This document shows positions 1-64,000 of a stretch of 64,000 bases of DNA, in pieces. Source of the stretch: Rhodobacteraceae bacterium EL129. Lineage in GTDB: Bacteria > Pseudomonadota > Alphaproteobacteria > Rhodobacterales > Rhodobacteraceae. Under the pieces are notes generated by a model. The model was not told where the DNA came from. It was given only the letters and a program-made list of their open reading frames with translations, and did not search any database. The DNA lies in NCBI GenBank assembly GCA_900313005.1, contig ONZJ01000002.1:479001-543000 (forward strand), given 5' to 3'. The position numbers and the translations under genes were made by a program. Each line of letters begins with the position of its first letter. The first letter of the stretch is position 1.

Positions 1-698
1 CTGGCGGGATCCAGGAAGGTATCAATCCGGCGGTATTGGTAATCGGCCAGCATTTGCCAATCGGTGCCCCGGCTTTGGAACACGGCGGTGATCAACGCGA
101 TCCCTGCGGCAATGACGGCGGCAAAGTAAGCCCAGTGCACACCGGCCAGAAACATCATAATACCGCCCGCTGTGATCAGCAGGATCGAAGTGCCCAGATC
201 AGGTTGGCGCAGCACCATGGCCACGGGCACGAGAATTATGGCGACAGGTAAAAGAACCCATATGGGGCGGGAAATTTTCGACATGGGCAGCCAGTCGTAA
301 TAGGCTGCCAGCAACATGACGAGCGTTATTTTGCTGAGCTCTGAGGGTTGCAAGCGCATGAACCCCAGGTCAATCCAGCGCTGCGCACCCATGCCGACCG
401 AGCCAATGAATTCGACCAAGACCAGCAGCACCAATGCCACCAGATAGGCCACCACGGCCATGTTGCGCCAAAACCAGATGGGCACCATGGCCACGATGGT
501 CATCAACGCCAGTCCCAATCCAAAGCGCTTCATCTGGGGCTCAGCCCATGGCGTGAAAGAGCCCCCAGCCACCGAGTAGAGCATCAAAAACCCGATCGAG
601 GCCACAGCGATTAACAAAATTGCCAAAGGCCAGTTCATGAACAGAATTTTGCGCAGCCCGGTGGGCGTATGCTGAACGGTATACTCCAGATAGCTCAT
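1..698 (-). CDS. rodA: RodA, SEDS peptidoglycan glycosyltransferase (partial, C-terminus off the left edge)
   Basis: About 232 N-terminal residues can be read on the minus strand, starting with MSYLEYTVQ; the remaining third or so of a usual ~380-residue RodA lies outside the window. The reading frame is rich in hydrophobic membrane segments and contains the SEDS-type stretches GAQRWIDLG and QPSELSKI, followed by RQPDLGTS. RodA is the membrane glycosyltransferase that polymerises lipid II for side-wall synthesis together with PBP2. Its ATG overlaps the mrdA stop codon by four bases (ATGA), so the two are translationally coupled at the end of the mre operon. The family call is secure from context and motifs. 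Confidence 0.95.
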   Translation of the reverse strand, partial: MSYLEYTVQHTPTGLRKILFMNWPLAILLIAVASIGFLMLYSVAGGSFTPWAEPQMKRFGLGLALMTIVAMVPIWFWRNMAVVAYLVALVLLVLVEFIGSVGMGAQRWIDLGFMRLQPSELSKITLVMLLAAYYDWLPMSKISRPIWVLLPVAIILVPVAMVLRQPDLGTSILLITAGGIMMFLAGVHWAYFAAVIAAGIALITAVFQSRGTDWQMLADYQYRRIDTFLDPA

Positions 699-2617
699 GC
701 GCGGTCGCTTTCCTCTTTGGCGGCGGCCTCAAGCCGTTCGCGGCGCATGCGCTCTTGCTGGGCGCGGATGCGGCCCCGGTCCTTGGAGGGATAGGCGCTG
801 AGCGGCGGGTCTTCGCCATAAAGCGCCTGAAGCGTGATATCGCGTGCAATGGGGGCCGCTGCCTTGGAGCCCCCGCCGCCATGTTCCACCACCACGGCCA
901 CGGCGATCTTTGGATTGTCGTAGGGGGCGAAGTTGACAAACAGAGCGTGGTCGCGCTGTTCCCACGGCACGTCATTGTTGTTCACCACCGCCGAGCGCAC
1001 CTGAGAGGTTCCGGTTTTGCCGGCCATTTGCATGGCCTCAATCGCGACGCGGCTGCCATAGGCCGTACCGCGACGGCTGTTGGACACGGCGAACATCGCC
1101 TTGCGCACCTGACGCAGGTGGTTCTCATTGAGGCCCAGATCCTCACCATAGCCGGTGGGTTGCTCGACCCCGTCGATGCTTTTGATCAGGCGTGGCGTAA
1201 CCGTGCGGCCGGTGGCAATGCGCGCTGTCATCACAGCCAGTTGCAGCGGCGAGGACAGCACAAAGCCCTGACCGATGGCGGCGTTCACGCTGTCCCCGAT
1301 GACCCATTCGGCACCTTTGACCTCTTGTTTCCAGGCCTTGGTGGGGGCCAGACCCTTGGCCACCGAGGTCATGGCCAGATCGTGTTTTATCCCTAGGCCC
1401 AGCCTGCGTGCCATGGCCGATATGTTCTCGATCCCAGTCTTCAGGGCCAGATCGTAATAATAGACATCGCAGCTTTCGCGAAGGGAGGCGTGCAGGTTCA
1501 TGTTGCCATGTCCGCCGCGCTTCCAGCAGTGAAATTTGCGATCCGCGACCTCCAGATGCCCCGGGCAACGCACGGTAGTTTCGGTGCTGGCCTTTTCGGC
1601 ATCCAGGGCCGCCAGAGCAGTGACCATCTTGAAGGTGGAGCCGGGGGGATAGACGCCTTGCACAGTCTTATTGGGCAGGGGACGATATTTGTTTTCCAAC
1701 AAGGCGCTATAATCAGTCTGACTGATGCCGCGCACAAAGAGATTGGGATCAAAGCTGGGGGCAGACACACAGGCCAGCAAATCACCTGTTTCACAATCCA
1801 TCACCACGGCGGCGGCGCTTTCCGTTGACAGGCGCGCATGGGTGTAGGCCTGCAATTCGCTGTCGATGGTGATCTGGAAATCGGCACCGGCGTTGCCTTC
1901 GACCCGGTCCAGTTCGCGCATCACGCGACCGGCGGCGTTGACCTCGACCCGTTTGGTGCCGGCCTTGCCACGCAGCACCTCTTCCTGCCGCGCCTCCAGC
2001 CCGATCTTGCCCACTTGAAAGCGGGGGATGCGCAAAAGCTGTTCGGGTGCGTTGACCCGCTCCAGATCGCGGTCGCTGAAGGGGCCGACATAGCCCAGGA
2101 TATGGGCAAGGTTATCGCGTTCGGGGTAGCGCCGGGACAGGCCCACCTCGGGGGTGACACCGGGCAGGGCAGGGGCGTTGACGGCGACGCGGCTGAGATC
2201 ATCCCAGCTGACCCGGTCCGCAATCGTCACAGGCGTGTCCCCGCGTAACTGTTTGAGGTCGCGCATGGCGCGGTCCAATTCTTCGGGGTTCAGTTCGATC
2301 AGCTGCGCCAACCGGGCGATCACCTGATCCACATCGCCTGCCTGTTCGCGTACCATGGTGATACGGTAGCTGGGTGTGTTTTCGGCCACGATCCGGCCTT
2401 CGCGGTCAAAAATGCGGCCGCGTGCGGGGGGGATAAGCCGAATGTTGATGCGGTTTTCATCGGCTAGCAGGCGGAACTCATCCGCCTGATCGACCTGCAT
2501 GAAGCGCATGCGCAAGGCCAGTAGCCCTGCAAAGCCGGCCTGCGCGCCCCCCAGCAGCAAGGCGCGGCGGGTGATGCGGCGCTGGCTTTCGGCGTTATCG
2601 CGTTTGGGACGTCTCAT
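695..2617 (-). CDS. mrdA: Penicillin-binding protein 2 (peptidoglycan D,D-transpeptidase MrdA)
   Basis: A 640-residue protein, the usual size for PBP2. A short cytoplasmic tail and one membrane anchor (about residues 19-40) precede the dimerisation domain and the transpeptidase domain. The three penicillin-binding motifs are present: STFK at about 327-330 with Ser327 as nucleophile, SCD at about 382-384, and KTG at about 534-536. The enzyme cross-links peptidoglycan during cell elongation, working with RodA. I chose the ATG of MRRPKRD because it overlaps the mreD stop as ATGA; the open frame extends 71 codons further upstream, but that part is only mreD read out of frame. Confidence 0.97.
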   Translation of the reverse strand: MRRPKRDNAESQRRITRRALLLGGAQAGFAGLLALRMRFMQVDQADEFRLLADENRINIRLIPPARGRIFDREGRIVAENTPSYRITMVREQAGDVDQVIARLAQLIELNPEELDRAMRDLKQLRGDTPVTIADRVSWDDLSRVAVNAPALPGVTPEVGLSRRYPERDNLAHILGYVGPFSDRDLERVNAPEQLLRIPRFQVGKIGLEARQEEVLRGKAGTKRVEVNAAGRVMRELDRVEGNAGADFQITIDSELQAYTHARLSTESAAAVVMDCETGDLLACVSAPSFDPNLFVRGISQTDYSALLENKYRPLPNKTVQGVYPPGSTFKMVTALAALDAEKASTETTVRCPGHLEVADRKFHCWKRGGHGNMNLHASLRESCDVYYYDLALKTGIENISAMARRLGLGIKHDLAMTSVAKGLAPTKAWKQEVKGAEWVIGDSVNAAIGQGFVLSSPLQLAVMTARIATGRTVTPRLIKSIDGVEQPTGYGEDLGLNENHLRQVRKAMFAVSNSRRGTAYGSRVAIEAMQMAGKTGTSQVRSAVVNNNDVPWEQRDHALFVNFAPYDNPKIAVAVVVEHGGGGSKAAAPIARDITLQALYGEDPPLSAYPSKDRGRIRAQQERMRRERLEAAAKEESDRA

Positions 2618-3153
2618 CGGTGACCCACCAATGCGTCGACATCGCCAGGTGTCTGCTTGCGCACGCCCATCAGAATTTGGCTGGCGATGACCACCAATGG
2701 ATAGGCGGCCAGCGTCATGAAAAGCTGCATGACCGACAAGCCCAACGGCGGGCGGTCGACCAGCAGAACGCCCAAAAAAACCTGATTGGCCAGCGTCATC
2801 CCGGCCAGGGTGACCGCCACGGTGACCCATTCCGCCGCGAAGGTCAGATCGCGCAGGGCTGGGGCGCGGGCGCGCAGGGTTTCCGTGCCAATCAGGACCA
2901 ACGCAGCCCAGAGCCCTGGCGGCATCTGAAACATCAGCCCGGTCAGTAAAAACACCAGGGCGATCATCGTTGCCGGGACAAAGTCAGGGCGGCGAACCAC
3001 CCAGGCGCAAGTCAGGGCCAAAATCAGGTCAGGGCCGGCCCAGGTGCTCGGAGCCGTTTGCAGGGGCAACAGGCTGAGAAAGGCCAGCAGGGCGCAAAGG
3101 ACGAGGTATACAAACCTCATCACCCATTGGCGGGATTGCGGATTGTCACCCAT
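2614..3153 (-). CDS. mreD: Rod shape-determining membrane protein MreD
   Basis: A 179-residue, very hydrophobic protein starting MGDNPQSR, with about five predicted membrane segments and short loops, which is the normal MreD architecture. MreD is the integral membrane partner of MreC and connects MreB filaments to the elongation synthases. The sequence itself is poorly conserved, so the call rests on topology and on its place between mreC and mrdA. The chosen start overlaps the 3' end of mreC by 8 bp; a later in-frame Met (MRFVYLV, 11 residues on) is possible. The gene ends in a 4-bp overlap with mrdA. Confidence 0.9.
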   Translation of the reverse strand: MGDNPQSRQWVMRFVYLVLCALLAFLSLLPLQTAPSTWAGPDLILALTCAWVVRRPDFVPATMIALVFLLTGLMFQMPPGLWAALVLIGTETLRARAPALRDLTFAAEWVTVAVTLAGMTLANQVFLGVLLVDRPPLGLSVMQLFMTLAAYPLVVIASQILMGVRKQTPGDVDALVGHR

Positions 3154-4060
3154 CGGCAGCCTCCGCCGTTTCGTCTGTTTCATCCGGCTCGGAGACGGGC
3201 AGTGTGGGAGCAATCAAACTGCCCGGATCGGTGATGTCCTGATGGCCGTAGTTGCGCAGCACCCGCAGAAATTCGAGCCGCTCATAGTCAGCGGCCAGTC
3301 GCACGCGGATGCGACCGCCCGGGTCCTCAGCAATCTGTCCGATGGCCAGACCGGGTGGAAACACACCGCCGTCGCCACTGGTCAGAACACGGTCGCCAGC
3401 GCGCAGCTGATCAGGCTCTTCGATGAAATCCACAGGCGGCGCCGCCGTGTTGTCGCCCACCAGCAGCGCTTTTTGCCCCGAAGGCTGGATGGTTACAGGA
3501 ATGCGGCTGGAGGTGTCGGTCAGCAGTACCACACGCGCTGTGCGTTCCCCAACGCCAGATGTGCGGCCCACAAGACCCAGACCATCCATCGCGGCCCAGC
3601 CGTCCACGATCCCATCACGCGCGCCCACATTGATCAGCACCGATTGCCGAAACGGAGAGCCGCTGTCGGCCATCACCACGCCGGTGATGAAGGTCAGGCG
3701 CGGGTCCAGCTGTACGTTGTTGAGATCCAGAAGACGGGCGTTTTCCTGCTCCAGCTGCAACGCGGCTTCTTTCCAGGCCTTCATCTGCTGTAACTCGCGG
3801 CGAAGCTCTTGGTTTTGTTCGTAAATGCGCTGGTAGCTTTGAAAGTCGCGCAGGATGTTGATGGTGCCCGTCACAGGGGCCATGGCCCACTCAAAACTGG
3901 GCACAACCCGGTCGATGACCTGAGCCCGGAACCGTTCCACCCGGGGGCTGTCAATCCGCCAGAGCAAAAACAGACCCAGCAGGCACAGCAACAAAACCCC
4001 TATCAGCAAACGCTTCAGGGGGCCGGCATAGTCACTGCTTTGGTTTCTGTCTCTGGCCAA
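3146..4060 (-). CDS. mreC: Rod shape-determining protein MreC
   Basis: A 304-residue bitopic protein: a short cytoplasmic tail, one transmembrane helix at about residues 16-37, a coiled-coil stretch around 70-110 (rich in Glu, Gln and Leu), then the periplasmic beta-domain region with the VGARDGIVDGWA and GLVGRT stretches typical of MreC. MreC organises the elongasome in the periplasm and contacts PBP2. The start codon is TTG (MARDRNQSS), preceded by an AAGGGA ribosome-binding sequence about 5 nt upstream; there is no convincing ATG nearby. The C-terminal tail is acidic and low-complexity (repeated Glu, Thr and Ala). Confidence 0.95.
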   Translation of the reverse strand: MARDRNQSSDYAGPLKRLLIGVLLLCLLGLFLLWRIDSPRVERFRAQVIDRVVPSFEWAMAPVTGTINILRDFQSYQRIYEQNQELRRELQQMKAWKEAALQLEQENARLLDLNNVQLDPRLTFITGVVMADSGSPFRQSVLINVGARDGIVDGWAAMDGLGLVGRTSGVGERTARVVLLTDTSSRIPVTIQPSGQKALLVGDNTAAPPVDFIEEPDQLRAGDRVLTSGDGGVFPPGLAIGQIAEDPGGRIRVRLAADYERLEFLRVLRNYGHQDITDPGSLIAPTLPVSEPDETDETAEAADG

Positions 4061-4090
4061 TCGTATCCCTTTCGATCAAGGGTCGATGAA

Positions 4091-5271
<1,181 letters not shown>

Positions 5272-5400
5272 GTTTTTGAGGGGGATGAGAGCCGCTTTCC
5301 CCGGATGATCCGCAATAACGATGAATTTTGCTAAAGATTGAGGGACGTCCGGACAGGTCGTAGGAGAGGGCTGTGGGGACGTTTGGAGAAGTAAAACGTC

Positions 5401-5718
5401 ATGACGTATGCCAAGATCTTCTTCAGCTCGGCCGTCTTTATTGTAGGGGCGTGCAGCGGGGCACCCGATGTGTCCAGATCCACGACCACCACCTATCAGC
5501 TGCAGCTGAGCCACCCGGCCCCCTATGCCACCTACATCCAAGTCTTGCCAGAGAGTACAGGGGCGCCCCTGCCCACGCCCGAGCAAATCACCAGCCCTGA
5601 TTTCTCGGTCTATCTGCGCAGAATGACGGGATGTGTGCGTGACACCCGTCGCCCGACCGAAGCATTGGGAAGCCCGCAGGTGCCGTCGGGCTATATGGTG
5701 CCGATAAGCTGCCTCTAG
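5401..5718 (+). CDS. Small hypothetical lipoprotein
   Basis: A 105-residue protein with a short hydrophobic signal segment ending in a lipobox-like VGAC (Cys at about residue 18), so it is probably lipidated and membrane-anchored in the periplasm. The mature part has two further cysteines (one in MTGCVRD, one at the C-terminal SCL) that could form a disulfide. I do not recognise a family. It is transcribed away from mreB and has no close downstream neighbour. A minus-strand open frame over the same bases has no such features and is treated as a shadow. Confidence 0.6.
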   Translation: MTYAKIFFSSAVFIVGACSGAPDVSRSTTTTYQLQLSHPAPYATYIQVLPESTGAPLPTPEQITSPDFSVYLRRMTGCVRDTRRPTEALGSPQVPSGYMVPISCL

Positions 5719-6224
5719 CCAGTGTGCTGCAAGCTTTATCGCGGAGCCCAGAAAGCGCAGCGTTGGTGACATTTCAAGACATGACCTTGGGTGAAATAGG
5801 CCCGCCGATCCAGAAGACCGACGGGCCACAGGTGCTGAAATTGTCCACTCACGGACAACTGTTGGTAGCAAGGCAATGTGAAGGACACGTGGCAAGATCA
5901 AGGTTTGAACATGTTTTCTGTTGATCCGCTGCTCTGCCTTGCCAGTGGTGAAAAAACCGGGGGCTTGCAGGGCTGCTGTTCACTCCGAAACAGAACAACT
6001 TGGCCGACTGAATGCGCCTTAGTGAGCGACGCGATGGTCTTGTATGAAACTTGCGAATTTGGGTGATCTGACGGCCAGTGCAGCAGTGCGTTTCGGACTA
6101 TCGGCAGAAACCGTCTGATGTGGGACTACAACACTCACATACACTGCGTGAGGATCCAGACGACGTTCTTCCAGGTATTTTCAACCCGTAACGCGTTGAA
6201 GTTGAACAATTCGGCAGGGATGTA
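5719..6224. other. 506-bp intergenic stretch with no recognisable gene
   Basis: The bases between the small lipoprotein and tRNA-Thr contain only short open frames without plausible ribosome-binding sites or recognisable products. I see no strong terminator, repeat or RNA motif. It lies directly 3' of the tRNA, a position where decayed insertions are often found, but I cannot identify any remnant. Confidence 0.5.
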
Positions 6225-6299
6225 TGGTGCTGTGAGAGAGGATTGAACTCTCGACCTCACCCTTACCAAGGGTGTGCTCTACCACTGAGCTACCACAGC
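6225..6299 (-). tRNA. tRNA-Thr (anticodon GGT)
   Basis: Read on the minus strand, this folds as a standard cloverleaf. The acceptor stem GCTGTGG pairs with TCACAGC (one G-T pair), there is a D-arm with GTAGCTCAGTGGTAGAGC, and the anticodon stem CACCC/GGGTG has the loop TTGGTAA, giving anticodon GGT for threonine. The T-arm contains GTTCAATCC. The discriminator base is A and the CCA end is encoded. Total length is 75 nt including CCA. Confidence 0.97.
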
Positions 6300-6310
6300 A
6301 CATCGGGCGC

Positions 6311-6339
6311 TGATTAGACGGATATGACCCTTCGCGCAA
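6311..6339 (-). promoter_or_regulatory. Candidate promoter of tRNA-Thr
   Basis: On the minus strand a TTGCGC -35-like hexamer and a TAATCA -10-like hexamer are separated by 17 bp. The -10 ends about 11 bp before the 5' end of the tRNA, the spacing expected for a tRNA promoter. The match to consensus is moderate. Confidence 0.4.
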
Positions 6340-6383
6340 GGGGTAACTGGACGCTTTTTGTGACCTCGTATAGAGAGGGGATC

Positions 6384-6539
6384 ATGAGTGAAAACACCAA
6401 GCCCAAATCGCAAGGCAAAAAGGCCCAGACACGCGAAGATCGCCTGAAGGCGGCGCTGAAGGCCAATATGGGGCGCAGAAAGGCCCAGGCCCGCGCGCGT
6501 GCCAGCGATACAAAAGGGCAAAATGAGGACAAAAGGTAG
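6384..6539 (+). CDS. Small basic hypothetical protein upstream of murA
   Basis: A 51-residue protein, MSENTKPKSQ..., rich in Lys, Arg, Ala and Gln and without hydrophobic segments, so probably soluble and perhaps nucleic-acid associated. The ATG follows a GAGAGGGG ribosome-binding sequence 3-4 nt upstream. The open frame begins 20 codons earlier, but that part has no ribosome-binding site and runs close to the tRNA promoter. It stops 6 bp before murA, so the two are probably cotranscribed. I believe a similar small gene precedes murA in related Rhodobacteraceae, but this was not checked. Function unknown. Confidence 0.65.
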   Translation: MSENTKPKSQGKKAQTREDRLKAALKANMGRRKAQARARASDTKGQNEDKR

Positions 6540-6545
6540 AGCAGT

Positions 6546-7814
6546 ATGGACAGTATTATCGTAACCGGCAACGGGCCCGTCAGTGGCCAGATTCCCATCG
6601 CAGGGGCCAAGAATGCCTGTCTGACGCTGATGCCTGCCACTTTGCTGAGCGACGAGCCGCTTACGCTGACCAATGCGCCGCGGCTGTCAGATATCAAGAC
6701 GATGACCGAGCTCTTGCAATCGTTGGGGGCCGAGGTGACCTCGATGTCCGACGGTCAGGTGTTGGCCATGTCGAGCCACAACATCGACAACCACATCGCC
6801 GACTATGACATCGTGCGCAAAATGCGCGCCTCGAACCTTGTGCTGGGGCCGATGTTGGCGCGGTTGGGCCATGCGGTGGTGTCCTTGCCAGGTGGGTGCG
6901 CCATCGGCGCGCGACCGATGGATTTGCATATTGATGCTTTGACGGCCCTGGGGGCCGAGATTGAACTGAAGGACGGCTATCTGCACGCCGAGGCCAAAGG
7001 TGGCTTGAAGGGTGCTGTGCATGAGATGCGCTTTGCCTCTGTTGGTGCCACTGAGAACGTGTTGATGGCCGCAACCTTGGCCAAAGGCACAACTGTGCTG
7101 AAGAACGCTGCGCGCGAGCCTGAGATTGTCGATCTGGCCGATTGCCTGCGCAAGATGGGCGCGCAGATCGAAGGGGACGGCACATCCGAGATCACCATTC
7201 AGGGTGTCGATCGATTGCACGGCGCCACGCACCCGGTGGTCACCGACCGGATTGAGCTGGGCACCTATATGCTGGCCCCAGCCATATGTGGTGGCGAGGT
7301 GGAATGCCTTGGCGGTCGCATCGAGCTGGTGGGCGCGTTTTGCGAGAAACTGGATGCCGCTGGCATTTCTGTTGAGGAAACCGACAAAGGCCTGAAAGTG
7401 GCTCGCAAAAACGGCCGGGTGCGGGCCGTGGATGTCACAACCGAGCCGTTTCCCGGCTTTCCCACCGATTTGCAGGCGCAGATGATGGCGCTGATGTGCA
7501 CAGCCGAAGGGTCATGCGTGTTGGAAGAGAAAATCTTTGAGAACCGGTTCATGCATGCCCCCGAGCTGACCCGCATGGGCGCCCGAATTGACGTGCACGG
7601 TGGGACGGCCACGGTAACAGGTGTCGACACTCTGAAAGGTGCGCCGGTGATGGCCACGGATCTACGCGCCTCTGTTTCGCTGATCCTGGCCGGGCTGGCG
7701 GCCGAGGGTGAAACGGTGGTGAGCCGCGTCTATCACCTGGATCGCGGATATGAGAAAGTTGTTCAAAAACTCCGCAACATCGGTGCCAAGATTGAACGGG
7801 TCAAAACGTCATGA
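6546..7814 (+). CDS. murA: UDP-N-acetylglucosamine 1-carboxyvinyltransferase MurA
   Basis: A 422-residue EPSP-synthase-fold enzyme that transfers enolpyruvate from PEP to UDP-GlcNAc, the first committed step of peptidoglycan synthesis in the cytoplasm. The N-terminal AGAKNACL motif with Lys22-Asn23 binds substrate, and the catalytic loop [14 protein letters not shown] carries Cys118, the residue attacked by fosfomycin. The C-terminal [17 protein letters not shown] segment is characteristic. Length and motifs are normal. The gene overlaps the following DUF2948 gene by 4 bp (ATGA). Confidence 0.98.
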
Positions 7815-8281
7815 CGCAAGACGCTAAATTTGAAGATGGTGGCGAACGCCCATTGAACTTGGGTGCCATGGATGCCGAAGACCTCAAGGTCATCTCGTCT
7901 TTGGTGCAGGATGCGGTGTTTCCGATCACCGAGATGAAGTGGTTGGCGTTTGATCGTCGTTTTGCTTTGCTGATCAACCGTTTCCGCTGGGAAGATGATG
8001 GGCAGGGCCGACATGCGCCTGAGCGGGTTCAATCGGTGTTCGCGGTGGACAATGTGCTGCGTGTGGCGTCTCAGGGGATTGATCGGTCAGATGCGGATAT
8101 GATCCTGTCTTTGCTGAGTGTCACGTTTGAGCAGGGTGAAGATGGGGCCGGGCACGTGTTGCTGACCCTCGCGGGAGATGGTGCCATCCGTTTGGAGGCT
8201 GAGGCGCTGGAAGTGACGCTCAAGGATGTGACGCGGCCCTACAAAGCGACGTCTGGCAAGGTACCTGTGCATAAAGATTAG
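7811..8281 (+). CDS. DUF2948 family protein
   Basis: A 156-residue soluble protein. Segments such as [27 protein letters not shown] and the C-terminal [15 protein letters not shown]-like end are what I know from DUF2948, an alphaproteobacterial family of unknown function that sits between murA and hisD. It has no signal peptide or membrane segment. The start overlaps the murA stop by 4 bp, so it is translated from the same message. No function can be inferred from the sequence. Confidence 0.85.
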
Positions 8282-8432
8282 ATTTGACCACCCGACCATT
8301 GCCAGGCCAGGGGGAGCGTCGATAGCAGAGGCCTATCGGCCTGTTAATCGGCCTGGTGATCTGATCTCATCTCGCACTTGAGACTGCTCTGACACAAAGC
8401 TATGTCTCGCCTCAACCAAGGAGCGCCGTGCC

Positions 8433-9734
8433 ATGCCCATCCACTTGAACGCCACTGATCCTGATTTTGAAGCTGCGTTCACCGCGATGCTGGGCGCAAA
8501 GCGCGAGGATTCGCCGGATGTGGACGCGGCCGTGGCCGGGATCATTGCAGACGTTCAGGCGCGCGGCGATGCGGCTGTGATCGAGCTGACCGAAAAATTT
8601 GACCGGTTGGCCCTGACACCTGAAACCCTGCGGTTTTCCGAGGCTGAGATTGACGCCCTGATCGCAGATGTCCCCGCTGAGGAACGTGCCGCACTGGAGC
8701 TGGCCGCCGCCCGTATCCGCGCCTATCACGAAAGGCAATTGCCAAGCGATGAAGCTTGGACGGATGACGCAGGTGCCATGCTGGGCTGGCGCTGGACCCC
8801 GGTATCTGCCGCTGGTTTGTATGTGCCGGGGGGGCTTGCGTCTTATCCGTCCTCGGTGCTGATGAATGCCATTCCGGCGAAGGTCGCGGGTGTCAGACGT
8901 CTGGCCATAACTGTGCCCACACCAGACGGGCAGGCCAACCCGTTGGTGCTGCTGGCCGCGCGCCTGTCGGGAGTGGATGAAGTGTACCGTATCGGTGGGG
9001 CGCAGGCGATTGCAGCGCTGGCCTATGGAACCGAAGCTATTGCACCTGTTGATAAAATCACGGGTCCGGGCAATGCCTTTGTCGCCGCCGCCAAGCGCCG
9101 GGTGTTTGGTAAGGTGGGCATTGATATGATCGCGGGCCCCTCGGAAATCCTGGTGATTGCGGATGGCGATAACAATCCCGACTGGATTGCCCTTGATCTG
9201 CTCAGTCAGGCCGAACACGATGAAAGTGCACAATCCATCCTGATCACTGACAGCCCCGCGTTTGCATCGGCGGTTGAGGCGTCCGTCGAAAAATTCCTGA
9301 AAACCCTTGAGCGGCGTGAGATCGCCGGAGCGTCGTGGCGCGACAACGGTGCTATCATTCTGGTGCCGGATCTGGCCAAGGCGGCAGAGCTATCGAACCG
9401 GGTAGCACCTGAGCATCTGGAGCTGTGCGTGGCCGATGAGGATGCGTTGAGCGCGCAGATCACGCACGCCGGCGCCATCTTCTTGGGTGCATGGACACCT
9501 GAGGCCATCGGCGACTATGTGGGCGGTCCGAACCATGTGTTGCCCACGGCGCGCTCGGCGCGGTTTAGCAGTGGACTGAACGTGATGGAGTTCCTGAAAC
9601 GCACCACTCTGGCGCGGATGACGCCCGAGGCTTTGCGTGCCATTGGGCCTGCAGCGGAAACCCTCGCGCGTTCCGAAAGCCTTGAGGCGCATGGATTGTC
9701 TGTCACAGCACGGTTGAAGCATCTGAATGACTGA
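8433..9734 (+). CDS. hisD: Histidinol dehydrogenase HisD
   Basis: A 433-residue enzyme that catalyses the last two steps of histidine synthesis, oxidising L-histidinol to histidine with two NAD+. The family signature around KITGPGNAFVAAAKRRVFG, the IDMIAGPSE segment, the zinc-site region SQAEHDES and the C-terminal GGPNHVLPT are all present. It lies 151 bp after DUF2948 and its last 8 bp overlap the RidA-fusion gene. Another histidine gene, hisC, lies at 15.2 kb, so the pathway is scattered rather than in one operon. Confidence 0.97.
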   Translation: MPIHLNATDPDFEAAFTAMLGAKREDSPDVDAAVAGIIADVQARGDAAVIELTEKFDRLALTPETLRFSEAEIDALIADVPAEERAALELAAARIRAYHERQLPSDEAWTDDAGAMLGWRWTPVSAAGLYVPGGLASYPSSVLMNAIPAKVAGVRRLAITVPTPDGQANPLVLLAARLSGVDEVYRIGGAQAIAALAYGTEAIAPVDKITGPGNAFVAAAKRRVFGKVGIDMIAGPSEILVIADGDNNPDWIALDLLSQAEHDESAQSILITDSPAFASAVEASVEKFLKTLERREIAGASWRDNGAIILVPDLAKAAELSNRVAPEHLELCVADEDALSAQITHAGAIFLGAWTPEAIGDYVGGPNHVLPTARSARFSSGLNVMEFLKRTTLARMTPEALRAIGPAAETLARSESLEAHGLSVTARLKHLND

Positions 9735-10944
9735 GCGGCGCTATAGCTGGCCTCAGGGGCATTGGAACTGGCCGGTTGCATTGACCCATCAGCACGGGGT
9801 GCGGGCAGGACAGATGATCTTTACCGGCGGGCAGGTAGATTTGACGCCCTCTGGCGAGGTGCGCAATCCCGGGGATCTGACAGCGCAAACCGATGGGGCG
9901 ATGGCCTATCTTGGCCGCGTGCTGGAGGATCTGGGGGCGGATTATGAGGATCTGATCCGGCTGGTGGTGTATTTTGTAGGCGATGCTGCGGCAGAGGCGG
10001 CCCTGATGGACCAGATTGCCGGGATCATTGGCCCAACATCGCGGCCCGTGATCAACCTGATTGGGCTGCCCGAGCTGTGTTACCCCTCGATGATGGTTGA
10101 AATCGAAGGTGTCGCCATTCGGAGCACCGATGGTGCGCGGTTGGAGAAGACTTGCCTGCATCTGCCGGATTTACCTGCGTTGCCAATGGCTTATTCACAC
10201 GTCGTGCAGTGTGGTGCGATGATTGTGACATCGGATATGTCAGCTATGACGCCAGATGGCGCTGTGCCTGATCCAGGCAATGTGCAGGCCCAGACCATGC
10301 GGATGATGGACGCGCTGGGCGATGCTTTGGCTTCGGTGGGGGCGGAGTTCACCGACGTGGTCAAGCTGAACACCTATTACGCTGGCAATGGCACTGCCGA
10401 GGATTGGGAGGTGCCCGCCCGTATTCGCGCGCGCTATTTCCCTGATCCCGGACCTGCGCCCACTGGGATGCCCGTGCCGCACTTTCCGAACCGGGATCTG
10501 ATGGCCAAGATTGCCGTGACTGCGATGGTGGGGGTCGAGAAGGACCACAGCTGGCCCGAGGGGCATTGGGACTGGACAGCGCCCTTGCCCTACAAACACG
10601 GGGTGCGTGCGGGCGATATGATTTTTGTCGGTGGGCAGGTATCGTTGGATGCGCAGGCCAATGTGATTGATCCCGCACAGATGGTCGCCCAGACGCGCCG
10701 TGCGATGGACAATGTCGCAGCTGTGCTGGCCGAATTTGGCGCGGGGCTGGATGACGTGGTCAAGGTGACGACGTTTTATCAGGGCAACGCGAGCGCCGAT
10801 GATCTGCATGAGAACCTTCTGATCCGCTCGGCCAGTTACACCGCACCCGGTCCTGCCACCACGGGTATTCCGATGCCCGCACTGGTCTACGAGGACATGG
10901 TGATCGAAATCGAAGTGATTGCCATGCTGGACCGCAGGGCGTGA
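9727..10944 (+). CDS. Triple-domain RidA (YjgF/YER057c/UK114) fusion protein
   Basis: A 405-residue protein made of three consecutive RidA-like domains at about residues 1-132, 133-270 and 272-405. Domains 1 and 3 both open with a Trp-Pro-x-Gly-His-Trp motif and share the HGVRAG...GGQV pattern; domain 2 is more divergent. RidA proteins are normally single ~130-residue domains that form trimers and hydrolyse reactive enamine/imine intermediates. In domain 1 an Arg (SRPVINL) occupies the place of the catalytic Arg; domains 2 and 3 have Thr at the matching point (PTGMPV, TTGIPM). The gene overlaps hisD by 8 bp, so it is probably translated from the same transcript. One inference is that it is a pseudo-trimer with one active site. 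Confidence 0.88.
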   Translation: MTERRYSWPQGHWNWPVALTHQHGVRAGQMIFTGGQVDLTPSGEVRNPGDLTAQTDGAMAYLGRVLEDLGADYEDLIRLVVYFVGDAAAEAALMDQIAGIIGPTSRPVINLIGLPELCYPSMMVEIEGVAIRSTDGARLEKTCLHLPDLPALPMAYSHVVQCGAMIVTSDMSAMTPDGAVPDPGNVQAQTMRMMDALGDALASVGAEFTDVVKLNTYYAGNGTAEDWEVPARIRARYFPDPGPAPTGMPVPHFPNRDLMAKIAVTAMVGVEKDHSWPEGHWDWTAPLPYKHGVRAGDMIFVGGQVSLDAQANVIDPAQMVAQTRRAMDNVAAVLAEFGAGLDDVVKVTTFYQGNASADDLHENLLIRSASYTAPGPATTGIPMPALVYEDMVIEIEVIAMLDRRA

Positions 10945-11046
10945 CCTGCACGCCACGACACCGATCCCCTGCACTCAAGTGACATTGCCCCAGGGTCGCG
11001 GCTGCGTTAGGCATTGCACCGTATCTCTGTTCGAAAGCCTGCCCCG

Positions 11047-11526
11047 ATGACCAGCATCTGCCATATCGAGTTGGATGACGCCAACCTGCCTCCGCCCACG
11101 CCCGAAATCGAGCAAGAGCGGAAGGTCGCAATGTATGACCTCATCGAGGACAATACCTTCGCCTTGCCGCAGCGGGGCGATCGCGACATGCCAGAAGGCC
11201 CGTATCGTGTGGGGCTGTCGATCCGTGAAAAGCGGCTGGTGTTTGACATCAAGACCAAGGACGAAGATCCGGCGGCCGAGTTTCATCTGTCGCTCAGCCC
11301 GTTCCGTCAGGTGGTCAAGGATTACTGGGCGATTTGCGAAAGCTACTTTGACGCGGTCAAGAACATGCCGCCCAGCCAGATCGAGACGATTGATATGGCC
11401 CGGCGTGGGATCCACAACGAAGGCGCGCGTATTCTTGAGGAACGTCTGGACGGCAAGGCCGAGATCGACAACGACACCGCGCGCCGCCTCTTTACCCTGA
11501 TCTGCGTATTGCATTTCGGCGGGTGA
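11047..11526 (+). CDS. UPF0262 family protein
   Basis: A 159-residue soluble protein. I recognise UPF0262, a conserved alphaproteobacterial family of unknown function, from stretches such as RPYRVGLSIREKRL-like VGLSIREKRLVFDI, LSLSPFRQVVKDY and IDMARRGIHNEGA. The ATG of MTSICHIELDD is preferred over the open-frame start 11 codons earlier because it fits family length and has an upstream GAAAG. It lies 4 bp before the phosphatase gene, a pairing I recall from other alphaproteobacteria. Confidence 0.85.
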   Translation: MTSICHIELDDANLPPPTPEIEQERKVAMYDLIEDNTFALPQRGDRDMPEGPYRVGLSIREKRLVFDIKTKDEDPAAEFHLSLSPFRQVVKDYWAICESYFDAVKNMPPSQIETIDMARRGIHNEGARILEERLDGKAEIDNDTARRLFTLICVLHFGG

Positions 11527-11530
11527 GCGT

Positions 11531-11992
11531 ATGAGCGCGGAGCTTCCCCAATCCATCCTCTTTTGCTGCGATCACAACGCAGTGCGGTCGCCCATGGCCG
11601 AGGGGATCATGAAGAAGTTCTATGGCACAGACACTTACGTGCAATCCGCTGGTGTCAAAAGTGACATGGATATCGACGGGTTCAGCGTGACAGTGTGCCG
11701 CGAGCTGGAAGTGGAGCTGGAACGCCACCGCACCCGCAGCTTCGACGAGATGGAGCAATGGGGCGATGATCTGTCGTCGTTTGATCTGGTGGTCGCCCTC
11801 AGCCCTGCCAGTCAGCGCCGTGCACTTGAGCTGACACGGGTGTTTCATCTGGATGTGCTCTATTGGCCGATCATGGACCCCACGGGACTGGGGGAAACCC
11901 GCGAGGCCAAGCTGGACGCTTACCGCCAGACCCGCGACCAGATCATCAGCCATCTGACAGAAAAATGGGGCCCGGCGCGGGATACGACATGA
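11531..11992 (+). CDS. Low-molecular-weight protein tyrosine phosphatase family protein
   Basis: A 153-residue protein with the C-x5-R active-site loop at the N-terminus (CDHNAVRS, nucleophile Cys13 and Arg19) and a WPIMDPTG segment in the second half that supplies the catalytic Asp-Pro. The fold is shared by low-molecular-weight phosphotyrosine phosphatases and thioredoxin-coupled arsenate reductases. It lacks an obvious trio of redox cysteines and there is no ars gene nearby, so phosphatase is the more likely role. It follows UPF0262 by 4 bp and overlaps the next gene by 4 bp. Confidence 0.85.
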   Translation: MSAELPQSILFCCDHNAVRSPMAEGIMKKFYGTDTYVQSAGVKSDMDIDGFSVTVCRELEVELERHRTRSFDEMEQWGDDLSSFDLVVALSPASQRRALELTRVFHLDVLYWPIMDPTGLGETREAKLDAYRQTRDQIISHLTEKWGPARDTT

Positions 11993-12381
11993 AACAGACG
12001 ATTGAGACCTATTTCGCTGCGTTTAATGCAGGTGATGTGGACGCGATGCTGGCCTGCCTGGCTGAGGATGTGCGCCACCATGTCAACGAAGGCGCCGTGC
12101 GTGAGGGCAAAGACCAGTTTCGCGCCTTTTGCGAGCATATGAACCGCACCTACCGCGAAAATCTGACCGATTTGGTTGTGTTCGTGGCCGAGGACGGCAC
12201 GCGCGCCGCTGCCGAGTTTACCGTAAACGGCACCTATCTGGCGACGGATCCGGGTCTGCCTGAGGCGCATGGCCAAACCTACAGATTGCCCGCTGGCTCA
12301 TTCTTTAGTCTGCAGGACGGGCTGATCACGCGGGTGGTAACCTACTACAATCTGGCGGATTGGACCGCGCAGGTCTCTTGA
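11989..12381 (+). CDS. SnoaL/NTF2-like protein (ketosteroid isomerase fold)
   Basis: A 130-residue protein. The pattern YFAAFNAGDVDAMLACLAEDV at the start, an HHVNEG loop, and a C-terminal FFSLQDGLITRVVTYYN strand are typical of the SnoaL-like NTF2 superfamily, cone-shaped small proteins that bind or isomerise hydrophobic substrates. The substrate cannot be told from sequence. The start codon overlaps the phosphatase stop (ATGA) and its own stop overlaps the GNAT start, so it belongs to a tightly coupled four-gene unit. Confidence 0.75.
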   Translation: MKQTIETYFAAFNAGDVDAMLACLAEDVRHHVNEGAVREGKDQFRAFCEHMNRTYRENLTDLVVFVAEDGTRAAAEFTVNGTYLATDPGLPEAHGQTYRLPAGSFFSLQDGLITRVVTYYNLADWTAQVS

Positions 12382-12962
12382 TCCGCACCGAGCGGCTGAC
12401 GGGGGAGGCACTGATTGCAGCGCTCGACGATCTGGCGCAGCTGCGGATCACGGTCTTCCGGGCTTATCCTTACATCTACGATGGTGATCCCGCGTATGAG
12501 CGACGCTATTTGCAGACCTACCGCGACAGTGCAGATGCGATTTTAGTGGCAGCATTTGATGGGGGTCGGTTGGTCGGCGCGTCGACCGGGACGCCCATGG
12601 TACAGCACGCTGATGACTTTGGTGCCGCCTTTGCCGGACAGGATATTCCGCTGGATCAGATCTTCTATTGCGCTGAAAGTGTGCTGCTGCCCGAATACCG
12701 CGGGCAGGGGGTGGGACATGCCTTTTTTGACGCGCGTGAGGCACATGCCAGGGCGCTGGGCCTGACATACAGCGCATTTTGCGCTGTGATGCGCCCGGAA
12801 GGTCATCCCTTACGGCCTGAGGGGTATGGCCCGCTCGATCCGTTTTGGCGCAAGCGTGGATACGCCCCGCTGGAGGGGGTGCTTGCCCAGTATCGCTGGA
12901 AAGACCTTGACCAATCTCAAGAGACGGACCACCCGCTGCAATTTTGGATGCGCAAGATATAG
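12378..12962 (+). CDS. GNAT family N-acetyltransferase
   Basis: A 194-residue protein with the acetyl-CoA binding motif A of the GNAT fold, YRGQGVGHAFF, preceded by the conserved beta-strand AESVLLPE. The acceptor substrate is unknown. I chose the TTG start at 12378 (read MIRTERLTG), because it overlaps the preceding stop as TTGA and gives a normal N-terminus; another TTG six codons earlier is possible. It is the last gene of the UPF0262-phosphatase-NTF2-GNAT unit; no terminator is evident in the 181 bp that follow. Confidence 0.85.
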   Translation: MIRTERLTGEALIAALDDLAQLRITVFRAYPYIYDGDPAYERRYLQTYRDSADAILVAAFDGGRLVGASTGTPMVQHADDFGAAFAGQDIPLDQIFYCAESVLLPEYRGQGVGHAFFDAREAHARALGLTYSAFCAVMRPEGHPLRPEGYGPLDPFWRKRGYAPLEGVLAQYRWKDLDQSQETDHPLQFWMRKI

Positions 12963-13097
12963 CGGGCGATTCAGGCTGTACCCATAGATGTTGAGGGCTG
13001 CCAACAGGACCAGTCCTTTTTGTGGGATCGAGGTAACGCCCTTGAATCCATTCCGAGAAAAATAATTTTGCCGGCTTCCCAGGGTGATTCGCCTCTG

Positions 13098-13112
13098 TTA
13101 ACCTCTCGTTAA
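13098..13112. promoter_or_regulatory. CtrA-type binding site (TTAA-N7-TTAA)
   Basis: TTAACCTCTCGTTAA is an exact match to the full CtrA recognition form TTAA-N7-TTAA known from Caulobacter and Rhodobacteraceae. It lies 31 bp upstream of the Hint-domain gene start, in an A-rich tract, and is the only exact match I noticed in the intergenic regions. It suggests control of that gene by the CtrA response regulator. Confidence 0.55.
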
Positions 13113-13143
13113 TAAAAAAATAAAAGAGGCAGGCATACAGGCA

Positions 13144-14208
13144 ATGGGAACGGGCTTTCGAGGCACGTTCGTCATCTCCTGGTCGCAAACGGAAGTGGAC
13201 GGTTTGGAGGCCGCCCCAGTCCAATCTTTGGACGTGGGCACGGCGTGGTCCTGGCACGGTGAGCTCGTGCGGGTGGACGGACCATCTGAGTTTTTGCGAC
13301 TTGAGAACGCGAACGGTGAAGCAAACAGCCGCAAACGTGCGGCACGCATCGTGCGACGCTTGGTGGGCGCGGCACGCAGCAACACAACAGACATTCATAA
13401 CATCGAAGTTGATGAACCGCTGGTCGATAGCGGGTTCGTCGTCACGGACGGGGCGCAAAGTTACACCGTTACCCTGATTGAGGCCGGACGTAATGCACCG
13501 CCGCTTTTGATGTTTATGAATGACATTCCCCCGCGGAACACGGAAATGTGGGTGGTGCATCACACCTTGCGGACGCATCAAGACAATTCAACAGGTCCCG
13601 AAACCGGCGGTGTGATCTGTTTCACACCCGGCACGCGCATCGAAACGCCGGACGGCCCGCGGTTGGTTGAGGAACTGCGCGAGGGTGATTTTGTGCAGTC
13701 CAAAGACAATGGCGCACAAGAAATTCAATGGATCGGAAGCCGCCGCATGTCTGGTGCACGTTTGTTTGCGATGCCAAAGCTGCGCCCGATCCGCATTCGG
13801 GCCGGCGCGCTGGGCGTTAAGCGCCCTGACGAAGAATTGCTGGTCTCGCCCGAGCACCGCATGCTGGTGAAGGGGGACGTGGCGATGGCGCTGTTCAACA
13901 CACCAGAGGTGTTGGTGTCGGCCAAGGACCTAATCAACAATTCCTCGATAAATGTTGATATGGCCGTGCGAGAGGTCACGTATTTTCACATCCTTCTGCC
14001 GCAGCATCAGATCTTGTGGGCCAATGGGGTTGAAACCGAAAGCTTCCACCCGGCCAGTGCATCTCTGACCACGCTGGACGAAGGTGATCGCAAACGCCTG
14101 ATTGGGCTATATCCTCGGCTGGAATATGAGCCACAGTCCTACGGCGGGTTTTCGCGGCGCAGCCTGAGCGCGTCTGAGGCGGCAATCTTGTCGCATGAGG
14201 CGGCTTGA
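13144..14208 (+). CDS. Hint (Hedgehog/intein) domain-containing protein
   Basis: A 354-residue protein. The first ~155 residues show no motif I recognise. A Hint domain follows from about residue 160: CFTPGTRIETPDGPRLVEEL, then a GDFV strand, WIGSR, and SPEHRMLV with its conserved His. The end of the Hint fold is FHILLPQHQILWANG, followed by ESFHPA. Hint proteins of this type are frequent in marine alphaproteobacteria; intein-like Hint domains self-cleave, but there is no C-terminal His-Asn and no flanking extein pattern here, so splicing is unlikely. No signal peptide is visible. The CtrA-type box just upstream suggests control together with motility or gene-transfer functions. Confidence 0.85.
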   Translation: MGTGFRGTFVISWSQTEVDGLEAAPVQSLDVGTAWSWHGELVRVDGPSEFLRLENANGEANSRKRAARIVRRLVGAARSNTTDIHNIEVDEPLVDSGFVVTDGAQSYTVTLIEAGRNAPPLLMFMNDIPPRNTEMWVVHHTLRTHQDNSTGPETGGVICFTPGTRIETPDGPRLVEELREGDFVQSKDNGAQEIQWIGSRRMSGARLFAMPKLRPIRIRAGALGVKRPDEELLVSPEHRMLVKGDVAMALFNTPEVLVSAKDLINNSSINVDMAVREVTYFHILLPQHQILWANGVETESFHPASASLTTLDEGDRKRLIGLYPRLEYEPQSYGGFSRRSLSASEAAILSHEAA

Positions 14209-14257
14209 GGTGATCCTGTAGTACGGGTGTCGTATCGCCTTCGGCGATCCGATCCAT

Positions 14258-14310
14258 GCGAGGGGCCAGCCCCTCGCGCTTCCCGGAGTATTTAGGGAAC
14301 GATGAAGAGG
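14258..14310. repeat. Extragenic hairpin plus GGAGTATTT motif (copy 1)
   Basis: A perfect 8-bp stem (GCGAGGGG and CCCCTCGC, loop CCAG) at 14258-14277 is followed by CCCGGAGTATTTAGGGAACG and ATGAAGAGG. A related arrangement, hairpin then GGGAGTATTTGACAAAGG and TGAAG, occurs at 58458-58499. There is no T run, so it is not a classical terminator. It looks like a member of a dispersed extragenic element; I recall similar strings after genes in Rhodobacteraceae. Confidence 0.45.
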
Positions 14311-14346
14311 TGCTGTGGCCTATGGCGCAGGCGCAGCATTCGTGCG

Positions 14347-14374
14347 TTGACTCCGTCCGCAACCCCTGTATAAG
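14347..14374 (+). promoter_or_regulatory. Sigma-70-type promoter of rpsD
   Basis: TTGACT (-35) and TATAAG (-10) are separated by 16 bp, a close match to consensus. The -10 ends 96 bp before the rpsD start codon, leaving a leader of about 90 nt that could hold the S4 autoregulatory site, although I cannot see a defined structure. Confidence 0.65.
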
Positions 14375-14470
14375 CGCGGCTTCATTGGTGTTGGTGGCCC
14401 TCGCAAGGGGATGCCTGTCAGGTTTCGACCAAAGGACAACGCCCTTCATAACGTAAGAAGGAGATCAGCC

Positions 14471-15091
14471 GTGACAAAACGCACGTCTGCCAAGTACAAA
14501 ATTGACCGCCGGATGGGTGAAAACATCTGGGGTCGTCCAAAATCCCCCGTCAATCGTCGCGAAAGCGCGCCTGGCCAGCACGGTCAGCGCCGCAAGGGCA
14601 AGATGTCAGACTTTGGTCTGCAGTTGCGCGCCAAGCAGAAGCTCAAAGGTTACTACGGCGATTTGACCGAGAAACAGTTCAAGCGCATCTACGCTGAAGC
14701 GGCTCGTGTCAAAGGCGACACCGGTGAAAACCTGGTGGGTCTGCTGGAGCGTCGTCTGGACGCCGTTGTCTACCGCGCCAAGTTCGTGGCGACCATGTTT
14801 GCCGCCCGTCAGTTCGTGAACCACGGCCACGTCCGTGTGAACGGCAAAAAGGTGAACATCCCGTCTTATCGCGTGAAAGAAGGCGACGTGATCGAAGTGC
14901 GTGACCGCTCCAAGCAAATGGCGGTTCTGCTGGAAGCCACTCAACTGGCTGAGCGTGATGTGCCTGATTACATCGACGCAGATCATTCCAAGATGTCCGC
15001 AACGTTTGTCCGTACACCGGGTCTGGGCGACGTGCCTTATCCAGTGATGATGGAACCAAACCTCGTCATCGAATTCTACGCGCAGAACTAA
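14471..15091 (+). CDS. rpsD: 30S ribosomal protein S4
   Basis: A 206-residue primary 16S rRNA-binding protein of the small subunit. The N-terminal basic region is followed by the S4 RNA-binding domain: the stretch [13 protein letters not shown], the signature around [21 protein letters not shown], and [10 protein letters not shown]. The start is a GTG (TKRTSAKYK...) preceded by a strong AAGGAGAT sequence; the open frame extends 20 codons further upstream over the leader but has no ribosome-binding site. It stands alone, with its own promoter and terminator, as is usual in alphaproteobacteria. Confidence 0.98.
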
Positions 15092-15114
15092 CAACTGTTA
15101 CAATTCTGCCAAGG

Positions 15115-15150
15115 GCCGCGACGGGAAACCGCCGCGGCTCTTTTGTTTTT
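15115..15150 (+). terminator. Rho-independent terminator of rpsD
   Basis: Stem GCCGCG (15115-15120) pairs with CGCGGC (15133-15138) across a 12-nt loop and is followed by TCTTTTGTTTTT. It begins 24 bp after the rpsD stop. Confidence 0.8.
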
Positions 15151-15195
15151 GAAGCGATCATGCGCATATGCCCCTGATCTGGGGAGGATCACAGG

Positions 15196-16281
15196 ATGAC
15201 AAAGATCACACCACAACCGGGTATTCTGGATATTGAGCTTTACCAAGGTGGGGCGTCTCATGTCGCGGGTGTGGCCAATGTGGTCAAACTCAGCTCGAAC
15301 GAGAACCCGTTTGGCCCGTCGGATGCCGCCAAAGATGTGTACCGCAAGCTGGCGTTTGAAATGCACCGCTATCCATCTTCGGATCATACATCGCTGCGTG
15401 CGGCCATTGGCGCGGTGCACTCTGTTGACCCAGACCGTGTGATTTGCGGGGCAGGCAGCGATGAGATTATTGCGTTTCTCTGCCAGGCTTACGCGGGTCC
15501 GGGGACGCAAGTGATTCACACCGAGCACGGCTTTGCCATGTACCGCATATCGGCCATGGCTGCGGGGGCCACGCCGGTCGAGGTGCCAGAACGCGAACGC
15601 GTGACGGATGTGGACGCGATATTGGCGGCTTGTACCGACAAGACGCGGCTGGTTTTTGTGGCCAATCCCAACAACCCCACCGGCACCATGGTGGGAGAAA
15701 GCGAACTGGCGCGTTTGGCGCGGGGCCTGCCTGAACAAGCAATGTTGGTGATTGATGGCGCCTATGCCGAGTTTGTCGAAGGCTATGACGGCGGTGCCGG
15801 ATTGGTCGATGCCAACGAGAATGTCGTGATGACCCGCACGTTTTCAAAGATTTATGGGCTGGGCGCCCTGCGGATCGGCTGGGGCTACGGACCGCGTCAT
15901 GTGGTGGATGTGCTTAACCGCATTCGGGGTCCGTTTAATGTCAGCCAGCCTGCCCTGGCCGCTGCTGAGGCGGCCGTGAAAGACGTGGCCTGGACCAACA
16001 AATGCCGCGATGACAACACCCGTCTGCGCGCCTGGCTGGCCGAGGCTTTGGCCGAACACGGCGTGCCGTCAGACACATCGACCGCGAATTTTATATTGGC
16101 GCGCTTTGCCAGCCAGGACGAGGCTGAGGCCTGTGATGGGTTCCTCAAGTCCGAAGGGCTGATCGTGCGGCGTGTGGCGGGTTACAAACTGCCCAACTGC
16201 CTGCGGATCACCGTCGGCGATGAGGCAAGCTGCCGTCAGGTGGCGCATGCGGTTGGCAAGTTTATGGAGCAGGCCAGATGA
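15196..16281 (+). CDS. hisC: Histidinol-phosphate aminotransferase HisC
   Basis: A 361-residue PLP-dependent class I/II aminotransferase that converts imidazole acetol phosphate to histidinol phosphate. Visible motifs are [11 protein letters not shown] near the N-terminus, NPNNPTG, the Asp-x-x-Tyr of IDGAYAEF, and [11 protein letters not shown] with the PLP lysine Lys218. The Arg of the substrate carboxylate site is in the C-terminal LRITVG stretch. It overlaps the dehydrogenase gene by 4 bp. Because that partner works on aromatic amino acids, this enzyme may also transaminate prephenate or phenylpyruvate, as HisC homologues sometimes do. Confidence 0.95.
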
Positions 16282-17195
16282 GCCAAGTCTATGATCGTGT
16301 GGCCCTCATCGGGTTAGGGCTGATTGCGTCGTCCATGTTCTGGGCGATGAAACGCGCGGGATTGGCGGGTGAAGTGACAGGCTATGCGCGGTCGGCTGAG
16401 ACCCGTGACACGGCCCGCGAGATTGGGCTGTGTGACCGCGTCTGCGATAGCATGGCCGAGGCTGTGAAGGACGCTGATCTGGTGGTCCTTTGTGTGCCGG
16501 TGGGGGCCATGGGGGCCGTGGCGGCCGAAATTGCGCCCGCCTTGAAACCGGGTGCCACGATCAGTGACGTAGGTTCGGTCAAGGCCGAGGTGATTGCCGC
16601 CGTCGCGCCGCATCTGCCTGAAAATGTGCATTTTGTCCCGGCCCATCCGTTGGCCGGGACCGAACATTCGGGGCCACGATCCGGCTTTGCGGAACTCTTT
16701 GACGAGAGATGGACCCTGATTGTGCCGATGGAAAACAGTGACCGGGGTGCGGTTGGGCGGGTCAATGCCCTGTGGCAAGGCATGGGCGCCTTTACCGAGG
16801 AAATGGATGCCGAGCACCATGATCTGGTGTTGGCCGTGACCAGCCATGCGCCGCATTTGATCGCCTACACGATGGTAGGTGTTGCTGACGATCTGCGCCG
16901 GGTCACTGACACTGAAGTTATTAAATACTCTGCCGCTGGGTTCAGGGATTTCACCCGGATTGCAGCCTCGGATCCCACGATGTGGCGAGATGTGTTCTTG
17001 AACAACAAGGACGCCACCCTGGAAATTCTGGGCCGCTTCACCGAAGAGCTGTTTGCCCTGCAGCGCGCCATTCGAACCGGGGACGGAGATCATTTACACG
17101 CGTATTTCACCCGGACACGTGCGGTACGCCGTGGTATTATCGAGGCTGGGCAAGATACCGATGCGCCTGACTTTGGGCGCGCGAAAAAGGGCTGA
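16278..17195 (+). CDS. Prephenate/arogenate dehydrogenase family protein
   Basis: A 305-residue enzyme of tyrosine synthesis that oxidatively decarboxylates prephenate (or arogenate) with NAD(P). The Rossmann motif is GLGLIASS, where the third glycine of the usual GxGxxG is Ala. The catalytic region [15 protein letters not shown] contains the conserved His residues, and [11 protein letters not shown] follows. It overlaps hisC by 4 bp. Lack of a fused chorismate mutase domain fits the cyclohexadienyl dehydrogenase (TyrC) type. Confidence 0.93.
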
Positions 17196-17199
17196 GTGT

Positions 17200-17805
17200 A
17201 TGCGTTTTCTATTGTTTATCCCATTGATATTAATGGGTTGTGGTATGATCGGCGGCGGGAAGGACAAGCATCAATTCTCCTCCAAAGGATCGGTTTGCGG
17301 CATTCCCGCAATTAAAGGCGAGGCCGTGGGAGATGTGCCTGGACGTGGCGGCTGTGGCATTGAAAATGCGGTGCGCGTCACATCGGTCGGCGGCATCACG
17401 CTGAGCCAGTCCTCGTTGATGAATTGCCAGACCGCGCAGGCGTTGAATGGTTGGGTCAGCAATGCGGCGGTTCCTGCGGTGGGCAAACGCGGTGGCGGGC
17501 TGACCAGCCTGCGCGTCGTGGCGCATTACGCCTGCCGGAACCGCAACAACGCGCGCAGTGGCCGCCTGTCGGAACACGCCAAGGGCAATGCCATTGATCT
17601 GGCGGGTTTCGGGTTGGCCGATGGCGGCGAAATCACTGTGCTGAGTGATTGGGGTGGCGGCAAGGACGGCAAAATCCTGCGGGAGTTGCACAGCTCGGCC
17701 TGCGGACCGTTTGGCACAGTGTTGGGGCCAAAATCGGATCGGCACCATCAGGACCATTTCCACTTTGACACCGCCAGCTATCGCGGCGGGCCTTACTGCA
17801 AGTAA
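17200..17805 (+). CDS. Extensin-like family lipoprotein
   Basis: A 201-residue protein. MRFLLFIPLILMGC is a lipoprotein signal with lipobox LMGC, placing it in the periplasm on a membrane. The mature part resembles the extensin-like C-terminal domain: NCQTAQALNGW, HYACRNRNN, a SEHAKGNAIDLAGF stretch, and HHQDHFHFD near the end. The conserved His and Asp residues recall D-alanyl-D-alanine peptidase metal sites, so a cell-wall role is plausible but unproven. Six or more cysteines suggest disulfides. The chosen ATG lies 5 bp after the dehydrogenase stop; the longer open frame overlaps that gene. Confidence 0.8.
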   Translation: MRFLLFIPLILMGCGMIGGGKDKHQFSSKGSVCGIPAIKGEAVGDVPGRGGCGIENAVRVTSVGGITLSQSSLMNCQTAQALNGWVSNAAVPAVGKRGGGLTSLRVVAHYACRNRNNARSGRLSEHAKGNAIDLAGFGLADGGEITVLSDWGGGKDGKILRELHSSACGPFGTVLGPKSDRHHQDHFHFDTASYRGGPYCK

Positions 17806-17809
17806 CCCT

Positions 17810-18832
17810 TCACCGAAGGCGCAGCACCGGGGCCGGGCCCAGAGGGATAGGGCCGAGGTAAATTTCGCCCCGGATAAAATCGAGCGGCAAATCCAACGTA
17901 TTGGGATTGCCCGAGAGCTGCGCCATGAGGCCCAGACCTTCTTCCAACGTGCCGGCCAGAACCTCAGGCAGAAGGCCGGTGTTGACCGCCACTGCCAGGA
18001 TGTCCCGCCAGTTGCGGGCTTTTACGGTCATCTTGCCCGTGGGTTGCCCGGTTTCATCCACTGTCACGTCACCGGCCAGTTGCAGCTCAAGCTGGCCCCA
18101 TTTTGCCTCGGCCAGTTCGACCTTGATCTGACGGGGCTGAGGGCGCGCGCGTTCGATGGCGAAGCGATCCCAGGGCGCATCAAACGTCACCGAGATATCG
18201 GCATTCAACGCCTCCAGCGTGTCGGGCAATGCGCCGCTTGGGTCAATTTGAAGACGCCAGGGCAGGGCCGGGGCCAGGCCATCGGCCTTCAGGCCAAATC
18301 GGTAAGTCGCGGAAGGGTCGCCCTCAACCTCTTCCACGGCCACGGTGAGGGTCGCTATATCCGTGCTTCCGTTATCGCCTTGTATCAGCAGCCGGGCCGG
18401 TGCCACCGACACGTCTTCGGCGGTCAGCGTGGCGCGGGTTAAGGCCAGGGCCGTGCTTGGTTCCACCACAAGGCTTGCACGCATATCGGTGCTGGTGATG
18501 TCGAACTTGTCATAGGGTGTGGCCACACGCTGCGTGTTGGGCCAGACCGCAATGACATGGTTGGGCTTATAGCTGAGCGCGAGGATTTGAAAGAAGGGAG
18601 CCTCCCACGCCAATCCGGTGGCCGGATCGGCCAATGACAGGTCTGTGAACGTGGTGTCGATCCTGTTGGGAAACCCTGCGACCGACAGCTCCGAGGTTTC
18701 CGCCACCCAGCCTTCGGCGCGCCGCTCGGCCAACCAGCTTTCAAACCCCTCTTGCACAGCGGTGGAACTGACGAACCAATATCCGGACCAAAGTGCCGTA
18801 CAAAGCACAATCAATGTGAACAACAGCCGCAT
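17810..18832 (-). CDS. DUF2125 domain-containing protein
   Basis: A 340-residue protein with an N-terminal signal anchor (about residues 3-22, LLFTLIVLCTALWSGYWF), followed by a periplasmic beta-rich domain. The AGFPNRID segment after the anchor and the repeated short strands are what I associate with DUF2125, an alphaproteobacterial envelope family of unknown function. It is transcribed convergently with the extensin-like gene (4 bp apart) and divergently from chaC, 67 bp away. Confidence 0.8.
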   Translation of the reverse strand: MRLLFTLIVLCTALWSGYWFVSSTAVQEGFESWLAERRAEGWVAETSELSVAGFPNRIDTTFTDLSLADPATGLAWEAPFFQILALSYKPNHVIAVWPNTQRVATPYDKFDITSTDMRASLVVEPSTALALTRATLTAEDVSVAPARLLIQGDNGSTDIATLTVAVEEVEGDPSATYRFGLKADGLAPALPWRLQIDPSGALPDTLEALNADISVTFDAPWDRFAIERARPQPRQIKVELAEAKWGQLELQLAGDVTVDETGQPTGKMTVKARNWRDILAVAVNTGLLPEVLAGTLEEGLGLMAQLSGNPNTLDLPLDFIRGEIYLGPIPLGPAPVLRLR

Positions 18833-18899
18833 GGTGATCGCCCCTTTCGCGCCTCAACGACATGGTGTTTATAGGCGTCGCAAGGAGAGGAACAGCGAA

Positions 18900-19430
18900 A
18901 TGACGATGTGGGTGTTTGGATACGGCTCGTTGGTGTGGAAGCCCGGTTTCGACGTGGCAGAACGCGTGCTGGCGACGTTGCCTGGGTACAGCCGCAGCTT
19001 TTGCATGCGGTCGATCCATCACCGGGGCACGGATGCCAATCCCGGGTTGGTTCTGGCCCTCGACGAAGCACCCGATGCAACCTGCAGCGGGGTGGCCATG
19101 GCCGTGCCGGACGAGTCCCAGGATCAGGTGCTGGAGTATCTGCGCGAGCGCGAGCTGATTTCTTCTGCCTATCTCGAGAAATTCTTGAGCGTCACCCTGG
19201 CTGATGGTCGAGAGGTTGAGGCGGTCACTTACGTGATTGACGCCGATCATGTGCAGTATTGCGGTGGTCTGGATCTGGAAGAACAGGCGCAGATCATCGC
19301 GCGGGCGCATGGGGGCATGGGGCCAAACACCGAATACCTTTATAACACCTCATCGCACCTCAGCGAGCTGGGCATTTATGACCCTGATCTGGTGTGGTTG
19401 ACCAAGCGGGTGAAGTCGCTGGTGGACTGA
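18900..19430 (+). CDS. chaC: ChaC-like glutathione-specific gamma-glutamylcyclotransferase
   Basis: A 176-residue cytoplasmic enzyme expected to release 5-oxoproline and Cys-Gly from glutathione. The N-terminal VFGYGSLVW is the substrate-binding YGSL motif of the family, RSFCMRSIHHRGT follows, and a conserved Glu lies in the ELISSAYLEKFL region. Length fits the bacterial ChaC family. The ATG has an AGGAGAGG sequence about 8 nt upstream. It is divergent from DUF2125 and 74 bp before the ExbB-like gene. Confidence 0.9.
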   Translation: MTMWVFGYGSLVWKPGFDVAERVLATLPGYSRSFCMRSIHHRGTDANPGLVLALDEAPDATCSGVAMAVPDESQDQVLEYLRERELISSAYLEKFLSVTLADGREVEAVTYVIDADHVQYCGGLDLEEQAQIIARAHGGMGPNTEYLYNTSSHLSELGIYDPDLVWLTKRVKSLVD

Positions 19431-19504
19431 CGCATAAAGCCTTGGCTTAAAGCGTCGTTCCGATTAGGGTTGGCCCAACAAAAACAGTGCCGGGAGTTGT
19501 CCGC

Positions 19505-20722
19505 ATGGACCAGCCGGACCGCGAGGTCGAGCCGCAGTTTTCCCGCCCTGCACGACAGATCATTCTGATGCTGATCGTGCTGGGGCTGACAGGGTTCGGG
19601 GCCTTTTTGGCCCTGCCTCGGGTATTGCCTGTGTTTCAGGCCAATCCCTGGCTAAACGGGTTTATCATTTTTGTGTTCGCCATCGGAGTGGTCGCCTGTT
19701 TTTGGCAGGTGTTTCAGCTCTTTGCTTCGATCAAATGGATCGAAGGCTTTGCTGCGCAACATCCCGGCCATGAACATATCGTTGCGCCACAATTGCTGGC
19801 GCCTTTGGCGACATTGTTGCGGCAACGTGGCAAGCGGATGCAAATCGCCTCGACCTCGGCGCGATCTATTCTGGATTCAGTGGCGCAGCGCATAGACGAA
19901 GCGCGTGAAATCACGCGCTACATCGTCAACATGCTGATTTTCCTGGGCCTTTTGGGAACATTCTATGGTCTGGCCACCACAGTGCCCGCCGTAGTGGACA
20001 CCATTCGCAGTCTTGCACCACAAGACGGCGAAGGCGGAGTTGAGGTGTTCAACCGTCTGATGACCGGCCTTGAGGCGCAACTGGGCGGTATGGGCGTCGC
20101 TTTTGCCTCGTCCCTGTTAGGTCTGGCCGGGTCTTTGGTGGTGGGTCTGCTTGAGCTTTTCGCGGGCCACGGCCAAAACCGGTTCTACCGCGAGTTGGAA
20201 GAATGGATGTCGACCATCACCCGCGTCGGGTTCTCCTCGGGAGATGGCGAAGGCACAAGCGACGGCGGTGCCGTGGCCGGTGTGCTGGACCACATGGCCG
20301 AGCAGATGGAAAGCCTGCAAATGATGCTGACCCAATCGGATGTCAGCCGCTCCATGGTGGATGAAAAACTGGGACTTCTGGCCGACAGTATGGACAAGAT
20401 GACCCAGAAGATGGGAGAGCCGACGGCCACCGATGCGGCTCTTATCCGTGTGGCGGAAGGACAGGATCGCCTGCTGGTGCATCTGCAAGAAGAACATGGG
20501 CGCCACACCGAACAAACCTCGGAAGGTGGGTTGGATGCCGAAAGCCGGATGCGTCTGCGATCCATCGACGTGCAGATGCTGCGCATCCTTGAGGAAATCA
20601 GTGCTGGCCGTCAGGAAACCATGACCGAAATTCGTACCGACCTGACCGCGCTGAGCAAAATATTCAAACAGCTTGATACCAGATTGAACCGCCGCGACCG
20701 GACCCCGGACGAGGATAGGTAA
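19505..20722 (+). CDS. MotA/TolQ/ExbB-like proton channel subunit
   Basis: A 405-residue inner-membrane protein. Predicted membrane segments lie at about residues 19-39, 50-72, 141-160 and 195-220. The last two, with GLLGTFYGLATTVPAV and GGMGVAFASSLLGLAGSLV, match the conserved core of the MotA/TolQ/ExbB channel. A cytoplasmic loop joins segments 2 and 3, and a ~185-residue polar, helical cytoplasmic tail follows. Such subunits form pentamers around two copies of a MotB/TolR/ExbD-like partner, here the next gene, 2 bp away. I prefer the ATG of MDQPDREVE (CGGGAG upstream) over a GTG six codons earlier. Energy coupling is inferred from the family. Confidence 0.85.
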   Translation: MDQPDREVEPQFSRPARQIILMLIVLGLTGFGAFLALPRVLPVFQANPWLNGFIIFVFAIGVVACFWQVFQLFASIKWIEGFAAQHPGHEHIVAPQLLAPLATLLRQRGKRMQIASTSARSILDSVAQRIDEAREITRYIVNMLIFLGLLGTFYGLATTVPAVVDTIRSLAPQDGEGGVEVFNRLMTGLEAQLGGMGVAFASSLLGLAGSLVVGLLELFAGHGQNRFYRELEEWMSTITRVGFSSGDGEGTSDGGAVAGVLDHMAEQMESLQMMLTQSDVSRSMVDEKLGLLADSMDKMTQKMGEPTATDAALIRVAEGQDRLLVHLQEEHGRHTEQTSEGGLDAESRMRLRSIDVQMLRILEEISAGRQETMTEIRTDLTALSKIFKQLDTRLNRRDRTPDEDR

Positions 20723-20724
20723 CC

Positions 20725-22629
20725 ATGGCCTTGTCGCGACGCACTGGCGCACGGTTTCAGGCCTCGATCTGGCCCGGCTTTGTGGATGCGATGACAGGGC
20801 TTTTGCTGGTTCTGATGTTTGTGCTGACCATCTTTATGGTGGTGCAGTTTGTGCTGCGCGAAACGATCACCGGGCAGGAAAGCAAACTGGATGCCCTTTC
20901 GGCCGAGGTGGCCGCATTGGCCGATGCACTGGGGTTGGAGCGTGACCGCTCGGCTGCTCTGGACGACCGGGTGGGCGAATTGACCGCCACATTGGGGGAC
21001 GCACGCGCCTTGCAAGACCAGCAATTGGCGTTGATCACCACGCTCACCACTCAGCGGGATGCGCAGGCCAGCCAGATCGCCAGCTTTGAAGAGCAAGTCG
21101 CAAGTCTGCTGGCCGAGCGTGATACAGCCCTTGGAACGGTGGCAGATCTGGAGGGGCAAAATGCAGAACTGATGTCCGAGCAGGAGGCATTGAACTTGGC
21201 GCTTGCCAATCTGCGAGACGAAATTGATGTGCAAACCGAAGAGGCCCGATTGGCCGCGGCGCAGCGGGAGGCCTTGCAGGCGTTGGTCACGGATTTGCAG
21301 AGCAAAAATGCGCAAGCGCAAGAGGCACTGAGCGACGAAGAAGCCGCCCGCCTGGTCGAAGCCGCTGCCGCAGAAGCCCTGCGCGACCGTTTGAAGAATG
21401 CCGACAGCGAGCTGACGGCGATGACATTGGCGCTGGAAGAAGAGCGCCGCAAAGCCGAAGACACCCTGGCGATGTTGGCCGCCGCACAAACCGCCGGAGA
21501 GGATTTGAACGCGCAACTGGCTGCAGCCTTGTTAGCTGGCGATGATGCGACGGGCGTGATTGCAAGCCTGCGCGAAGAGCTGGCCGAGGCCAACGCCAAC
21601 CGAGATGTAAACGCGACAGAGCTGTCGGATATGGGCGCGGCCCTTGCCGGTGCCATGGCCGAGGCCGATCAGAAATCCGCCGAACTGGATGCAGCATTGG
21701 TGCAGCTTAGCGCCGCGCAGGACCAGATTGCCCAGCTTTTGGCCCAGCAACAGACGTTGGAAACGGTCACACTCTCGGCTGAGGAAGTGCGCGCGCAGCT
21801 GGCTGCGGCATTGGCTGCGAAGCTGGCCGCCGAGCAGGATGCAGCGGCGGAATTGTCAAAAGCCCAAGAACGCGCAGCCCTATTGGCACAGGCGCAAACC
21901 GCATTGGCCGAACAGCAAGTGATTTCATCGAATGCCCAGGAGCAACAGGCGCTCCTCAATCAGCAAGTCGCGGCTTTGCGACAGCAGCTGGGTCAACTCC
22001 AGGCGTTGCTGGATGATGCCAAAATCCGCGAGGCGGCGACGGATGTGCAATTGCAATCGCTGGGCACCGAATTGAATACAGCCCTGGCACGTGTCGCGGC
22101 GGAAGAGCGTAAACGCGCGCAGCTTGAGGAAGAAAAACGGCGATTGCTGGAGCAAGAAAAAAAGCAGCTGGAGAAATACCGATCTGAGTTCTTTGGCCGC
22201 CTGCGCGATGTATTGGGAGCCCAAGAAGGTGTGCGTATTGTAGGCGACCGTTTCGTGTTTTCATCCGAGGTGCTTTTTGCACCGGGCGAGGCGCGGTTGT
22301 CGGAGGCAGGGCAGCGCGAGATTTCCAAGATCGCCGAGATCCTGCGCAACATTGCGGATGATATTCCACCCGAGATCGACTGGGTGTTGCAGGTGGACGG
22401 CCATACCGACAACGTGCCTGTCATTGTCGGCGCGCAGTTCGCTGACAATTGGGAGCTGAGCCAGGCCCGTGCGCTGTCGGTGGTGCGGTTTATGGTGAAC
22501 GTCCTTGGGTTGCCGCCGGACCGGTTGTCGGCCAACGGGTTTGGGGAATATCAGCCGATCAATCCTGATAGCTCACCTGCAGCCCGGGCGCAGAACCGCC
22601 GGATCGAGTTGAAGTTTACTGAGAAGTGA
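20725..22629 (+). CDS. MotB/OmpA-like peptidoglycan-binding protein with very long coiled coil
   Basis: A 634-residue protein in three parts. Residues 16-44 form one transmembrane helix that begins WPGFVDAMTG; Asp21 sits where MotB has its proton-carrying Asp. Residues ~47-480 are an almost uninterrupted Ala/Glu/Gln/Leu heptad region, predicted coiled coil. Residues ~500-634 are an OmpA-C domain with VDGHTDN and ELSQARALSVV, ending in AQNRRIELKF, which binds peptidoglycan. Flagellar MotB is only about 300 residues, so the coil is the unusual part. It forms an operon with the channel subunit. The overlap of 14 bp at its 3' end with the M23 gene is convergent. Confidence 0.87.
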   Translation: MALSRRTGARFQASIWPGFVDAMTGLLLVLMFVLTIFMVVQFVLRETITGQESKLDALSAEVAALADALGLERDRSAALDDRVGELTATLGDARALQDQQLALITTLTTQRDAQASQIASFEEQVASLLAERDTALGTVADLEGQNAELMSEQEALNLALANLRDEIDVQTEEARLAAAQREALQALVTDLQSKNAQAQEALSDEEAARLVEAAAAEALRDRLKNADSELTAMTLALEEERRKAEDTLAMLAAAQTAGEDLNAQLAAALLAGDDATGVIASLREELAEANANRDVNATELSDMGAALAGAMAEADQKSAELDAALVQLSAAQDQIAQLLAQQQTLETVTLSAEEVRAQLAAALAAKLAAEQDAAAELSKAQERAALLAQAQTALAEQQVISSNAQEQQALLNQQVAALRQQLGQLQALLDDAKIREAATDVQLQSLGTELNTALARVAAEERKRAQLEEEKRRLLEQEKKQLEKYRSEFFGRLRDVLGAQEGVRIVGDRFVFSSEVLFAPGEARLSEAGQREISKIAEILRNIADDIPPEIDWVLQVDGHTDNVPVIVGAQFADNWELSQARALSVVRFMVNVLGLPPDRLSANGFGEYQPINPDSSPAARAQNRRIELKFTEK

Positions 22630-23587
22630 CCGTGATATCCGCGTGACGCCAGGCGATCAATTCGCCCTGCCGAGTCAGTCGCACCATGCCGCGATAGCGT
22701 CCTTCGGGCCAGCCACCAGCGGGAGCCTTGCGCCCAATCGCACGAAACAGCTGTGCTTCGGGGTCTTTGAGCAAGATGGACTTGTGGAACACCTCGCCCT
22801 CGGGTCCGGATGTTGAGAGGCTCAGCACATCGCCCTTTTGCGCGTGGAAGACATGGCCATAGAGCACCAGCGGTTGATCGGGACGAGATGTTTCCGCGCG
22901 CGCGGCACCGGATTTGACATCTTTGAAATCTGGTATCTGGGTTGCCATGCCCGCGGTGAATAGCCCAGCCTTATGATACACGGGCGGATCGGCCCAAAGG
23001 GTGTCAGCCGTCTCTCCACAGGGGGTGATTGCCGCCGGATTTGGGCGGAAAGGGTCCACCAATGCGCCGTCTTTCAACACGCTGATGTGGATATGGGGGA
23101 TGTTTGTCAGGCCGCTGAGGCCGACAAGCCCCAAGGGATCGCCTGCCGTGACGGTCTCTCCAGTCTGCACACGGATCGAGCCCTTACGCATATGGCAATA
23201 GAGGGTCTGCCAACCGTCGCCGTGGTCGATCCGCACGGCGTTTCCACATTCACGGCCTTTGATTTCATTTCGGTTGGTGTCGTTGACAGCGGTATCCGCC
23301 ATGCCGTCACGAATGGCGGCCACGCGACCGGCGGCGGCGGCCAGCACGTTTGTGCCTGTCTCCATCATGGCAAAGTCTTGCAAAACGATGTCTGTGCCGC
23401 GGTGCCCATCGCGCGATTTGATGCCGCAGGTATAATCGGCCTGGCCTTCGCCAGGCTGGGCGTCAACGTAATCTTCGATGTAGCAGGTTTTGCCCTGTTC
23501 GCAGTCCAGGGGCCAAATGAGTTCAGGCGGCCCCGCAAAGGCCGCCTGTGTCAGAATGCAAAGGGCAAAGCCGAGGCTTGCGCGCAT
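22616..23587 (-). CDS. M23 family metallopeptidase (LytM-type)
   Basis: A 323-residue exported protein with a signal peptide ending near QAAFAGPP. The peptidase domain shows the zinc motifs HRGTDI (first His and Asp) and HIHIS (HxH), with the LYCHM strand between them; these are the ligands of active LytM endopeptidases. The last ~130 residues form an extra beta-rich domain. It probably cleaves peptidoglycan cross-links or regulates an amidase. The ATG at 23587 overlaps the clpA stop as ATGA; the open frame gives one more codon as TTG. The 3' end overlaps the OmpA-like gene convergently. Confidence 0.88.
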   Translation of the reverse strand: MRASLGFALCILTQAAFAGPPELIWPLDCEQGKTCYIEDYVDAQPGEGQADYTCGIKSRDGHRGTDIVLQDFAMMETGTNVLAAAAGRVAAIRDGMADTAVNDTNRNEIKGRECGNAVRIDHGDGWQTLYCHMRKGSIRVQTGETVTAGDPLGLVGLSGLTNIPHIHISVLKDGALVDPFRPNPAAITPCGETADTLWADPPVYHKAGLFTAGMATQIPDFKDVKSGAARAETSRPDQPLVLYGHVFHAQKGDVLSLSTSGPEGEVFHKSILLKDPEAQLFRAIGRKAPAGGWPEGRYRGMVRLTRQGELIAWRHADITVTSQ

Positions 23588-25923
23588 CAATCTGCCGTCA
23601 GCAGAGGGGGCTTTTTCTTGCCAGCAATACGCGGACGTTCTGGGCCTTCCAGCTTGAGATCAATCTTGCCGTCCTTGATGCCCACCTTGACGTAGCCACC
23701 TTTGGCCAATGTGCCAAACAGCAGCTCTTCGGCCAGAGGCTTCTTGATGTATTCCTGAATCACGCGGCCCAGGGGACGTGCGCCCATTTTGTCATCATAG
23801 CCCTTGTCCGCCAGCCATTCGGCAGCGGGTTTGGTCAACTCGATGGTCACGTTGCGGTCCATCAACTGGGCCTCAAGTTGCAGCACGAACTTTTCGACCA
23901 CCTGCAGGATCACGTCCTTGGGCAGTGGAGCAAAGCTGATCACCGCATCCAGGCGGTTGCGGAATTCCGGCGTGAACGTGCGCTCGATTGCGGCGGTGTC
24001 CTCGCCCTCTCGGCGGTCGCGGCCAAAGCCGATGGCGGATTTCGCCTGTTCTGCCGCCCCCGCGTTCGAGGTCATGATCAGCACCACGTTGCGGAAGTTC
24101 ACCGTGCGACCGTTGTGATCGGTCAGGTTGCCGTGATCCATTACCTGCAACAGGATGTTGAACACATCGGGGTGCGCTTTTTCAATCTCATCCAGCAGCA
24201 GCACGCAGTGGGGGTGTTGATCGACGCCGTCGGTCAGCAGACCACCCTGATCAAAGCCGACATAGCCGGGAGGCGCGCCAATCAGACGCGAAACCGCGTG
24301 TTTTTCCATGTATTCGGACATGTCAAAGCGCAGAAGTTCCACGCCCAGCGTGTCGGCCAGTTGCTTGGCCACCTCGGTTTTGCCCACGCCCGTCGGGCCT
24401 GCAAACAGGTAGTTGCCGATGGGCTTTTCTGGTTCACGCAGGCCGGCACGCGCCAGTTTGATGGCCGATGAGAGCGATTCAATCGCCTTGTCCTGCCCGA
24501 ACACCACGCGCTTCAGTGACTTTTCGAGATCCTTGAGAACCTCGGCATCATCCTTGGACACGTTTTTCGGTGGGATGCGGGCGATTTTGGCGACCACTTC
24601 CTCGATTTCTTTCAGGCCGATGGATTTGCGGCGCTTGGAGGCAGGCACCAGACGTTGCGCTGCCCCGGCTTCGTCGATCACGTCGATGGCCTTGTCGGGG
24701 AGTTTGCGGTCGTTGATGTAGCGCGAGGCCAGATCAACGGCGGCTTTGATTGCGTCGTTGGTGTATTTGACCGAGTGGTGTTCCTCAAAATACGTCTTGA
24801 TGCCTTTGAGGATCTTGATCGCGTCCTCCACCGTGGGTTCCACCACGTCGATTTTCTGGAACCGGCGGCTGAGCGCGCGATCCTTTTCGAAATGCTGGCG
24901 GAATTCCTTGAAGGTGGTTGATCCCATGCAGCGCAGCTTGCCGCCCTGCAGGGCCGGTTTCAGCAGGTTCGAGGCATCCATGGCCCCACCAGATGTGGCC
25001 CCGGCGCCGATGACAGTGTGGATTTCATCAATGAACAGCACCGCATCGGGGTGATCTTCCAATTCGGTGACCACGGCCTTCAAACGTTCTTCAAAGTCAC
25101 CGCGATAGCGGGTGCCTGCAAGCAATGCTCCCATGTCGAGCGAGAAGATTGTGGTCTTTGACAGCACTTCGGGTGTTTCACCTTCGACGATCTTATGGGC
25201 CAGACCTTCGGCGATGGCCGTTTTGCCAACGCCCGGATCGCCCACCAGCAGCGGGTTGTTTTTGCGGCGGCGGCACAGTACCTGAATGCAGCGCTCCACT
25301 TCGGATGAGCGGCCGATCAGCGGGTCCACATCGCCTGCACGGGATTTTTCGTTCAGATCGACGCAGTACTTGGCCAGCGCGCTTTCGCCTTGTTCAATGG
25401 CGTCGCTTTCCTGGTCGATACGTGGCCCCCCGTCGTCGGCATCATCGGCACCCGCCACAGGGCGGCTTTCGCCAAAGGCGGGGTTCTTGGCGACGCCATG
25501 GGCGATGAAATTGACCGCATCGTACCGCGTCATTTCCTGTTCCTGCAGGAAATAGGCGGCGTTGCTCTCACGCTCGGCAAAGATGGCGACCAGAACATTC
25601 GCCCCAGTCACTTCGGTCCGGCCAGAGGATTGTACATGGATCGCGGCACGTTGGATCACACGTTGGAATGCGGCTGTCGGTACGGCCTCGGACCCTTCGA
25701 TATCGGTGACCAGGTTGGCAAGATCATCGTCAATGAACTCCACCAATGTGCTGCGCAAATCCTCGGTGTCGACATTGCAGGCCTTCATCACCCGACCGGC
25801 ATCGGGTTCATCGACCAGCGCCAAAAGCAGATGCTCCAGCGTGGCGAATTCGTGTTGACGGGCGTTGGCCAAAGCCAAAGCGGCGTGGATTGCCTGTTCA
25901 AGCGTGGTTGAGAATGAAGGCAC
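23587..25923 (-). CDS. clpA: ATP-dependent Clp protease ATP-binding subunit ClpA
   Basis: A 778-residue AAA+ unfoldase. The N-terminal Clp-N repeat domain (about 1-145) is followed by the first nucleotide-binding domain with Walker A GDPGVGKT (228-235) and Walker B VLFIDEIH, and by the second with GPTGVGKTE and VLLLDEIEKAHPD. ClpA feeds substrates, including N-degron proteins through the adaptor ClpS, to ClpP. No clpS gene is adjacent in this window. Length and motif set fit ClpA rather than ClpB, since the middle coiled-coil domain is absent. The 155 bp upstream should hold the promoter. Confidence 0.97.
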   Translation of the reverse strand: MPSFSTTLEQAIHAALALANARQHEFATLEHLLLALVDEPDAGRVMKACNVDTEDLRSTLVEFIDDDLANLVTDIEGSEAVPTAAFQRVIQRAAIHVQSSGRTEVTGANVLVAIFAERESNAAYFLQEQEMTRYDAVNFIAHGVAKNPAFGESRPVAGADDADDGGPRIDQESDAIEQGESALAKYCVDLNEKSRAGDVDPLIGRSSEVERCIQVLCRRRKNNPLLVGDPGVGKTAIAEGLAHKIVEGETPEVLSKTTIFSLDMGALLAGTRYRGDFEERLKAVVTELEDHPDAVLFIDEIHTVIGAGATSGGAMDASNLLKPALQGGKLRCMGSTTFKEFRQHFEKDRALSRRFQKIDVVEPTVEDAIKILKGIKTYFEEHHSVKYTNDAIKAAVDLASRYINDRKLPDKAIDVIDEAGAAQRLVPASKRRKSIGLKEIEEVVAKIARIPPKNVSKDDAEVLKDLEKSLKRVVFGQDKAIESLSSAIKLARAGLREPEKPIGNYLFAGPTGVGKTEVAKQLADTLGVELLRFDMSEYMEKHAVSRLIGAPPGYVGFDQGGLLTDGVDQHPHCVLLLDEIEKAHPDVFNILLQVMDHGNLTDHNGRTVNFRNVVLIMTSNAGAAEQAKSAIGFGRDRREGEDTAAIERTFTPEFRNRLDAVISFAPLPKDVILQVVEKFVLQLEAQLMDRNVTIELTKPAAEWLADKGYDDKMGARPLGRVIQEYIKKPLAEELLFGTLAKGGYVKVGIKDGKIDLKLEGPERPRIAGKKKPPLLTAD

Positions 25924-26078
25924 CTGTGTGCTCCTTATCGACTTGGCTGATCCTGTTACGAGATCAATATTGTGCTCTTATGCTTAAAGTTTGGTCTATA
26001 TCTGACCCGCTTCAAGGGTTTTCTCGGATTTCTTGTTCACATTTATTGGCAATTGTGCCGTTTTCGTTTGTTTTCGTG

Positions 26079-26846
26079 TTAAAACCGGTCCTTTCGGGCG
26101 CGGATATCAGCAAAAACGTCTACCGGGTCAGCGCCATCAAGGCCGAGGTGCGTCTGAATGACAGGGTCATGGGCGCGCAGGAAGGGGTTGGTTGCCAATT
26201 CTTCCGCTAATGTCGAAGGAACTGTTGGCTGACCTTTGTCGCGCGCCACGCGAATGGCGTCTGCCCTTGAAATAAGCGCCTCGTTGGCGGGATCAATGGT
26301 CAGGGCAAAATTTGCATTGCTTTGCGTGTATTCATGGCCAGAGCAAACGGTGGTGTCGACGGGCAGGGCTGCCAGTTTGGCCAGGCTTGCGTGCATTTGC
26401 GCGGGCGTGCCCTCGAACAAACGGCCACACCCCAGGGCCATCAGGCTGTCGGCGGTAAAGACCAGTTTGCTGTCGGGGAAATGAAACGCGATGTGTCCGA
26501 CCGTGTGGCCCGAGACATCCAGAACATGCGCCTCGTCCGAGCCGATACGCAGCGTGTCGCCTTCATTGACGGCCTTGTGCAGAGGGGGCAAGCGGTGGGC
26601 ATCAGCCGCAGCTCCGATCACCTGCGCCGATGCTGTGGCCAGCAAATCTGCCACACCGTCGATATGATCATAATGGTGATGGGTCAGCAGAATGTGGGTC
26701 AGTGTCCATCCATTGTCGGCCAACGCGCGCTGGATCGGGCCCGCTTCGGGGACATCGACCACTGCGGTTTCACCTGTGTTCGCGTCATGGATCAGATAGG
26801 CATAATTGTCAGACAGGCAGGGGATTGTCACAAGTTGCAGCGCCAT
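26079..26846 (-). CDS. gloB: Hydroxyacylglutathione hydrolase (glyoxalase II)
   Basis: A 255-residue metallo-beta-lactamase-fold enzyme that hydrolyses S-lactoylglutathione to lactate and glutathione. The binuclear metal motif THHHYDHIDG (about 54-63) is intact, and HTVGHI, FTADSLMALGCGRLFEG and CSGHEYT supply further ligands and family signatures. The C-terminal EELATNPFLR with its Arg belongs to the glutathione-binding helical domain. It is divergent from the methyltransferase gene, 63 bp apart. Confidence 0.95.
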   Translation of the reverse strand: MALQLVTIPCLSDNYAYLIHDANTGETAVVDVPEAGPIQRALADNGWTLTHILLTHHHYDHIDGVADLLATASAQVIGAAADAHRLPPLHKAVNEGDTLRIGSDEAHVLDVSGHTVGHIAFHFPDSKLVFTADSLMALGCGRLFEGTPAQMHASLAKLAALPVDTTVCSGHEYTQSNANFALTIDPANEALISRADAIRVARDKGQPTVPSTLAEELATNPFLRAHDPVIQTHLGLDGADPVDVFADIRARKDRF

Positions 26847-26909
26847 GGTGTTTTCCCATCGATTGGTTCCTGTTATGGATCAGACTGACCCAAAGGTGCG
26901 GGCTGTGCA

Positions 26910-27650
26910 ATGTATCTTGATGTACAAGATCTGAGGAATTTCTATTACCGCAGTGCGCTCGGGCGCGCGGCGCAGAAAACCGTGCGCGAAGAAGTTCTGA
27001 AATTCTGGCCCGAGGCGAAGGGGCAGACGGTGGCCGGTTTTGGCTTCGCCGTGCCGTTCTTGCGGCCGTATCTGAAGGATGCGCGCCGGGTGATTGGGTT
27101 GATGCCTGGCCCACAGGGTGTCATCAGCTGGCCACAAGGAATGCCCAATGTGGCGGTGCTGGTTGAAGAAACACTGTGGCCGTTGGAAACAGGCCATGTC
27201 GATAAGTTGATGTTGATACACGGGCTGGAGAGCTCGGAGCAGCCATCGGCGGTGCTGGAGGAAAGCTGGCGGGTGCTGGGGCCGGGGGGCTCGGTGCTGT
27301 TTGTGGTGCCGAACCGGGCGGGCCTGTGGTCTCGGTCAGACAAAACACCCTTCGGGCACGGGCGGCCCTACACGCAGTCGCAGCTTGAAACGCAGTTGAA
27401 AGCGCACAATTTCCTGCCCGAGCGGCACGGCACGACCCTGTACCAGCCTCCGTCCGAGCGCCGGTTCTGGCGCAAGACAGCCGGCATGTGGGAATCATTG
27501 GGTGGCAAGCTGAGCGTGGTGGCCGCAGGTGGGGTTCTGCTGGTTGAGGCCACCAAGCGCGTGCAAGCCCCGACCGGGCCAGGCCTGCGCGAAACCGTGC
27601 GCAAACCGCTTGAGGTCTTGCGGCCCAAGCCTGAGGCGAAGCCGGTGTAG
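26910..27650 (+). CDS. Class I SAM-dependent methyltransferase
   Basis: A 246-residue cytoplasmic protein. The glycine-rich SAM motif is present in a relaxed form ([11 protein letters not shown]), followed by the MLIHGLE acidic motif and [18 protein letters not shown], which corresponds to motifs II and III of class I methyltransferases. The substrate is unknown. I recall methyltransferases of this type being divergently paired with gloB in alphaproteobacteria, as here. The C-terminal tail is basic and proline-rich. Confidence 0.82.
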
Positions 27651-27659
27651 CGCGACCCC

Positions 27660-27989
27660 TCAGCCGCGACGACGCCGAAGTTGGCCGGGGATCAACCCCA
27701 GAACGACCCCCACACCATCCGCCAACAGATCGGGCCATTCGCCGTAGCGGCCAACATAGGGCTGTAGCACTTCGATCAGCCCACCGTAAGCCAGCGCCAC
27801 GAGGCCAAGCGGGATAAACCACCGGGGTCGTACCCAACCCAGCGGCAGCACCAGCACGGCAAAGGCGATCATGTGCAGAGGTTTGTCACCAATGGGAAGC
27901 GGGTCCCCATCACCCGGAGGCGAGAGTGTGCCCAGAGCGATGACACTTGCAAACACCAGGGTCAGCAGCACGGCGGCGGATGTTTTCAT
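27660..27989 (-). CDS. VanZ-like family membrane protein
   Basis: A 109-residue protein with about three membrane segments. The GDKPLHMIAFAVLVL stretch, and GGLIEVLQPYVGRYGEWPDLLADGVG with its conserved Glu and Asp residues, are characteristic of VanZ-like proteins; VanZ itself affects teicoplanin resistance in enterococci, while most homologues have no known role. It ends 9 bp from the end of the methyltransferase gene, convergently. Confidence 0.8.
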   Translation of the reverse strand: MKTSAAVLLTLVFASVIALGTLSPPGDGDPLPIGDKPLHMIAFAVLVLPLGWVRPRWFIPLGLVALAYGGLIEVLQPYVGRYGEWPDLLADGVGVVLGLIPGQLRRRRG

Positions 27990-28389
27990 GGCAGGTCATC
28001 TCGGAATGGATTGTCAGGGTCTTTCGCAGATAGGCGCTACTGCAAATTTTGCCGAGGGGGAACCTTTTAAGTGTCGTTGGCAAGGCGTGGGCTTTTGCCC
28101 GCAAATTCTCTGATTGCGCTAACGTTTTGCCAAGGAATCGCAAAAAAACCCGCAATCGGCGATCTTTTTCGATGTCTTTATTAGGCACATTCGGTCGCAG
28201 GTCTGTTAACCCTCTGAAATACAGATATTTTATACAAAGCAATTGCGGACCCAAGCGTCTTGCTAGGGCGCGAAGGCTCTGTTACACCCCGCTCGAATTT
28301 CGGTGTTTCTTGGGATAGAACACCGACAAACGCCCCCGGACGCGTCGCACTCGACGCCCAAACCGGGGCCAAAAATCGGAAGGGTGGAC
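27990..28389. other. 400-bp upstream region of the atp operon
   Basis: No convincing gene lies between the VanZ-like gene and atpH. The segment should carry the promoter of the ATP synthase operon on the plus strand and that of the VanZ-like gene on the minus strand. It is AT-richer around 28130-28245 (A7 run at 28142; TTTTATACAAAG near 28229), but I cannot single out one -35/-10 pair with confidence. Overlapping short frames lack ribosome-binding sites. Confidence 0.4.
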
Positions 28390-28950
28390 GTGTCCGAACC
28401 AGCTTCGATCTCCTCCGGCATCGCCGCGCGCTATGCCACAGCCATCTTTGAGCTGTCGAAAGAGAGCAAGTCTCTGCCGAAGCTCGAAGCAAATTTGACT
28501 GACCTTGCCACGGCCTTGACAGACAGCGCTGACATGAACGAGCTGATCTCCAGCCCGGTTGTCAGCCGTAGCGAACAAGGCGCTGCCATCGCGGCCATCG
28601 GCAAGAAGATGAAACTTGAGGCCGTTTTGCAAAACGGCCTGGCCCTCATGGCCGAAAAGCGGCGCCTGTTTGTGCTGCCTCAGCTGATCACTCAGCTGCG
28701 CGGCATGATTGCTGAAGACAAGGGCGAAGTGACAGCTGACGTGACAAGCGCGCAGAAGCTGACCAAGGCCCAGTCCGACAAGCTGGCCAAGACGCTGAAG
28801 GCAAGTGTCGGCAAAGACGTGAATATCAATGTGACCGTGGATGAAAGCCTCATCGGCGGTCTTATCGTTAAGGTGGGCTCGAAGATGATCGACACGTCGA
28901 TCCGCTCCAAGCTCGCATCCCTCCAGAACGCAATGAAAGAGGTCGGATAA
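28390..28950 (+). CDS. atpH: F1F0 ATP synthase subunit delta
   Basis: A 186-residue OSCP/delta subunit that links F1 to the peripheral stalk. The N-terminal GIAARYATAIFEL and the C-terminal VDESLIGGLIVKVGSKMIDTS are the family signatures. The start is GTG at 28390 (read MSEPASISS) with a GGAAGGGTGG sequence just upstream; the longer open frame adds 29 residues without family resemblance. It is the first gene of atpHAGDC and directly abuts atpA. The Fo genes are not in this window, as is usual in alphaproteobacteria where they form a separate operon. Confidence 0.97.
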   Translation: MSEPASISSGIAARYATAIFELSKESKSLPKLEANLTDLATALTDSADMNELISSPVVSRSEQGAAIAAIGKKMKLEAVLQNGLALMAEKRRLFVLPQLITQLRGMIAEDKGEVTADVTSAQKLTKAQSDKLAKTLKASVGKDVNINVTVDESLIGGLIVKVGSKMIDTSIRSKLASLQNAMKEVG

Positions 28951-30489
<1,539 letters not shown>

Positions 30490-30502
30490 GGGGAGATAGG
30501 CA

Positions 30503-32829
<2,327 letters not shown>

Positions 32830-32882
32830 TCGAATATCCCCTGCCTTTGCTGGGCGGGGGACCACCTCCTTAGGAGAAACAC

Positions 32883-33308
32883 ATGGCTGATACAGTCCAA
32901 TTCGATCTTGTAAGCCCCGAGCGGCTGCTGTCTTCGGTGGAAGCCAAAGAAGTGCAGATCCCCGGTGCTGAAGGCGATATGACAGCGCTGCCCGATCACG
33001 CGCCCCTGATCACCACTCTGCGCCCTGGTATTCTGAAAGTCACCAGCGACAAAGGTGTGGACGAATATGTGGTCACTGGCGGTTTCGCCGAAATCTCGCC
33101 AAACGGGATTTCCGTGCTGGCCGAACAGGCGCTGCCCAAGGGTGACATGACCCAAGAGCGCATGACCGAAATGGTTGATGCGGCCAAGGCAACGCTGGCC
33201 AAGGCGCAAGAGACTTTCGTGAACGAGCCCGGCCCGGTGGATGACGCAGCCAAGCTGCTGTCGGACATGGTAGCCATGGGTGGTGAGATTGGCCTAACTG
33301 CCAACTAA
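32883..33308 (+). CDS. atpC: F1F0 ATP synthase subunit epsilon
   Basis: A 141-residue subunit of the central stalk. The N-terminal beta-sandwich is recognisable from [25 protein letters not shown] and [16 protein letters not shown], then a helical hairpin with [12 protein letters not shown]. Epsilon modulates ATPase activity. It lies 53 bp after atpD and ends the operon 25 bp before a terminator. A GGAGAAAC sequence precedes the ATG. Confidence 0.97.
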
Positions 33309-33333
33309 TCCTCGTTTCACTTCAATAGCTTAA

Positions 33334-33359
33334 GGCCCGCCGATTTGGCGGGCCTTTTT
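33334..33359 (+). terminator. Rho-independent terminator of the atp operon
   Basis: Perfect 8-bp stem GGCCCGCC (33334-33341) and GGCGGGCC (33347-33354), loop GATTT, followed directly by TTTTT. Confidence 0.93.
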
Positions 33360-33384
33360 CGTGGTATCTCTCTTGTTGCGGCGA

Positions 33385-33567
33385 TCAGGCCCGCGACACC
33401 TTTGCAACCGCGATGGTCCGGGTCATCCACATGCGAAGTTTTGCAAGCCAAGACGACTTGGGTGCAGCCGGAGCAGCATGCATCCGGCGGGACTGACCGT
33501 AGGCGGTTTCCATCGCGGTGGTATATGCGCCGGCCAGAGTGATGCTGGTCATGATGGAGGGTGTCAT
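33385..33567 (-). CDS. Small hypothetical protein
   Basis: A 60-residue basic protein starting MTPSIMTSITLAGAY and ending in a Trp- and Arg-rich amphipathic stretch (KLRMWMTRTIAVAKVSRA). An AAGGAAC sequence lies about 9 nt before the ATG, supporting translation. Its size and basic amphipathic C-terminus recall small DUF1127-type proteins, but I cannot see that motif clearly. It is divergent from the large regulator gene, with 164 bp between the two starts that could hold both promoters. Confidence 0.45.
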   Translation of the reverse strand: MTPSIMTSITLAGAYTTAMETAYGQSRRMHAAPAAPKSSWLAKLRMWMTRTIAVAKVSRA

Positions 33568-33731
33568 TGTCTTTGTTCCTTGTTGTATCGGCGGCCAATC
33601 CGCCTGTTGATGCCTCCTATCTAAGCCACCGGTGTGATTGCGCCGTGAATCCGGCCGTGATTTTTGCGCCTCAATTGCTGGTCGCGCCGTGATTTCGCCG
33701 TTAAACTTTCGGAAACAGGCGTTATTTCAGG

Positions 33732-35348
33732 ATGTGCGAGACTTTTATGCTGCGGTTGACCCTCTCCGGGCGCTTTGCCTTGGCCGATGCGGACGGGACG
33801 CCCATTCCCATCAAATCACGCCGTGCGCAGGGGTTGCTGGCCTATCTGGCGCTCTCGCCACAGCAAAAGCGCAGCCGCGAGGAGATCATGGCGCTGCTGT
33901 GGTCTGAACGCGCGGAAGCCCAGGCACGCGGGTCATTGCGGCAGGTGCTCAGCGGCCTGCGCAAAGATCTGGGGGCGGCAGCACAGGCCCTGACCAGCGA
34001 CAATGAAGCCGTCGGGCTGGACCCCGAAGAAATCACTGTCGTGGCGGGGCAGGATGGCGAGCTATTGTCCGGGTTCCACCTCAATGACCCTGCGTTTGAG
34101 GATTGGCTGCGCGATGAGCGCCAGGCCCACGGGGCCGGGGGGCCGCTCGCGCCTGTGGATACATCACCAGAGGCTCCGGATATCGCTATCCTGCCGTTTG
34201 ATCGCAGCCCGGACACGCCCGAGGTGCAGGCGTTTTCTGATGGCATCACCGAAGATATCGTCACCGAACTGACGCGGTTTAATGAATTTGTGATCTACGC
34301 GCCGTGGTCATCGTTTCACTATGAAGACGATGATCCTCGGACCACCGAAGAGATCGCGCAAGAGCTGGAAGTGGATTATGTCGTCGAAGGCAGCGTGCGG
34401 CATGCGGATGGACGCGTGCGCATCACAGCCATGTTGTTCGATCTCGAAACGGTCAATCACGTCTGGGTGCAGCGCTATGACCGCACGCTGGATGATGTGT
34501 TTGGCGTGCAGGAAGACGTGGCGCGGGATGTGTCCACCGCTGTCGCGATCCGGGTCGAAGCCGATGCCTGTGCCCTGGCGGCTCAACGCACCCCGGCACA
34601 ACGCACGGCAATGGACCATGTTTTGTTGGGCGAGCGGGCACAGCAACGGGATTGGAATGCCCGGGAGGCCGTGACCCACTATGAGGCGGCGATCGCGGTC
34701 GATGCAGGCTGCGCTCGCGCCTACGCCAATCTTGCCAACTGGCACGCAAGCAGTGGACACACGTTGTTCGTGCCGTTCACTGACGCACGAGATCAGGCCC
34801 GGACTTTTGCCGAAACAGCACTGTCGCATCAGCCTGATGATGCATTGGTGTTGGCGATCCTTGCGGATGCCTATGCGGCAGTAGGAGAGTTCACCTTGTC
34901 GCGGCAATGTCTTGATAAGTCCCTGAGCCTCAACCCAAATCATCACGCTGTGATGGGATTTGCCGCCAGCACCCTGCCTTGGTTGGGAGATGTCGATGCG
35001 GCTCTGATCTGGCTGAGCCGCTATGAGCGGCAGGACCCTTTGTGGAGTGCCACGGCCATGGAAGTGGCGTTTGAGGTGAACTACATGGCGGGCCGATTTG
35101 ACGCGGCCGTGGCCTCGATTGCACGTCTCAGGGATATGCCGTTGCACCTGCTTCCCCTGGCCGCTGCGGCCCATGCACAAATCGGGCAGATGGATACTGC
35201 CGTTGCCTTGCGCCGCCGCTACGAGGCGGAGTTGCCTGCGGCGTATGATTTTGACACGCATATCATACAACCCATTCGTCTGTGCACCCGGACGGAGTTG
35301 GTTGATCTATGGCTCGAAGGCTTCCGAAAGGCGGGCTTTGAGTGCTGA
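33732..35348 (+). CDS. Winged-helix (SARP/BTAD-like), TolB-like and TPR regulator
   Basis: A 538-residue protein in three parts. Residues ~5-105 resemble the DNA-binding winged helix of SARP/CadC-type regulators (RRAQGLLAYLALSP, EEIMALLWSERAEAQARGSLRQVLS). Residues ~148-280 form a TolB-like N-terminal domain (IAILPFDRSPDTPEVQAFSDGI, EVDYVVEGSVR, WVQRYDRTLDDVF). Residues ~290-500 are helical TPR-like repeats (YEAAIAVDAGCARAYANLANWH and later copies). Such fusions occur in alphaproteobacteria with or without an adenylate cyclase domain; none is present here. No membrane segment is visible, so it is a cytoplasmic regulator with unknown signal. Start could also be the Met five codons on (MLRLTLSG). 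Confidence 0.8.
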   Translation: MCETFMLRLTLSGRFALADADGTPIPIKSRRAQGLLAYLALSPQQKRSREEIMALLWSERAEAQARGSLRQVLSGLRKDLGAAAQALTSDNEAVGLDPEEITVVAGQDGELLSGFHLNDPAFEDWLRDERQAHGAGGPLAPVDTSPEAPDIAILPFDRSPDTPEVQAFSDGITEDIVTELTRFNEFVIYAPWSSFHYEDDDPRTTEEIAQELEVDYVVEGSVRHADGRVRITAMLFDLETVNHVWVQRYDRTLDDVFGVQEDVARDVSTAVAIRVEADACALAAQRTPAQRTAMDHVLLGERAQQRDWNAREAVTHYEAAIAVDAGCARAYANLANWHASSGHTLFVPFTDARDQARTFAETALSHQPDDALVLAILADAYAAVGEFTLSRQCLDKSLSLNPNHHAVMGFAASTLPWLGDVDAALIWLSRYERQDPLWSATAMEVAFEVNYMAGRFDAAVASIARLRDMPLHLLPLAAAAHAQIGQMDTAVALRRRYEAELPAAYDFDTHIIQPIRLCTRTELVDLWLEGFRKAGFEC

Positions 35349-35440
35349 GCTTGCAGACCCATAGAGACTCGTACATTTTTTCATCGTAATTTCGCCAGAA
35401 ATGCGTGATAGATCGCATAAATTCCATTGAAGATACGACC

Positions 35441-35791
35441 ATGATTAAGCTGAACAAAACCACAATTGGGATCGACCAGGGCGATGATGTTCTGTTCTCG
35501 GATTACGAGGACGGGGGTGAGATGTGGACGGGTGGCGGCTCGCGCCAGCGCGTGCGCAAGGTCAAATTTAGCGAGCCTTTCAAGCTTCCTCCTGCGGTCC
35601 ATGTGTCGTTGTCTATGTGGGATATGGACAGCGCCACAAATGCCCGTGCCGACGTAAGTGCTCAAAAAATAACCGAAAAAGGATTTGAGATCCTGTTTTA
35701 CACCTGGGCCGACACACGCATCGCCCGCGCCCGTGTGCGCTGGATGGCGATTGGCGAGGTCAAGGACGAGGACGACTGGGAGCTTTATTAA
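35441..35791 (+). CDS. H-type lectin domain protein
   Basis: A 116-residue protein. The pattern VKFSEPFKLPPAVHVSLSMW, then DMDSATNARADV, GFEILFYTWADT and a final ARVRWMAIGE matches the H-type lectin domain, a six-stranded beta-sandwich first described in snail agglutinin that binds GalNAc-type sugars. There is no signal peptide, so it is either cytoplasmic or exported by an unrecognised route. It stands 92 bp after the regulator gene and 83 bp before the M24 gene. The start at MIKLNKTT is chosen to fit the domain; the open frame begins 12 codons earlier. Confidence 0.82.
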   Translation: MIKLNKTTIGIDQGDDVLFSDYEDGGEMWTGGGSRQRVRKVKFSEPFKLPPAVHVSLSMWDMDSATNARADVSAQKITEKGFEILFYTWADTRIARARVRWMAIGEVKDEDDWELY

Positions 35792-35874
35792 CCAACTCCC
35801 CGGCCATCCCGAAAAATTCTAGGCGAATCGCACAGCAGTGATAGCGTCACGGTATCTGGCGAAGGATACCCGAC

Positions 35875-37044
35875 ATGCCCCCATACAACCCCTTGCTTTC
35901 ATTGCGAGAATATGCTGACCGCCAAAGCAAGGCGCGCGCCGAAATGGCGCGTCTGGGATATGACGGCCTGCTGCTGTTCAAGATCGAGGATATCTACTGG
36001 CTCAACGGTCACGAATCCGATGGGTTTTGCATCTTCAGCTGTGCCTTTCTGGGAACAAAGCCAGATCAGATGACTTTGCTTGTGCGTGGGGCGGATCTGG
36101 CCGTAGCAGATCAGACATCTGTCTGCGAAGATGTGCGCCTGTCGCCAGATGGTGTAGATGAAAAACGCACCGATCATATCCGCGAGATGCTGGCCAGCCA
36201 CGGGATGCAGGGTAAGCGTGTCGGCATTCAGGTGGCCACGATGGGCCTGACCCCGCAGCTCTATCTTGAGATCGCCGCCGCCCTTGATGGCTGGTGCGAA
36301 CTGATCGCGGCCCCGGATTTCATCCGCGAACTGCGTCTGGTCAAAAGCCCAGCTGAGCTGGGGTGCTTTCGCAAGGCTGGCGCTGTGATGGATGAGGTGA
36401 TGGGCGAGGTGGTCGACACCTGCCGGTCTGGCGCGTTTGAAGGCGATATTTATGCCAGCTTTTACAACGGGTTGTTTCGCAGTGGCGCTGATCTGCCCGC
36501 GCATATCCCTCCGCTTGGGGGCGGCGTGAAGGCGATGAACCTGCGCTACACGTCCGGGCGCGGACATGTTGGCGAAAACGACCAGATCACGTTGGAGCTT
36601 GGGCTGGCTTGGCGGCGCTATCACGCGGCCTCGATGTGTGTGGTTTTGACCGGGCCAGACATCAACCCAAGGCATTTGAAGATGCATGAAACCAGTGTTG
36701 TGGCCCTGGAAGCTGTGCAAGATAAGCTGAGAGCGGGCAACACGGTGGGCGATTTGTTCGCGGCTTACCGCGATACGTTGGTGGCGCGTGGAGAAGAAGA
36801 CGCCGTATTGACGGTTTGCGGCTACACCATGGGGGCCGCTTGGCCGCCTACATGGATGGAGCAGCCACTGATCTATGAGGGCAACCCATTGGTTCTACAG
36901 GAAAACATGGTTTTCTTCACCCATATGATCCTGAATGATCGCGAAACGGGCCTGAGCATGGCCGTGGCCGAGCAAGGCATCGTCACCTCGGGCGCGCCCG
37001 AGATCATCACCCATGTCCCCAAAGAGCCGGTGATCCGACCTTAG
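35875..37044 (+). CDS. M24 (pita-bread fold) protein, creatinase/ectoine hydrolase-like, lacking metal ligands
   Basis: A 389-residue protein with an N-terminal creatinase-type domain (GYDGLLLFKIEDIYWLNGHESDGF) and a C-terminal pita-bread domain. In M24 aminopeptidases two Asp, one His and two Glu bind metal. Here the first Asp position is Glu241 (TLELGLAWRRY), the second falls on a His-Ala-Ala stretch, and the GHG-type His is Tyr317 (VCGYTMGAAW). It is therefore not a metallo-aminopeptidase; creatinase and relatives also work without metal, so hydrolysis of a small C-N substrate is plausible. It is convergent with prs, with 4 bp between them. Confidence 0.78.
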   Translation: MPPYNPLLSLREYADRQSKARAEMARLGYDGLLLFKIEDIYWLNGHESDGFCIFSCAFLGTKPDQMTLLVRGADLAVADQTSVCEDVRLSPDGVDEKRTDHIREMLASHGMQGKRVGIQVATMGLTPQLYLEIAAALDGWCELIAAPDFIRELRLVKSPAELGCFRKAGAVMDEVMGEVVDTCRSGAFEGDIYASFYNGLFRSGADLPAHIPPLGGGVKAMNLRYTSGRGHVGENDQITLELGLAWRRYHAASMCVVLTGPDINPRHLKMHETSVVALEAVQDKLRAGNTVGDLFAAYRDTLVARGEEDAVLTVCGYTMGAAWPPTWMEQPLIYEGNPLVLQENMVFFTHMILNDRETGLSMAVAEQGIVTSGAPEIITHVPKEPVIRP

Positions 37045-37048
37045 TGGT

Positions 37049-38068
37049 TTACGTCCGCGAGAATATGCCTTCGTAGATCGGCTCAAGCGTCTCATTGTCA
37101 AACAGCGATGACACCGATGTGCCGTTCCAGATGTTCAGGATCGCTTGGGCAAAGACCGGTGCGGTGGGGAGAATGCGAATGTTGGGTGCGCCTTTGACGG
37201 CATCGGTGGGCTGGATCGTGTCGGTGATGACCAGTGATTTCATGACCGACTTGCTGACCCGCTCGACCGCCGGGCCGGACATCACGCCGTGGGTGATGTA
37301 GGAATGTACCTCAGACGCGCCGTTCTCAATCAGCACCTCTGCGGCTTTGCAGAGCGTGCCTGCGGTATCGACCATATCGTCGACGATAAAGCATTTCTTG
37401 CCTTTCACGTCGCCAATCACTGTCATCTCGGCCACTTCGCCGGCCTTTTCGCGGCGTTTGTCAACGATCGACAGGGGCGCGTTGATCCGTTTTGCCAGTT
37501 CACGCGCACGGGCCACGCCCCCCACATCGGGCGAGACCACCATGACATCGTCCAGGTTGTCCTTGAATTGCGCCATGATATCCAGGGCGAACACGGGCGA
37601 GGCATATAGGTTGTCCACGGGGATATCGAAAAACCCCTGAATCTGTGCGGCGTGCAGGTCCATGGTTAAAACCCGCTCAATCCCGGTGCCGACCAGCATG
37701 TTGGCGACCAGCTTGGCTGAAATCGGTGTGCGGGCCTTGGACCGGCGATCCTGACGCGCGTACCCAAAGTATGGGATGACAGCCGTGATGCGCTGAGCCG
37801 AAGACCGGCGCAACGCGTCGGCCATGATCAGCAGTTCCATCAGGTTGTCGTTGGCCGGATTGGACGTGGGCTGGATGATGAACATATCCTCGCCGCGCAC
37901 GTTCTCGTACACCTCGACAAAGATCTCACCGTCGTTGAACCTTTCGACCCGAGCATCGCATAGCCCCACTGAAACACCGCGGTGCATGGACATGCGTTTG
38001 GCGATCCCTTTAGCCAGCGGCATGTTGGCATTTCCAGAGACAAGCTTGGGTTCGGGGGTTGTCGGCAT
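37049..38068 (-). CDS. prs: Ribose-phosphate pyrophosphokinase (PRPP synthase)
   Basis: A 339-residue enzyme that makes PRPP from ribose 5-phosphate and ATP for nucleotide, histidine and tryptophan synthesis. Visible motifs are [32 protein letters not shown], the ATP-binding [25 protein letters not shown] with the catalytic His, and the PRPP loop [14 protein letters not shown]. The ATG of MPTTPEPKL is preceded by TGGAG; the open frame extends 16 codons further without support. Length is slightly longer than E. coli Prs because of the N-terminus. Confidence 0.97.
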
Positions 38069-38171
38069 GCGGGCAGCTCCAGCTAGACAATGTAACAGAT
38101 TCGCGAACGTTGACACCGCTTAGCATGGGCGTACGTTCGGGCAAAGCAAAGCTGACGGGAGAACTGCCGAT

Positions 38172-38771
38172 ATGGCCCACATCAATTACTATTTTTCAAC
38201 ATTGTCGCCTTTTACCTACATGGCAGGAACCCGGATGGAGGATGTGGCGGTCAAACATGGGGCCACAATCACTTACAAGCCTCTGGATATCATGGCGCTG
38301 TTCGGGCGTACGGGGGGCACCCCGCTCAAGGATCGGCACCCCGCACGGCAGGCCTACCGCGCGCAGGAAATGCCACGCGCGGCCAAGAAGCTGGGAATGC
38401 CGTTGACTGCGAAACCGGCGTTTTTTCCAACGAACACGGCCCCATCGTCCTATGCGATCATCGCGGCACAGGCCGCAGGTGGTGGGGATTTGGGCCTGCT
38501 CACCCATTCCTTCCTGCGCGCATTATGGGTCGAAGAAAAAGATATCGCACAAGACGATGTCGTTCGGGCCTGCCTGGACGACGCCGGGTTTGACCCGTCT
38601 CTGGCCGACAGCGGCCTTTTGCTGGGGGCCGAGACCTATTCCAACAATCTGGAGGACGCTGTGCGTGACAATGTCTTTGGGTCTCCGTTTTATGTTGTCG
38701 ACACAGGTCAGAGCTTTTGGGGACAGGATTCTATCGTCGATCTGGATGCCCATTTGGCTGGCGATTTGTAG
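38172..38771 (+). CDS. 2-hydroxychromene-2-carboxylate isomerase family protein (DsbA/GST kappa-like)
   Basis: A 199-residue thioredoxin-fold protein. The N-terminal INYYFSTLSPFTYMAG with the conserved Ser-Pro, the KPLDIMALF segment and the C-terminal FGSPFYVVDTGQSFWGQDSI are those of the HCCA isomerase family, which act with glutathione in naphthalene degradation or in unknown aromatic reactions. No CxxC pair is present, so it is not an oxidoreductase. It is followed after 3 bp by an alpha/beta hydrolase, probably in one operon. Confidence 0.88.
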   Translation: MAHINYYFSTLSPFTYMAGTRMEDVAVKHGATITYKPLDIMALFGRTGGTPLKDRHPARQAYRAQEMPRAAKKLGMPLTAKPAFFPTNTAPSSYAIIAAQAAGGGDLGLLTHSFLRALWVEEKDIAQDDVVRACLDDAGFDPSLADSGLLLGAETYSNNLEDAVRDNVFGSPFYVVDTGQSFWGQDSIVDLDAHLAGDL

Positions 38772-38774
38772 GCG

Positions 38775-39581
38775 ATGCCCCGTGCTGACCGGGCCGGGTT
38801 TTCGACCTATTGGACCCAATTCGGACAGGGCCCGCGCCGCGCGCTGATGATCCATTGCTCACTGGCGCATTCGGGCAGCTGGGGTGCGCTGGCGCGGCAC
38901 CTGTCGGGTGCGCTTGAGATGACGGCTTTTGATATGCCCGGACATGGGCGCAGCGGGGCGTGGGACAACCGCGACGAGTTTCAAAAGATCACAACGGATA
39001 TTGCGGCCACATTCTGCGAGACGCCGGTAGATGTCGTGGGGCATTCTTTTGGCGCGACGGTTGCCTTGCGACTGGCGCTGGAGCGGCCCGAGCTTGTGCG
39101 GTCACTGGTGTTGATCGAGCCTGTGTTCTTTGCCGTGGCTTTAAGGGATGAACCTGCCCTGCAGGCACGCCACGCGGCGTTGTTTGAGGGGTTTGCAAAG
39201 GCGATGCAAGACGGGGACACGCACCGCGCCGCGCAGGAGTTTACTCAAATTTGGGGGGATGGCACGCCATGGGCATCTTTGCCTGAGGCGCAGAGACAGG
39301 CTTTGGCCGCACAAATTCACCTGATTGAAGCAGGCCGAGAGGCCTTGCACGATGATCCCGGAGAGATGCTCGCGGTGGGGCGTCTAGAGGCGCTCGAAAG
39401 GCGTGTCTTGTTGATTGAAGGCAGCCGGTCTCCGTCGATCATCTCGGGTATTCACGAAAGACTGGCCGCGCGTCTGCCCTTTGCGGAACGCACTGTTGTG
39501 GCCGGTGCAATGCATATGCTGCCCCTGACCCATGCCGCGCAGGTCAGCGATGCGATGCTGAGGTTTTACAAATCAGGTTAG
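38775..39581 (+). CDS. Alpha/beta hydrolase
   Basis: A 268-residue hydrolase-fold protein. The oxyanion-region strand MIHCSLAHSGSW, the DMPGHGRSG loop, the nucleophile elbow GHSFGAT with its Ser, and a C-terminal His in AMHMLPLTH are all visible, so the catalytic triad seems complete. There is no signal peptide. The substrate is unknown; coupling to the HCCA isomerase-like gene suggests small organic esters or ring-cleavage products. The last 4 bp overlap ltaE convergently. Confidence 0.85.
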   Translation: MPRADRAGFSTYWTQFGQGPRRALMIHCSLAHSGSWGALARHLSGALEMTAFDMPGHGRSGAWDNRDEFQKITTDIAATFCETPVDVVGHSFGATVALRLALERPELVRSLVLIEPVFFAVALRDEPALQARHAALFEGFAKAMQDGDTHRAAQEFTQIWGDGTPWASLPEAQRQALAAQIHLIEAGREALHDDPGEMLAVGRLEALERRVLLIEGSRSPSIISGIHERLAARLPFAERTVVAGAMHMLPLTHAAQVSDAMLRFYKSG

Positions 39582-40621
39582 TGCGCGGCGGCGAGGAAGT
39601 GATCTATCTGTTCGTCGGTGGTCGACCAATCCGTGACAAGGCGCATCAGCAATGGTTCAGCAGGATCGCCGGTGTCCAATGGTCCTTCGTACATCCCATA
39701 TTTCGCCCCGGCAGCCTGCAGCTTTTGATGGGTGGCACGAGGCAGCCTGGCGAAAATCAGGTTCGCCTGTGGTTCAGCGGCGAAAGTGCAATCAGGGATC
39801 GTGCGCAGGCCGTCCGCCAGACGGGTGCAGGCGGCATTGGCGGCACGGGCCGAGCTCAGCCACAGATCATTCGTGAGATAGGCCAGCATCTGGGCCGACA
39901 AATACCGGTGCTTGGAAAACAAATGCGCCCCGCGCTTGCGGCGCAGCTCAAACTCCCAGGCGTGGTCAGGGTTGAAAAACACCACTGCCTCAACCCCCAT
40001 GCAGCCATTCTTGGTGCCACCAAAGCTGACCGCGTCAATGCCCAGTGTCCATGTCATCTGCGCGGCGGTACAGTCGAGGGCCACCAGAGCATTGGCAAAG
40101 CGCGCGCCGTCCATGTGAACCGGCAATCGGTGCTGTTTGGCCACCGTGGTCAGAGCCGACAGCTCTTCCAGTGAATAGACATGACCGCGTTCCGTCACTT
40201 GGGTGATCGATACCGGCCCGCGCTGCGAGACATGCACGTCACCCGCAGTCCAGCCTTGGATGGTGTCGGACAGGGCGGAGGGGGTCATTTTGTCGCCGTC
40301 ACCCACCAGGCTCAGCTTCGAGCCGCCGGTGTAAAACTCGGGTGCATGGCCTTCGTCAGTGTGGATATGCGCCAGAGGGCTGCAAAAGATGGTCTGCCAC
40401 GGCTGCGCCAATGTAGACAGCGCCAGAACATTGGCAGCGGTGCCTGTGGCCACCAGATACACCGCAGCGCGCGGGGCCTCGAACACGGCGCGGATGCGGT
40501 CGCGGACCTCGTCCATGATCGAGTCTTCACCGTAAGAGGCCTGATAGCCCGTATTGGCATCCACCAAAGCTTGCATCACATCGGGATGGGCCGGGCCGCA
40601 ATTGTCTGATCCAAAGAACAT
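39578..40621 (-). CDS. ltaE: Low-specificity L-threonine aldolase
   Basis: A 347-residue PLP enzyme of the beta-eliminating lyase family that cleaves L-threonine and L-allo-threonine to glycine and acetaldehyde. It starts FFGSDNCGPAHPDVM, has GTAANVLAL, HIHTDEGHAPEF, LPVHMDGARFANAL and SFGGTKNGCMG with the PLP lysine. All expected residues are present. The start overlaps the YcgN stop as ATGA; order in the operon is ribF-ycgN-ltaE. Confidence 0.93.
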   Translation of the reverse strand: MFFGSDNCGPAHPDVMQALVDANTGYQASYGEDSIMDEVRDRIRAVFEAPRAAVYLVATGTAANVLALSTLAQPWQTIFCSPLAHIHTDEGHAPEFYTGGSKLSLVGDGDKMTPSALSDTIQGWTAGDVHVSQRGPVSITQVTERGHVYSLEELSALTTVAKQHRLPVHMDGARFANALVALDCTAAQMTWTLGIDAVSFGGTKNGCMGVEAVVFFNPDHAWEFELRRKRGAHLFSKHRYLSAQMLAYLTNDLWLSSARAANAACTRLADGLRTIPDCTFAAEPQANLIFARLPRATHQKLQAAGAKYGMYEGPLDTGDPAEPLLMRLVTDWSTTDEQIDHFLAAAH

Positions 40622-41091
40622 CAGGTAGGCTCCTCGATGATGTGGTCTTCCCAGTCGTTGTCGGGCACGTGGAGTTCAGGCACCGTGGCATCCTGCATGG
40701 ATACGCCTGCGCGGTGCACGCTCTCGGGATTGCCTGAGATAAGCGGGTGCCAGTCGTACAAAGGTTTGCCCATGTGCAGCAGTTTGTAAGCGCAGGTTTC
40801 TGGCATCCAATAGAGATTTTTGTCCAGGTTCTTTGGCTCCAGCACGATACACTCCGGCACAAATTGGTGACGAATGTCATATTGCGAACAGCGGCAGGTG
40901 GCATCGTCGAACATCCGGCAGGCAACGCGGGTCAGGGCAACCTCTCCGGTGTCCTCATCCTCCAACTTGTTCATACAGCATTTGCCGCAGCCATCACAGA
41001 GCGCCTCCCACTCGGTGCGGTTCATCTGTTTCAGCGACTTATGCTCCCAAAAGCGGGTTGGCAGATCTGCGGGGGCGATAGGGGTGGTCAT
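40621..41091 (-). CDS. YcgN family cysteine-cluster protein
   Basis: A 156-residue protein with an Asp-rich body and the cysteine cluster LCDGCGKCCMNKL, plus further cysteines in ACRMF, CRCSQY and VPECIVLEP. The pattern resembles zinc- or iron-chelating CxxCxxxCC proteins (YcgN/YkgJ group); the function is unknown. The ATG of MTTPIAPAD overlaps the ribF stop as ATGA, and its stop overlaps the ltaE start the same way. The open frame gives 11 more codons upstream, inside ribF. Confidence 0.87.
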   Translation of the reverse strand: MTTPIAPADLPTRFWEHKSLKQMNRTEWEALCDGCGKCCMNKLEDEDTGEVALTRVACRMFDDATCRCSQYDIRHQFVPECIVLEPKNLDKNLYWMPETCAYKLLHMGKPLYDWHPLISGNPESVHRAGVSMQDATVPELHVPDNDWEDHIIEEPT

Positions 41092-42026
41092 GCGCGGCTC
41101 AGGATGCTGCGGGCTTTGGCACAATCGGCATCCATCTGGGCGATGAAGGCCTCAAGGCTGTCAAAGGTTTCTTCGGGGCGCAGATAATCCGCGAGGGCAA
41201 CGGACAGGTCCGAGCCATACAGATCGCCTGAGAAATCAAACAGGAAGGTTTCCAGATTTGGGACCTCACCGTTGAACATCGGCCGCACGCCGAGTGATGC
41301 AGCACCTTGATACTGGCCTTTGTGGGGGCCGTTCAGCACGTCCACCATCACCGCATAGACGCCAAACTTGGGCGGATGCAGGCCTTCGATCGACATATTC
41401 GCAGTGGGGTAGCCCAATTCACGCCCCCGTTGTTCACCGCCAATCACCCGGCCTTCGATGCGGTGCCAATGGCCCAACATATCGGCAGCATCGCGGGGGC
41501 GGCCTTCTGACAGGGCTTGGCGGATGGCGGTCGAGGACACCTCGCCTTGTTGGCCTTCCAGCAGTGTGGCGATCGAGACGCCAAAGCCCAATTGCTGCCC
41601 AAAGGCTTCCAGATCAGCCGCATTGCCCGCGCGGCCCTTGCCAAAACAAAAATCGGCACCCACCACGACGTGTTTTAGCCCCAGGCCTTCGCTGATGACA
41701 TTGCGCGCAAATTCCTCAGGGGTGAGGGCCGAAAGGGCTGCATTGAAGTTCAGCTCATACAGACGCTCCACCCCCAGTTTTTCCAAACGGTGCGCACGGG
41801 CATCACGGCCCATCAGGCGAAAGGGCGGGGCGTCGGGGGCAAAAAATTCGCGCGGATGTGGTTCAAACGTCATGATGCCCAAAGGGGCTTTGATGTCTGC
41901 ACCCGCCTTGCGGGCCATATCAATCACCGCCTGATGGCCCAGATGCACGCCGTCAAAGTTACCGATGGCAACTGACGCGCCCCGGTCGGAGGGCTCAAGA
42001 AACGTATAATCTCGGATAATCCGCAT
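41088..42026 (-). CDS. ribF: Bifunctional riboflavin kinase/FAD synthetase
   Basis: A 312-residue enzyme that phosphorylates riboflavin and adenylates FMN. The N-terminal nucleotidyltransferase domain shows IGNFDGVHLGHQAVI, FEPHPREFF and VVGADFCFGKGRAG. The C-terminal kinase domain has GRVIGGEQRGRELGYPTANM with the Pro-Thr-Ala-Asn core, and LETFLFDFSGDLYG. Length and domains are typical. It is the first gene of ribF-ycgN-ltaE. Confidence 0.96.
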   Translation of the reverse strand: MRIIRDYTFLEPSDRGASVAIGNFDGVHLGHQAVIDMARKAGADIKAPLGIMTFEPHPREFFAPDAPPFRLMGRDARAHRLEKLGVERLYELNFNAALSALTPEEFARNVISEGLGLKHVVVGADFCFGKGRAGNAADLEAFGQQLGFGVSIATLLEGQQGEVSSTAIRQALSEGRPRDAADMLGHWHRIEGRVIGGEQRGRELGYPTANMSIEGLHPPKFGVYAVMVDVLNGPHKGQYQGAASLGVRPMFNGEVPNLETFLFDFSGDLYGSDLSVALADYLRPEETFDSLEAFIAQMDADCAKARSILSRA

Positions 42027-42149
42027 GAGGCTTGGGTAGCGGGGTTGCCGAGGCTGCGCAAGCTCAGGCGATCCATTTTTAAGGTGACGGGGCGCGAAAG
42101 ATGGAACAGGCTGGGCGGGTGATCCTGTGACAGATGTGGAGACCGGATA

Positions 42150-43208
42150 ATGTCATATCCCGACTGGACCGAAGTACGCGGCAGCATGTGGGCTGCTGAA
42201 CTTGATTTTCCGATGATAGATGGCGAGACCCCCACCTTTATGGGCCAGCCCCACGCCAGGACCAAGGCTGATCTGGAAGGGGCCGATGTGGTGATCATCG
42301 GCAGCCCTTATGTGTCCAGTTCATCCGATGAATGGGCCGGGGTCAGCAAAGCCGATTGGTTGGCCGCGCCTCAACGGGTGCGTCAGCAATCTATTCGCTA
42401 CAAATCAGGCTATGTGCAGGATTTTCGGTTGAACGTCTTTGATCATCTGAAAATGGTCGATTACGGCGATGCGGACATCCCGCCCGAGGCGAATGTTGGC
42501 AAGCTGGACCCCGAGCTGATCCTGCAAGCACAGGCCGCGGTCGAAGCCAAGGTCAACGACGCGCTGGATGTGAGGGCCTTGCCGGTGGTGATCGGTCAAA
42601 ACTCGCCCTGTAGCTCCTACGCCATTGCCAAATGTGTGGCGGAACATACCGATGGCGATGTGGGGATTGTCAGCCTTGATACCCATTGGGACATCTTTCG
42701 CGAATGCCCGCAAACCAATGATCCGCGTATCGCGGGAGGATTTTGCTGGCTCTATAAGACCATGGAGTTTCACGACAATATCCACGCCCGCAATCTGGTT
42801 GAGATTGGCCCACGCGGAATGCTGGAAGCCTCGGACGTGGTCGAGGAAGTGATCGAGCGCGGGGCGCTGTTCTACTCTGGCTGGGATGTGCAGCGCCAAG
42901 GGATCGAGGCGGTCTGCAAAGGGCTGGACCATGCCTATAACGGGACCAAGGCGGTCTACGGTCATTTCGATATGGACGTGCTTGGCGGGGCAGGGCCAGC
43001 GCCCGGTGACATTCTGGGCGAATTGGCCGAACCAATCGGGATGAGCGATTATGAGTGCATCCGCATCGCGCATGAGCTGGGATTGCGTGGGTGTGATGGG
43101 TTCTCGTTTATCTGTATCCCGCCCGGATCACCAGTGATGTACCGGGTGATTGTATACATCATCATGTACCTGCTGGCTGGCAAGTGCATTCGGCAGGGGG
43201 CGCAGTAA
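42150..43208 (+). CDS. Arginase/agmatinase-fold ureohydrolase with an altered metal motif
   Basis: A 352-residue protein. The second and third manganese motifs of the ureohydrolase family are clear: SLDTHWDIF (Asp177, His179, Asp181) and HFDMDVLGG (Asp274, Asp276). The first motif, usually GGDHS, reads GQNSP at 149-153, so the usual metal-binding His is replaced. The hydrophobic C-terminus (YRVIVYIIMYLLAG) is also unusual for this soluble family. The fold therefore suggests hydrolysis of a guanidino compound, but activity and substrate are uncertain. It stands alone between divergent ribF and the convergent usp operon. Confidence 0.75.
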   Translation: MSYPDWTEVRGSMWAAELDFPMIDGETPTFMGQPHARTKADLEGADVVIIGSPYVSSSSDEWAGVSKADWLAAPQRVRQQSIRYKSGYVQDFRLNVFDHLKMVDYGDADIPPEANVGKLDPELILQAQAAVEAKVNDALDVRALPVVIGQNSPCSSYAIAKCVAEHTDGDVGIVSLDTHWDIFRECPQTNDPRIAGGFCWLYKTMEFHDNIHARNLVEIGPRGMLEASDVVEEVIERGALFYSGWDVQRQGIEAVCKGLDHAYNGTKAVYGHFDMDVLGGAGPAPGDILGELAEPIGMSDYECIRIAHELGLRGCDGFSFICIPPGSPVMYRVIVYIIMYLLAGKCIRQGAQ

Positions 43209-43360
43209 GCGCGACTCCGTGCAAGCGGGCAAGGATGCGGGCGGAATGCGGACAATGCGGACATACGACAATCGCAGACGAATGGCTGCTCTTGGGGATT
43301 CTGCTCTACCAAACATTTCAGAAAAGCGCGGGACCACGCATTTTCCGAACACATTCCGTC

Positions 43361-43385
43361 AAAAAAATGGCAGCCAGTGGCTGCC
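43361..43385 (-). terminator. Rho-independent terminator of the TRAP/usp operon
   Basis: On the minus strand GGCAGCC and GGCTGCC form a perfect 7-bp stem with a 3-base loop, followed by ATTTTTTT. It lies 26 bp downstream of the usp stop, in the right orientation to end that operon. Confidence 0.88.
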
Positions 43386-43410
43386 AAGAGTTGAACAGGG
43401 AGGTGGATTC

Positions 43411-43899
43411 TTATGTTACATTCGGCACGATCATGGTTGGCACTGAAGAACGACGAAGCACTCGTTTTGCGACTGTGCCGATAAAAGTGTGACCGGTACC
43501 GTGCTCGTGGGTGCCCATCACAATTAATTGGCAGTTAAGCTCTGATGCGCGCTGCAGGATTACTTCGGCCGGATGCCCATCAACCAACTCAACCGACCTG
43601 ACAGCCGCATAAGCTTCTTTCTCATCTGCTGGTAGCGAATTCAGAAACTCCTGCTGATTTTCCTTAAGCATCTGTTTCACAGATTCATGCCGGTCGCCTA
43701 TGGCTTTCTTGCGGGCTTCATCGTCTTGCAGAAACATTTTGAGCGTGACAATTGCGTCTTGCGACAGCGGTTCGGTTACATGCAAGACATGCACCTTGGC
43801 GCCGTGCGCGCGCGACATGGACAGGGCATGGCGCAACGCGTTGTCAGAGTTCTGTGACATGTCTGTTGCGAACAGAATGTCTTTGACTTCAGGTAGCAT
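43411..43899 (-). CDS. Universal stress protein (UspA family), TRAP-associated
   Basis: A 162-residue UspA-fold protein: DILFATDMSQNSDNAL at the N-terminus and the ATP-binding loop MGTHEHGTGHTFIGTVAKRVL near the C-terminus (G-x2-G-x9-G type). It is the last gene of the TRAP operon, 25 bp after dctM. In the ectoine TRAP system TeaABC of Halomonas, a UspA-type protein (TeaD) regulates uptake, so a similar role is likely here. Confidence 0.9.
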   Translation of the reverse strand: MLPEVKDILFATDMSQNSDNALRHALSMSRAHGAKVHVLHVTEPLSQDAIVTLKMFLQDDEARKKAIGDRHESVKQMLKENQQEFLNSLPADEKEAYAAVRSVELVDGHPAEVILQRASELNCQLIVMGTHEHGTGHTFIGTVAKRVLRRSSVPTMIVPNVT

Positions 43900-43924
43900 T
43901 AGAAAATCCTTTCTGTTCCGACGG

Positions 43925-45265
43925 TCAGTAGCCCATCACGCGTGGTAGCCACAGCGCAATTTGCGGGAAGAACGCGATGATGAAAATCGCGACCGTATTG
44001 ATGAATGCGAAAGGCAAGGCTGCCACTGAAATTCGCTCAATCGAGATGTTTGATATGCCCGATGCGATAAACAGATTCTCACCCAAAGGAGGGGTCTGGA
44101 AGCCGATACCCAGCGTACAGACCATAACCACACCAAAGTGGATCGGATCAATGCCCATTTGATAGGCAACAGGCAGCATCACCGGCACCAGGATAAGGAT
44201 GGTTGCCAGTGTCTCCATGAACATACCAACAAACAGCAGGAAGAAAATCACCAAGGTCCAGATGATATAGATGTTATCAGTGATTGACAGCATCCCATCA
44301 GCAATCACCGCCGGGATCTGATTTTCAACCAGAAGACGGCCAAACACCGTGGCTGTAAACATGATAAGAAGAACACGACCAGTAAGCCAAGTTGTGGTCT
44401 CAAGGGCAGTGAACAGTTTTTCCCAAGACAGTTCGCGGTAGATGAATGCCCCTACGATGAGGGTGTAGAAGATCGCCACGATGGCTGCTTCGGTCGGAGT
44501 GAAGAACCCCGAGTAGATGCCGCCGAGGATCACGACGGGAGCCATCAGCGCCCAGAATCCTCGGTACAGTTCGCACCAGATCATACGCGCTGACCAACCT
44601 TCTGAAGAGCCTTTGTAGCCCTTTTTCTTGGCCAAGATGTAATTCATGGTTAACAAGCTGCCGGCGATCAGGAAGGCGGGCATAAATCCAGCGATAAATA
44701 GTTTGGGAATTGAAACCGTCTGGAATTGTCCATGTTCAGCGACAGCTTCGGGTGGAGCAGGCATACCAAGTGCTGCGATGCCGAAGATGATCAACGGGAT
44801 AGAAGGCGGGATCACGATGCCCAACCCACCCGATGAGGCTGTGATCGCTGAAGAATAGCTTTTGCTATATCCACGGTCGATCATAGCCGGGATCATCAAC
44901 ATCCCGACGGCCGCTGTCGTTGCTGGGCCAGATCCCGAGATCGCACCAAAGAACAGGCAGGCGAAAACTGTGGCAGCAGACATACCACCGGTAAACGGCC
45001 CGGCAAAGCTTTCTGCAACATTGATAAGCCTTCGCGATAAACCCGCCGCTTCCATTAAGGCCCCTGCCAGAATGAAGGCAGGTAGGGCCATCAATGGGAA
45101 TGAACCCACAGACGTGAACGCGATTTGCACGAATTTGATTGGATTTTCATCCAAGTAAAGGAAGGTGATCAGCGTGGAGACCCCCAGCGCGACTGTAATC
45201 GGAGCTCCGATAAACAGCAGCAGCAGGAAGCCGCCAAAAAGGATGAGTACAATTTCGGAGCCCAT
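43925..45265 (-). CDS. dctM: TRAP transporter large permease (DctM)
   Basis: A 446-residue, highly hydrophobic inner-membrane protein with about 12 membrane segments. It begins with the FLLLLFIGAPITVALG pattern, and contains ALPAFILAGALMEAAGLSRRL, GAISGSGPATTAAVG and VIPPSIPLIIFG, which are conserved in DctM. It is the sodium-driven transport subunit. It overlaps dctQ by one base (TGATG), so the two are coupled. Confidence 0.95.
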   Translation of the reverse strand: MGSEIVLILFGGFLLLLFIGAPITVALGVSTLITFLYLDENPIKFVQIAFTSVGSFPLMALPAFILAGALMEAAGLSRRLINVAESFAGPFTGGMSAATVFACLFFGAISGSGPATTAAVGMLMIPAMIDRGYSKSYSSAITASSGGLGIVIPPSIPLIIFGIAALGMPAPPEAVAEHGQFQTVSIPKLFIAGFMPAFLIAGSLLTMNYILAKKKGYKGSSEGWSARMIWCELYRGFWALMAPVVILGGIYSGFFTPTEAAIVAIFYTLIVGAFIYRELSWEKLFTALETTTWLTGRVLLIMFTATVFGRLLVENQIPAVIADGMLSITDNIYIIWTLVIFFLLFVGMFMETLATILILVPVMLPVAYQMGIDPIHFGVVMVCTLGIGFQTPPLGENLFIASGISNISIERISVAALPFAFINTVAIFIIAFFPQIALWLPRVMGY

Positions 45266-45840
45266 CAGTTCTTCTCCTGCTCTTGAGTGATTGTGTCTAT
45301 ATCGATTTCGGTCGCTCCTGTTTCAGCACGCACCTCGTCGAGGTCGATGGCGTCAGGGTCACGTAAATCTTCGTTCAGGATGATCTTCTTGTAGTTCACC
45401 TGAAGGATGCGGATGGTCATCAGCGTAAAGGCGATCGGCAACACGATGTAGACCCAGCTGAGATGGAAACCCATCGTCTGCGAAGATTGGAACTTGTTCA
45501 TCTTGTTGAAAATGAAATCAATTGCCAGGTAGATAAAGTAGACATTGAAAAACAGCCAGAAGAGGTCAGCAAAGGCTTCAATATATCTAATTGCCCGCGG
45601 CGGCAGAAACTTGAACTGGAAGGTGACCCGATTATGGGCATTCATCTTGGCGGCATAGCTGGCACCAAAGAACACGAACCACACGAACATATAGACCGAC
45701 GCTTCTTCAACCCACGAGAAAGAGAAGTTGAAAAGAGTTCGCACGATCACTTGCAGGAACAAAAGGCACACAAATACCGCCAAAAGAGTGCGGCAAATGT
45801 AGCTTTCTATGTTGTTGAGTATTCCCCAAAATTTTGTCAT
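45265..45840 (-). CDS. dctQ: TRAP transporter small permease (DctQ)
   Basis: A 191-residue membrane protein with four predicted helices. FLQVIVRTLFNFSFSWVEEASVYMFVWFVFFG is the usual DctQ core, in which the second helix has the Trp-x-Glu-Glu pattern. The C-terminus is acidic and polar (about 30 residues). The ATG of MTKFWGILN follows GAGGGGCT; the longer open frame is not supported. It follows dctP after 63 bp with a stem-loop between. Confidence 0.9.
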   Translation of the reverse strand: MTKFWGILNNIESYICRTLLAVFVCLLFLQVIVRTLFNFSFSWVEEASVYMFVWFVFFGASYAAKMNAHNRVTFQFKFLPPRAIRYIEAFADLFWLFFNVYFIYLAIDFIFNKMNKFQSSQTMGFHLSWVYIVLPIAFTLMTIRILQVNYKKIILNEDLRDPDAIDLDEVRAETGATEIDIDTITQEQEKN

Positions 45841-45860
45841 TAGCCCCTCGCTGTTTTTGT

Positions 45861-45884
45861 AGAGAGCGCCCAAAAGCGCTCTCT
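45861..45884 (-). promoter_or_regulatory. Intercistronic stem-loop between dctP and dctQ
   Basis: AGAGAGCGC (45861-45869) and GCGCTCTCT (45876-45884) are perfect 9-bp arms around a 6-base loop. There is no T run on the minus strand, so it is better seen as an mRNA-stabilising or partial attenuation hairpin that raises the level of dctP message over the permease genes. Confidence 0.6.
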
Positions 45885-45903
45885 GTTGATTTGTAAGGGT
45901 AGC

Positions 45904-46920
45904 TTATTCCGAAACCGGATCACGCCCAATTGCAGCCAGAACAGCATTGAGCTTTTCAATGCCACCGATGCTTTCGTAGAACTTTGGCCAAACGGCTGCA
46001 GTTGCCAGATCGATGAACTCTTGCTCGTTGTTCTCTGGGTCAGAAATTTCCATACCCTGGTCGATCAGGATCTGTTTGATTTCAGCTTCTTTCTCGCGCA
46101 GGAATGTGGCGGACGCTTGTGTCGCCGCTTTGCCCGCTTCCAGAACGATGTTCTGATCTTCTTCTGACAGGCCTTGGAAAACCTGCTCGGAAATGATCAG
46201 AGGTTCGATTGAAAAGATGTAACGGATGTTTGTTACATACTTCTGCACTTCGTAGAACTTCATTGCGTTGATGGTGGTGTAGGGGTTGTCCTGCCCATCC
46301 ACAACTTTGGTTTGAAGGCCTGCGAAGGTTTCTGACCAAGCCATTGGTGTTGGGCTGATGCCCCATGACTTATAGGTGTCGATCATGATCTCGTTCTTTG
46401 GAACGCGAATCACCAATCCTTCGAGGTCAGCTACGGATTTGACTGGCTTTTTTGAGTTTGTCAGAACCCGGAACCCTGTGTAGGTCCAGGCGATAATGCG
46501 AACACCAGCGTCATTGATGGTGTTTTCTGTCAGTTCCTGACCAATTGGGCCCTGTGTCAGCGTTTCAGCATCTTCCAGGCTCAGGATCACATAAGGCAGT
46601 GTGAACACACCCACTGTTGGTGAAAATGGTGTGATGTTGTTGATCGCGAGCAAGGACATGTCCAATGTGCCGATCGCGGCTTCATTGACTGTGTCTTGCT
46701 CAGAACCCAGCTGACCATTCAGGAACAGTGTGGCTGTGTGCTTGCCGCCAGAAAGTTCTTCAAGCGCTTTAACAAAGCCCAATCCGGTGGCTTCCTGGCT
46801 GGAACCACCACTGTCACCGACAGCGATTTTGAAGTTCTTGGCGATTGCAGGCGTTGCAAGCGTCAGTGCTGCAACAGAGGCCGCTGCAACTGCTGTTGAT
46901 AGCGTTTTGAACATTTTCAT
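45904..46920 (-). CDS. dctP: TRAP transporter substrate-binding protein (DctP family)
   Basis: A 338-residue periplasmic binding protein. The signal peptide ends near ATPAIA-KNF (about residue 27). The mature protein has the DctP/SBP_bac_7 features ELSGGKHTATLFLNGQLGSEQDTV, the middle WTYTGFRVLTNSKKPVKSVADLEGL with the ligand-contacting Arg of LVIRVPK, and GQDNPYTTINAMKFYEVQKYV. The conserved Arg implies a carboxylate-bearing ligand. The substrate cannot be named from sequence. First gene of the operon. Confidence 0.93.
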   Translation of the reverse strand: MKMFKTLSTAVAAASVAALTLATPAIAKNFKIAVGDSGGSSQEATGLGFVKALEELSGGKHTATLFLNGQLGSEQDTVNEAAIGTLDMSLLAINNITPFSPTVGVFTLPYVILSLEDAETLTQGPIGQELTENTINDAGVRIIAWTYTGFRVLTNSKKPVKSVADLEGLVIRVPKNEIMIDTYKSWGISPTPMAWSETFAGLQTKVVDGQDNPYTTINAMKFYEVQKYVTNIRYIFSIEPLIISEQVFQGLSEEDQNIVLEAGKAATQASATFLREKEAEIKQILIDQGMEISDPENNEQEFIDLATAAVWPKFYESIGGIEKLNAVLAAIGRDPVSE

Positions 46921-47076
46921 GAAGTGAATCTCCCTTTGTGTTTCACAACCTTAGCAGAAATGAACCGGCAAACGTCAACCGCGAGTGTCGGCCATTGCGC
47001 GGGTTATAGTGTTTCTAGTGCGTGCGGTTAATACAAAGTTATTGACGTAAGCGTTGATAAATATGAAACATTAAAA

Positions 47077-48021
47077 ATGGCAAAGAAACTGGCAATCAAC
47101 CGGATCACGGATGTCGACATTCGGCTGCTCGACATTTATAAAACCGTCGTCGCCTGCGGAGGCTTTACCGCAGCGGAATTCGAGCTAAATATAGGCCGAT
47201 CCACAATCAGCAAGCATATTTCAGATCTGGAAACACGCGTTGGTCTCAAGCTGTGTCACAGGGGTCCAGCAGGGTTTTCGGTAACATCCGACGGCGAGCA
47301 CGTATTACGGGCTGCCGAAGATTTGTTTCTGGCGATTGATCGGTTTCAAGAACAACTGGACGAAGCGCATTCTGATTTGACAGGCAAGCTTAAATTAGCC
47401 TGTTTGGATCATTCATCGACCAATAGGTCAGCAAATGTTGCCGATGCGATTCGGGAATTTCGCGATATCGCACCGGGTGTGACGTTGGATGTGTCGATGG
47501 AGCCGCCCAACGTTATTGAAGAGGGGGTGATCAACGGCAAATTCAATATCGGAATTGTACCGCTGCATCGGCAATCGCCAATGTTGACCTATTATGATCT
47601 TTATACCGAAGATATGCGTCTCTACTGCGGACGACATCACCAACTATTCACTGCAGAAGATACAGTACTGCAACCGGCCGAACTGAGTAACTACTCGTAT
47701 GTAGGCCTAAGTTTTAATTCACCGAACATGGATGTTCACAAAAATCTTAAACTACGGAAATCTGCCTTCGTTCAAAATGAAGAGGCTCTTGCTTTGCTTA
47801 TTCTCTCTGGAAGGTATCTTGGTTTTCTGCCGACACACACAGCCGAGCCATTTGTGGTTAAAAGCCTCATGCGCGAGATCAAAAACGACAAGGCGAATTA
47901 TACTCCTACTATGTCTGCAATTGTACGAAAGAGTGCTTCGTCAGGTCGCAGGCTGAGCGCCTTCTTGAATTGCCTGATAAAAGCACACCCAGAGAACTCT
48001 GCCGGAATGCCAATTGCTTAG
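47077..48021 (+). CDS. LysR family transcriptional regulator (adjacent to the TRAP operon)
   Basis: A 314-residue LysR-type protein. The winged helix-turn-helix is at about residues 13-75 (YKTVVACGGFTAAEFELNIGRSTISKHISDLETRVG), followed by an effector-binding domain. Its shape is typical, though the base and codon use is more AT-rich than neighbours (many Asn, Lys and Ile codons). It is divergent from dctP with 156 bp between, an arrangement that suggests it controls the transporter. The first residues (MAKKLAINRITDVD) form a short extension before the usual LysR start. Confidence 0.92.
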   Translation: MAKKLAINRITDVDIRLLDIYKTVVACGGFTAAEFELNIGRSTISKHISDLETRVGLKLCHRGPAGFSVTSDGEHVLRAAEDLFLAIDRFQEQLDEAHSDLTGKLKLACLDHSSTNRSANVADAIREFRDIAPGVTLDVSMEPPNVIEEGVINGKFNIGIVPLHRQSPMLTYYDLYTEDMRLYCGRHHQLFTAEDTVLQPAELSNYSYVGLSFNSPNMDVHKNLKLRKSAFVQNEEALALLILSGRYLGFLPTHTAEPFVVKSLMREIKNDKANYTPTMSAIVRKSASSGRRLSAFLNCLIKAHPENSAGMPIA

Positions 48022-48125
48022 GTGTTTTTCTGAATTGGAGAAATTTCCATAGGAAAAGCGGTCGTTCGCGAGACGCACAGCATTAGGTAAAATGGGCTCA
48101 AAGCCGCCTTTGCGCGCTCCCTGCC

Positions 48126-48569
48126 TCAGTCGAACTTGCCCGACGGCGCCAGAACGGTCGCTTCGCCAATCAGAACTTTCTTGCCATTCACCAGACAGCG
48201 GCAATCCAGTTGCACGCGGCGTTTGCCGTGGTCGATGCCGATCACCTCAACCTCGGCGCGCACCAGATCGCCGGGGCGCACAGGGGCGAGAAACTTCAGC
48301 GTCTGGCCCATGTAAACCGTGCCATGCCCGGGCAATTGTTCGCCAATCACCGCTGACACCAGACCTGCGGTCAGCATCCCATGCGCAATGCGGCCCTCAA
48401 AAATGGTGTCCTGCGCGTAGTCATCATCCATGTGCACCGGGTTGTGATCGGTGGACACTTCGGCGAACATCTTGATGTCTTCGTCGGTCACGACCTTCTG
48501 GACGTAACGGGTCATACCCATCTCAATCTCTTCGATGGTGATGGTTCCGCGTGGCAGATTATCCAACAT
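48126..48569 (-). CDS. MaoC-like (R)-specific enoyl-CoA hydratase family protein
   Basis: A 147-residue hot-dog-fold protein. VSTDHNPVHMDDDYAQ is the hydratase-2 motif with the catalytic Asp and His, followed by IAHGMLTAGLVSAVIGEQLPGHGT. These enzymes hydrate trans-2-enoyl-CoA to the (R)-3-hydroxy form, feeding polyhydroxyalkanoate or beta-oxidation. The ATG at 48569 has a strong GGAGGG sequence; the open frame has ten more codons. Confidence 0.9.
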   Translation of the reverse strand: MLDNLPRGTITIEEIEMGMTRYVQKVVTDEDIKMFAEVSTDHNPVHMDDDYAQDTIFEGRIAHGMLTAGLVSAVIGEQLPGHGTVYMGQTLKFLAPVRPGDLVRAEVEVIGIDHGKRRVQLDCRCLVNGKKVLIGEATVLAPSGKFD

Positions 48570-48672
48570 TCGACCCTCCAGGTTTTTCTGAATGAGCAAT
48601 AATCAGACGACTATCAGCTCAAGCTTGCAACTTTATTACTTTGCAGGCGCAGAAAATCAAGGGGGAAAATCG

Positions 48673-49554
48673 CTATCTCAGCTTGCCAATCGCATAGGTC
48701 GGCGACATGTTTTCACTTTGTAAATAAGCATTTAGCGCATCGGGGTCCGGCTGGTGCGACGTTTTGGTCTCGGCGGCGGCGAGCCCGCCGGTGATAAACA
48801 GAGAATCGATGTCTTCCCCCATCGCCCCTTTAACGTCTGTTAGAATGCCGTCTCCGATGGCCAGCATACGCCCATCGCTGATGGAACGCCCGGTCGACGC
48901 GATACGCCGCCGTGCCAGATCATAGATCGGCGGATGCGGCTTGCCAAAATACAGGCTCTCGCCGCCCATTTCCGTGTAAAGCCGCGCCAGGGCCCCGGCG
49001 CACCATTCCCGCACCTCCCCGCGATCCACGATGATATCGGGGTTCGCGCAGAGCAGTTTCAGACCCATTTGCTTGGCATAGAGGAAATCTGCCCGGTTCA
49101 CATCCGGGTCTGCCATCGCATCAAACGGGCCGCAGCAGACAATGCCTGTGGCCTCCTTTAACGGCACGCGCTGGATCTCGACGGGGTCTTCGATCAGCTC
49201 GAGCGGTTCAAAGAACCCGGCATCGCGCTGCCATTCGCCCATGAAATACACTTTGTTGCCCACAGCCCCCTGAAACATGGCTGACCGCGCGCTGTCACCT
49301 GAGGTGGCGATGATATCATAGCAATCATCCGGCACGTTGAATTGGGCCAATTGCGCAGCCACCCCTGCGCGGGGTTTGGGCGAGTTGGTCAACAGCACCA
49401 CCAGTCCGCCTGTTTCGCGGTAGGCGCGTAAGGCTTCAACGGCTTCGGGGAAGGCGGTGATGCCGTTGTGCACACAGCCCCAGAGATCCACCAGCAAAGC
49501 GTCATACCGCTCGGAGACATCGGCGAGAGAGGGGATGATCTGGGTCATGTGCAT
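48673..49554 (-). CDS. HAD superfamily class IIA hydrolase
   Basis: A 293-residue phosphatase-fold protein. Motif I is DLWGCVHNG, a variant of the usual DxDG in which the general-acid Asp position is Trp; I recall this in the TIGR01459 class IIA branch. Motif II VVLLTNSPKPRA, the KPHPPIYDLA region (motif III Lys) and the MLAIGDGILTDVKGA motif IV follow. The substrate is unknown. It starts 60 bp before the Tat protein gene's 3' end. A second Met two codons later is an equally good start. Confidence 0.88.
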   Translation of the reverse strand: MHMTQIIPSLADVSERYDALLVDLWGCVHNGITAFPEAVEALRAYRETGGLVVLLTNSPKPRAGVAAQLAQFNVPDDCYDIIATSGDSARSAMFQGAVGNKVYFMGEWQRDAGFFEPLELIEDPVEIQRVPLKEATGIVCCGPFDAMADPDVNRADFLYAKQMGLKLLCANPDIIVDRGEVREWCAGALARLYTEMGGESLYFGKPHPPIYDLARRRIASTGRSISDGRMLAIGDGILTDVKGAMGEDIDSLFITGGLAAAETKTSHQPDPDALNAYLQSENMSPTYAIGKLR

Positions 49555-49614
49555 GGCCTTTGTAACGCTGCATTTGCATCTGATATGCCAGCCCTCTGCC
49601 GGATTGGCCAGCGC

Positions 49615-50259
49615 TTAGCCTTCGGCCGGGGCGTTGGGCACGCCAAAGACGATCAACACTGCGTAGTTTTGTTGATTGCAGGCCTCAACCGCCGGGGGGT
49701 TTTCGCGGGGTTTCAGAGGAAAGACCGATTGTGGGGCGTTTGCGGGTGTGCATGTGCCGCTGCCTACCTCCGGCGTGTAGCGGGCTGACCGACAGGGGCC
49801 ATGGGTAACGCCTGCGATATTCATGCCGCCCGACAAAGACCAGCTTTGCTTGCCGTCAGGATCGGGTTCCTCAACCGTCAACAAGGACACAGAGGTGCGC
49901 CCGTTGGTGACATAGAATTTGGCGGCGGGCATGGGGAACTCGGGCGGATGCATCAGCAGGCCATTTTCATCCAGCCACCAATCATCCAAATCAAACTTCC
50001 ATCCCGTGGGGCCTCGGCCACCCGCCGCTTGCATGGCGTCGTAGTCTTTTAGCCAGACGCCAATCGGTCCGGGATCATTGCGCCACAAACCCCAGTTTTC
50101 GGCTCCTGTTCCCGAGGTCGCGTTATCGGGGGCCAGGGCCGCAATATACTGTGTGGGGATGCGACGGATGCCGGATTGCGCAAAGCTGGGCCCCGTGCTG
50201 GCCGCAATCAAGGCCGCTGACGTTGAAGCTATGAAACTGCGGCGCGTGAGATTGTTCAT
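49615..50259 (-). CDS. Tat-exported protein of unknown function
   Basis: A 214-residue protein with a twin-arginine signal, NLTRRSFIASTSAALIAAS ending at PSFA, and a strong AAGGAGGTTCC ribosome-binding site; the ATG of MNNLTRR is thus firm. The mature part is rich in Trp and Pro with short motifs such as GPIGVWLKDYDAM and WKFDLDDWWLDENG, plus four cysteines towards the end. I do not recognise a family. Tat export suggests a protein that folds, or takes up a cofactor, before export. Confidence 0.7.
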   Translation of the reverse strand: MNNLTRRSFIASTSAALIAASTGPSFAQSGIRRIPTQYIAALAPDNATSGTGAENWGLWRNDPGPIGVWLKDYDAMQAAGGRGPTGWKFDLDDWWLDENGLLMHPPEFPMPAAKFYVTNGRTSVSLLTVEEPDPDGKQSWSLSGGMNIAGVTHGPCRSARYTPEVGSGTCTPANAPQSVFPLKPRENPPAVEACNQQNYAVLIVFGVPNAPAEG

Positions 50260-50321
50260 GGGAACCTCCTTATTGGCGTCTTTCGGCAAAGATAGAACGA
50301 TCCGGTGTAAAGACACACCCA

Positions 50322-51134
50322 TCATCCCAACCAACCAAAAATATCTGCACTGGCCTTGCGCCAGCTGAGATAGCTTTGACGCTGAAACCGAGGCGCGCCT
50401 GTCACCCGGTGCAACAAGCCCTCTGTCAGATATGGGTGCGCCAGGGCTTCGGGCAGATAGGCAGACCCGCCGTGGTCCAGCACATGGGCCAATGCCCAAT
50501 CGGGGTTCGAGTAGCTGGCCGCCGCCGTATCATCACGGGGCCATGTGGCGGTGTGCTGTGCGCGAAAGGCGGGACCGTAGTTTACAAAGACATAGGCGGG
50601 GTCCCAGTCTTGCACGGCACGCGGGATGGAGGACACCTGAACCAGGTTTTCCTGTGCAAAAAGGCGATGGGCCAGGTCCGCCCCCGTCAGGGGTTCTGTC
50701 AAAAGAGCGGCATCACTCATTCCTGATTGCAACCACCGCTGGGCGTCGCTGGCGGCCCCGCTCCAGATTTCGCTGGCGGTCTCTGCATGTTGTTTGCGCA
50801 AATCAGCCACCCATGGTGCGGCCAGCCCCGACCAAAGCGATGGGTCGCAGACCAGACTGAAAACCCGTGTCACCCCTTTGGGCAGGCTGGCTTGCGACCG
50901 CGCATTGGCCCACGTGGTCACGATCAGCTCAGCCTGATCCAGAAAAGCATATCCGGCTTTCGTCAACGTGGCCCCGGACCTTGCGCGGTTCAACAGCTTG
51001 GCCCCCAGCGATTGTTCGAGTGCGTTCAGACGGGAGGTGATAGCGGATTGCGTTACATTCAACTGCTCCGCCGCGCGGTTCAGGTTGCCGGTCTGGGTGA
51101 CGGCCAGGAAAGTTTGGATCGCAGAAATATTCAT
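50322..51134 (-). CDS. LysR family transcriptional regulator (flavin monooxygenase cluster)
   Basis: A 270-residue regulator with an N-terminal winged helix at about residues 1-60 (AIQTFLAVTQTGNLNRAAEQLNVTQSAITSRLNALEQSLGAKLLNR). The effector domain is somewhat short and Trp-rich. The gene is divergent from the four-gene monooxygenase cluster, with 107 bp and a T-N11-A dyad between the two starts, the classical LysR arrangement. Confidence 0.9.
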   Translation of the reverse strand: MNISAIQTFLAVTQTGNLNRAAEQLNVTQSAITSRLNALEQSLGAKLLNRARSGATLTKAGYAFLDQAELIVTTWANARSQASLPKGVTRVFSLVCDPSLWSGLAAPWVADLRKQHAETASEIWSGAASDAQRWLQSGMSDAALLTEPLTGADLAHRLFAQENLVQVSSIPRAVQDWDPAYVFVNYGPAFRAQHTATWPRDDTAAASYSNPDWALAHVLDHGGSAYLPEALAHPYLTEGLLHRVTGAPRFQRQSYLSWRKASADIFGWLG

Positions 51135-51158
51135 GCCTACATTAATGCAATATTTCTT

Positions 51159-51173
51159 ATCTAATATATAGAT
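51159..51173. promoter_or_regulatory. Candidate LysR operator
   Basis: ATCTAATATATAGAT is a perfect dyad that contains T-N11-A. It lies in the 107-bp divergent promoter region, 69 bp from the luciferase-like gene start and 25 bp from the LysR start. A second imperfect dyad (TTTCTGA and TCAGAAA arms) lies closer to the operon, at about 51202-51225. Confidence 0.5.
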
Positions 51174-51241
51174 TAAATCTGTTTTCTTAATGTTTCGTTT
51201 TCTGACATGTTTGGCACGATCAGAAACAAGGATGCGCCCTC

Positions 51242-52279
51242 ATGGACTTCTCAATCCAGCTTTCCGCCGACTACCCCGATAAATCCTATGGCGGGGATCG
51301 GGTTTACCGCGACATGCTGGATCAGGCCATTCTCGCCGATAAGCTGGGGTTTGATGCAGTGTCATTGACCGAACATCACCTGATCAATTGCCTGATGATG
51401 CCCGCCCCTCTGACTTTTGCCACCAAGATCGCAGCGCATACAAAAGACATCAAAATCATGACCTCCGTCGTGGTACTGCCGCTGCATGACATGCGCACCT
51501 ATGCGGGTGAGGTTGTTGTGGCCGATATCTTTACCGAGGGCCGTCTGATGCTGGGGGTCGGGCGCGGAGCCTTTGAATATGAAATGCATCGCTTGGGTGT
51601 GCCGATGGAGGAAACCCGCGAACGGTTTGATGAAAGCCTTGATATTCTGCAGAAACTTTTGACCGAAGAAGAGGTCAGTTGGGACGGTAAATATTACCAG
51701 TTTGAACCGCTCACCATCATGCCCCGACCGGTGCGCGACATTTCGATGATGATGGCGGTGATGAACCCTGAAGGGATCTATGCCTGTACCAAACGTGGTT
51801 TTCATATTCAGACGACGGCCCTGTCAGGCAATCACCAGTTACTGGTGGATCAGGTCAGCAGCTTCCACCGCGCCAAAGAGGTAATGGGTGAGGAGGGCGC
51901 GCCGCTGACAATCACGCTCAGCCGTGTCACGCATATGGCACATTCCGCGTCCGAGCGGCAAAGAAAGCTGGAGGCGGCTTATCGGTACTATAGTCGTTTT
52001 GATAATGTATTCACAGGCCCGGGTCTGGTAGACGGGGGCATGATCCGCGAATTGCCGCGCGATCAGAGTATTGAAGAGCTGGGAGAGAGCCTTTTGATTG
52101 CCACACCGCAAGAGATGATCGACAAGCTGGCACCTTATGCTGAGCTGAACATCGACCGGGTGATACTGTCGATGAACTTTGGCCTTGAGGCACAGGAAAC
52201 ACTGGATGCGATCCAGTGCTTTGCTGAAGAGGTGATGCCGCATTTTGCCGACCCCAAAACACAGGTAGCTGCGCAATGA
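51242..52279 (+). CDS. LLM class (luciferase-like) flavin-dependent monooxygenase
   Basis: A 345-residue TIM-barrel oxygenase of the bacterial luciferase group. The sequence DAVSLTEHHLINCLMMPAP and TSVVVLPLHDMRTYAGEV near the N-terminus are luciferase-family strands, followed by GRLMLGVGRGAFEYEMHRLGV and ETRERFDESLDILQKLL. It uses FMNH2 supplied by a separate reductase, the next gene. The stop and the reductase ATG overlap by 4 bp. The substrate is unknown. Confidence 0.92.
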   Translation: MDFSIQLSADYPDKSYGGDRVYRDMLDQAILADKLGFDAVSLTEHHLINCLMMPAPLTFATKIAAHTKDIKIMTSVVVLPLHDMRTYAGEVVVADIFTEGRLMLGVGRGAFEYEMHRLGVPMEETRERFDESLDILQKLLTEEEVSWDGKYYQFEPLTIMPRPVRDISMMMAVMNPEGIYACTKRGFHIQTTALSGNHQLLVDQVSSFHRAKEVMGEEGAPLTITLSRVTHMAHSASERQRKLEAAYRYYSRFDNVFTGPGLVDGGMIRELPRDQSIEELGESLLIATPQEMIDKLAPYAELNIDRVILSMNFGLEAQETLDAIQCFAEEVMPHFADPKTQVAAQ

Positions 52280-52764
52280 ACAAAGCCCGCGATGCCTTTA
52301 TCACGGCGATGCGCCATGTCGCCTCGACCGTGACAGTTGTCACCACGGACGGCCCCGGTGGCCAGTTGGGCGCAACCGTCAGTGCGTTTACCTCTTTGTC
52401 GGCGGATCCGCCCTCGGTTCTGGTGTGCCTGAAGGCCGACAGCCGGATCGCGCTGGCGGTGCGGGACAACGGCGTGTTTTGTGTGAACATCCTGCCCGAA
52501 GACGCCGTGGAAACAGCGCAGCGTTTTGCGGGTGCCTTTGACCGAGAAAACCCGGATCGCTTCCTTGGTCAAGAGATCACCAACACCGATGAAGGGCCGA
52601 TCCTGCCGCGCGCTACAGCGTTTGCCTGTTCGCTCAATCACATCGTGACCCATGGCAGCCACGCGATTTGCATCGGCAATGTCACAGGCATCTCCAACGC
52701 AGGCGAAAAGCCCCTGACGTATATGAGCGGCGCATTTCACATCGTGCGCCCGCAAGAAGACTGA
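52276..52764 (+). CDS. Flavin reductase family protein
   Basis: A 162-residue FMN-binding split-barrel reductase. ASTVTVVTTDGPGGQLGATVSAFTSLSADPPSVLVCL is the FMN-binding core, with FCVNILPE and HAICIGNVTGI following. It supplies reduced flavin to the luciferase-like oxygenase just upstream. The start overlaps that gene by 4 bp and the tautomerase follows 15 bp later. Confidence 0.93.
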   Translation: MNKARDAFITAMRHVASTVTVVTTDGPGGQLGATVSAFTSLSADPPSVLVCLKADSRIALAVRDNGVFCVNILPEDAVETAQRFAGAFDRENPDRFLGQEITNTDEGPILPRATAFACSLNHIVTHGSHAICIGNVTGISNAGEKPLTYMSGAFHIVRPQED

Positions 52765-52779
52765 GAAAGGACACGTCCC

Positions 52780-52974
52780 ATGCCGATGATCCATGTGGAA
52801 ATGTTTGCAGGCCGCACCGAGGAGCAAAAACGCGATCTGGTGCGCGAACTGACCGATACCTTTGTGCGCACAGCCGGGGGAACCCCGGAAAGCGTACAGA
52901 TTGTTTTGACGGATGTGGATAAGGGCAACTGGGCGTCTGCGGGAACGTTGTTTTCTGATAAATCAAAGGGATAG
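52780..52974 (+). CDS. 4-oxalocrotonate tautomerase family protein
   Basis: A 64-residue protein. After removal of Met the N-terminal Pro (MPMIHVEMF) is the catalytic base of the family, followed by GRTEEQKRDLVRELTDTFVR, exactly as in 2-hydroxymuconate tautomerase. It would isomerise an enol or keto intermediate of ring-cleavage products. AGAAAGGAC lies upstream of the ATG. Confidence 0.9.
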   Translation: MPMIHVEMFAGRTEEQKRDLVRELTDTFVRTAGGTPESVQIVLTDVDKGNWASAGTLFSDKSKG

Positions 52975-52978
52975 CGCG

Positions 52979-53752
52979 ATGGCTGAGGCTTTAGATTGTG
53001 AGTATTCCGTTGAAGGCTCGGGCCCGCCTCTGATCCTTGTGCATGGCATCGGGGCGGCGCGGAACACTTGGGCCAAGCTGCTGCCTGTGCTGACGCCGCA
53101 TTTTACCGTGGTGACATATGATTTGCGTGGCCACGGCGCCTCGCCCATGCCTGATGGCGAATTCGGGCTGGACGAACTGGTCGCTGATCTGGAGCGGGTG
53201 CGCGAACGGTCAGGTTTTGAGCAGGTGCATGTCGCCGGGCATTCCCTTGGTGGAATGATCGGGCCTGCCTATGCGCTGAAGTATCCAGAACGGGTCCAGT
53301 CTTTGGGTATTCTGTCGACCGCTGCGTTTCGCACCGAAGATGACAGCGCCAAGGTGTTGGGCGTGGTCCGCGCGATGGAAGAGAAGGGCATTCCCAACAT
53401 CCTGCCCACGCTGACGGATCGTTGGTTCACGGATGACTTCATAGCGCAGCACGGCGATGTGGTGGAGCGGCGTCTGGCCCAGGTGATTGGCACGGATGCG
53501 GATGTGTTTCTGAACGTGTTTCGGATTTACGCCACGGTCGAGATGTCACCCTGGCTGCATGAGGTGAACACACCCTCGCTGGTGCTGACGGGCGAGAATG
53601 ATGGCGGATGCAATCCGCGCCTCAACCGTCAGATCGATGCGGCTTTGCCGCATTCTGAACTTGTGATCCTGCCCGAGTACAAACATTCATTGTTGCTTGA
53701 GGCCGGTGAGATCGTGGCCGAACATATCAAAAGGTTCATTCAAGCGCTCTAG
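52979..53752 (+). CDS. Alpha/beta hydrolase (3-oxoadipate enol-lactonase-like)
   Basis: A 257-residue hydrolase: LILVHGIGAARNTW, DLRGHGASP, the nucleophile elbow GHSLGGM and a C-terminal His in LPEYKHSLLLEA complete a catalytic triad. It resembles enol-lactonases and carboxylesterases of aromatic degradation. The ATG follows AAAGGG and lies 4 bp after the tautomerase stop, making it the last gene of the LLM-reductase-tautomerase-hydrolase operon. Confidence 0.88.
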   Translation: MAEALDCEYSVEGSGPPLILVHGIGAARNTWAKLLPVLTPHFTVVTYDLRGHGASPMPDGEFGLDELVADLERVRERSGFEQVHVAGHSLGGMIGPAYALKYPERVQSLGILSTAAFRTEDDSAKVLGVVRAMEEKGIPNILPTLTDRWFTDDFIAQHGDVVERRLAQVIGTDADVFLNVFRIYATVEMSPWLHEVNTPSLVLTGENDGGCNPRLNRQIDAALPHSELVILPEYKHSLLLEAGEIVAEHIKRFIQAL

Positions 53753-53831
53753 GTCTGCTCGTCGCGCCCTTGCGTGTGCGCCTCGCATTGGCGACAAAGG
53801 GGCCAGCATAAAAGCAGAATGAGGCCGAGCT

Positions 53832-54827
53832 ATGCGCCAGATCACCGTCAGCGCCCCCGAGCAGGAGTTGGAACATATCATCCGCCGGGCTGAACGGCTG
53901 GGTGCTGTGGACATCCGCGTGCATCCCGAGCTGCAGCAAAAGGACCGGGTCTCGATTCATATCCTTGCGGACAAACCCACGCGGCAGGAGTTGCTGGACG
54001 GGTTGCAATCGGTGCTCAACGGGGTCGAGGATTGGCGGATCACCCTGACGCCTGTTGAAACGACCATTCCTTATCCCGAGGAAGAAAAGCTGCGTGCAAC
54101 CGAGCGTAAAACCAGCGGAGGCCAGACTCGGGAAGAGATCTACAATGCCGTCGGGCAAAATGCCAAACTGGATGCCAGCTATTTGATTTTTGTAGTGCTT
54201 TCCACAGTTGTAGCCGCTTTGGGCATGCTGGCCGACAGCGTGGCCGTGGTGGTGGGAGCGATGGTGATTGCGCCTTTGCTGGGCCCCAATTTGGCGCTGG
54301 CTGTGGGTGTTGCTTTGGGCGATGGAAAACTGATCGGACGATCCTTGCTGACCAACATTGCCGGGGTGGCCTTGGCCTTTGGGCTAAGCGTGGTGATCGG
54401 GCTTTTGTGGCCCATCAACCTTGATTCCGCGGAACTGTTGTCACGTTCCACCGTCGGATTTGACGGCATGGCAATTGCACTGGCCTCGGGGGCGGCGGCG
54501 GCGCTGTCATTGGTCTCGGGTGTGTCTTCAGCATTGGTGGGAGTGATGGTTGCGGTCGCCCTTTTGCCGCCTACGGCTGCGATTGGCATCTTCATTGGCG
54601 TCGGGCAAACACAGCTTGCACTGGGTGCATTGCTGCTGCTGAGCGTTAACGTGGTGTGCATCAACCTGTCGGCGCAGGTGGTGATGGTGTGGCGCGGGAT
54701 CACACCACGAACCTTCTTTGAGAAGCGCAAAGCGCGCAGGTCATCGTTGATCAACGGATTGATTTGGTTGGGCCTATTGCTGACCTTGGGCACCTTGATG
54801 TGGTATCAAACCCCGGTCCCAGTTTAA
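53832..54827 (+). CDS. DUF389 (TIGR00341-type) membrane protein
   Basis: A 331-residue protein with an N-terminal soluble domain (~100 residues, resembling an ACT-like fold) and six or more membrane segments. [42 protein letters not shown] and [21 protein letters not shown] are the DUF389 core with its conserved prolines and glycines. Function unknown. It is convergent with aroA, overlapping by 4 bp. Confidence 0.87.
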
Positions 54828-56170
54828 TCCCGTCTAAGATCCGCGCCCAGATTTGCCATCAATGGTTCAAAAATCGGGAAAGACGTTGCAATCGGCGTGC
54901 CGTCATCCACGCTGACGGGATGGGTCGTACCCATGCCCAGCACCATGAAGGACATGGCAATCCGGTGATCCAGATGGCTGACGCAGGTCGCGCCACCTGG
55001 CACGTTGCCGTGGCCCAGGCCTGTCACGATCCACCAGTCCTCTCCGTCTTCTACGGCTACACCGCAGGCGCGCAGGCCCGTGGCCATGGCATCGATCCGA
55101 TCACTTTCTTTAACGCGCAATTCCTTGACGCCGCGCATCACGGTCTGACCATCAGCGAAGGCCGCGACGACAGACAGCACTGGGTATTCGTCGATCATCG
55201 AGGCGGCTCGGGCAGGCGGCACTTCGATGCCTTTAAGATCGGGCGAGAATTTTGCGCGCAAGTCCGCAACAGGCTCGCCGCCTTCGGTGCGCTCATTCTC
55301 GTAGGTCAGATCAGCGCCCATTTCGCGCAGCGTGGTAAAGAGGCCCGCACGGGTCGGGTTCAGGCCGATCCCCGGCACCAGAACGTCCGAACCTTCAGTG
55401 ATCAAGGCTGCGCAGACCGGAAAAGCGGCAGAGGACGGATCGCGCGGCACGGCGATGGTTTGGGGTTTCAGTTCCGGTTGCCCGGTGAGAGTGATTTTGT
55501 AACCCCCATTGGTGTGCTCAGTCGTAATTTCAGCACCGAAGCCTGCCAACATCCGCTCGGAATGATCGCGGGTGGCTTCTTCTTCGATGACCACGGTTTG
55601 ACCGGGTGCGTTCAATCCTGCCAGCAACACAGCGGATTTGACCTGCGCCGATGGCACGGGCGTGGTGTAGGTAATCGGTACCGGCGTGGCGGCCCCGATG
55701 ATGGTCAGCGGCAAGCGCCCGCCCGAGCGGCCATGAGACTGAGCGCCAAACAAGGCCAGAGGATCGGTGATGCGTGCCATGGGGCGTGAGTTCAGGCTGG
55801 CATCGCCAGTGAAGGTGGCTGCGATAGGGCAGGTGGCCATGGCGCCCATGATCAGACGCACGCCAGTGCCCGAATTGCCGCAATCAATCACGCCGTCTGG
55901 TTCGGCAAAGCCGCCGACACCCACGCCGAATACAGACCATGTGCCATCCTCTTCGCGGGTCACTTCTGCGCCGAAGGCCTGCATGGCCTTGGCCGTGTCC
56001 AAGACGTCTTCACCCTCCAGCAGCCCCGTGATGCGGGTTTCACCGACGGCCATCGCACCCAGGATCAGAGAGCGGTGCGAGATGGATTTATCACCCGGCA
56101 CTTCCGCTGTGCCCGACAGGCCCGTTACACGGTGAGAGGTCATCGGTATGGGGGTGCCGTGCGCGGACAT
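54824..56170 (-). CDS. aroA: 3-phosphoshikimate 1-carboxyvinyltransferase (EPSP synthase, class II type)
   Basis: A 448-residue shikimate-pathway enzyme that joins PEP to shikimate 3-phosphate. [26 protein letters not shown], the PEP-site loop [14 protein letters not shown] and [10 protein letters not shown] are recognisable, and the C-terminal half has [11 protein letters not shown] and [13 protein letters not shown]. Overall the sequence resembles the class II (Agrobacterium CP4-type) enzymes rather than E. coli AroA. It is first on the minus strand before DUF389, which ends convergently 4 bp into it. Confidence 0.96.
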
Positions 56171-56321
56171 GAAAGGCTCTTTCGTTGAGGGTCGAGTGAC
56201 TGATAACGCACCCTTTTGTCGAGGTCCATCCGGGGAATTCAGCCGTCGAATGTCCCCTGTCAGCGCGTTTGATGTGTCGATTTGACCATAAGCGCGCAGA
56301 CGGGAGCAGGGTCAGGTTGTT

Positions 56322-56705
56322 CTAACGGGCCGTATCGCCATGTTCACGGGGGGCGGCGGGCAGAGCGGCGATGACGATCACTTCGACGATCAGTTCGGGA
56401 TGTGCCAGTTTGGCCTCGCCGGCGGCGCGGGCCGGGGTGTGCCCGGGGGCGACCCAGGCATCCCAGACTTCGTTCATCTCGGCAAATGTACTCATGTCAT
56501 CCAGCCAGATAGTGGCCTGCAGGATACGGGTCTTGTCGACGCCCGCTTCGGCCAGCAGCGCATCCACCTTTTCCAGACAACTGCGGGTTTGATCGGCAAC
56601 GCTATCGCCTTTGTTGCCAACCTGGCCAGCCAGATAGATGGTGCCGTTGTGAATGACCATCTGGCTCATGCGGTCGTTTGAATGAGAGCGGGTAATGTCT
56701 TGCAT
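56322..56705 (-). CDS. RidA family protein (single domain)
   Basis: A 127-residue RidA/YjgF protein, MQDITRSHSNDRMSQMVI. GTIYLAGQVGNKGDSVADQT and the C-terminal TPARAAGEAKLAHPE with an Arg at the catalytic place show the usual single-domain form, unlike the triple fusion near hisD. Such enzymes remove reactive enamines. The C-terminal tail (AAPREHGDTAR) is short and polar. It is 151 bp downstream of the aroA start and separately transcribed. Confidence 0.85.
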   Translation of the reverse strand: MQDITRSHSNDRMSQMVIHNGTIYLAGQVGNKGDSVADQTRSCLEKVDALLAEAGVDKTRILQATIWLDDMSTFAEMNEVWDAWVAPGHTPARAAGEAKLAHPELIVEVIVIAALPAAPREHGDTAR

Positions 56706-56875
56706 GGTTTTATCCTTGTGTGAGGCAGGGGTTCGCGTGGATTTTGACCCTCATCCTTGGCGGAACAGCCCCCGGTTCGCAAGGGTCTGATGACGTGGCG
56801 TCACCATGCTCATACATAAGGTATGAGCAGAAAGAATTCTGCAGCTGACGAAGGGGTGTCGGCGAATCGTTGCGG

Positions 56876-57337
56876 TCAGGTCGCGGTTTCGTCTTCGAGA
56901 TGCAGCTTCATATCAATCAAAACCTGCTGCAACGCAGTGGTTTCTTTCAACAGACGCTTGGCTTCGTTCACGGTGATGATACCGTCTTCGATGCTTTGCT
57001 GATACTCGGACATCAGCATGGCAAACCGTTGTGCCAGGGCGATGACATCAGCGTTCACGCCGCCCTTATCACTGGTGTTGCGACGACGCTCGTCATAGGA
57101 CAGGCTGATGCCCTTCAATTCGGCCAAAGCGCTTGTAACATGGGGGTATGAGGAGGCTTCTTCCAATGCCGCAACTGCGTCGATGGGCATAAAACGATCA
57201 GCGTGTTCGGCATGATCGGAGTAATAACGCCCCAGCGTGGCCTTGGATTTACCGGTGAGTTCACATGCGGGCTCAATGCCCACATCTTTCACCAGTGCCT
57301 CGGTGTGTTTCTTCAGATAGTTCCCGAATGTAGACAT
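56876..57337 (-). CDS. Putative HTH small protein (phage CII-like)
   Basis: A 153-residue protein. The N-terminal ACELTGKSKATLGRYYSDHAEH has a helix-turn-helix-like arrangement, then MPIDAVAALEEASSYPHVTSAL and a predicted helical C-terminus with KRLLKETTALQQVLID. It resembles phage CII-type (PF06892) DNA-binding proteins, but the evidence is thin. No phage genes surround it. It lies just downstream of the repeat-rich intergenic region, whose 21-bp array could be its own operator. Confidence 0.5.
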   Translation of the reverse strand: MSTFGNYLKKHTEALVKDVGIEPACELTGKSKATLGRYYSDHAEHADRFMPIDAVAALEEASSYPHVTSALAELKGISLSYDERRRNTSDKGGVNADVIALAQRFAMLMSEYQQSIEDGIITVNEAKRLLKETTALQQVLIDMKLHLEDETAT

Positions 57338-57435
57338 TCACTCATCCCCGGATCGAAGCATGGCCCTTAGTGAGGGGAAACGCCTCGGACTTTTCCCATA
57401 TACCGCTTTATCACCAAATGTCATTTGTAACGCAA

Positions 57436-57450
57436 TCCCAACTGTTGGGA
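57436..57450. promoter_or_regulatory. 15-bp palindrome
   Basis: TCCCAACTGTTGGGA has 6-bp perfect arms (TCCCAA and TTGGGA) around CTG. It sits immediately before the 21-bp repeat array, 99 bp upstream of the HTH-like gene start, and looks like a protein-binding site. Confidence 0.45.
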
Positions 57451-57511
57451 GTTAACGAGTATTGCAGTCGAGTTAACCTGCGTAGCAGCCGCGTTAACGA
57501 GCGTTCGACGC
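57449..57511. repeat. Three tandem 21-bp units with GTTAAC at exact 21-bp spacing
   Basis: GTTAAC occurs at 57451, 57472 and 57493, each exactly 21 bp apart (two turns of B-DNA). The units share G-x-GTTAAC-x-x-G in the first part and are variable after. The hexamer is self-complementary. Helically phased repeats of this type are typical of cooperative protein binding. The array lies between the HTH-like gene and tdk. Confidence 0.6.
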
Positions 57512-57528
57512 CCCCAGCGTCGTGCAAA

Positions 57529-57659
57529 GGGTGAGACCGGATCTGAGCTGAGAAACGTCCTTCTCTGGCGCTATTTCGGGACAAAAAGGTGCCTCTGCTT
57601 TCCATCCCCGGAAGCTTGCTTCCTGCAGATGGTGCCCCGACCTGATGACGGTCTCACCC
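57529..57659. repeat. 131-bp element bounded by 11-bp inverted repeats
   Basis: GGGTGAGACCG (57529-57539) and CGGTCTCACCC (57649-57659) are perfect reverse complements. A 14-bp palindrome, GGAAGC-TT-GCTTCC, lies inside at 57610-57623. It may be a small inverted-repeat element (MITE-like) or the gene of a structured RNA. No target-site duplication was recognised. Confidence 0.5.
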
Positions 57660-57746
57660 CCAACTTCCAAAAAATTGCGAAGACCGGAGAACTGAGTAAC
57701 GCTTTGTCGTTGCCTTTCGCCTGTGCTGTGGCGTACCTCGGTTTGT

Positions 57747-58325
57747 ATGGCAAAATTGTATTTCCATTTTTCCACGATGAACGCGGGCAAATCGACCTTG
57801 CTGTTGCAGGCCGCGTATAACTACGTGGAGCGAGGCCTGAGCCCCTATCTTCTGACGGCTCAGCTGGATACACGCGCAGGCTCTGCAAAGATTGCCTCGC
57901 GGATCGGTATAGATCAACCGGCTGACACCTATGCAACCGAAGATGACCTCTTTGCTCGTCTTGAGGCGCGTTTGGGCCAGGGGCCAGTGGATTGCGTTTT
58001 CGTGGATGAGGCGCAGTTTTTGACCGAAGACCAGGTGTGGCAACTGGCCCGCGCGGTGGATGACCTGAAGGTGCCGGTGATGTGCTATGGCTTACGGGTC
58101 GATTTTCAGGGGCAGTTGTTTCCGGGCTCGGCTGCGCTCTTAGCTCTGGCGGATGAATTGCGCGAGGTGCGCACGATCTGTCATTGCGGCAAGAAGGCCA
58201 CGATGGTGGTGCGCAAAGATGCGCGCGGTCACGTCGTTCAGGACGGCGCGCAGGTGCAAGTGGGCGGCAATGAGACCTATGTCAGCCTGTGTCGCCGCCA
58301 TTGGCGCGAAGCCACATCCTCTTGA
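57747..58325 (+). CDS. tdk: Thymidine kinase
   Basis: A 192-residue type II thymidine kinase: the P-loop STMNAGKSTLLLQ at residues 9-21, the Walker B VDCVFVDEAQFL, and the lasso region VMCYGLRVDFQG. The zinc site uses a CHCGKKATMV pair and a second pair near the end with CRRHW, where one position may be a His. It phosphorylates thymidine for salvage. The ATG has no clear Shine-Dalgarno sequence; an in-frame GTG eight codons earlier is an alternative start. Confidence 0.94.
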   Translation: MAKLYFHFSTMNAGKSTLLLQAAYNYVERGLSPYLLTAQLDTRAGSAKIASRIGIDQPADTYATEDDLFARLEARLGQGPVDCVFVDEAQFLTEDQVWQLARAVDDLKVPVMCYGLRVDFQGQLFPGSAALLALADELREVRTICHCGKKATMVVRKDARGHVVQDGAQVQVGGNETYVSLCRRHWREATSS

Positions 58326-58457
58326 TTGCTCGAAACACTTTGACCAAAAGGAATTCGCCAAGGCGCATGCCGGATGTCTCGTCGTTGTCGTGCCTCCGCC
58401 TCCTCGGGGTGGGTTGAGAGGCGACGCGTCACAGCCGACGTTCGTATTTGGCGCGGC

Positions 58458-58499
58458 ACTCCGAGGCCTTTGGCGGGAGTATTTGACAAAGGTGAAGCG
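58458..58499. repeat. Extragenic hairpin plus GGAGTATTT motif (copy 2)
   Basis: ACTCC (58458-58462) and GGAGT (58476-58480) frame a stem with GCC-TTT-GGC inside, followed by ATTTGACAAAGGTGAAG. The string GGAGTATTT...GGTGAAG resembles that at 14258-14310. It lies in the 187-bp gap between tdk and the KAS III-like gene, which converge, and could act as a shared terminator-like structure. Confidence 0.4.
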
Positions 58500-58512
58500 A
58501 GGGGCGTGCGGG

Positions 58513-59634
58513 TCAGGCGCGTTCCACCAACACTGATCCGACGGAATAGCCCGCTCCGAAGGAACAGATCAGACCGGTGTCGCCGGGTTGCAGATCATCG
58601 GAGTATTTGGAGAAGGCAATTATTGAGCCTGCCGAGGATGTATTGGCATAGTCCTGCAGGATGTTGGGTTGCTCTTCCGGTGCAGGCGTGCGGCCCATGA
58701 CCTTGCGGCCGATGAAATCATTCATGCTTTTGTTGGCCTGGTGCAGCCACAGGCGTTTGAGGTCGGAGGCCTCGACACCTTCGTCGGCCATGTGATCCGT
58801 GATGTGAGCCGAGACTAGAGGCAGCACTTCTTTGAACACCTTGCGGCCTTCTTGCATGAAGAGCATATCGCGGCGGTCGTCCATGCCACCGGTCCGGGTG
58901 CGCCGCAAGAAGCCGTTGTTGTTGCGGATGTTGTTGGAAAACTGCGTGGCGCAGCGGGTGGAGTTGATCAGGAAATGCGCGCCTTTGGCCTCATCCGCCG
59001 GTTCAATCACCACAGCTGTGCAGACATCGCCAAAGATAAAGTGGCAATCGCGGTCACGCCATTCCAGGTGGCCTGAGCAGATCTCGGGCGAGACGACGAG
59101 GGCACGTTTGGCGGACCCCGCGCGGACCATATCGGCGGCGGCCTGAATGCCGAAAGTGGCCGAGGAACAGGCGACATTCATGTCAAAGGCAAAGCCCTGC
59201 GCACCCAGTAGCTGTTGGATTTCAATGGCGATCGCGGGGTAGGGGCGTTCATGGTTCGATGCGGCACAGATGATCAGATCGATCTCGCTTGCGTCCCGCC
59301 CGGCCTGCGCCAGCGCAAGCGTGCAGGCCTCCTGCGCCATTTCAGCCATGATGCCTGGGTCATCGTCGGACCGTTCAGGTAGATGGGGGTGCATCACATC
59401 GGGATTGAGCACGCCAGATTTGTTCATCACATATCGCTGCTCGATGCCCGAGGCATTTACAATGAACTCGGACGAAGAGGGCGCTTTTGCCTCAACCTCT
59501 CCTGCGGCGATGGCATCGGCGTGCCGGGTATTGAAGTTTTCCACATAGGCATTGAACGCCAGGACCAATTCATCATTGGTGATGGATTGGCTGGGGGTGA
59601 ACACACCCGTGCCGGTGATCGCAGGTTTGGACAT
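58513..59634 (-). CDS. Beta-ketoacyl-ACP synthase III family protein
   Basis: A 373-residue thiolase-fold condensing enzyme, longer than E. coli FabH (317). The catalytic Cys is in FDMNVACSSATFG (Cys156), His298 in LWLHQANKSMND and Asn331 in YANTSSAGSI, so the Cys-His-Asn triad is intact. It resembles the FabH-like extended subfamily. The ATG (MSKPAITGTG) follows GGAGACATGAA; the open frame begins 19 codons earlier. It could start fatty acid synthesis or make a specialised acyl chain. Confidence 0.88.
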   Translation of the reverse strand: MSKPAITGTGVFTPSQSITNDELVLAFNAYVENFNTRHADAIAAGEVEAKAPSSSEFIVNASGIEQRYVMNKSGVLNPDVMHPHLPERSDDDPGIMAEMAQEACTLALAQAGRDASEIDLIICAASNHERPYPAIAIEIQQLLGAQGFAFDMNVACSSATFGIQAAADMVRAGSAKRALVVSPEICSGHLEWRDRDCHFIFGDVCTAVVIEPADEAKGAHFLINSTRCATQFSNNIRNNNGFLRRTRTGGMDDRRDMLFMQEGRKVFKEVLPLVSAHITDHMADEGVEASDLKRLWLHQANKSMNDFIGRKVMGRTPAPEEQPNILQDYANTSSAGSIIAFSKYSDDLQPGDTGLICSFGAGYSVGSVLVERA

Positions 59635-59713
59635 TTCATGTCTCCGCTGAATGGGTGGCGCAAGATCATCCCATGCATCTTGCGGCGTCAAGCGTTACGA
59701 TGCGGCACAGGGC

Positions 59714-60643
59714 TCATTCAGCAGAGACCTGAGCCCGCGCGGCCCCGGCTGCGGCCAGAACGGCCCCTGCAAAGAAGACAGAAAGCCCGATTAACGTAAG
59801 GCCAGATTGCGCAACGCGGCCTTCGAAGATTTGCAGGCAAAATATGACGAAAGGCCCGGTCGCTGTGATCGCTCCGAGCGTCAAGGTGCTGATCAATGCG
59901 ACGGCACGTTGCAGCGCGTAAAGCGGCGGAACGATCAGAGCAAACCCAAGTGCCACGATCCAGATCAGTTCGCCAGGCGGGGGGACAGGTGCTGGGTTAA
60001 GCTGCGACGCCGCCAGAACCCCGGCCGTAAGGACATAAAACATAAACCGCATCCCGAAGACTGCGGATGGGCCGACGCCCGCCTTGTCCATCCGCTGACA
60101 ATACACCAGCAAGAAGGTGAACAGAATCCCATCGGCAATCGCCAGAGTGACACCAAGAAAGGCAGCGATGGGGCCCCCACGCACGAAGCCAGAGAGGTTG
60201 AAAAGGGTGATTGCAATCAGACCCAAGATGGCCAACCCGATTACCAGATTGCCCAGCACCTCCAATCTGTTGCGTAGAGCGTCTCCTTCAGGCCAGCCCA
60301 AATAGTGCAACGCCACCGCTGTCAAAGGCATGACGCCTGAACCGATGGTGTAGGCCACAGCTGGTTCGATCAATTGCACAGATCCCAGATAAGCAACCCA
60401 ACCCAGTGCAGCGATGATGTTTACTTTGAGCAGCAGCATCGGTTTGGACAGGGCAATACGCACCTGATCCGGGGTGCGGATCACGGCCAGCCCGACAAAG
60501 AGTGCGGTGGTCAATCCCAGCACCAGAAAGCCGAACAGAAAGGAATCCATGCGTTGGAATGTGCCGCCGAAAAAGACAAACTGCGCGGCTTCGAGCACCA
60601 CAAACGCCATAGCCCAGATCAATCCAATGGTCTGAGGTGACAT
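59714..60643 (-). CDS. DMT-type permease (EamA family)
   Basis: A 309-residue membrane protein with ten predicted helices in two repeats (EamA-like). The internal repeat ends with the LALIVPPLYALQRAVALISTLTLGAIT and GLTLIGLSVFFAGAVLAA segments. I prefer the Met at 60643 (MSPQTIGL) because an AAAGG sequence lies 9 nt upstream; the earlier Met (MHPMSPQ) is directly against that sequence. The substrate is unknown. It starts 26 bp from the hydroxyacid dehydrogenase end. Confidence 0.85.
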   Translation of the reverse strand: MSPQTIGLIWAMAFVVLEAAQFVFFGGTFQRMDSFLFGFLVLGLTTALFVGLAVIRTPDQVRIALSKPMLLLKVNIIAALGWVAYLGSVQLIEPAVAYTIGSGVMPLTAVALHYLGWPEGDALRNRLEVLGNLVIGLAILGLIAITLFNLSGFVRGGPIAAFLGVTLAIADGILFTFLLVYCQRMDKAGVGPSAVFGMRFMFYVLTAGVLAASQLNPAPVPPPGELIWIVALGFALIVPPLYALQRAVALISTLTLGAITATGPFVIFCLQIFEGRVAQSGLTLIGLSVFFAGAVLAAAGAARAQVSAE

Positions 60644-60668
60644 GGGGTGCATCCTTTGTGTTTTGCCG

Positions 60669-61622
60669 TCAGTTCACCATATTGGGCGGAATTTCACCTG
60701 CCAGGGCGGCGCGCAGGTTTTCGACTGCCATGAGGCCCATAATCTCACGAACTTCGAGGGCGGCCGTGCCCAAATGCGGCAAAAGCGTTACGTTTTCCAT
60801 CGCCCGCAACGCGTCAGGCACCTTGGGTTCATGTTCGTATACATCGAGGCCCGCGCCCGCGATGTCTCCGCTTTCCAATGCCTTGATCAGCGCGGCCTCG
60901 TCCACCACGTCTCCCCGGGCAACGTTGACCAGAAAGGCACCGGGTTTCATCGCGCCAAAGGTCGATTTGCCGATCAGGTGATGTGTGTCTGAGCCGCCGG
61001 GGACTGCGATCACGATGACATCTGCGGTCTGCGCCAGCGATTTGAGGCTTTCAGCACGGGTTGCGGGAAACGCCAGCTCCTTGGCCGAGCGGTTGTGGTA
61101 GATCACCTGCATCCCAAAACCGAAATGACAACGCCGACCAATGGCCTGTCCGATCCGTCCCATACCGACAATGCCAACTGTTTTACCGGACATATGCAGA
61201 CCCAGCATCTGAGAGGGATGCCAACCCGTCCACTCGCCAGACCGCACCAGGCGCTCTCCTTCGCCTGCGCGGCGGGTGGTCATCAGCATCAGGGTCAGCG
61301 CGATATCCGCGGTTGCATCGGTGACGGCGCCGGGTGTGTTGGTGACCGTTACACCTGCTGCACGCGCGGCGACGGCGTCGATGTGGTTGAAGCCGACGCC
61401 GAAATTGGCTAGCACCTTGCACCGCGGGTTTTCCGCGTCGTCAAACACCTTGGCCGAAAAGTGATCCCCCAACGTGGGCATGATCCCATCATAGAGCGCC
61501 AGAGCGCCGCGCATTTGGCCGACCTTCAATGGTGTGGATTCTTCGCGGATTTCCACGTCAAAATGAGTTTGCGCTTCCGTCACAACACGGTCGGGATAGG
61601 CCCTGGTCATCAAAACGCGCAT
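60669..61622 (-). CDS. D-isomer 2-hydroxyacid dehydrogenase (glyoxylate/hydroxypyruvate reductase type)
   Basis: A 317-residue NAD(P)-dependent enzyme. The Rossmann motif is GIVGMGRIGQAIGRR, and the catalytic residues are Arg in NVARGDVVDE, Glu in DVYEHEPK and His in LLPHLGTA. The substrate-site string LANFGVGFNHID is the usual one. It is likely a glyoxylate/hydroxypyruvate reductase. Its start overlaps the csaA stop by one base (TAATG), so the two are coupled in an operon with proC. Confidence 0.92.
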   Translation of the reverse strand: MRVLMTRAYPDRVVTEAQTHFDVEIREESTPLKVGQMRGALALYDGIMPTLGDHFSAKVFDDAENPRCKVLANFGVGFNHIDAVAARAAGVTVTNTPGAVTDATADIALTLMLMTTRRAGEGERLVRSGEWTGWHPSQMLGLHMSGKTVGIVGMGRIGQAIGRRCHFGFGMQVIYHNRSAKELAFPATRAESLKSLAQTADVIVIAVPGGSDTHHLIGKSTFGAMKPGAFLVNVARGDVVDEAALIKALESGDIAGAGLDVYEHEPKVPDALRAMENVTLLPHLGTAALEVREIMGLMAVENLRAALAGEIPPNMVN

Positions 61623-61963
61623 TAGTGCATCCGCCCGCCTGTGGGGACGTCCTGATCTGGTGTCAGCAAGACGATTTCGCCGGTCTCATCCGGCAAACCC
61701 AGCACCAGCACTTCGGACATAAAGGGGCCGATCTGGCGCGGGGGAAAGTTGACCACGGCCATGACCTGACGCCCGGGCAGGGTCTCGGGGTGGTAATGGG
61801 CAGTGATCTGCGCGGATGTTTTGCGTTCACCGATCTCGTCGCCAAAGTCGATCCACATCTTGATGGCGGGCTTGCGGGCTTCGGGGAAGGATTCCGCGCG
61901 GGTGATGCGACCGACCCGGATGTCGACTTTCAGGAAGTCGTCAAAGCTGATGTTATCCGCCAT
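61622..61963 (-). CDS. csaA: CsaA-like tRNA-binding domain protein
   Basis: A 113-residue OB-fold protein: FDDFLKVDIRVGRI, KMWIDFGDEIGERKTSAQIT, VMAVVNFPPRQIGPFMSEVLVLG. This is the CsaA/EMAP II-type tRNA-binding fold with export-chaperone activity reported in Bacillus. The ATG overlaps the proC stop by 11 bp; the longer open frame is proC read in another frame. Length is typical. Confidence 0.92.
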   Translation of the reverse strand: MADNISFDDFLKVDIRVGRITRAESFPEARKPAIKMWIDFGDEIGERKTSAQITAHYHPETLPGRQVMAVVNFPPRQIGPFMSEVLVLGLPDETGEIVLLTPDQDVPTGGRMH

Positions 61964-62771
61964 TGCGCAGCTCCTTTGAGCGTTCGGTGGCCGCTGCAAC
62001 CGTGGCGCGCAGCAAAGGCGGCAGGCCGGTGGCATCGTTCATCAAGACTTCAAGGCCGGCCTGGGTGGTGCCATTGGGGCTGGTGACGTTGATACGCAAT
62101 TGCGAGGGGGGCTCATCCGCGGCTTCGGCCAGCGCGCCCGCGCCAGCAACAGTCGCTTGGGCCAGTTGCATGGCAAGGGCAGGGGCAAGGCCCTGGGCCT
62201 CGCCTGCTGCGGCTAAGCATTCAATCATATGAAAGACATATGCTGGGCCCGATCCCGATACGCCGGTGACCGCATCCATCTGATCTTCGTGGTCCAGCCG
62301 CACCACCTGACCCACGGCGCGCAGCAACGCGTCAGCTAGGTCCATATGCGCGGGCGTGGTTTGCGTATTGCCGATAATTGCGGTGATGCCCTGTCCCACG
62401 GCCGCAGGCGTGTTCGGCATGGCGCGTATGATCGGGGAGGCGGCGCCAAAGGCGTCTTCAAACGTGGCGATGGGTGTGCCTGCGGCAACCGAGACAAACA
62501 ACGTGTCCCCACCGCCCATGGCTGCGATCGCGGGCAAGGCTTCGCCCATCATCTGAGGTTTCACGGCCAGCAGGGCAATCGCGGGGGCGTCTGGCAAATC
62601 GCTGTTTATATTGACCTTCGTGGATTTCACCCAATCAGACGGGTTGGGGTCGATCACCCAGACCGAGGAAGGGGGCAGGCCTTGTGCCAGCCAACCTTGC
62701 AGCATGGCCGATCCCATTTTTCCGCATCCCAATAGTACCAGGCCATTTTTGGCCACGTGATCCATATTCAT
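61953..62771 (-). CDS. proC: Pyrroline-5-carboxylate reductase
   Basis: A 272-residue enzyme that makes proline from P5C with NADPH. The Rossmann motif LLGCGKMGSAML, AVKPQMMGEAL, the RAMPNTPAAVGQG stretch and the C-terminal GSGPAYVFHMIECLA with VTSPNGTTQAGLEVL are all present. The ATG at 62771 (MNMDHVAKNG) follows AAGGGG by 6 nt, better than the earlier MKKGQ. It is the first gene of proC-csaA-hydroxyacid dehydrogenase. Confidence 0.95.
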   Translation of the reverse strand: MNMDHVAKNGLVLLGCGKMGSAMLQGWLAQGLPPSSVWVIDPNPSDWVKSTKVNINSDLPDAPAIALLAVKPQMMGEALPAIAAMGGGDTLFVSVAAGTPIATFEDAFGAASPIIRAMPNTPAAVGQGITAIIGNTQTTPAHMDLADALLRAVGQVVRLDHEDQMDAVTGVSGSGPAYVFHMIECLAAAGEAQGLAPALAMQLAQATVAGAGALAEAADEPPSQLRINVTSPNGTTQAGLEVLMNDATGLPPLLRATVAAATERSKELRNGG

Positions 62772-62871
62772 GATCTGCCCCTTCTTCATGCACGCTTTGG
62801 CGCGTTTTGCTTAGTGTTACGCCGGGCCAGAAAGCGGGGCAATGGGCCGGTGGGGTAGGCGGCGAGGTTTT

Positions 62872-62910
62872 GCTAAAAATGTGACGGGCCGCAGGGCGTG
62901 CGGACCCGTC
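62872..62910 (-). terminator. Rho-independent terminator of the YbjN gene
   Basis: On the minus strand a 10-bp stem, GACGGG plus CCGC with one bulged base on the opposite arm, closes a 7-base loop and is followed by ACATTTTTAGC. It begins 8 bp after the YbjN stop codon. Confidence 0.75.
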
Positions 62911-62917
62911 TTCGCGC

Positions 62918-63418
62918 TTAGGCGCGGCCGTAGGCTTCGGCGATGGCCACCTGAATGGCGTCTTTTGGGCTTTGATCGCCCCAGACAACCAATTGAAATG
63001 CCGGATAAAATCGTTCGGCGCTCAGGACAGCGGCGCGGATCAGCGTGTCGATCTGTTCGGGGTGCACGCCCTGACCACCGCTCATCAGAAGGCCGTAGCG
63101 ATAGACCATTAGCTTTTGTTCGTGCCAATAGGTAAAGGCCCCGGCCCAGCATTGGTCATTCACATCGTTAAGTATATGATAAAGCGCGGGAAGTTTGTCC
63201 TCGGGGGGCTCCATTTCAAAGGTGCAGACCATCCGCAGGGTTTCGTCATAGGCCGACCAGGCCAGGGTAATCGAATAGGTGCGCCATTGTCCTTCCACGG
63301 CCATGGCGATCTGATCATCGCCAATACGGTCGAAATCCCACTCGTGATGCTCCGCCAAATGTTCAACGATATCAATGGGGTGAAGGTCTTCCTGTAGAAA
63401 CTGCTCGGACAATGCCAT
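62918..63418 (-). CDS. YbjN domain-containing protein
   Basis: A 166-residue soluble protein. The N-terminal EHHEWDFDRIGDDQIAMAVEGQW and the LPALYHILNDVNDQCWAGAF segment match YbjN, a type III secretion chaperone-like fold; a role in stress or motility was proposed in E. coli, with the mechanism unknown. It stands alone, followed by a terminator, and is divergent from nothing in the window. Confidence 0.85.
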   Translation of the reverse strand: MALSEQFLQEDLHPIDIVEHLAEHHEWDFDRIGDDQIAMAVEGQWRTYSITLAWSAYDETLRMVCTFEMEPPEDKLPALYHILNDVNDQCWAGAFTYWHEQKLMVYRYGLLMSGGQGVHPEQIDTLIRAAVLSAERFYPAFQLVVWGDQSPKDAIQVAIAEAYGRA

Positions 63419-63557
63419 TGCGCCACCTCTTTGTTTTTATAGCGTGCGGGGCTGGCAGTGCCCCAAACACTAGGTGTCTGCTCAACGAGCGGGGGCTGTT
63501 CCCTCCGCCTATACAAGATATGGTGGCGTCATCAAGGCGAGCTGTAAAGCAATTTAT

Positions 63558-63586
63558 TGGGGATAACCTCAATAAGTTGTGGATGA
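63558..63586. promoter_or_regulatory. Two DnaA-box-like 9-mers
   Basis: TGGGGATAA (63558) and TGTGGATGA (63578) each differ at one base from TGTGGATAA, the reverse form of the DnaA consensus box; they are in the same orientation and start 20 bp apart. They lie in the 294-bp gap upstream of YbjN. Confidence 0.3.
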
Positions 63587-63649
63587 AATCACGTTCGCGG
63601 CCACATTTAGACGTCTTTACGACGGCGGCGGCGCCCGGCCTGTTTATTA

Positions 63650-63664
63650 TTGGCAGTCTGCCAA
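63650..63664. promoter_or_regulatory. 15-bp palindrome
   Basis: TTGGCAGTCTGCCAA has perfect 6-bp arms around GTC. It lies just downstream of the 63713 gene and 232 bp upstream of the YbjN start, with no T run; it may be an operator or the stem of a weak terminator. Confidence 0.35.
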
Positions 63665-63712
63665 TTCGACTCGGATGAATGCCAATTCCAGTGCGACCTA
63701 CCTGAAGGGGCC

Positions 63713-64000
63713 TCAGGGCGTCGAGAGCTCGAAATCGGCGATCTCGGAGGAGGTCATGATGTGGATGTCATCCGCCGGTGCGGCGTAGATGGTGAACCAG
63801 TAGAAATCGTCACGGCCCAGCATGGCCTCGATATAGGCGCGGTTCATTTCGTGTTCGGCAGCGGAGCGAGGGAAATCCTTGGCTTCGCGTGATCCATCCG
63901 ACCACGAATGCACTCCGAGGACAGCCCCCGGTTCGATGGTGCGGCGCACCCCGGCGAGAAAGAGATCAACGCCGCCCGAGTGGATTTCACTGGTTGTGGT
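63713..64000 (-). CDS. Partial C-terminus of an unidentified protein, possibly ClpP/crotonase-like
   Basis: Only the last 95 residues are in the window; the frame is open to the right edge. The segment SGGVDLFLAGVRRT followed by GAVLGVHSWSDG and then a helical FPRSAAEHEMNRAYIEAML reminds me of the ClpP-like periplasmic proteins (COG3904 type), in which a Ser lies near a small-residue turn, but the catalytic region may lie outside. I cannot say more. The C-terminal end is IMTSSEIADF. Confidence 0.4.
   Translation of the reverse strand, partial: TTTSEIHSGGVDLFLAGVRRTIEPGAVLGVHSWSDGSREAKDFPRSAAEHEMNRAYIEAMLGRDDFYWFTIYAAPADDIHIMTSSEIADFELSTP

Follow-up and report, generated by a model that had tools for sequence, protein, structure and literature searches.

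What do two neighboring genes of the Rhodobacteraceae bacterium EL129 encode, one for a channel subunit of the MotA/TolQ/ExbB type (gene A) and the other for a MotB/ZorB-like partner with a very long coiled coil (gene B)? Both open reading frames exist where a preliminary description had placed them in the window (the whole stretch of 64,000 nucleotides analyzed): A at 19505..20722 and B at 20725..22629, with a gap of 2 bp. Both genes, and all their parts given below, are on the plus strand. The best reading of the pair is a third motor, coupled to the cell wall, of the 5:2 type and not serving defence, whose stoichiometry, proton flow, and function we infer.

Gene A encodes 405 amino acids. 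It starts with the ATG at 19505 and its stop codon ends at 20722; there is also an in-frame GTG upstream (19487). Four hydrophobic segments are found by hydropathy (residues 16-43, 46-76, 139-164, and 195-222). The first two make up residues 16-76 (19550..19732), where structural alignments with TolQ, ExbB, and ZorA begin at residue 34 at the earliest and those with MotA at 14-21. Residues 139-222 (19919..20170) are the pore helices, as indicated by hydropathy and by conserved columns in alignments A1 and A5. They include FLGLLGTFxGL at 146-156 and a GMGxAFxSSLxGL stretch. The GLLGTFxGL columns are invariant across A1, and the conserved GLLGTF and SSL columns supply the polar pore residues expected of 5:2 motors. 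The rest, residues 223-405 (20171..20719), is a predicted cytoplasmic tail with conserved columns, for which the AlphaFold model (mean pLDDT 80.8 for A) gives helices at 255-304, 308-337, and 345-396. Compared with known folds, the model has VIA Z-scores of 12.3 (TolQ), 11.7 (ExbB), 10.8 (ZorA), and 10.1 (MotA); the tool itself warns that values below about 13 are only moderate evidence for helical proteins, and at this moderate level the pore-helix fold of MotA/TolQ-type ion-driven 5:2 motors is recognized. Pfam MotA_ExbB (PF01618) scores A at 18.2 bits, and A is left out of this Pfam family because the score is under the curated gathering cut-off (22.9). The MotA/TolQ/ExbB core described earlier is therefore supported by conserved motifs and the modeled fold but not by Pfam.

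Gene B encodes 634 amino acids and belongs to NCBIfam NF006542 (PRK09039.1-1), with 818.2 bits against a cut-off of 388 and all model positions covered (1-627 of 627). It also scores 326.3 bits with NF006543 (cut-off 305). NF006542-NF006546 (PRK09039), the family in which B falls by score, bear only the name 'peptidoglycan -binding protein', and the models are silent on a partner channel, a coil rule, or a function. As NF006542 is already named, though uncharacterized, the A and B genes are not unknown, and the term 'uncharacterised' used for this machine fits insofar as the family lacks a characterization but not insofar as B belongs to a named family. In the portions of the literature available, the string PRK09039 occurs in one phage genome paper and one blue-light paper.

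The sole hydrophobic segment of B, residues 14-49 (20764..20871, by hydropathy), contains Asp21 (codon 20785..20787) in the motif WPGFVD, in agreement with the earlier placement of this Asp in the only membrane helix. An acidic residue within the one membrane helix of the partner is expected of 5:2 motors, and here it is Asp in all 135 B proteins. The OmpA domain is, as described, at the C-terminus (residues 517-625, 22273..22599; Pfam OmpA, 1.9e-18). By Foldseek it matches the MotB-like 3khn (E 2.1e-9), and its structural matches are MotB, MotS, and PomB. Asp562 (codon 22408..22410) in GHTD is presumably the equivalent of the DAP-binding Asp in OmpA domains. [HFY][TS]D and the following Arg are intact in 134 of the 135 B proteins.

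A is matched in 117 of 120 genomes of the family and 190 of 289 genomes of the class. A and B are adjacent on the same strand in 60 of 61 class loci, the exception having B 11 kb from A in the same genome. Adjacency also holds in all five loci found outside the class and in all 80 named Rhodobacterales loci, of which 78 were scored by script and two, L122 and L129, have B beginning 17 and 20 bp past the A match. Over these sets of loci, A ranges from 243 to 486 aa and B from 302 to 2363 aa. None of the 23 genomes without A has a B above the NF006543 cut-off. An OmpA match in one genome (G008, 112 bits) was rejected as B; it belongs to a 531-aa protein that lacks the WxGxVD motif. Two genomes (G098 and G108) have a partial A, cut by a contig end, and no B. 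With B at 818 bits and A in 117 of 120 family genomes, the observation is more than chance. The co-occurrence that the preliminary description depended on is thus found, while its implied local oddity is instead a widespread core unit at the level of the class.

The position of the A-B locus is conserved and of a housekeeping kind. A gene for an M23 peptidase whose N-terminus is predicted to be signal-like (22616..23590, minus strand; Pfam Peptidase_M23, 1.4e-19) is a neighbor in the family only, beside the pair in 11 of the 21 family loci examined, the window included. In the loci examined, neither an effector nor a signaling partner recurs next to A or B. Outside the family, a gene for a second OmpA protein (c4) exists upstream of A in 30 of 40 class loci, on the same strand and 2-232 bp away. 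In the 61 family genomes searched, its best match has 48.9 bits, compared with 97 or more for 27 members (held-out members score 99.7, 99.8, and 124.1 bits). Because family genomes give 48.9 bits at best, c4 is rejected as a universal third component.

Between the membrane helix and the OmpA domain of B is the coiled coil, residues 46-483 (20860..22173), recognized from heptad phase and length quantization. One heptad phase runs over residues 46-341 and a second over 342-483. The earlier figures of about 430 residues and about 64 nm for a straight coil are reproduced (430 x 0.1485 nm). The periplasm is far narrower than this, so the coil is indeed too long to span it straight. Its length, which the preliminary description stressed, is however not a conserved property: it varies about twentyfold, from 102 to 2159 residues among B proteins. 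In one of them (L071) the coil has a recent tandem duplication, a 339-bp unit in 5.9 copies with 96 percent identity.

The changes in length follow a rule. The end-to-end length of the coil is quantized at 3.5 residues (R=0.57 over the 97 distinct lengths that 135 proteins provide; 0 of 5000 jitters). The controls, the A tail and the c4 linker, are flat (R=0.16 each, no excess); anchors are missing in 35 of the 139 A proteins and 5 of the 30 c4 proteins. Among disjoint pairs, 64 of 103 indels in the coils are multiples of 7, compared with 3 of 61 in the A tails. One B protein (L088) and five cut by contig ends (L094, L135, L152, L164, and L169) are left out of every length test, and six without the exact GHTD anchor are absent from the first coil table and included in the later tests. 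The continuous heptad pattern and the register-keeping indels of coiled coils are found; in the 21 longest B proteins (Asp-to-OmpA distance of at least 700), the 3.5-residue quantization is not visible. This is a new finding: coil length is free between species, yet mostly changed by whole helical turns. Judged by length quantization and heptad phase, the coil of B behaves as a coiled coil that is free in length but locked in register, not as a row of independent domains. In the AlphaFold model of the B monomer, the helix is broken three times, at about 193-205, 300-303, and 434-441, with low confidence (pLDDT below 50 at 190-210 and 431-445; pTM 0.32). The prospect of a broken coil, raised in the preliminary description, therefore finds no echo in the quantization and heptad phase and some in the model. 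Note that register-preserving indels are expected of any coiled coil, whatever its job. Hence the indel pattern supports the structure and not torque.

How might such a pair work? A and B would form a motor of the MotAB/TolQR/ZorAB kind, presumably with five A around two B. The two B chains would form a parallel two-stranded coiled coil that leaves the membrane and ends in OmpA domains holding peptidoglycan. Flow of protons past Asp21 would make A and B rotate relative to one another, with the coil transmitting torque or tension to the wall. As the length is free and would reach about 64 nm if straight in the window, the path of the coil is probably slanted or along the wall, and one motor could then act on wall material some distance off. 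Its likely task would be to couple the inner membrane and the wall mechanically, or to remodel them, during growth. That A and B are an ion-driven motor of the inner membrane, with a coil bearing force to the wall and a role in growth, is a reading to which we give an even chance. The conserved Asp, the pore motif, and the co-occurrence of the genes agree with the proton-driven pair proposed earlier; the proton drive itself is suggested by the Asp and the pore motif. The same genome also encodes TolQ-TolR and a MotA, which speaks for the pair as a separate motor. To our knowledge, no system has been proven to rotate against a shaft that is bound to the wall and tens of nanometers long.

The same parts could do other things. 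The coil and the OmpA domain may simply fix A to the wall or keep membrane and wall apart, with ion flow incidental or lost. A coil that varies so widely in length and grows by tandem duplication as in L071 would suit such a passive tether or spacer, but a mere tether needs neither an Asp21 invariant in 135 of 135 proteins nor the invariant pore columns of A1, and the unbroken heptad register is superfluous for it; we consider this unlikely. Alternatively, the motor parts may serve mechanosensing rather than work: coil and OmpA domain would hold the wall, pull on B would gate ion entry via A, and the tail of A would report wall tension. The tail is indeed conserved across the class, with columns to residue 383 and a GxD...R..LR..D stretch, it is predicted to be helical and cytoplasmic, and the pair stands alone with no constant effector gene. 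Since the loci examined lack a recurrent signaling partner and the free length of the coil is left unexplained, a sensor seems quite unlikely.

Anti-phage defence of the Zorya type deserves attention because the best named matches in a defence library are ZorA1 for A (2.7e-10, 37.6 bits) and ZorB3 for B (7.8e-24, 82.4 bits). The A1 profile, moreover, scores ZorA3 proteins at 45-60 bits and the genome's own TolQ at 5.7. The likeness to ZorAB noted earlier is thus seen by profile, in that ZorA is the best match of A among those tested. These scores are far below those of true Zorya members (about 1100-1300 bits for ZorA and 357-380 for ZorB), and the architecture is reversed: in eight Zorya loci fetched, three of them checked as ZorA3, ZorA has 675-1074 aa, and ZorB has 213-227 aa in seven and 444 aa, in a mechanical ORF, in the eighth. 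PADLOC finds no match resembling ZorC, ZorD, or ZorE in 10 neighbors of the pair, only AAA matches of ClpA, which upholds the earlier statement that no defence gene is present. With A at 405 aa and B at 634 aa, no effector genes beside the pair, and such low scores, Zorya membership is rejected, and for a pair in a conserved housekeeping position and near-universal in the family a defence role is very improbable. Least probable of all is an alternative flagellar stator. The MotB-type OmpA domain is the best structural match of B, and A has four hydrophobic segments, which is the topology of MotA. But in none of the 61 loci listed is the pair part of a flagellar locus, and its own genome carries, next to flagellar-type genes, a separate MotA. 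Nine of 40 class genomes with the pair have no FliM match in a search that is imperfect, since it misses FliM in the own genome despite the MotA and FliI present there. Stator membership is rejected on the housekeeping locus and these nine carriers.

Should the motor reading hold, a wall-coupled motor that is not described in the literature covered on Zorya and on the Tol, Ton, and flagellar systems would be present in most of the sampled Alphaproteobacteria. It would also contradict the generalization, in the available part of PMC12505986, that B subunits of non-flagellar motors lack OmpA domains and long linkers. Natural shafts of differing length would be a clean test system for force transmission and its distance. 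A licence-limited literature search, with preprints outside its coverage, returned no paper or experiment on the A-B pair; the envelope proteins in the accessible parts of PMC7327166, PMC10470522, and PMC9731502 are others, not A or B. A bolder version is tentative and rather doubtful: a third proton motor of the envelope, class-wide and alongside Tol and Mot, resembling a Zorya turned inside out with its rod in the periplasm, whose torque-bearing shaft evolves freely by whole turns and tandem duplication, lies along the wall, and acts on distant peptidoglycan. The rod would reach about 190 nm in ungapped sequence and perhaps more than 300 nm, and a rod of such length would therefore have to run along the wall.

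Compared with known systems, the pair combines features of several. Like B, the MotAB/PomAB stators carry their OmpA domain at the far end of a long linker, and it is MotB, MotS, and PomB that the OmpA domain of B matches. Unlike in these stators, the linker of B consists of a heptad coil, 102-2159 residues in length, and the pair lies outside flagellar loci. The accessible text of PMC12505986 groups MotAB/PomAB as 'FIT' and TolQR/ExbBD as 'GIT', and gives the B subunits of the latter neither a long linker nor OmpA homology, while B here has both. On the channel side, the TM3 motif of A (GLLGTFxG) is nearer to GLFGTVWG of the own TolQ than to the own MotA, and the modeled fold seems slightly nearer to TolQ and ExbB than to ZorA and MotA by the Z-scores above. 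Membership in Tol-Pal as TolQR is rejected: B has an OmpA domain, and the own TolQ-TolR genes are elsewhere in the genome.

By profile, the closest characterized relative is ZorAB of Zorya. In a tree of A, ZorA, f171 channels, the own TolQ, and the own MotA, ZorA and f171 each form a clade (support 99); this tree, with one TolQ, one MotA, and no ExbB, is set aside because the single TolQ falls inside the A family at node supports of 26-67. What is shared with ZorAB (types I-III) is a TolQ/MotA-core channel beside a one-helix partner with an Asp and an OmpA domain; for ZorB, the part of PMC11890865 available gives D24 or D21 and a 5:2 assembly. The long extension is in ZorA on the cytoplasmic side in Zorya, where the B subunit is short, whereas here A is short and the extension belongs to B, facing the periplasm. 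According to the same part of PMC11890865, the sizes of the components are well conserved in any one Zorya family, unlike the variable length of B.

In the window, the channel gene A (19505-20722, 405 aa) is followed after 2 bp, as in the preliminary description, by its partner gene B (20725-22629, 634 aa), and both are intact open reading frames. In B, a single hydrophobic segment containing Asp21 is followed by a coil and a MotB-type OmpA domain, which agrees with the earlier placing of Asp21 in its only membrane helix and of OmpA at its C-terminus. The membrane Asp of the motor class is found in all 135 B proteins compared and the wall-binding residues of this class in 134. B belongs to NCBIfam NF006542 (818.2 bits), an already named, uncharacterised family; the pair can thus be called uncharacterised as to function, but its B family does carry a name.

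A has four hydrophobic segments by hydropathy and a tail of ~180 residues predicted to be helical and cytoplasmic. It is assigned as a TolQ/MotA-type channel because of its fold matches (Z scores of 12.3 for TolQ, 11.7 for ExbB, 10.8 for ZorA, and 10.1 for MotA) and its pore motif, GLLGTFxG. The MotA/TolQ/ExbB core first ascribed to A is borne out by fold and motif, but not by Pfam MotA_ExbB, whose weak match scores below the cut-off. A profile of A proteins gives 45-60 bits to eight ZorA proteins, 5.7 to the TolQ and -0.9 to the MotA of the window's own genome. Among the characterised relatives tested by profile, ZorA is therefore the closest, in keeping with the suggested resemblance to ZorAB, while modelled folds put TolQ slightly ahead. 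The own genome encodes TolQ-TolR and one MotA at other loci, and a sequence search finds no second copy of A in it.

Of 61 loci (the window and 60 others, 40 across Alphaproteobacteria and 20 from Rhodobacteraceae, some picked for extreme B length), 60 have A and B next to each other on one strand. The commonest gap is 3 bp (19/60), and in the one exception (L088) ~11 kb separates the two genes, which still share contig and strand. B also follows A in all of the best 80 of 570 named loci, mostly from Rhodobacterales; five of these B run off the contig, and two A lack a motif match, yet B starts 17-20 bp past the A match. A new search of 25 genomes with A missing or partial found A absent from 23 and, in the other two, cut by the contig end; no B in any of the 25 passes the NF006543 cut-off. 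These 23 are the A-less genomes listed, 79 further alphaproteobacterial genomes without A being outside the count. The co-occurrence of the two genes on which the preliminary description depended thus holds in these loci and genomes. In a genome without A, a 531-aa one-helix protein (L185:1964-3559) has an OmpA end and no WxGxVD motif.

Of 120 Rhodobacteraceae genomes, 117 have a match to A and 111 a B that passes the NF006542 cut-off; one complete genome of this family (G023) has lost both. A single-sequence search (E up to 0.001, a handful weaker than 1e-10) matches A in 190 of 289 alphaproteobacterial genomes. The A profile matches 99 of 299 Pseudomonadota genomes, 59 within the class and 40 outside. 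The latter, as broken down for those fetched (the other 22 lie outside the breakdown), include five strong matches (E < 1e-90), all true A-B pairs, eight ZorA-like proteins with adjoining ZorB-like genes (type III confirmed for three ZorA and two ZorB), and five other short channels of one family. Loci L217-L221 hold a family of short TolQ-like channels, from one family of the phylum and weakly related to A, with nearby ORFs of 279-357 aa and a one-helix neighbour at L221.

The coil of B spans 102-2159 residues in 129 proteins, or 15-321 nm if straight, with a median of 437.5 residues in 92 proteins from or near Rhodobacteraceae and 224 in 37 others. To the three decimals given, its Pro fraction is 0.000 in all but two of the 129. 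The longest coil (L071, 7900-15100; B of 2363 aa) is uncertain in length because 34 residues are unread; the second longest has 1300 residues (193 nm). L071 contains a 339-bp tandem unit (5.9 copies, 96 percent match) of 113 residues, one more than 16 heptads, and the phase steps by one per unit. These repeats show recent coil growth.

Coil length varies mostly in register. Taken as the distance between the WxGxVD Asp and the GHTD anchor of OmpA, which has 97 distinct values in 135 proteins, it has a 3.5-residue periodicity with R(3.5)=0.57 (jitter controls 0/5000), and 80 of the 97 lengths fall in three of the seven classes modulo 7. Among the distinct lengths, the 30 from outside the family have an R of 0.81 and the 54 from family proteins below 700 residues one of 0.70; in the 21 longest proteins the classes are mixed and no length rule is visible. 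The A cytoplasmic tail (104/139) and the linker of c4, a second OmpA protein (25/30), from the same loci each give R=0.16, with no excess over jitter. Indels between close pairs are multiples of 7 in 185 of 309 cases (92 exactly 7), where pairs overlap and events are counted repeatedly. With each protein used once, and related sequences still not fully independent, 64 of 103 are multiples of 7 and 85 lie within half a residue of multiples of 3.5; for the A tail, the counts are 3 and 18 (near 3.5 multiples) of 61.

The heptad score exceeds that of shuffled sequence in 135/135 proteins. Window B keeps one hydrophobic phase at 46-341 and, after a step of 3, a second at 342-483; in sliding windows, the shift comes slightly later and the first phase reappears towards the end. 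Phase segments are fewer than in shuffled sequence in some proteins only (window, 2 vs 3.9), not in L070 (2 vs 1.4) or L071 (19 vs 17). In the AlphaFold monomer of B, the helix is interrupted at 193-205, 300-303, and 434-441. We judge these breaks to reflect flexible points or gaps in the modelling rather than borders between domains, because the heptad phase continues through the first two. Note that a length rule is expected of any true coiled coil. It therefore excludes a loose linker or the separate, independent domains considered in the preliminary description, and is no proof of force transmission.

Outside Rhodobacteraceae, the usual gene order is efp-like, inositol-monophosphatase-like, c4, A, B, with glycolysis and thiE-like genes upstream; apart from c4, these names come from reading the sequences, not from a family search. 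In 30 of 40 alphaproteobacterial loci (L031-L070; e.g., L036:8845-10074), c4 immediately precedes A, with both genes on one strand and 2-232 bp apart. Its product looks secreted, is rich in Pro and carries an OmpA domain at its C-terminus (Pfam 4e-14 and 8e-11 in two of the 30 proteins); in an alignment of 27, this domain lacks the usual HTD Asp. c4 is a possible third component there; in 61 Rhodobacteraceae genomes it is not detectable (best 48.9 bits, vs at least 97.4 for true c4). In the family, the pair lies between ChaC/DUF2125/hisC-type genes and M23 peptidase/ClpA, the M23 peptidase gene being present in 11 of 21 loci. An extensin-like C-terminal gene (17068-17805) and an M23 peptidase gene (22616-23590) flank the pair in the window, and their products are plausible wall enzymes. 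The protein at 13144-14208 has a stretch (CFTPGTRIETPDGPR...) that we take to be Hedgehog/intein-like from its motif. As had been described, no ZorC/ZorD or other defence gene accompanies the pair: PADLOC on 10 neighbours matches only the AAA regions of ClpA, and the surroundings are not a defence island. FliM (PF02154) is not found in the own genome in spite of its MotA and FliI-like ATPase, which means that flagella in this family can escape detection by FliM.

What has to be explained is a conserved pair with a membrane Asp, an OmpA domain, and a register-locked coil. A tether and a sensor are both less likely accounts of it. Most likely, A-B is an A5B2 motor acting on a peptidoglycan-fixed shaft for envelope mechanics. 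We infer its stoichiometry, ion, rotation, rod path, and purpose: five A around two B would pull or twist the coiled-coil shaft, this shaft would be fixed to peptidoglycan, and motor and shaft together would serve the mechanics of the envelope.

In membership tests for Zorya, flagellar, and Tol systems, the A-B pair falls outside all three. The cytoplasmic extension of ZorA is required for defence, according to a study of Zorya (PMC11890865). The long element of Zorya is cytoplasmic and in ZorA, whereas the A-B pair carries its long element in B, on the periplasmic side. A 2025 survey of MotAB relatives describes non-flagellar B subunits as being without OmpA homology or long linkers (PMC12505986); the A-B family is an exception to this statement. 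Synaptonemal-complex coils are reported in one study to be of conserved length with few indels (PMC8598163). The B coil has the opposite pattern, and its free length with fixed register is therefore notable.
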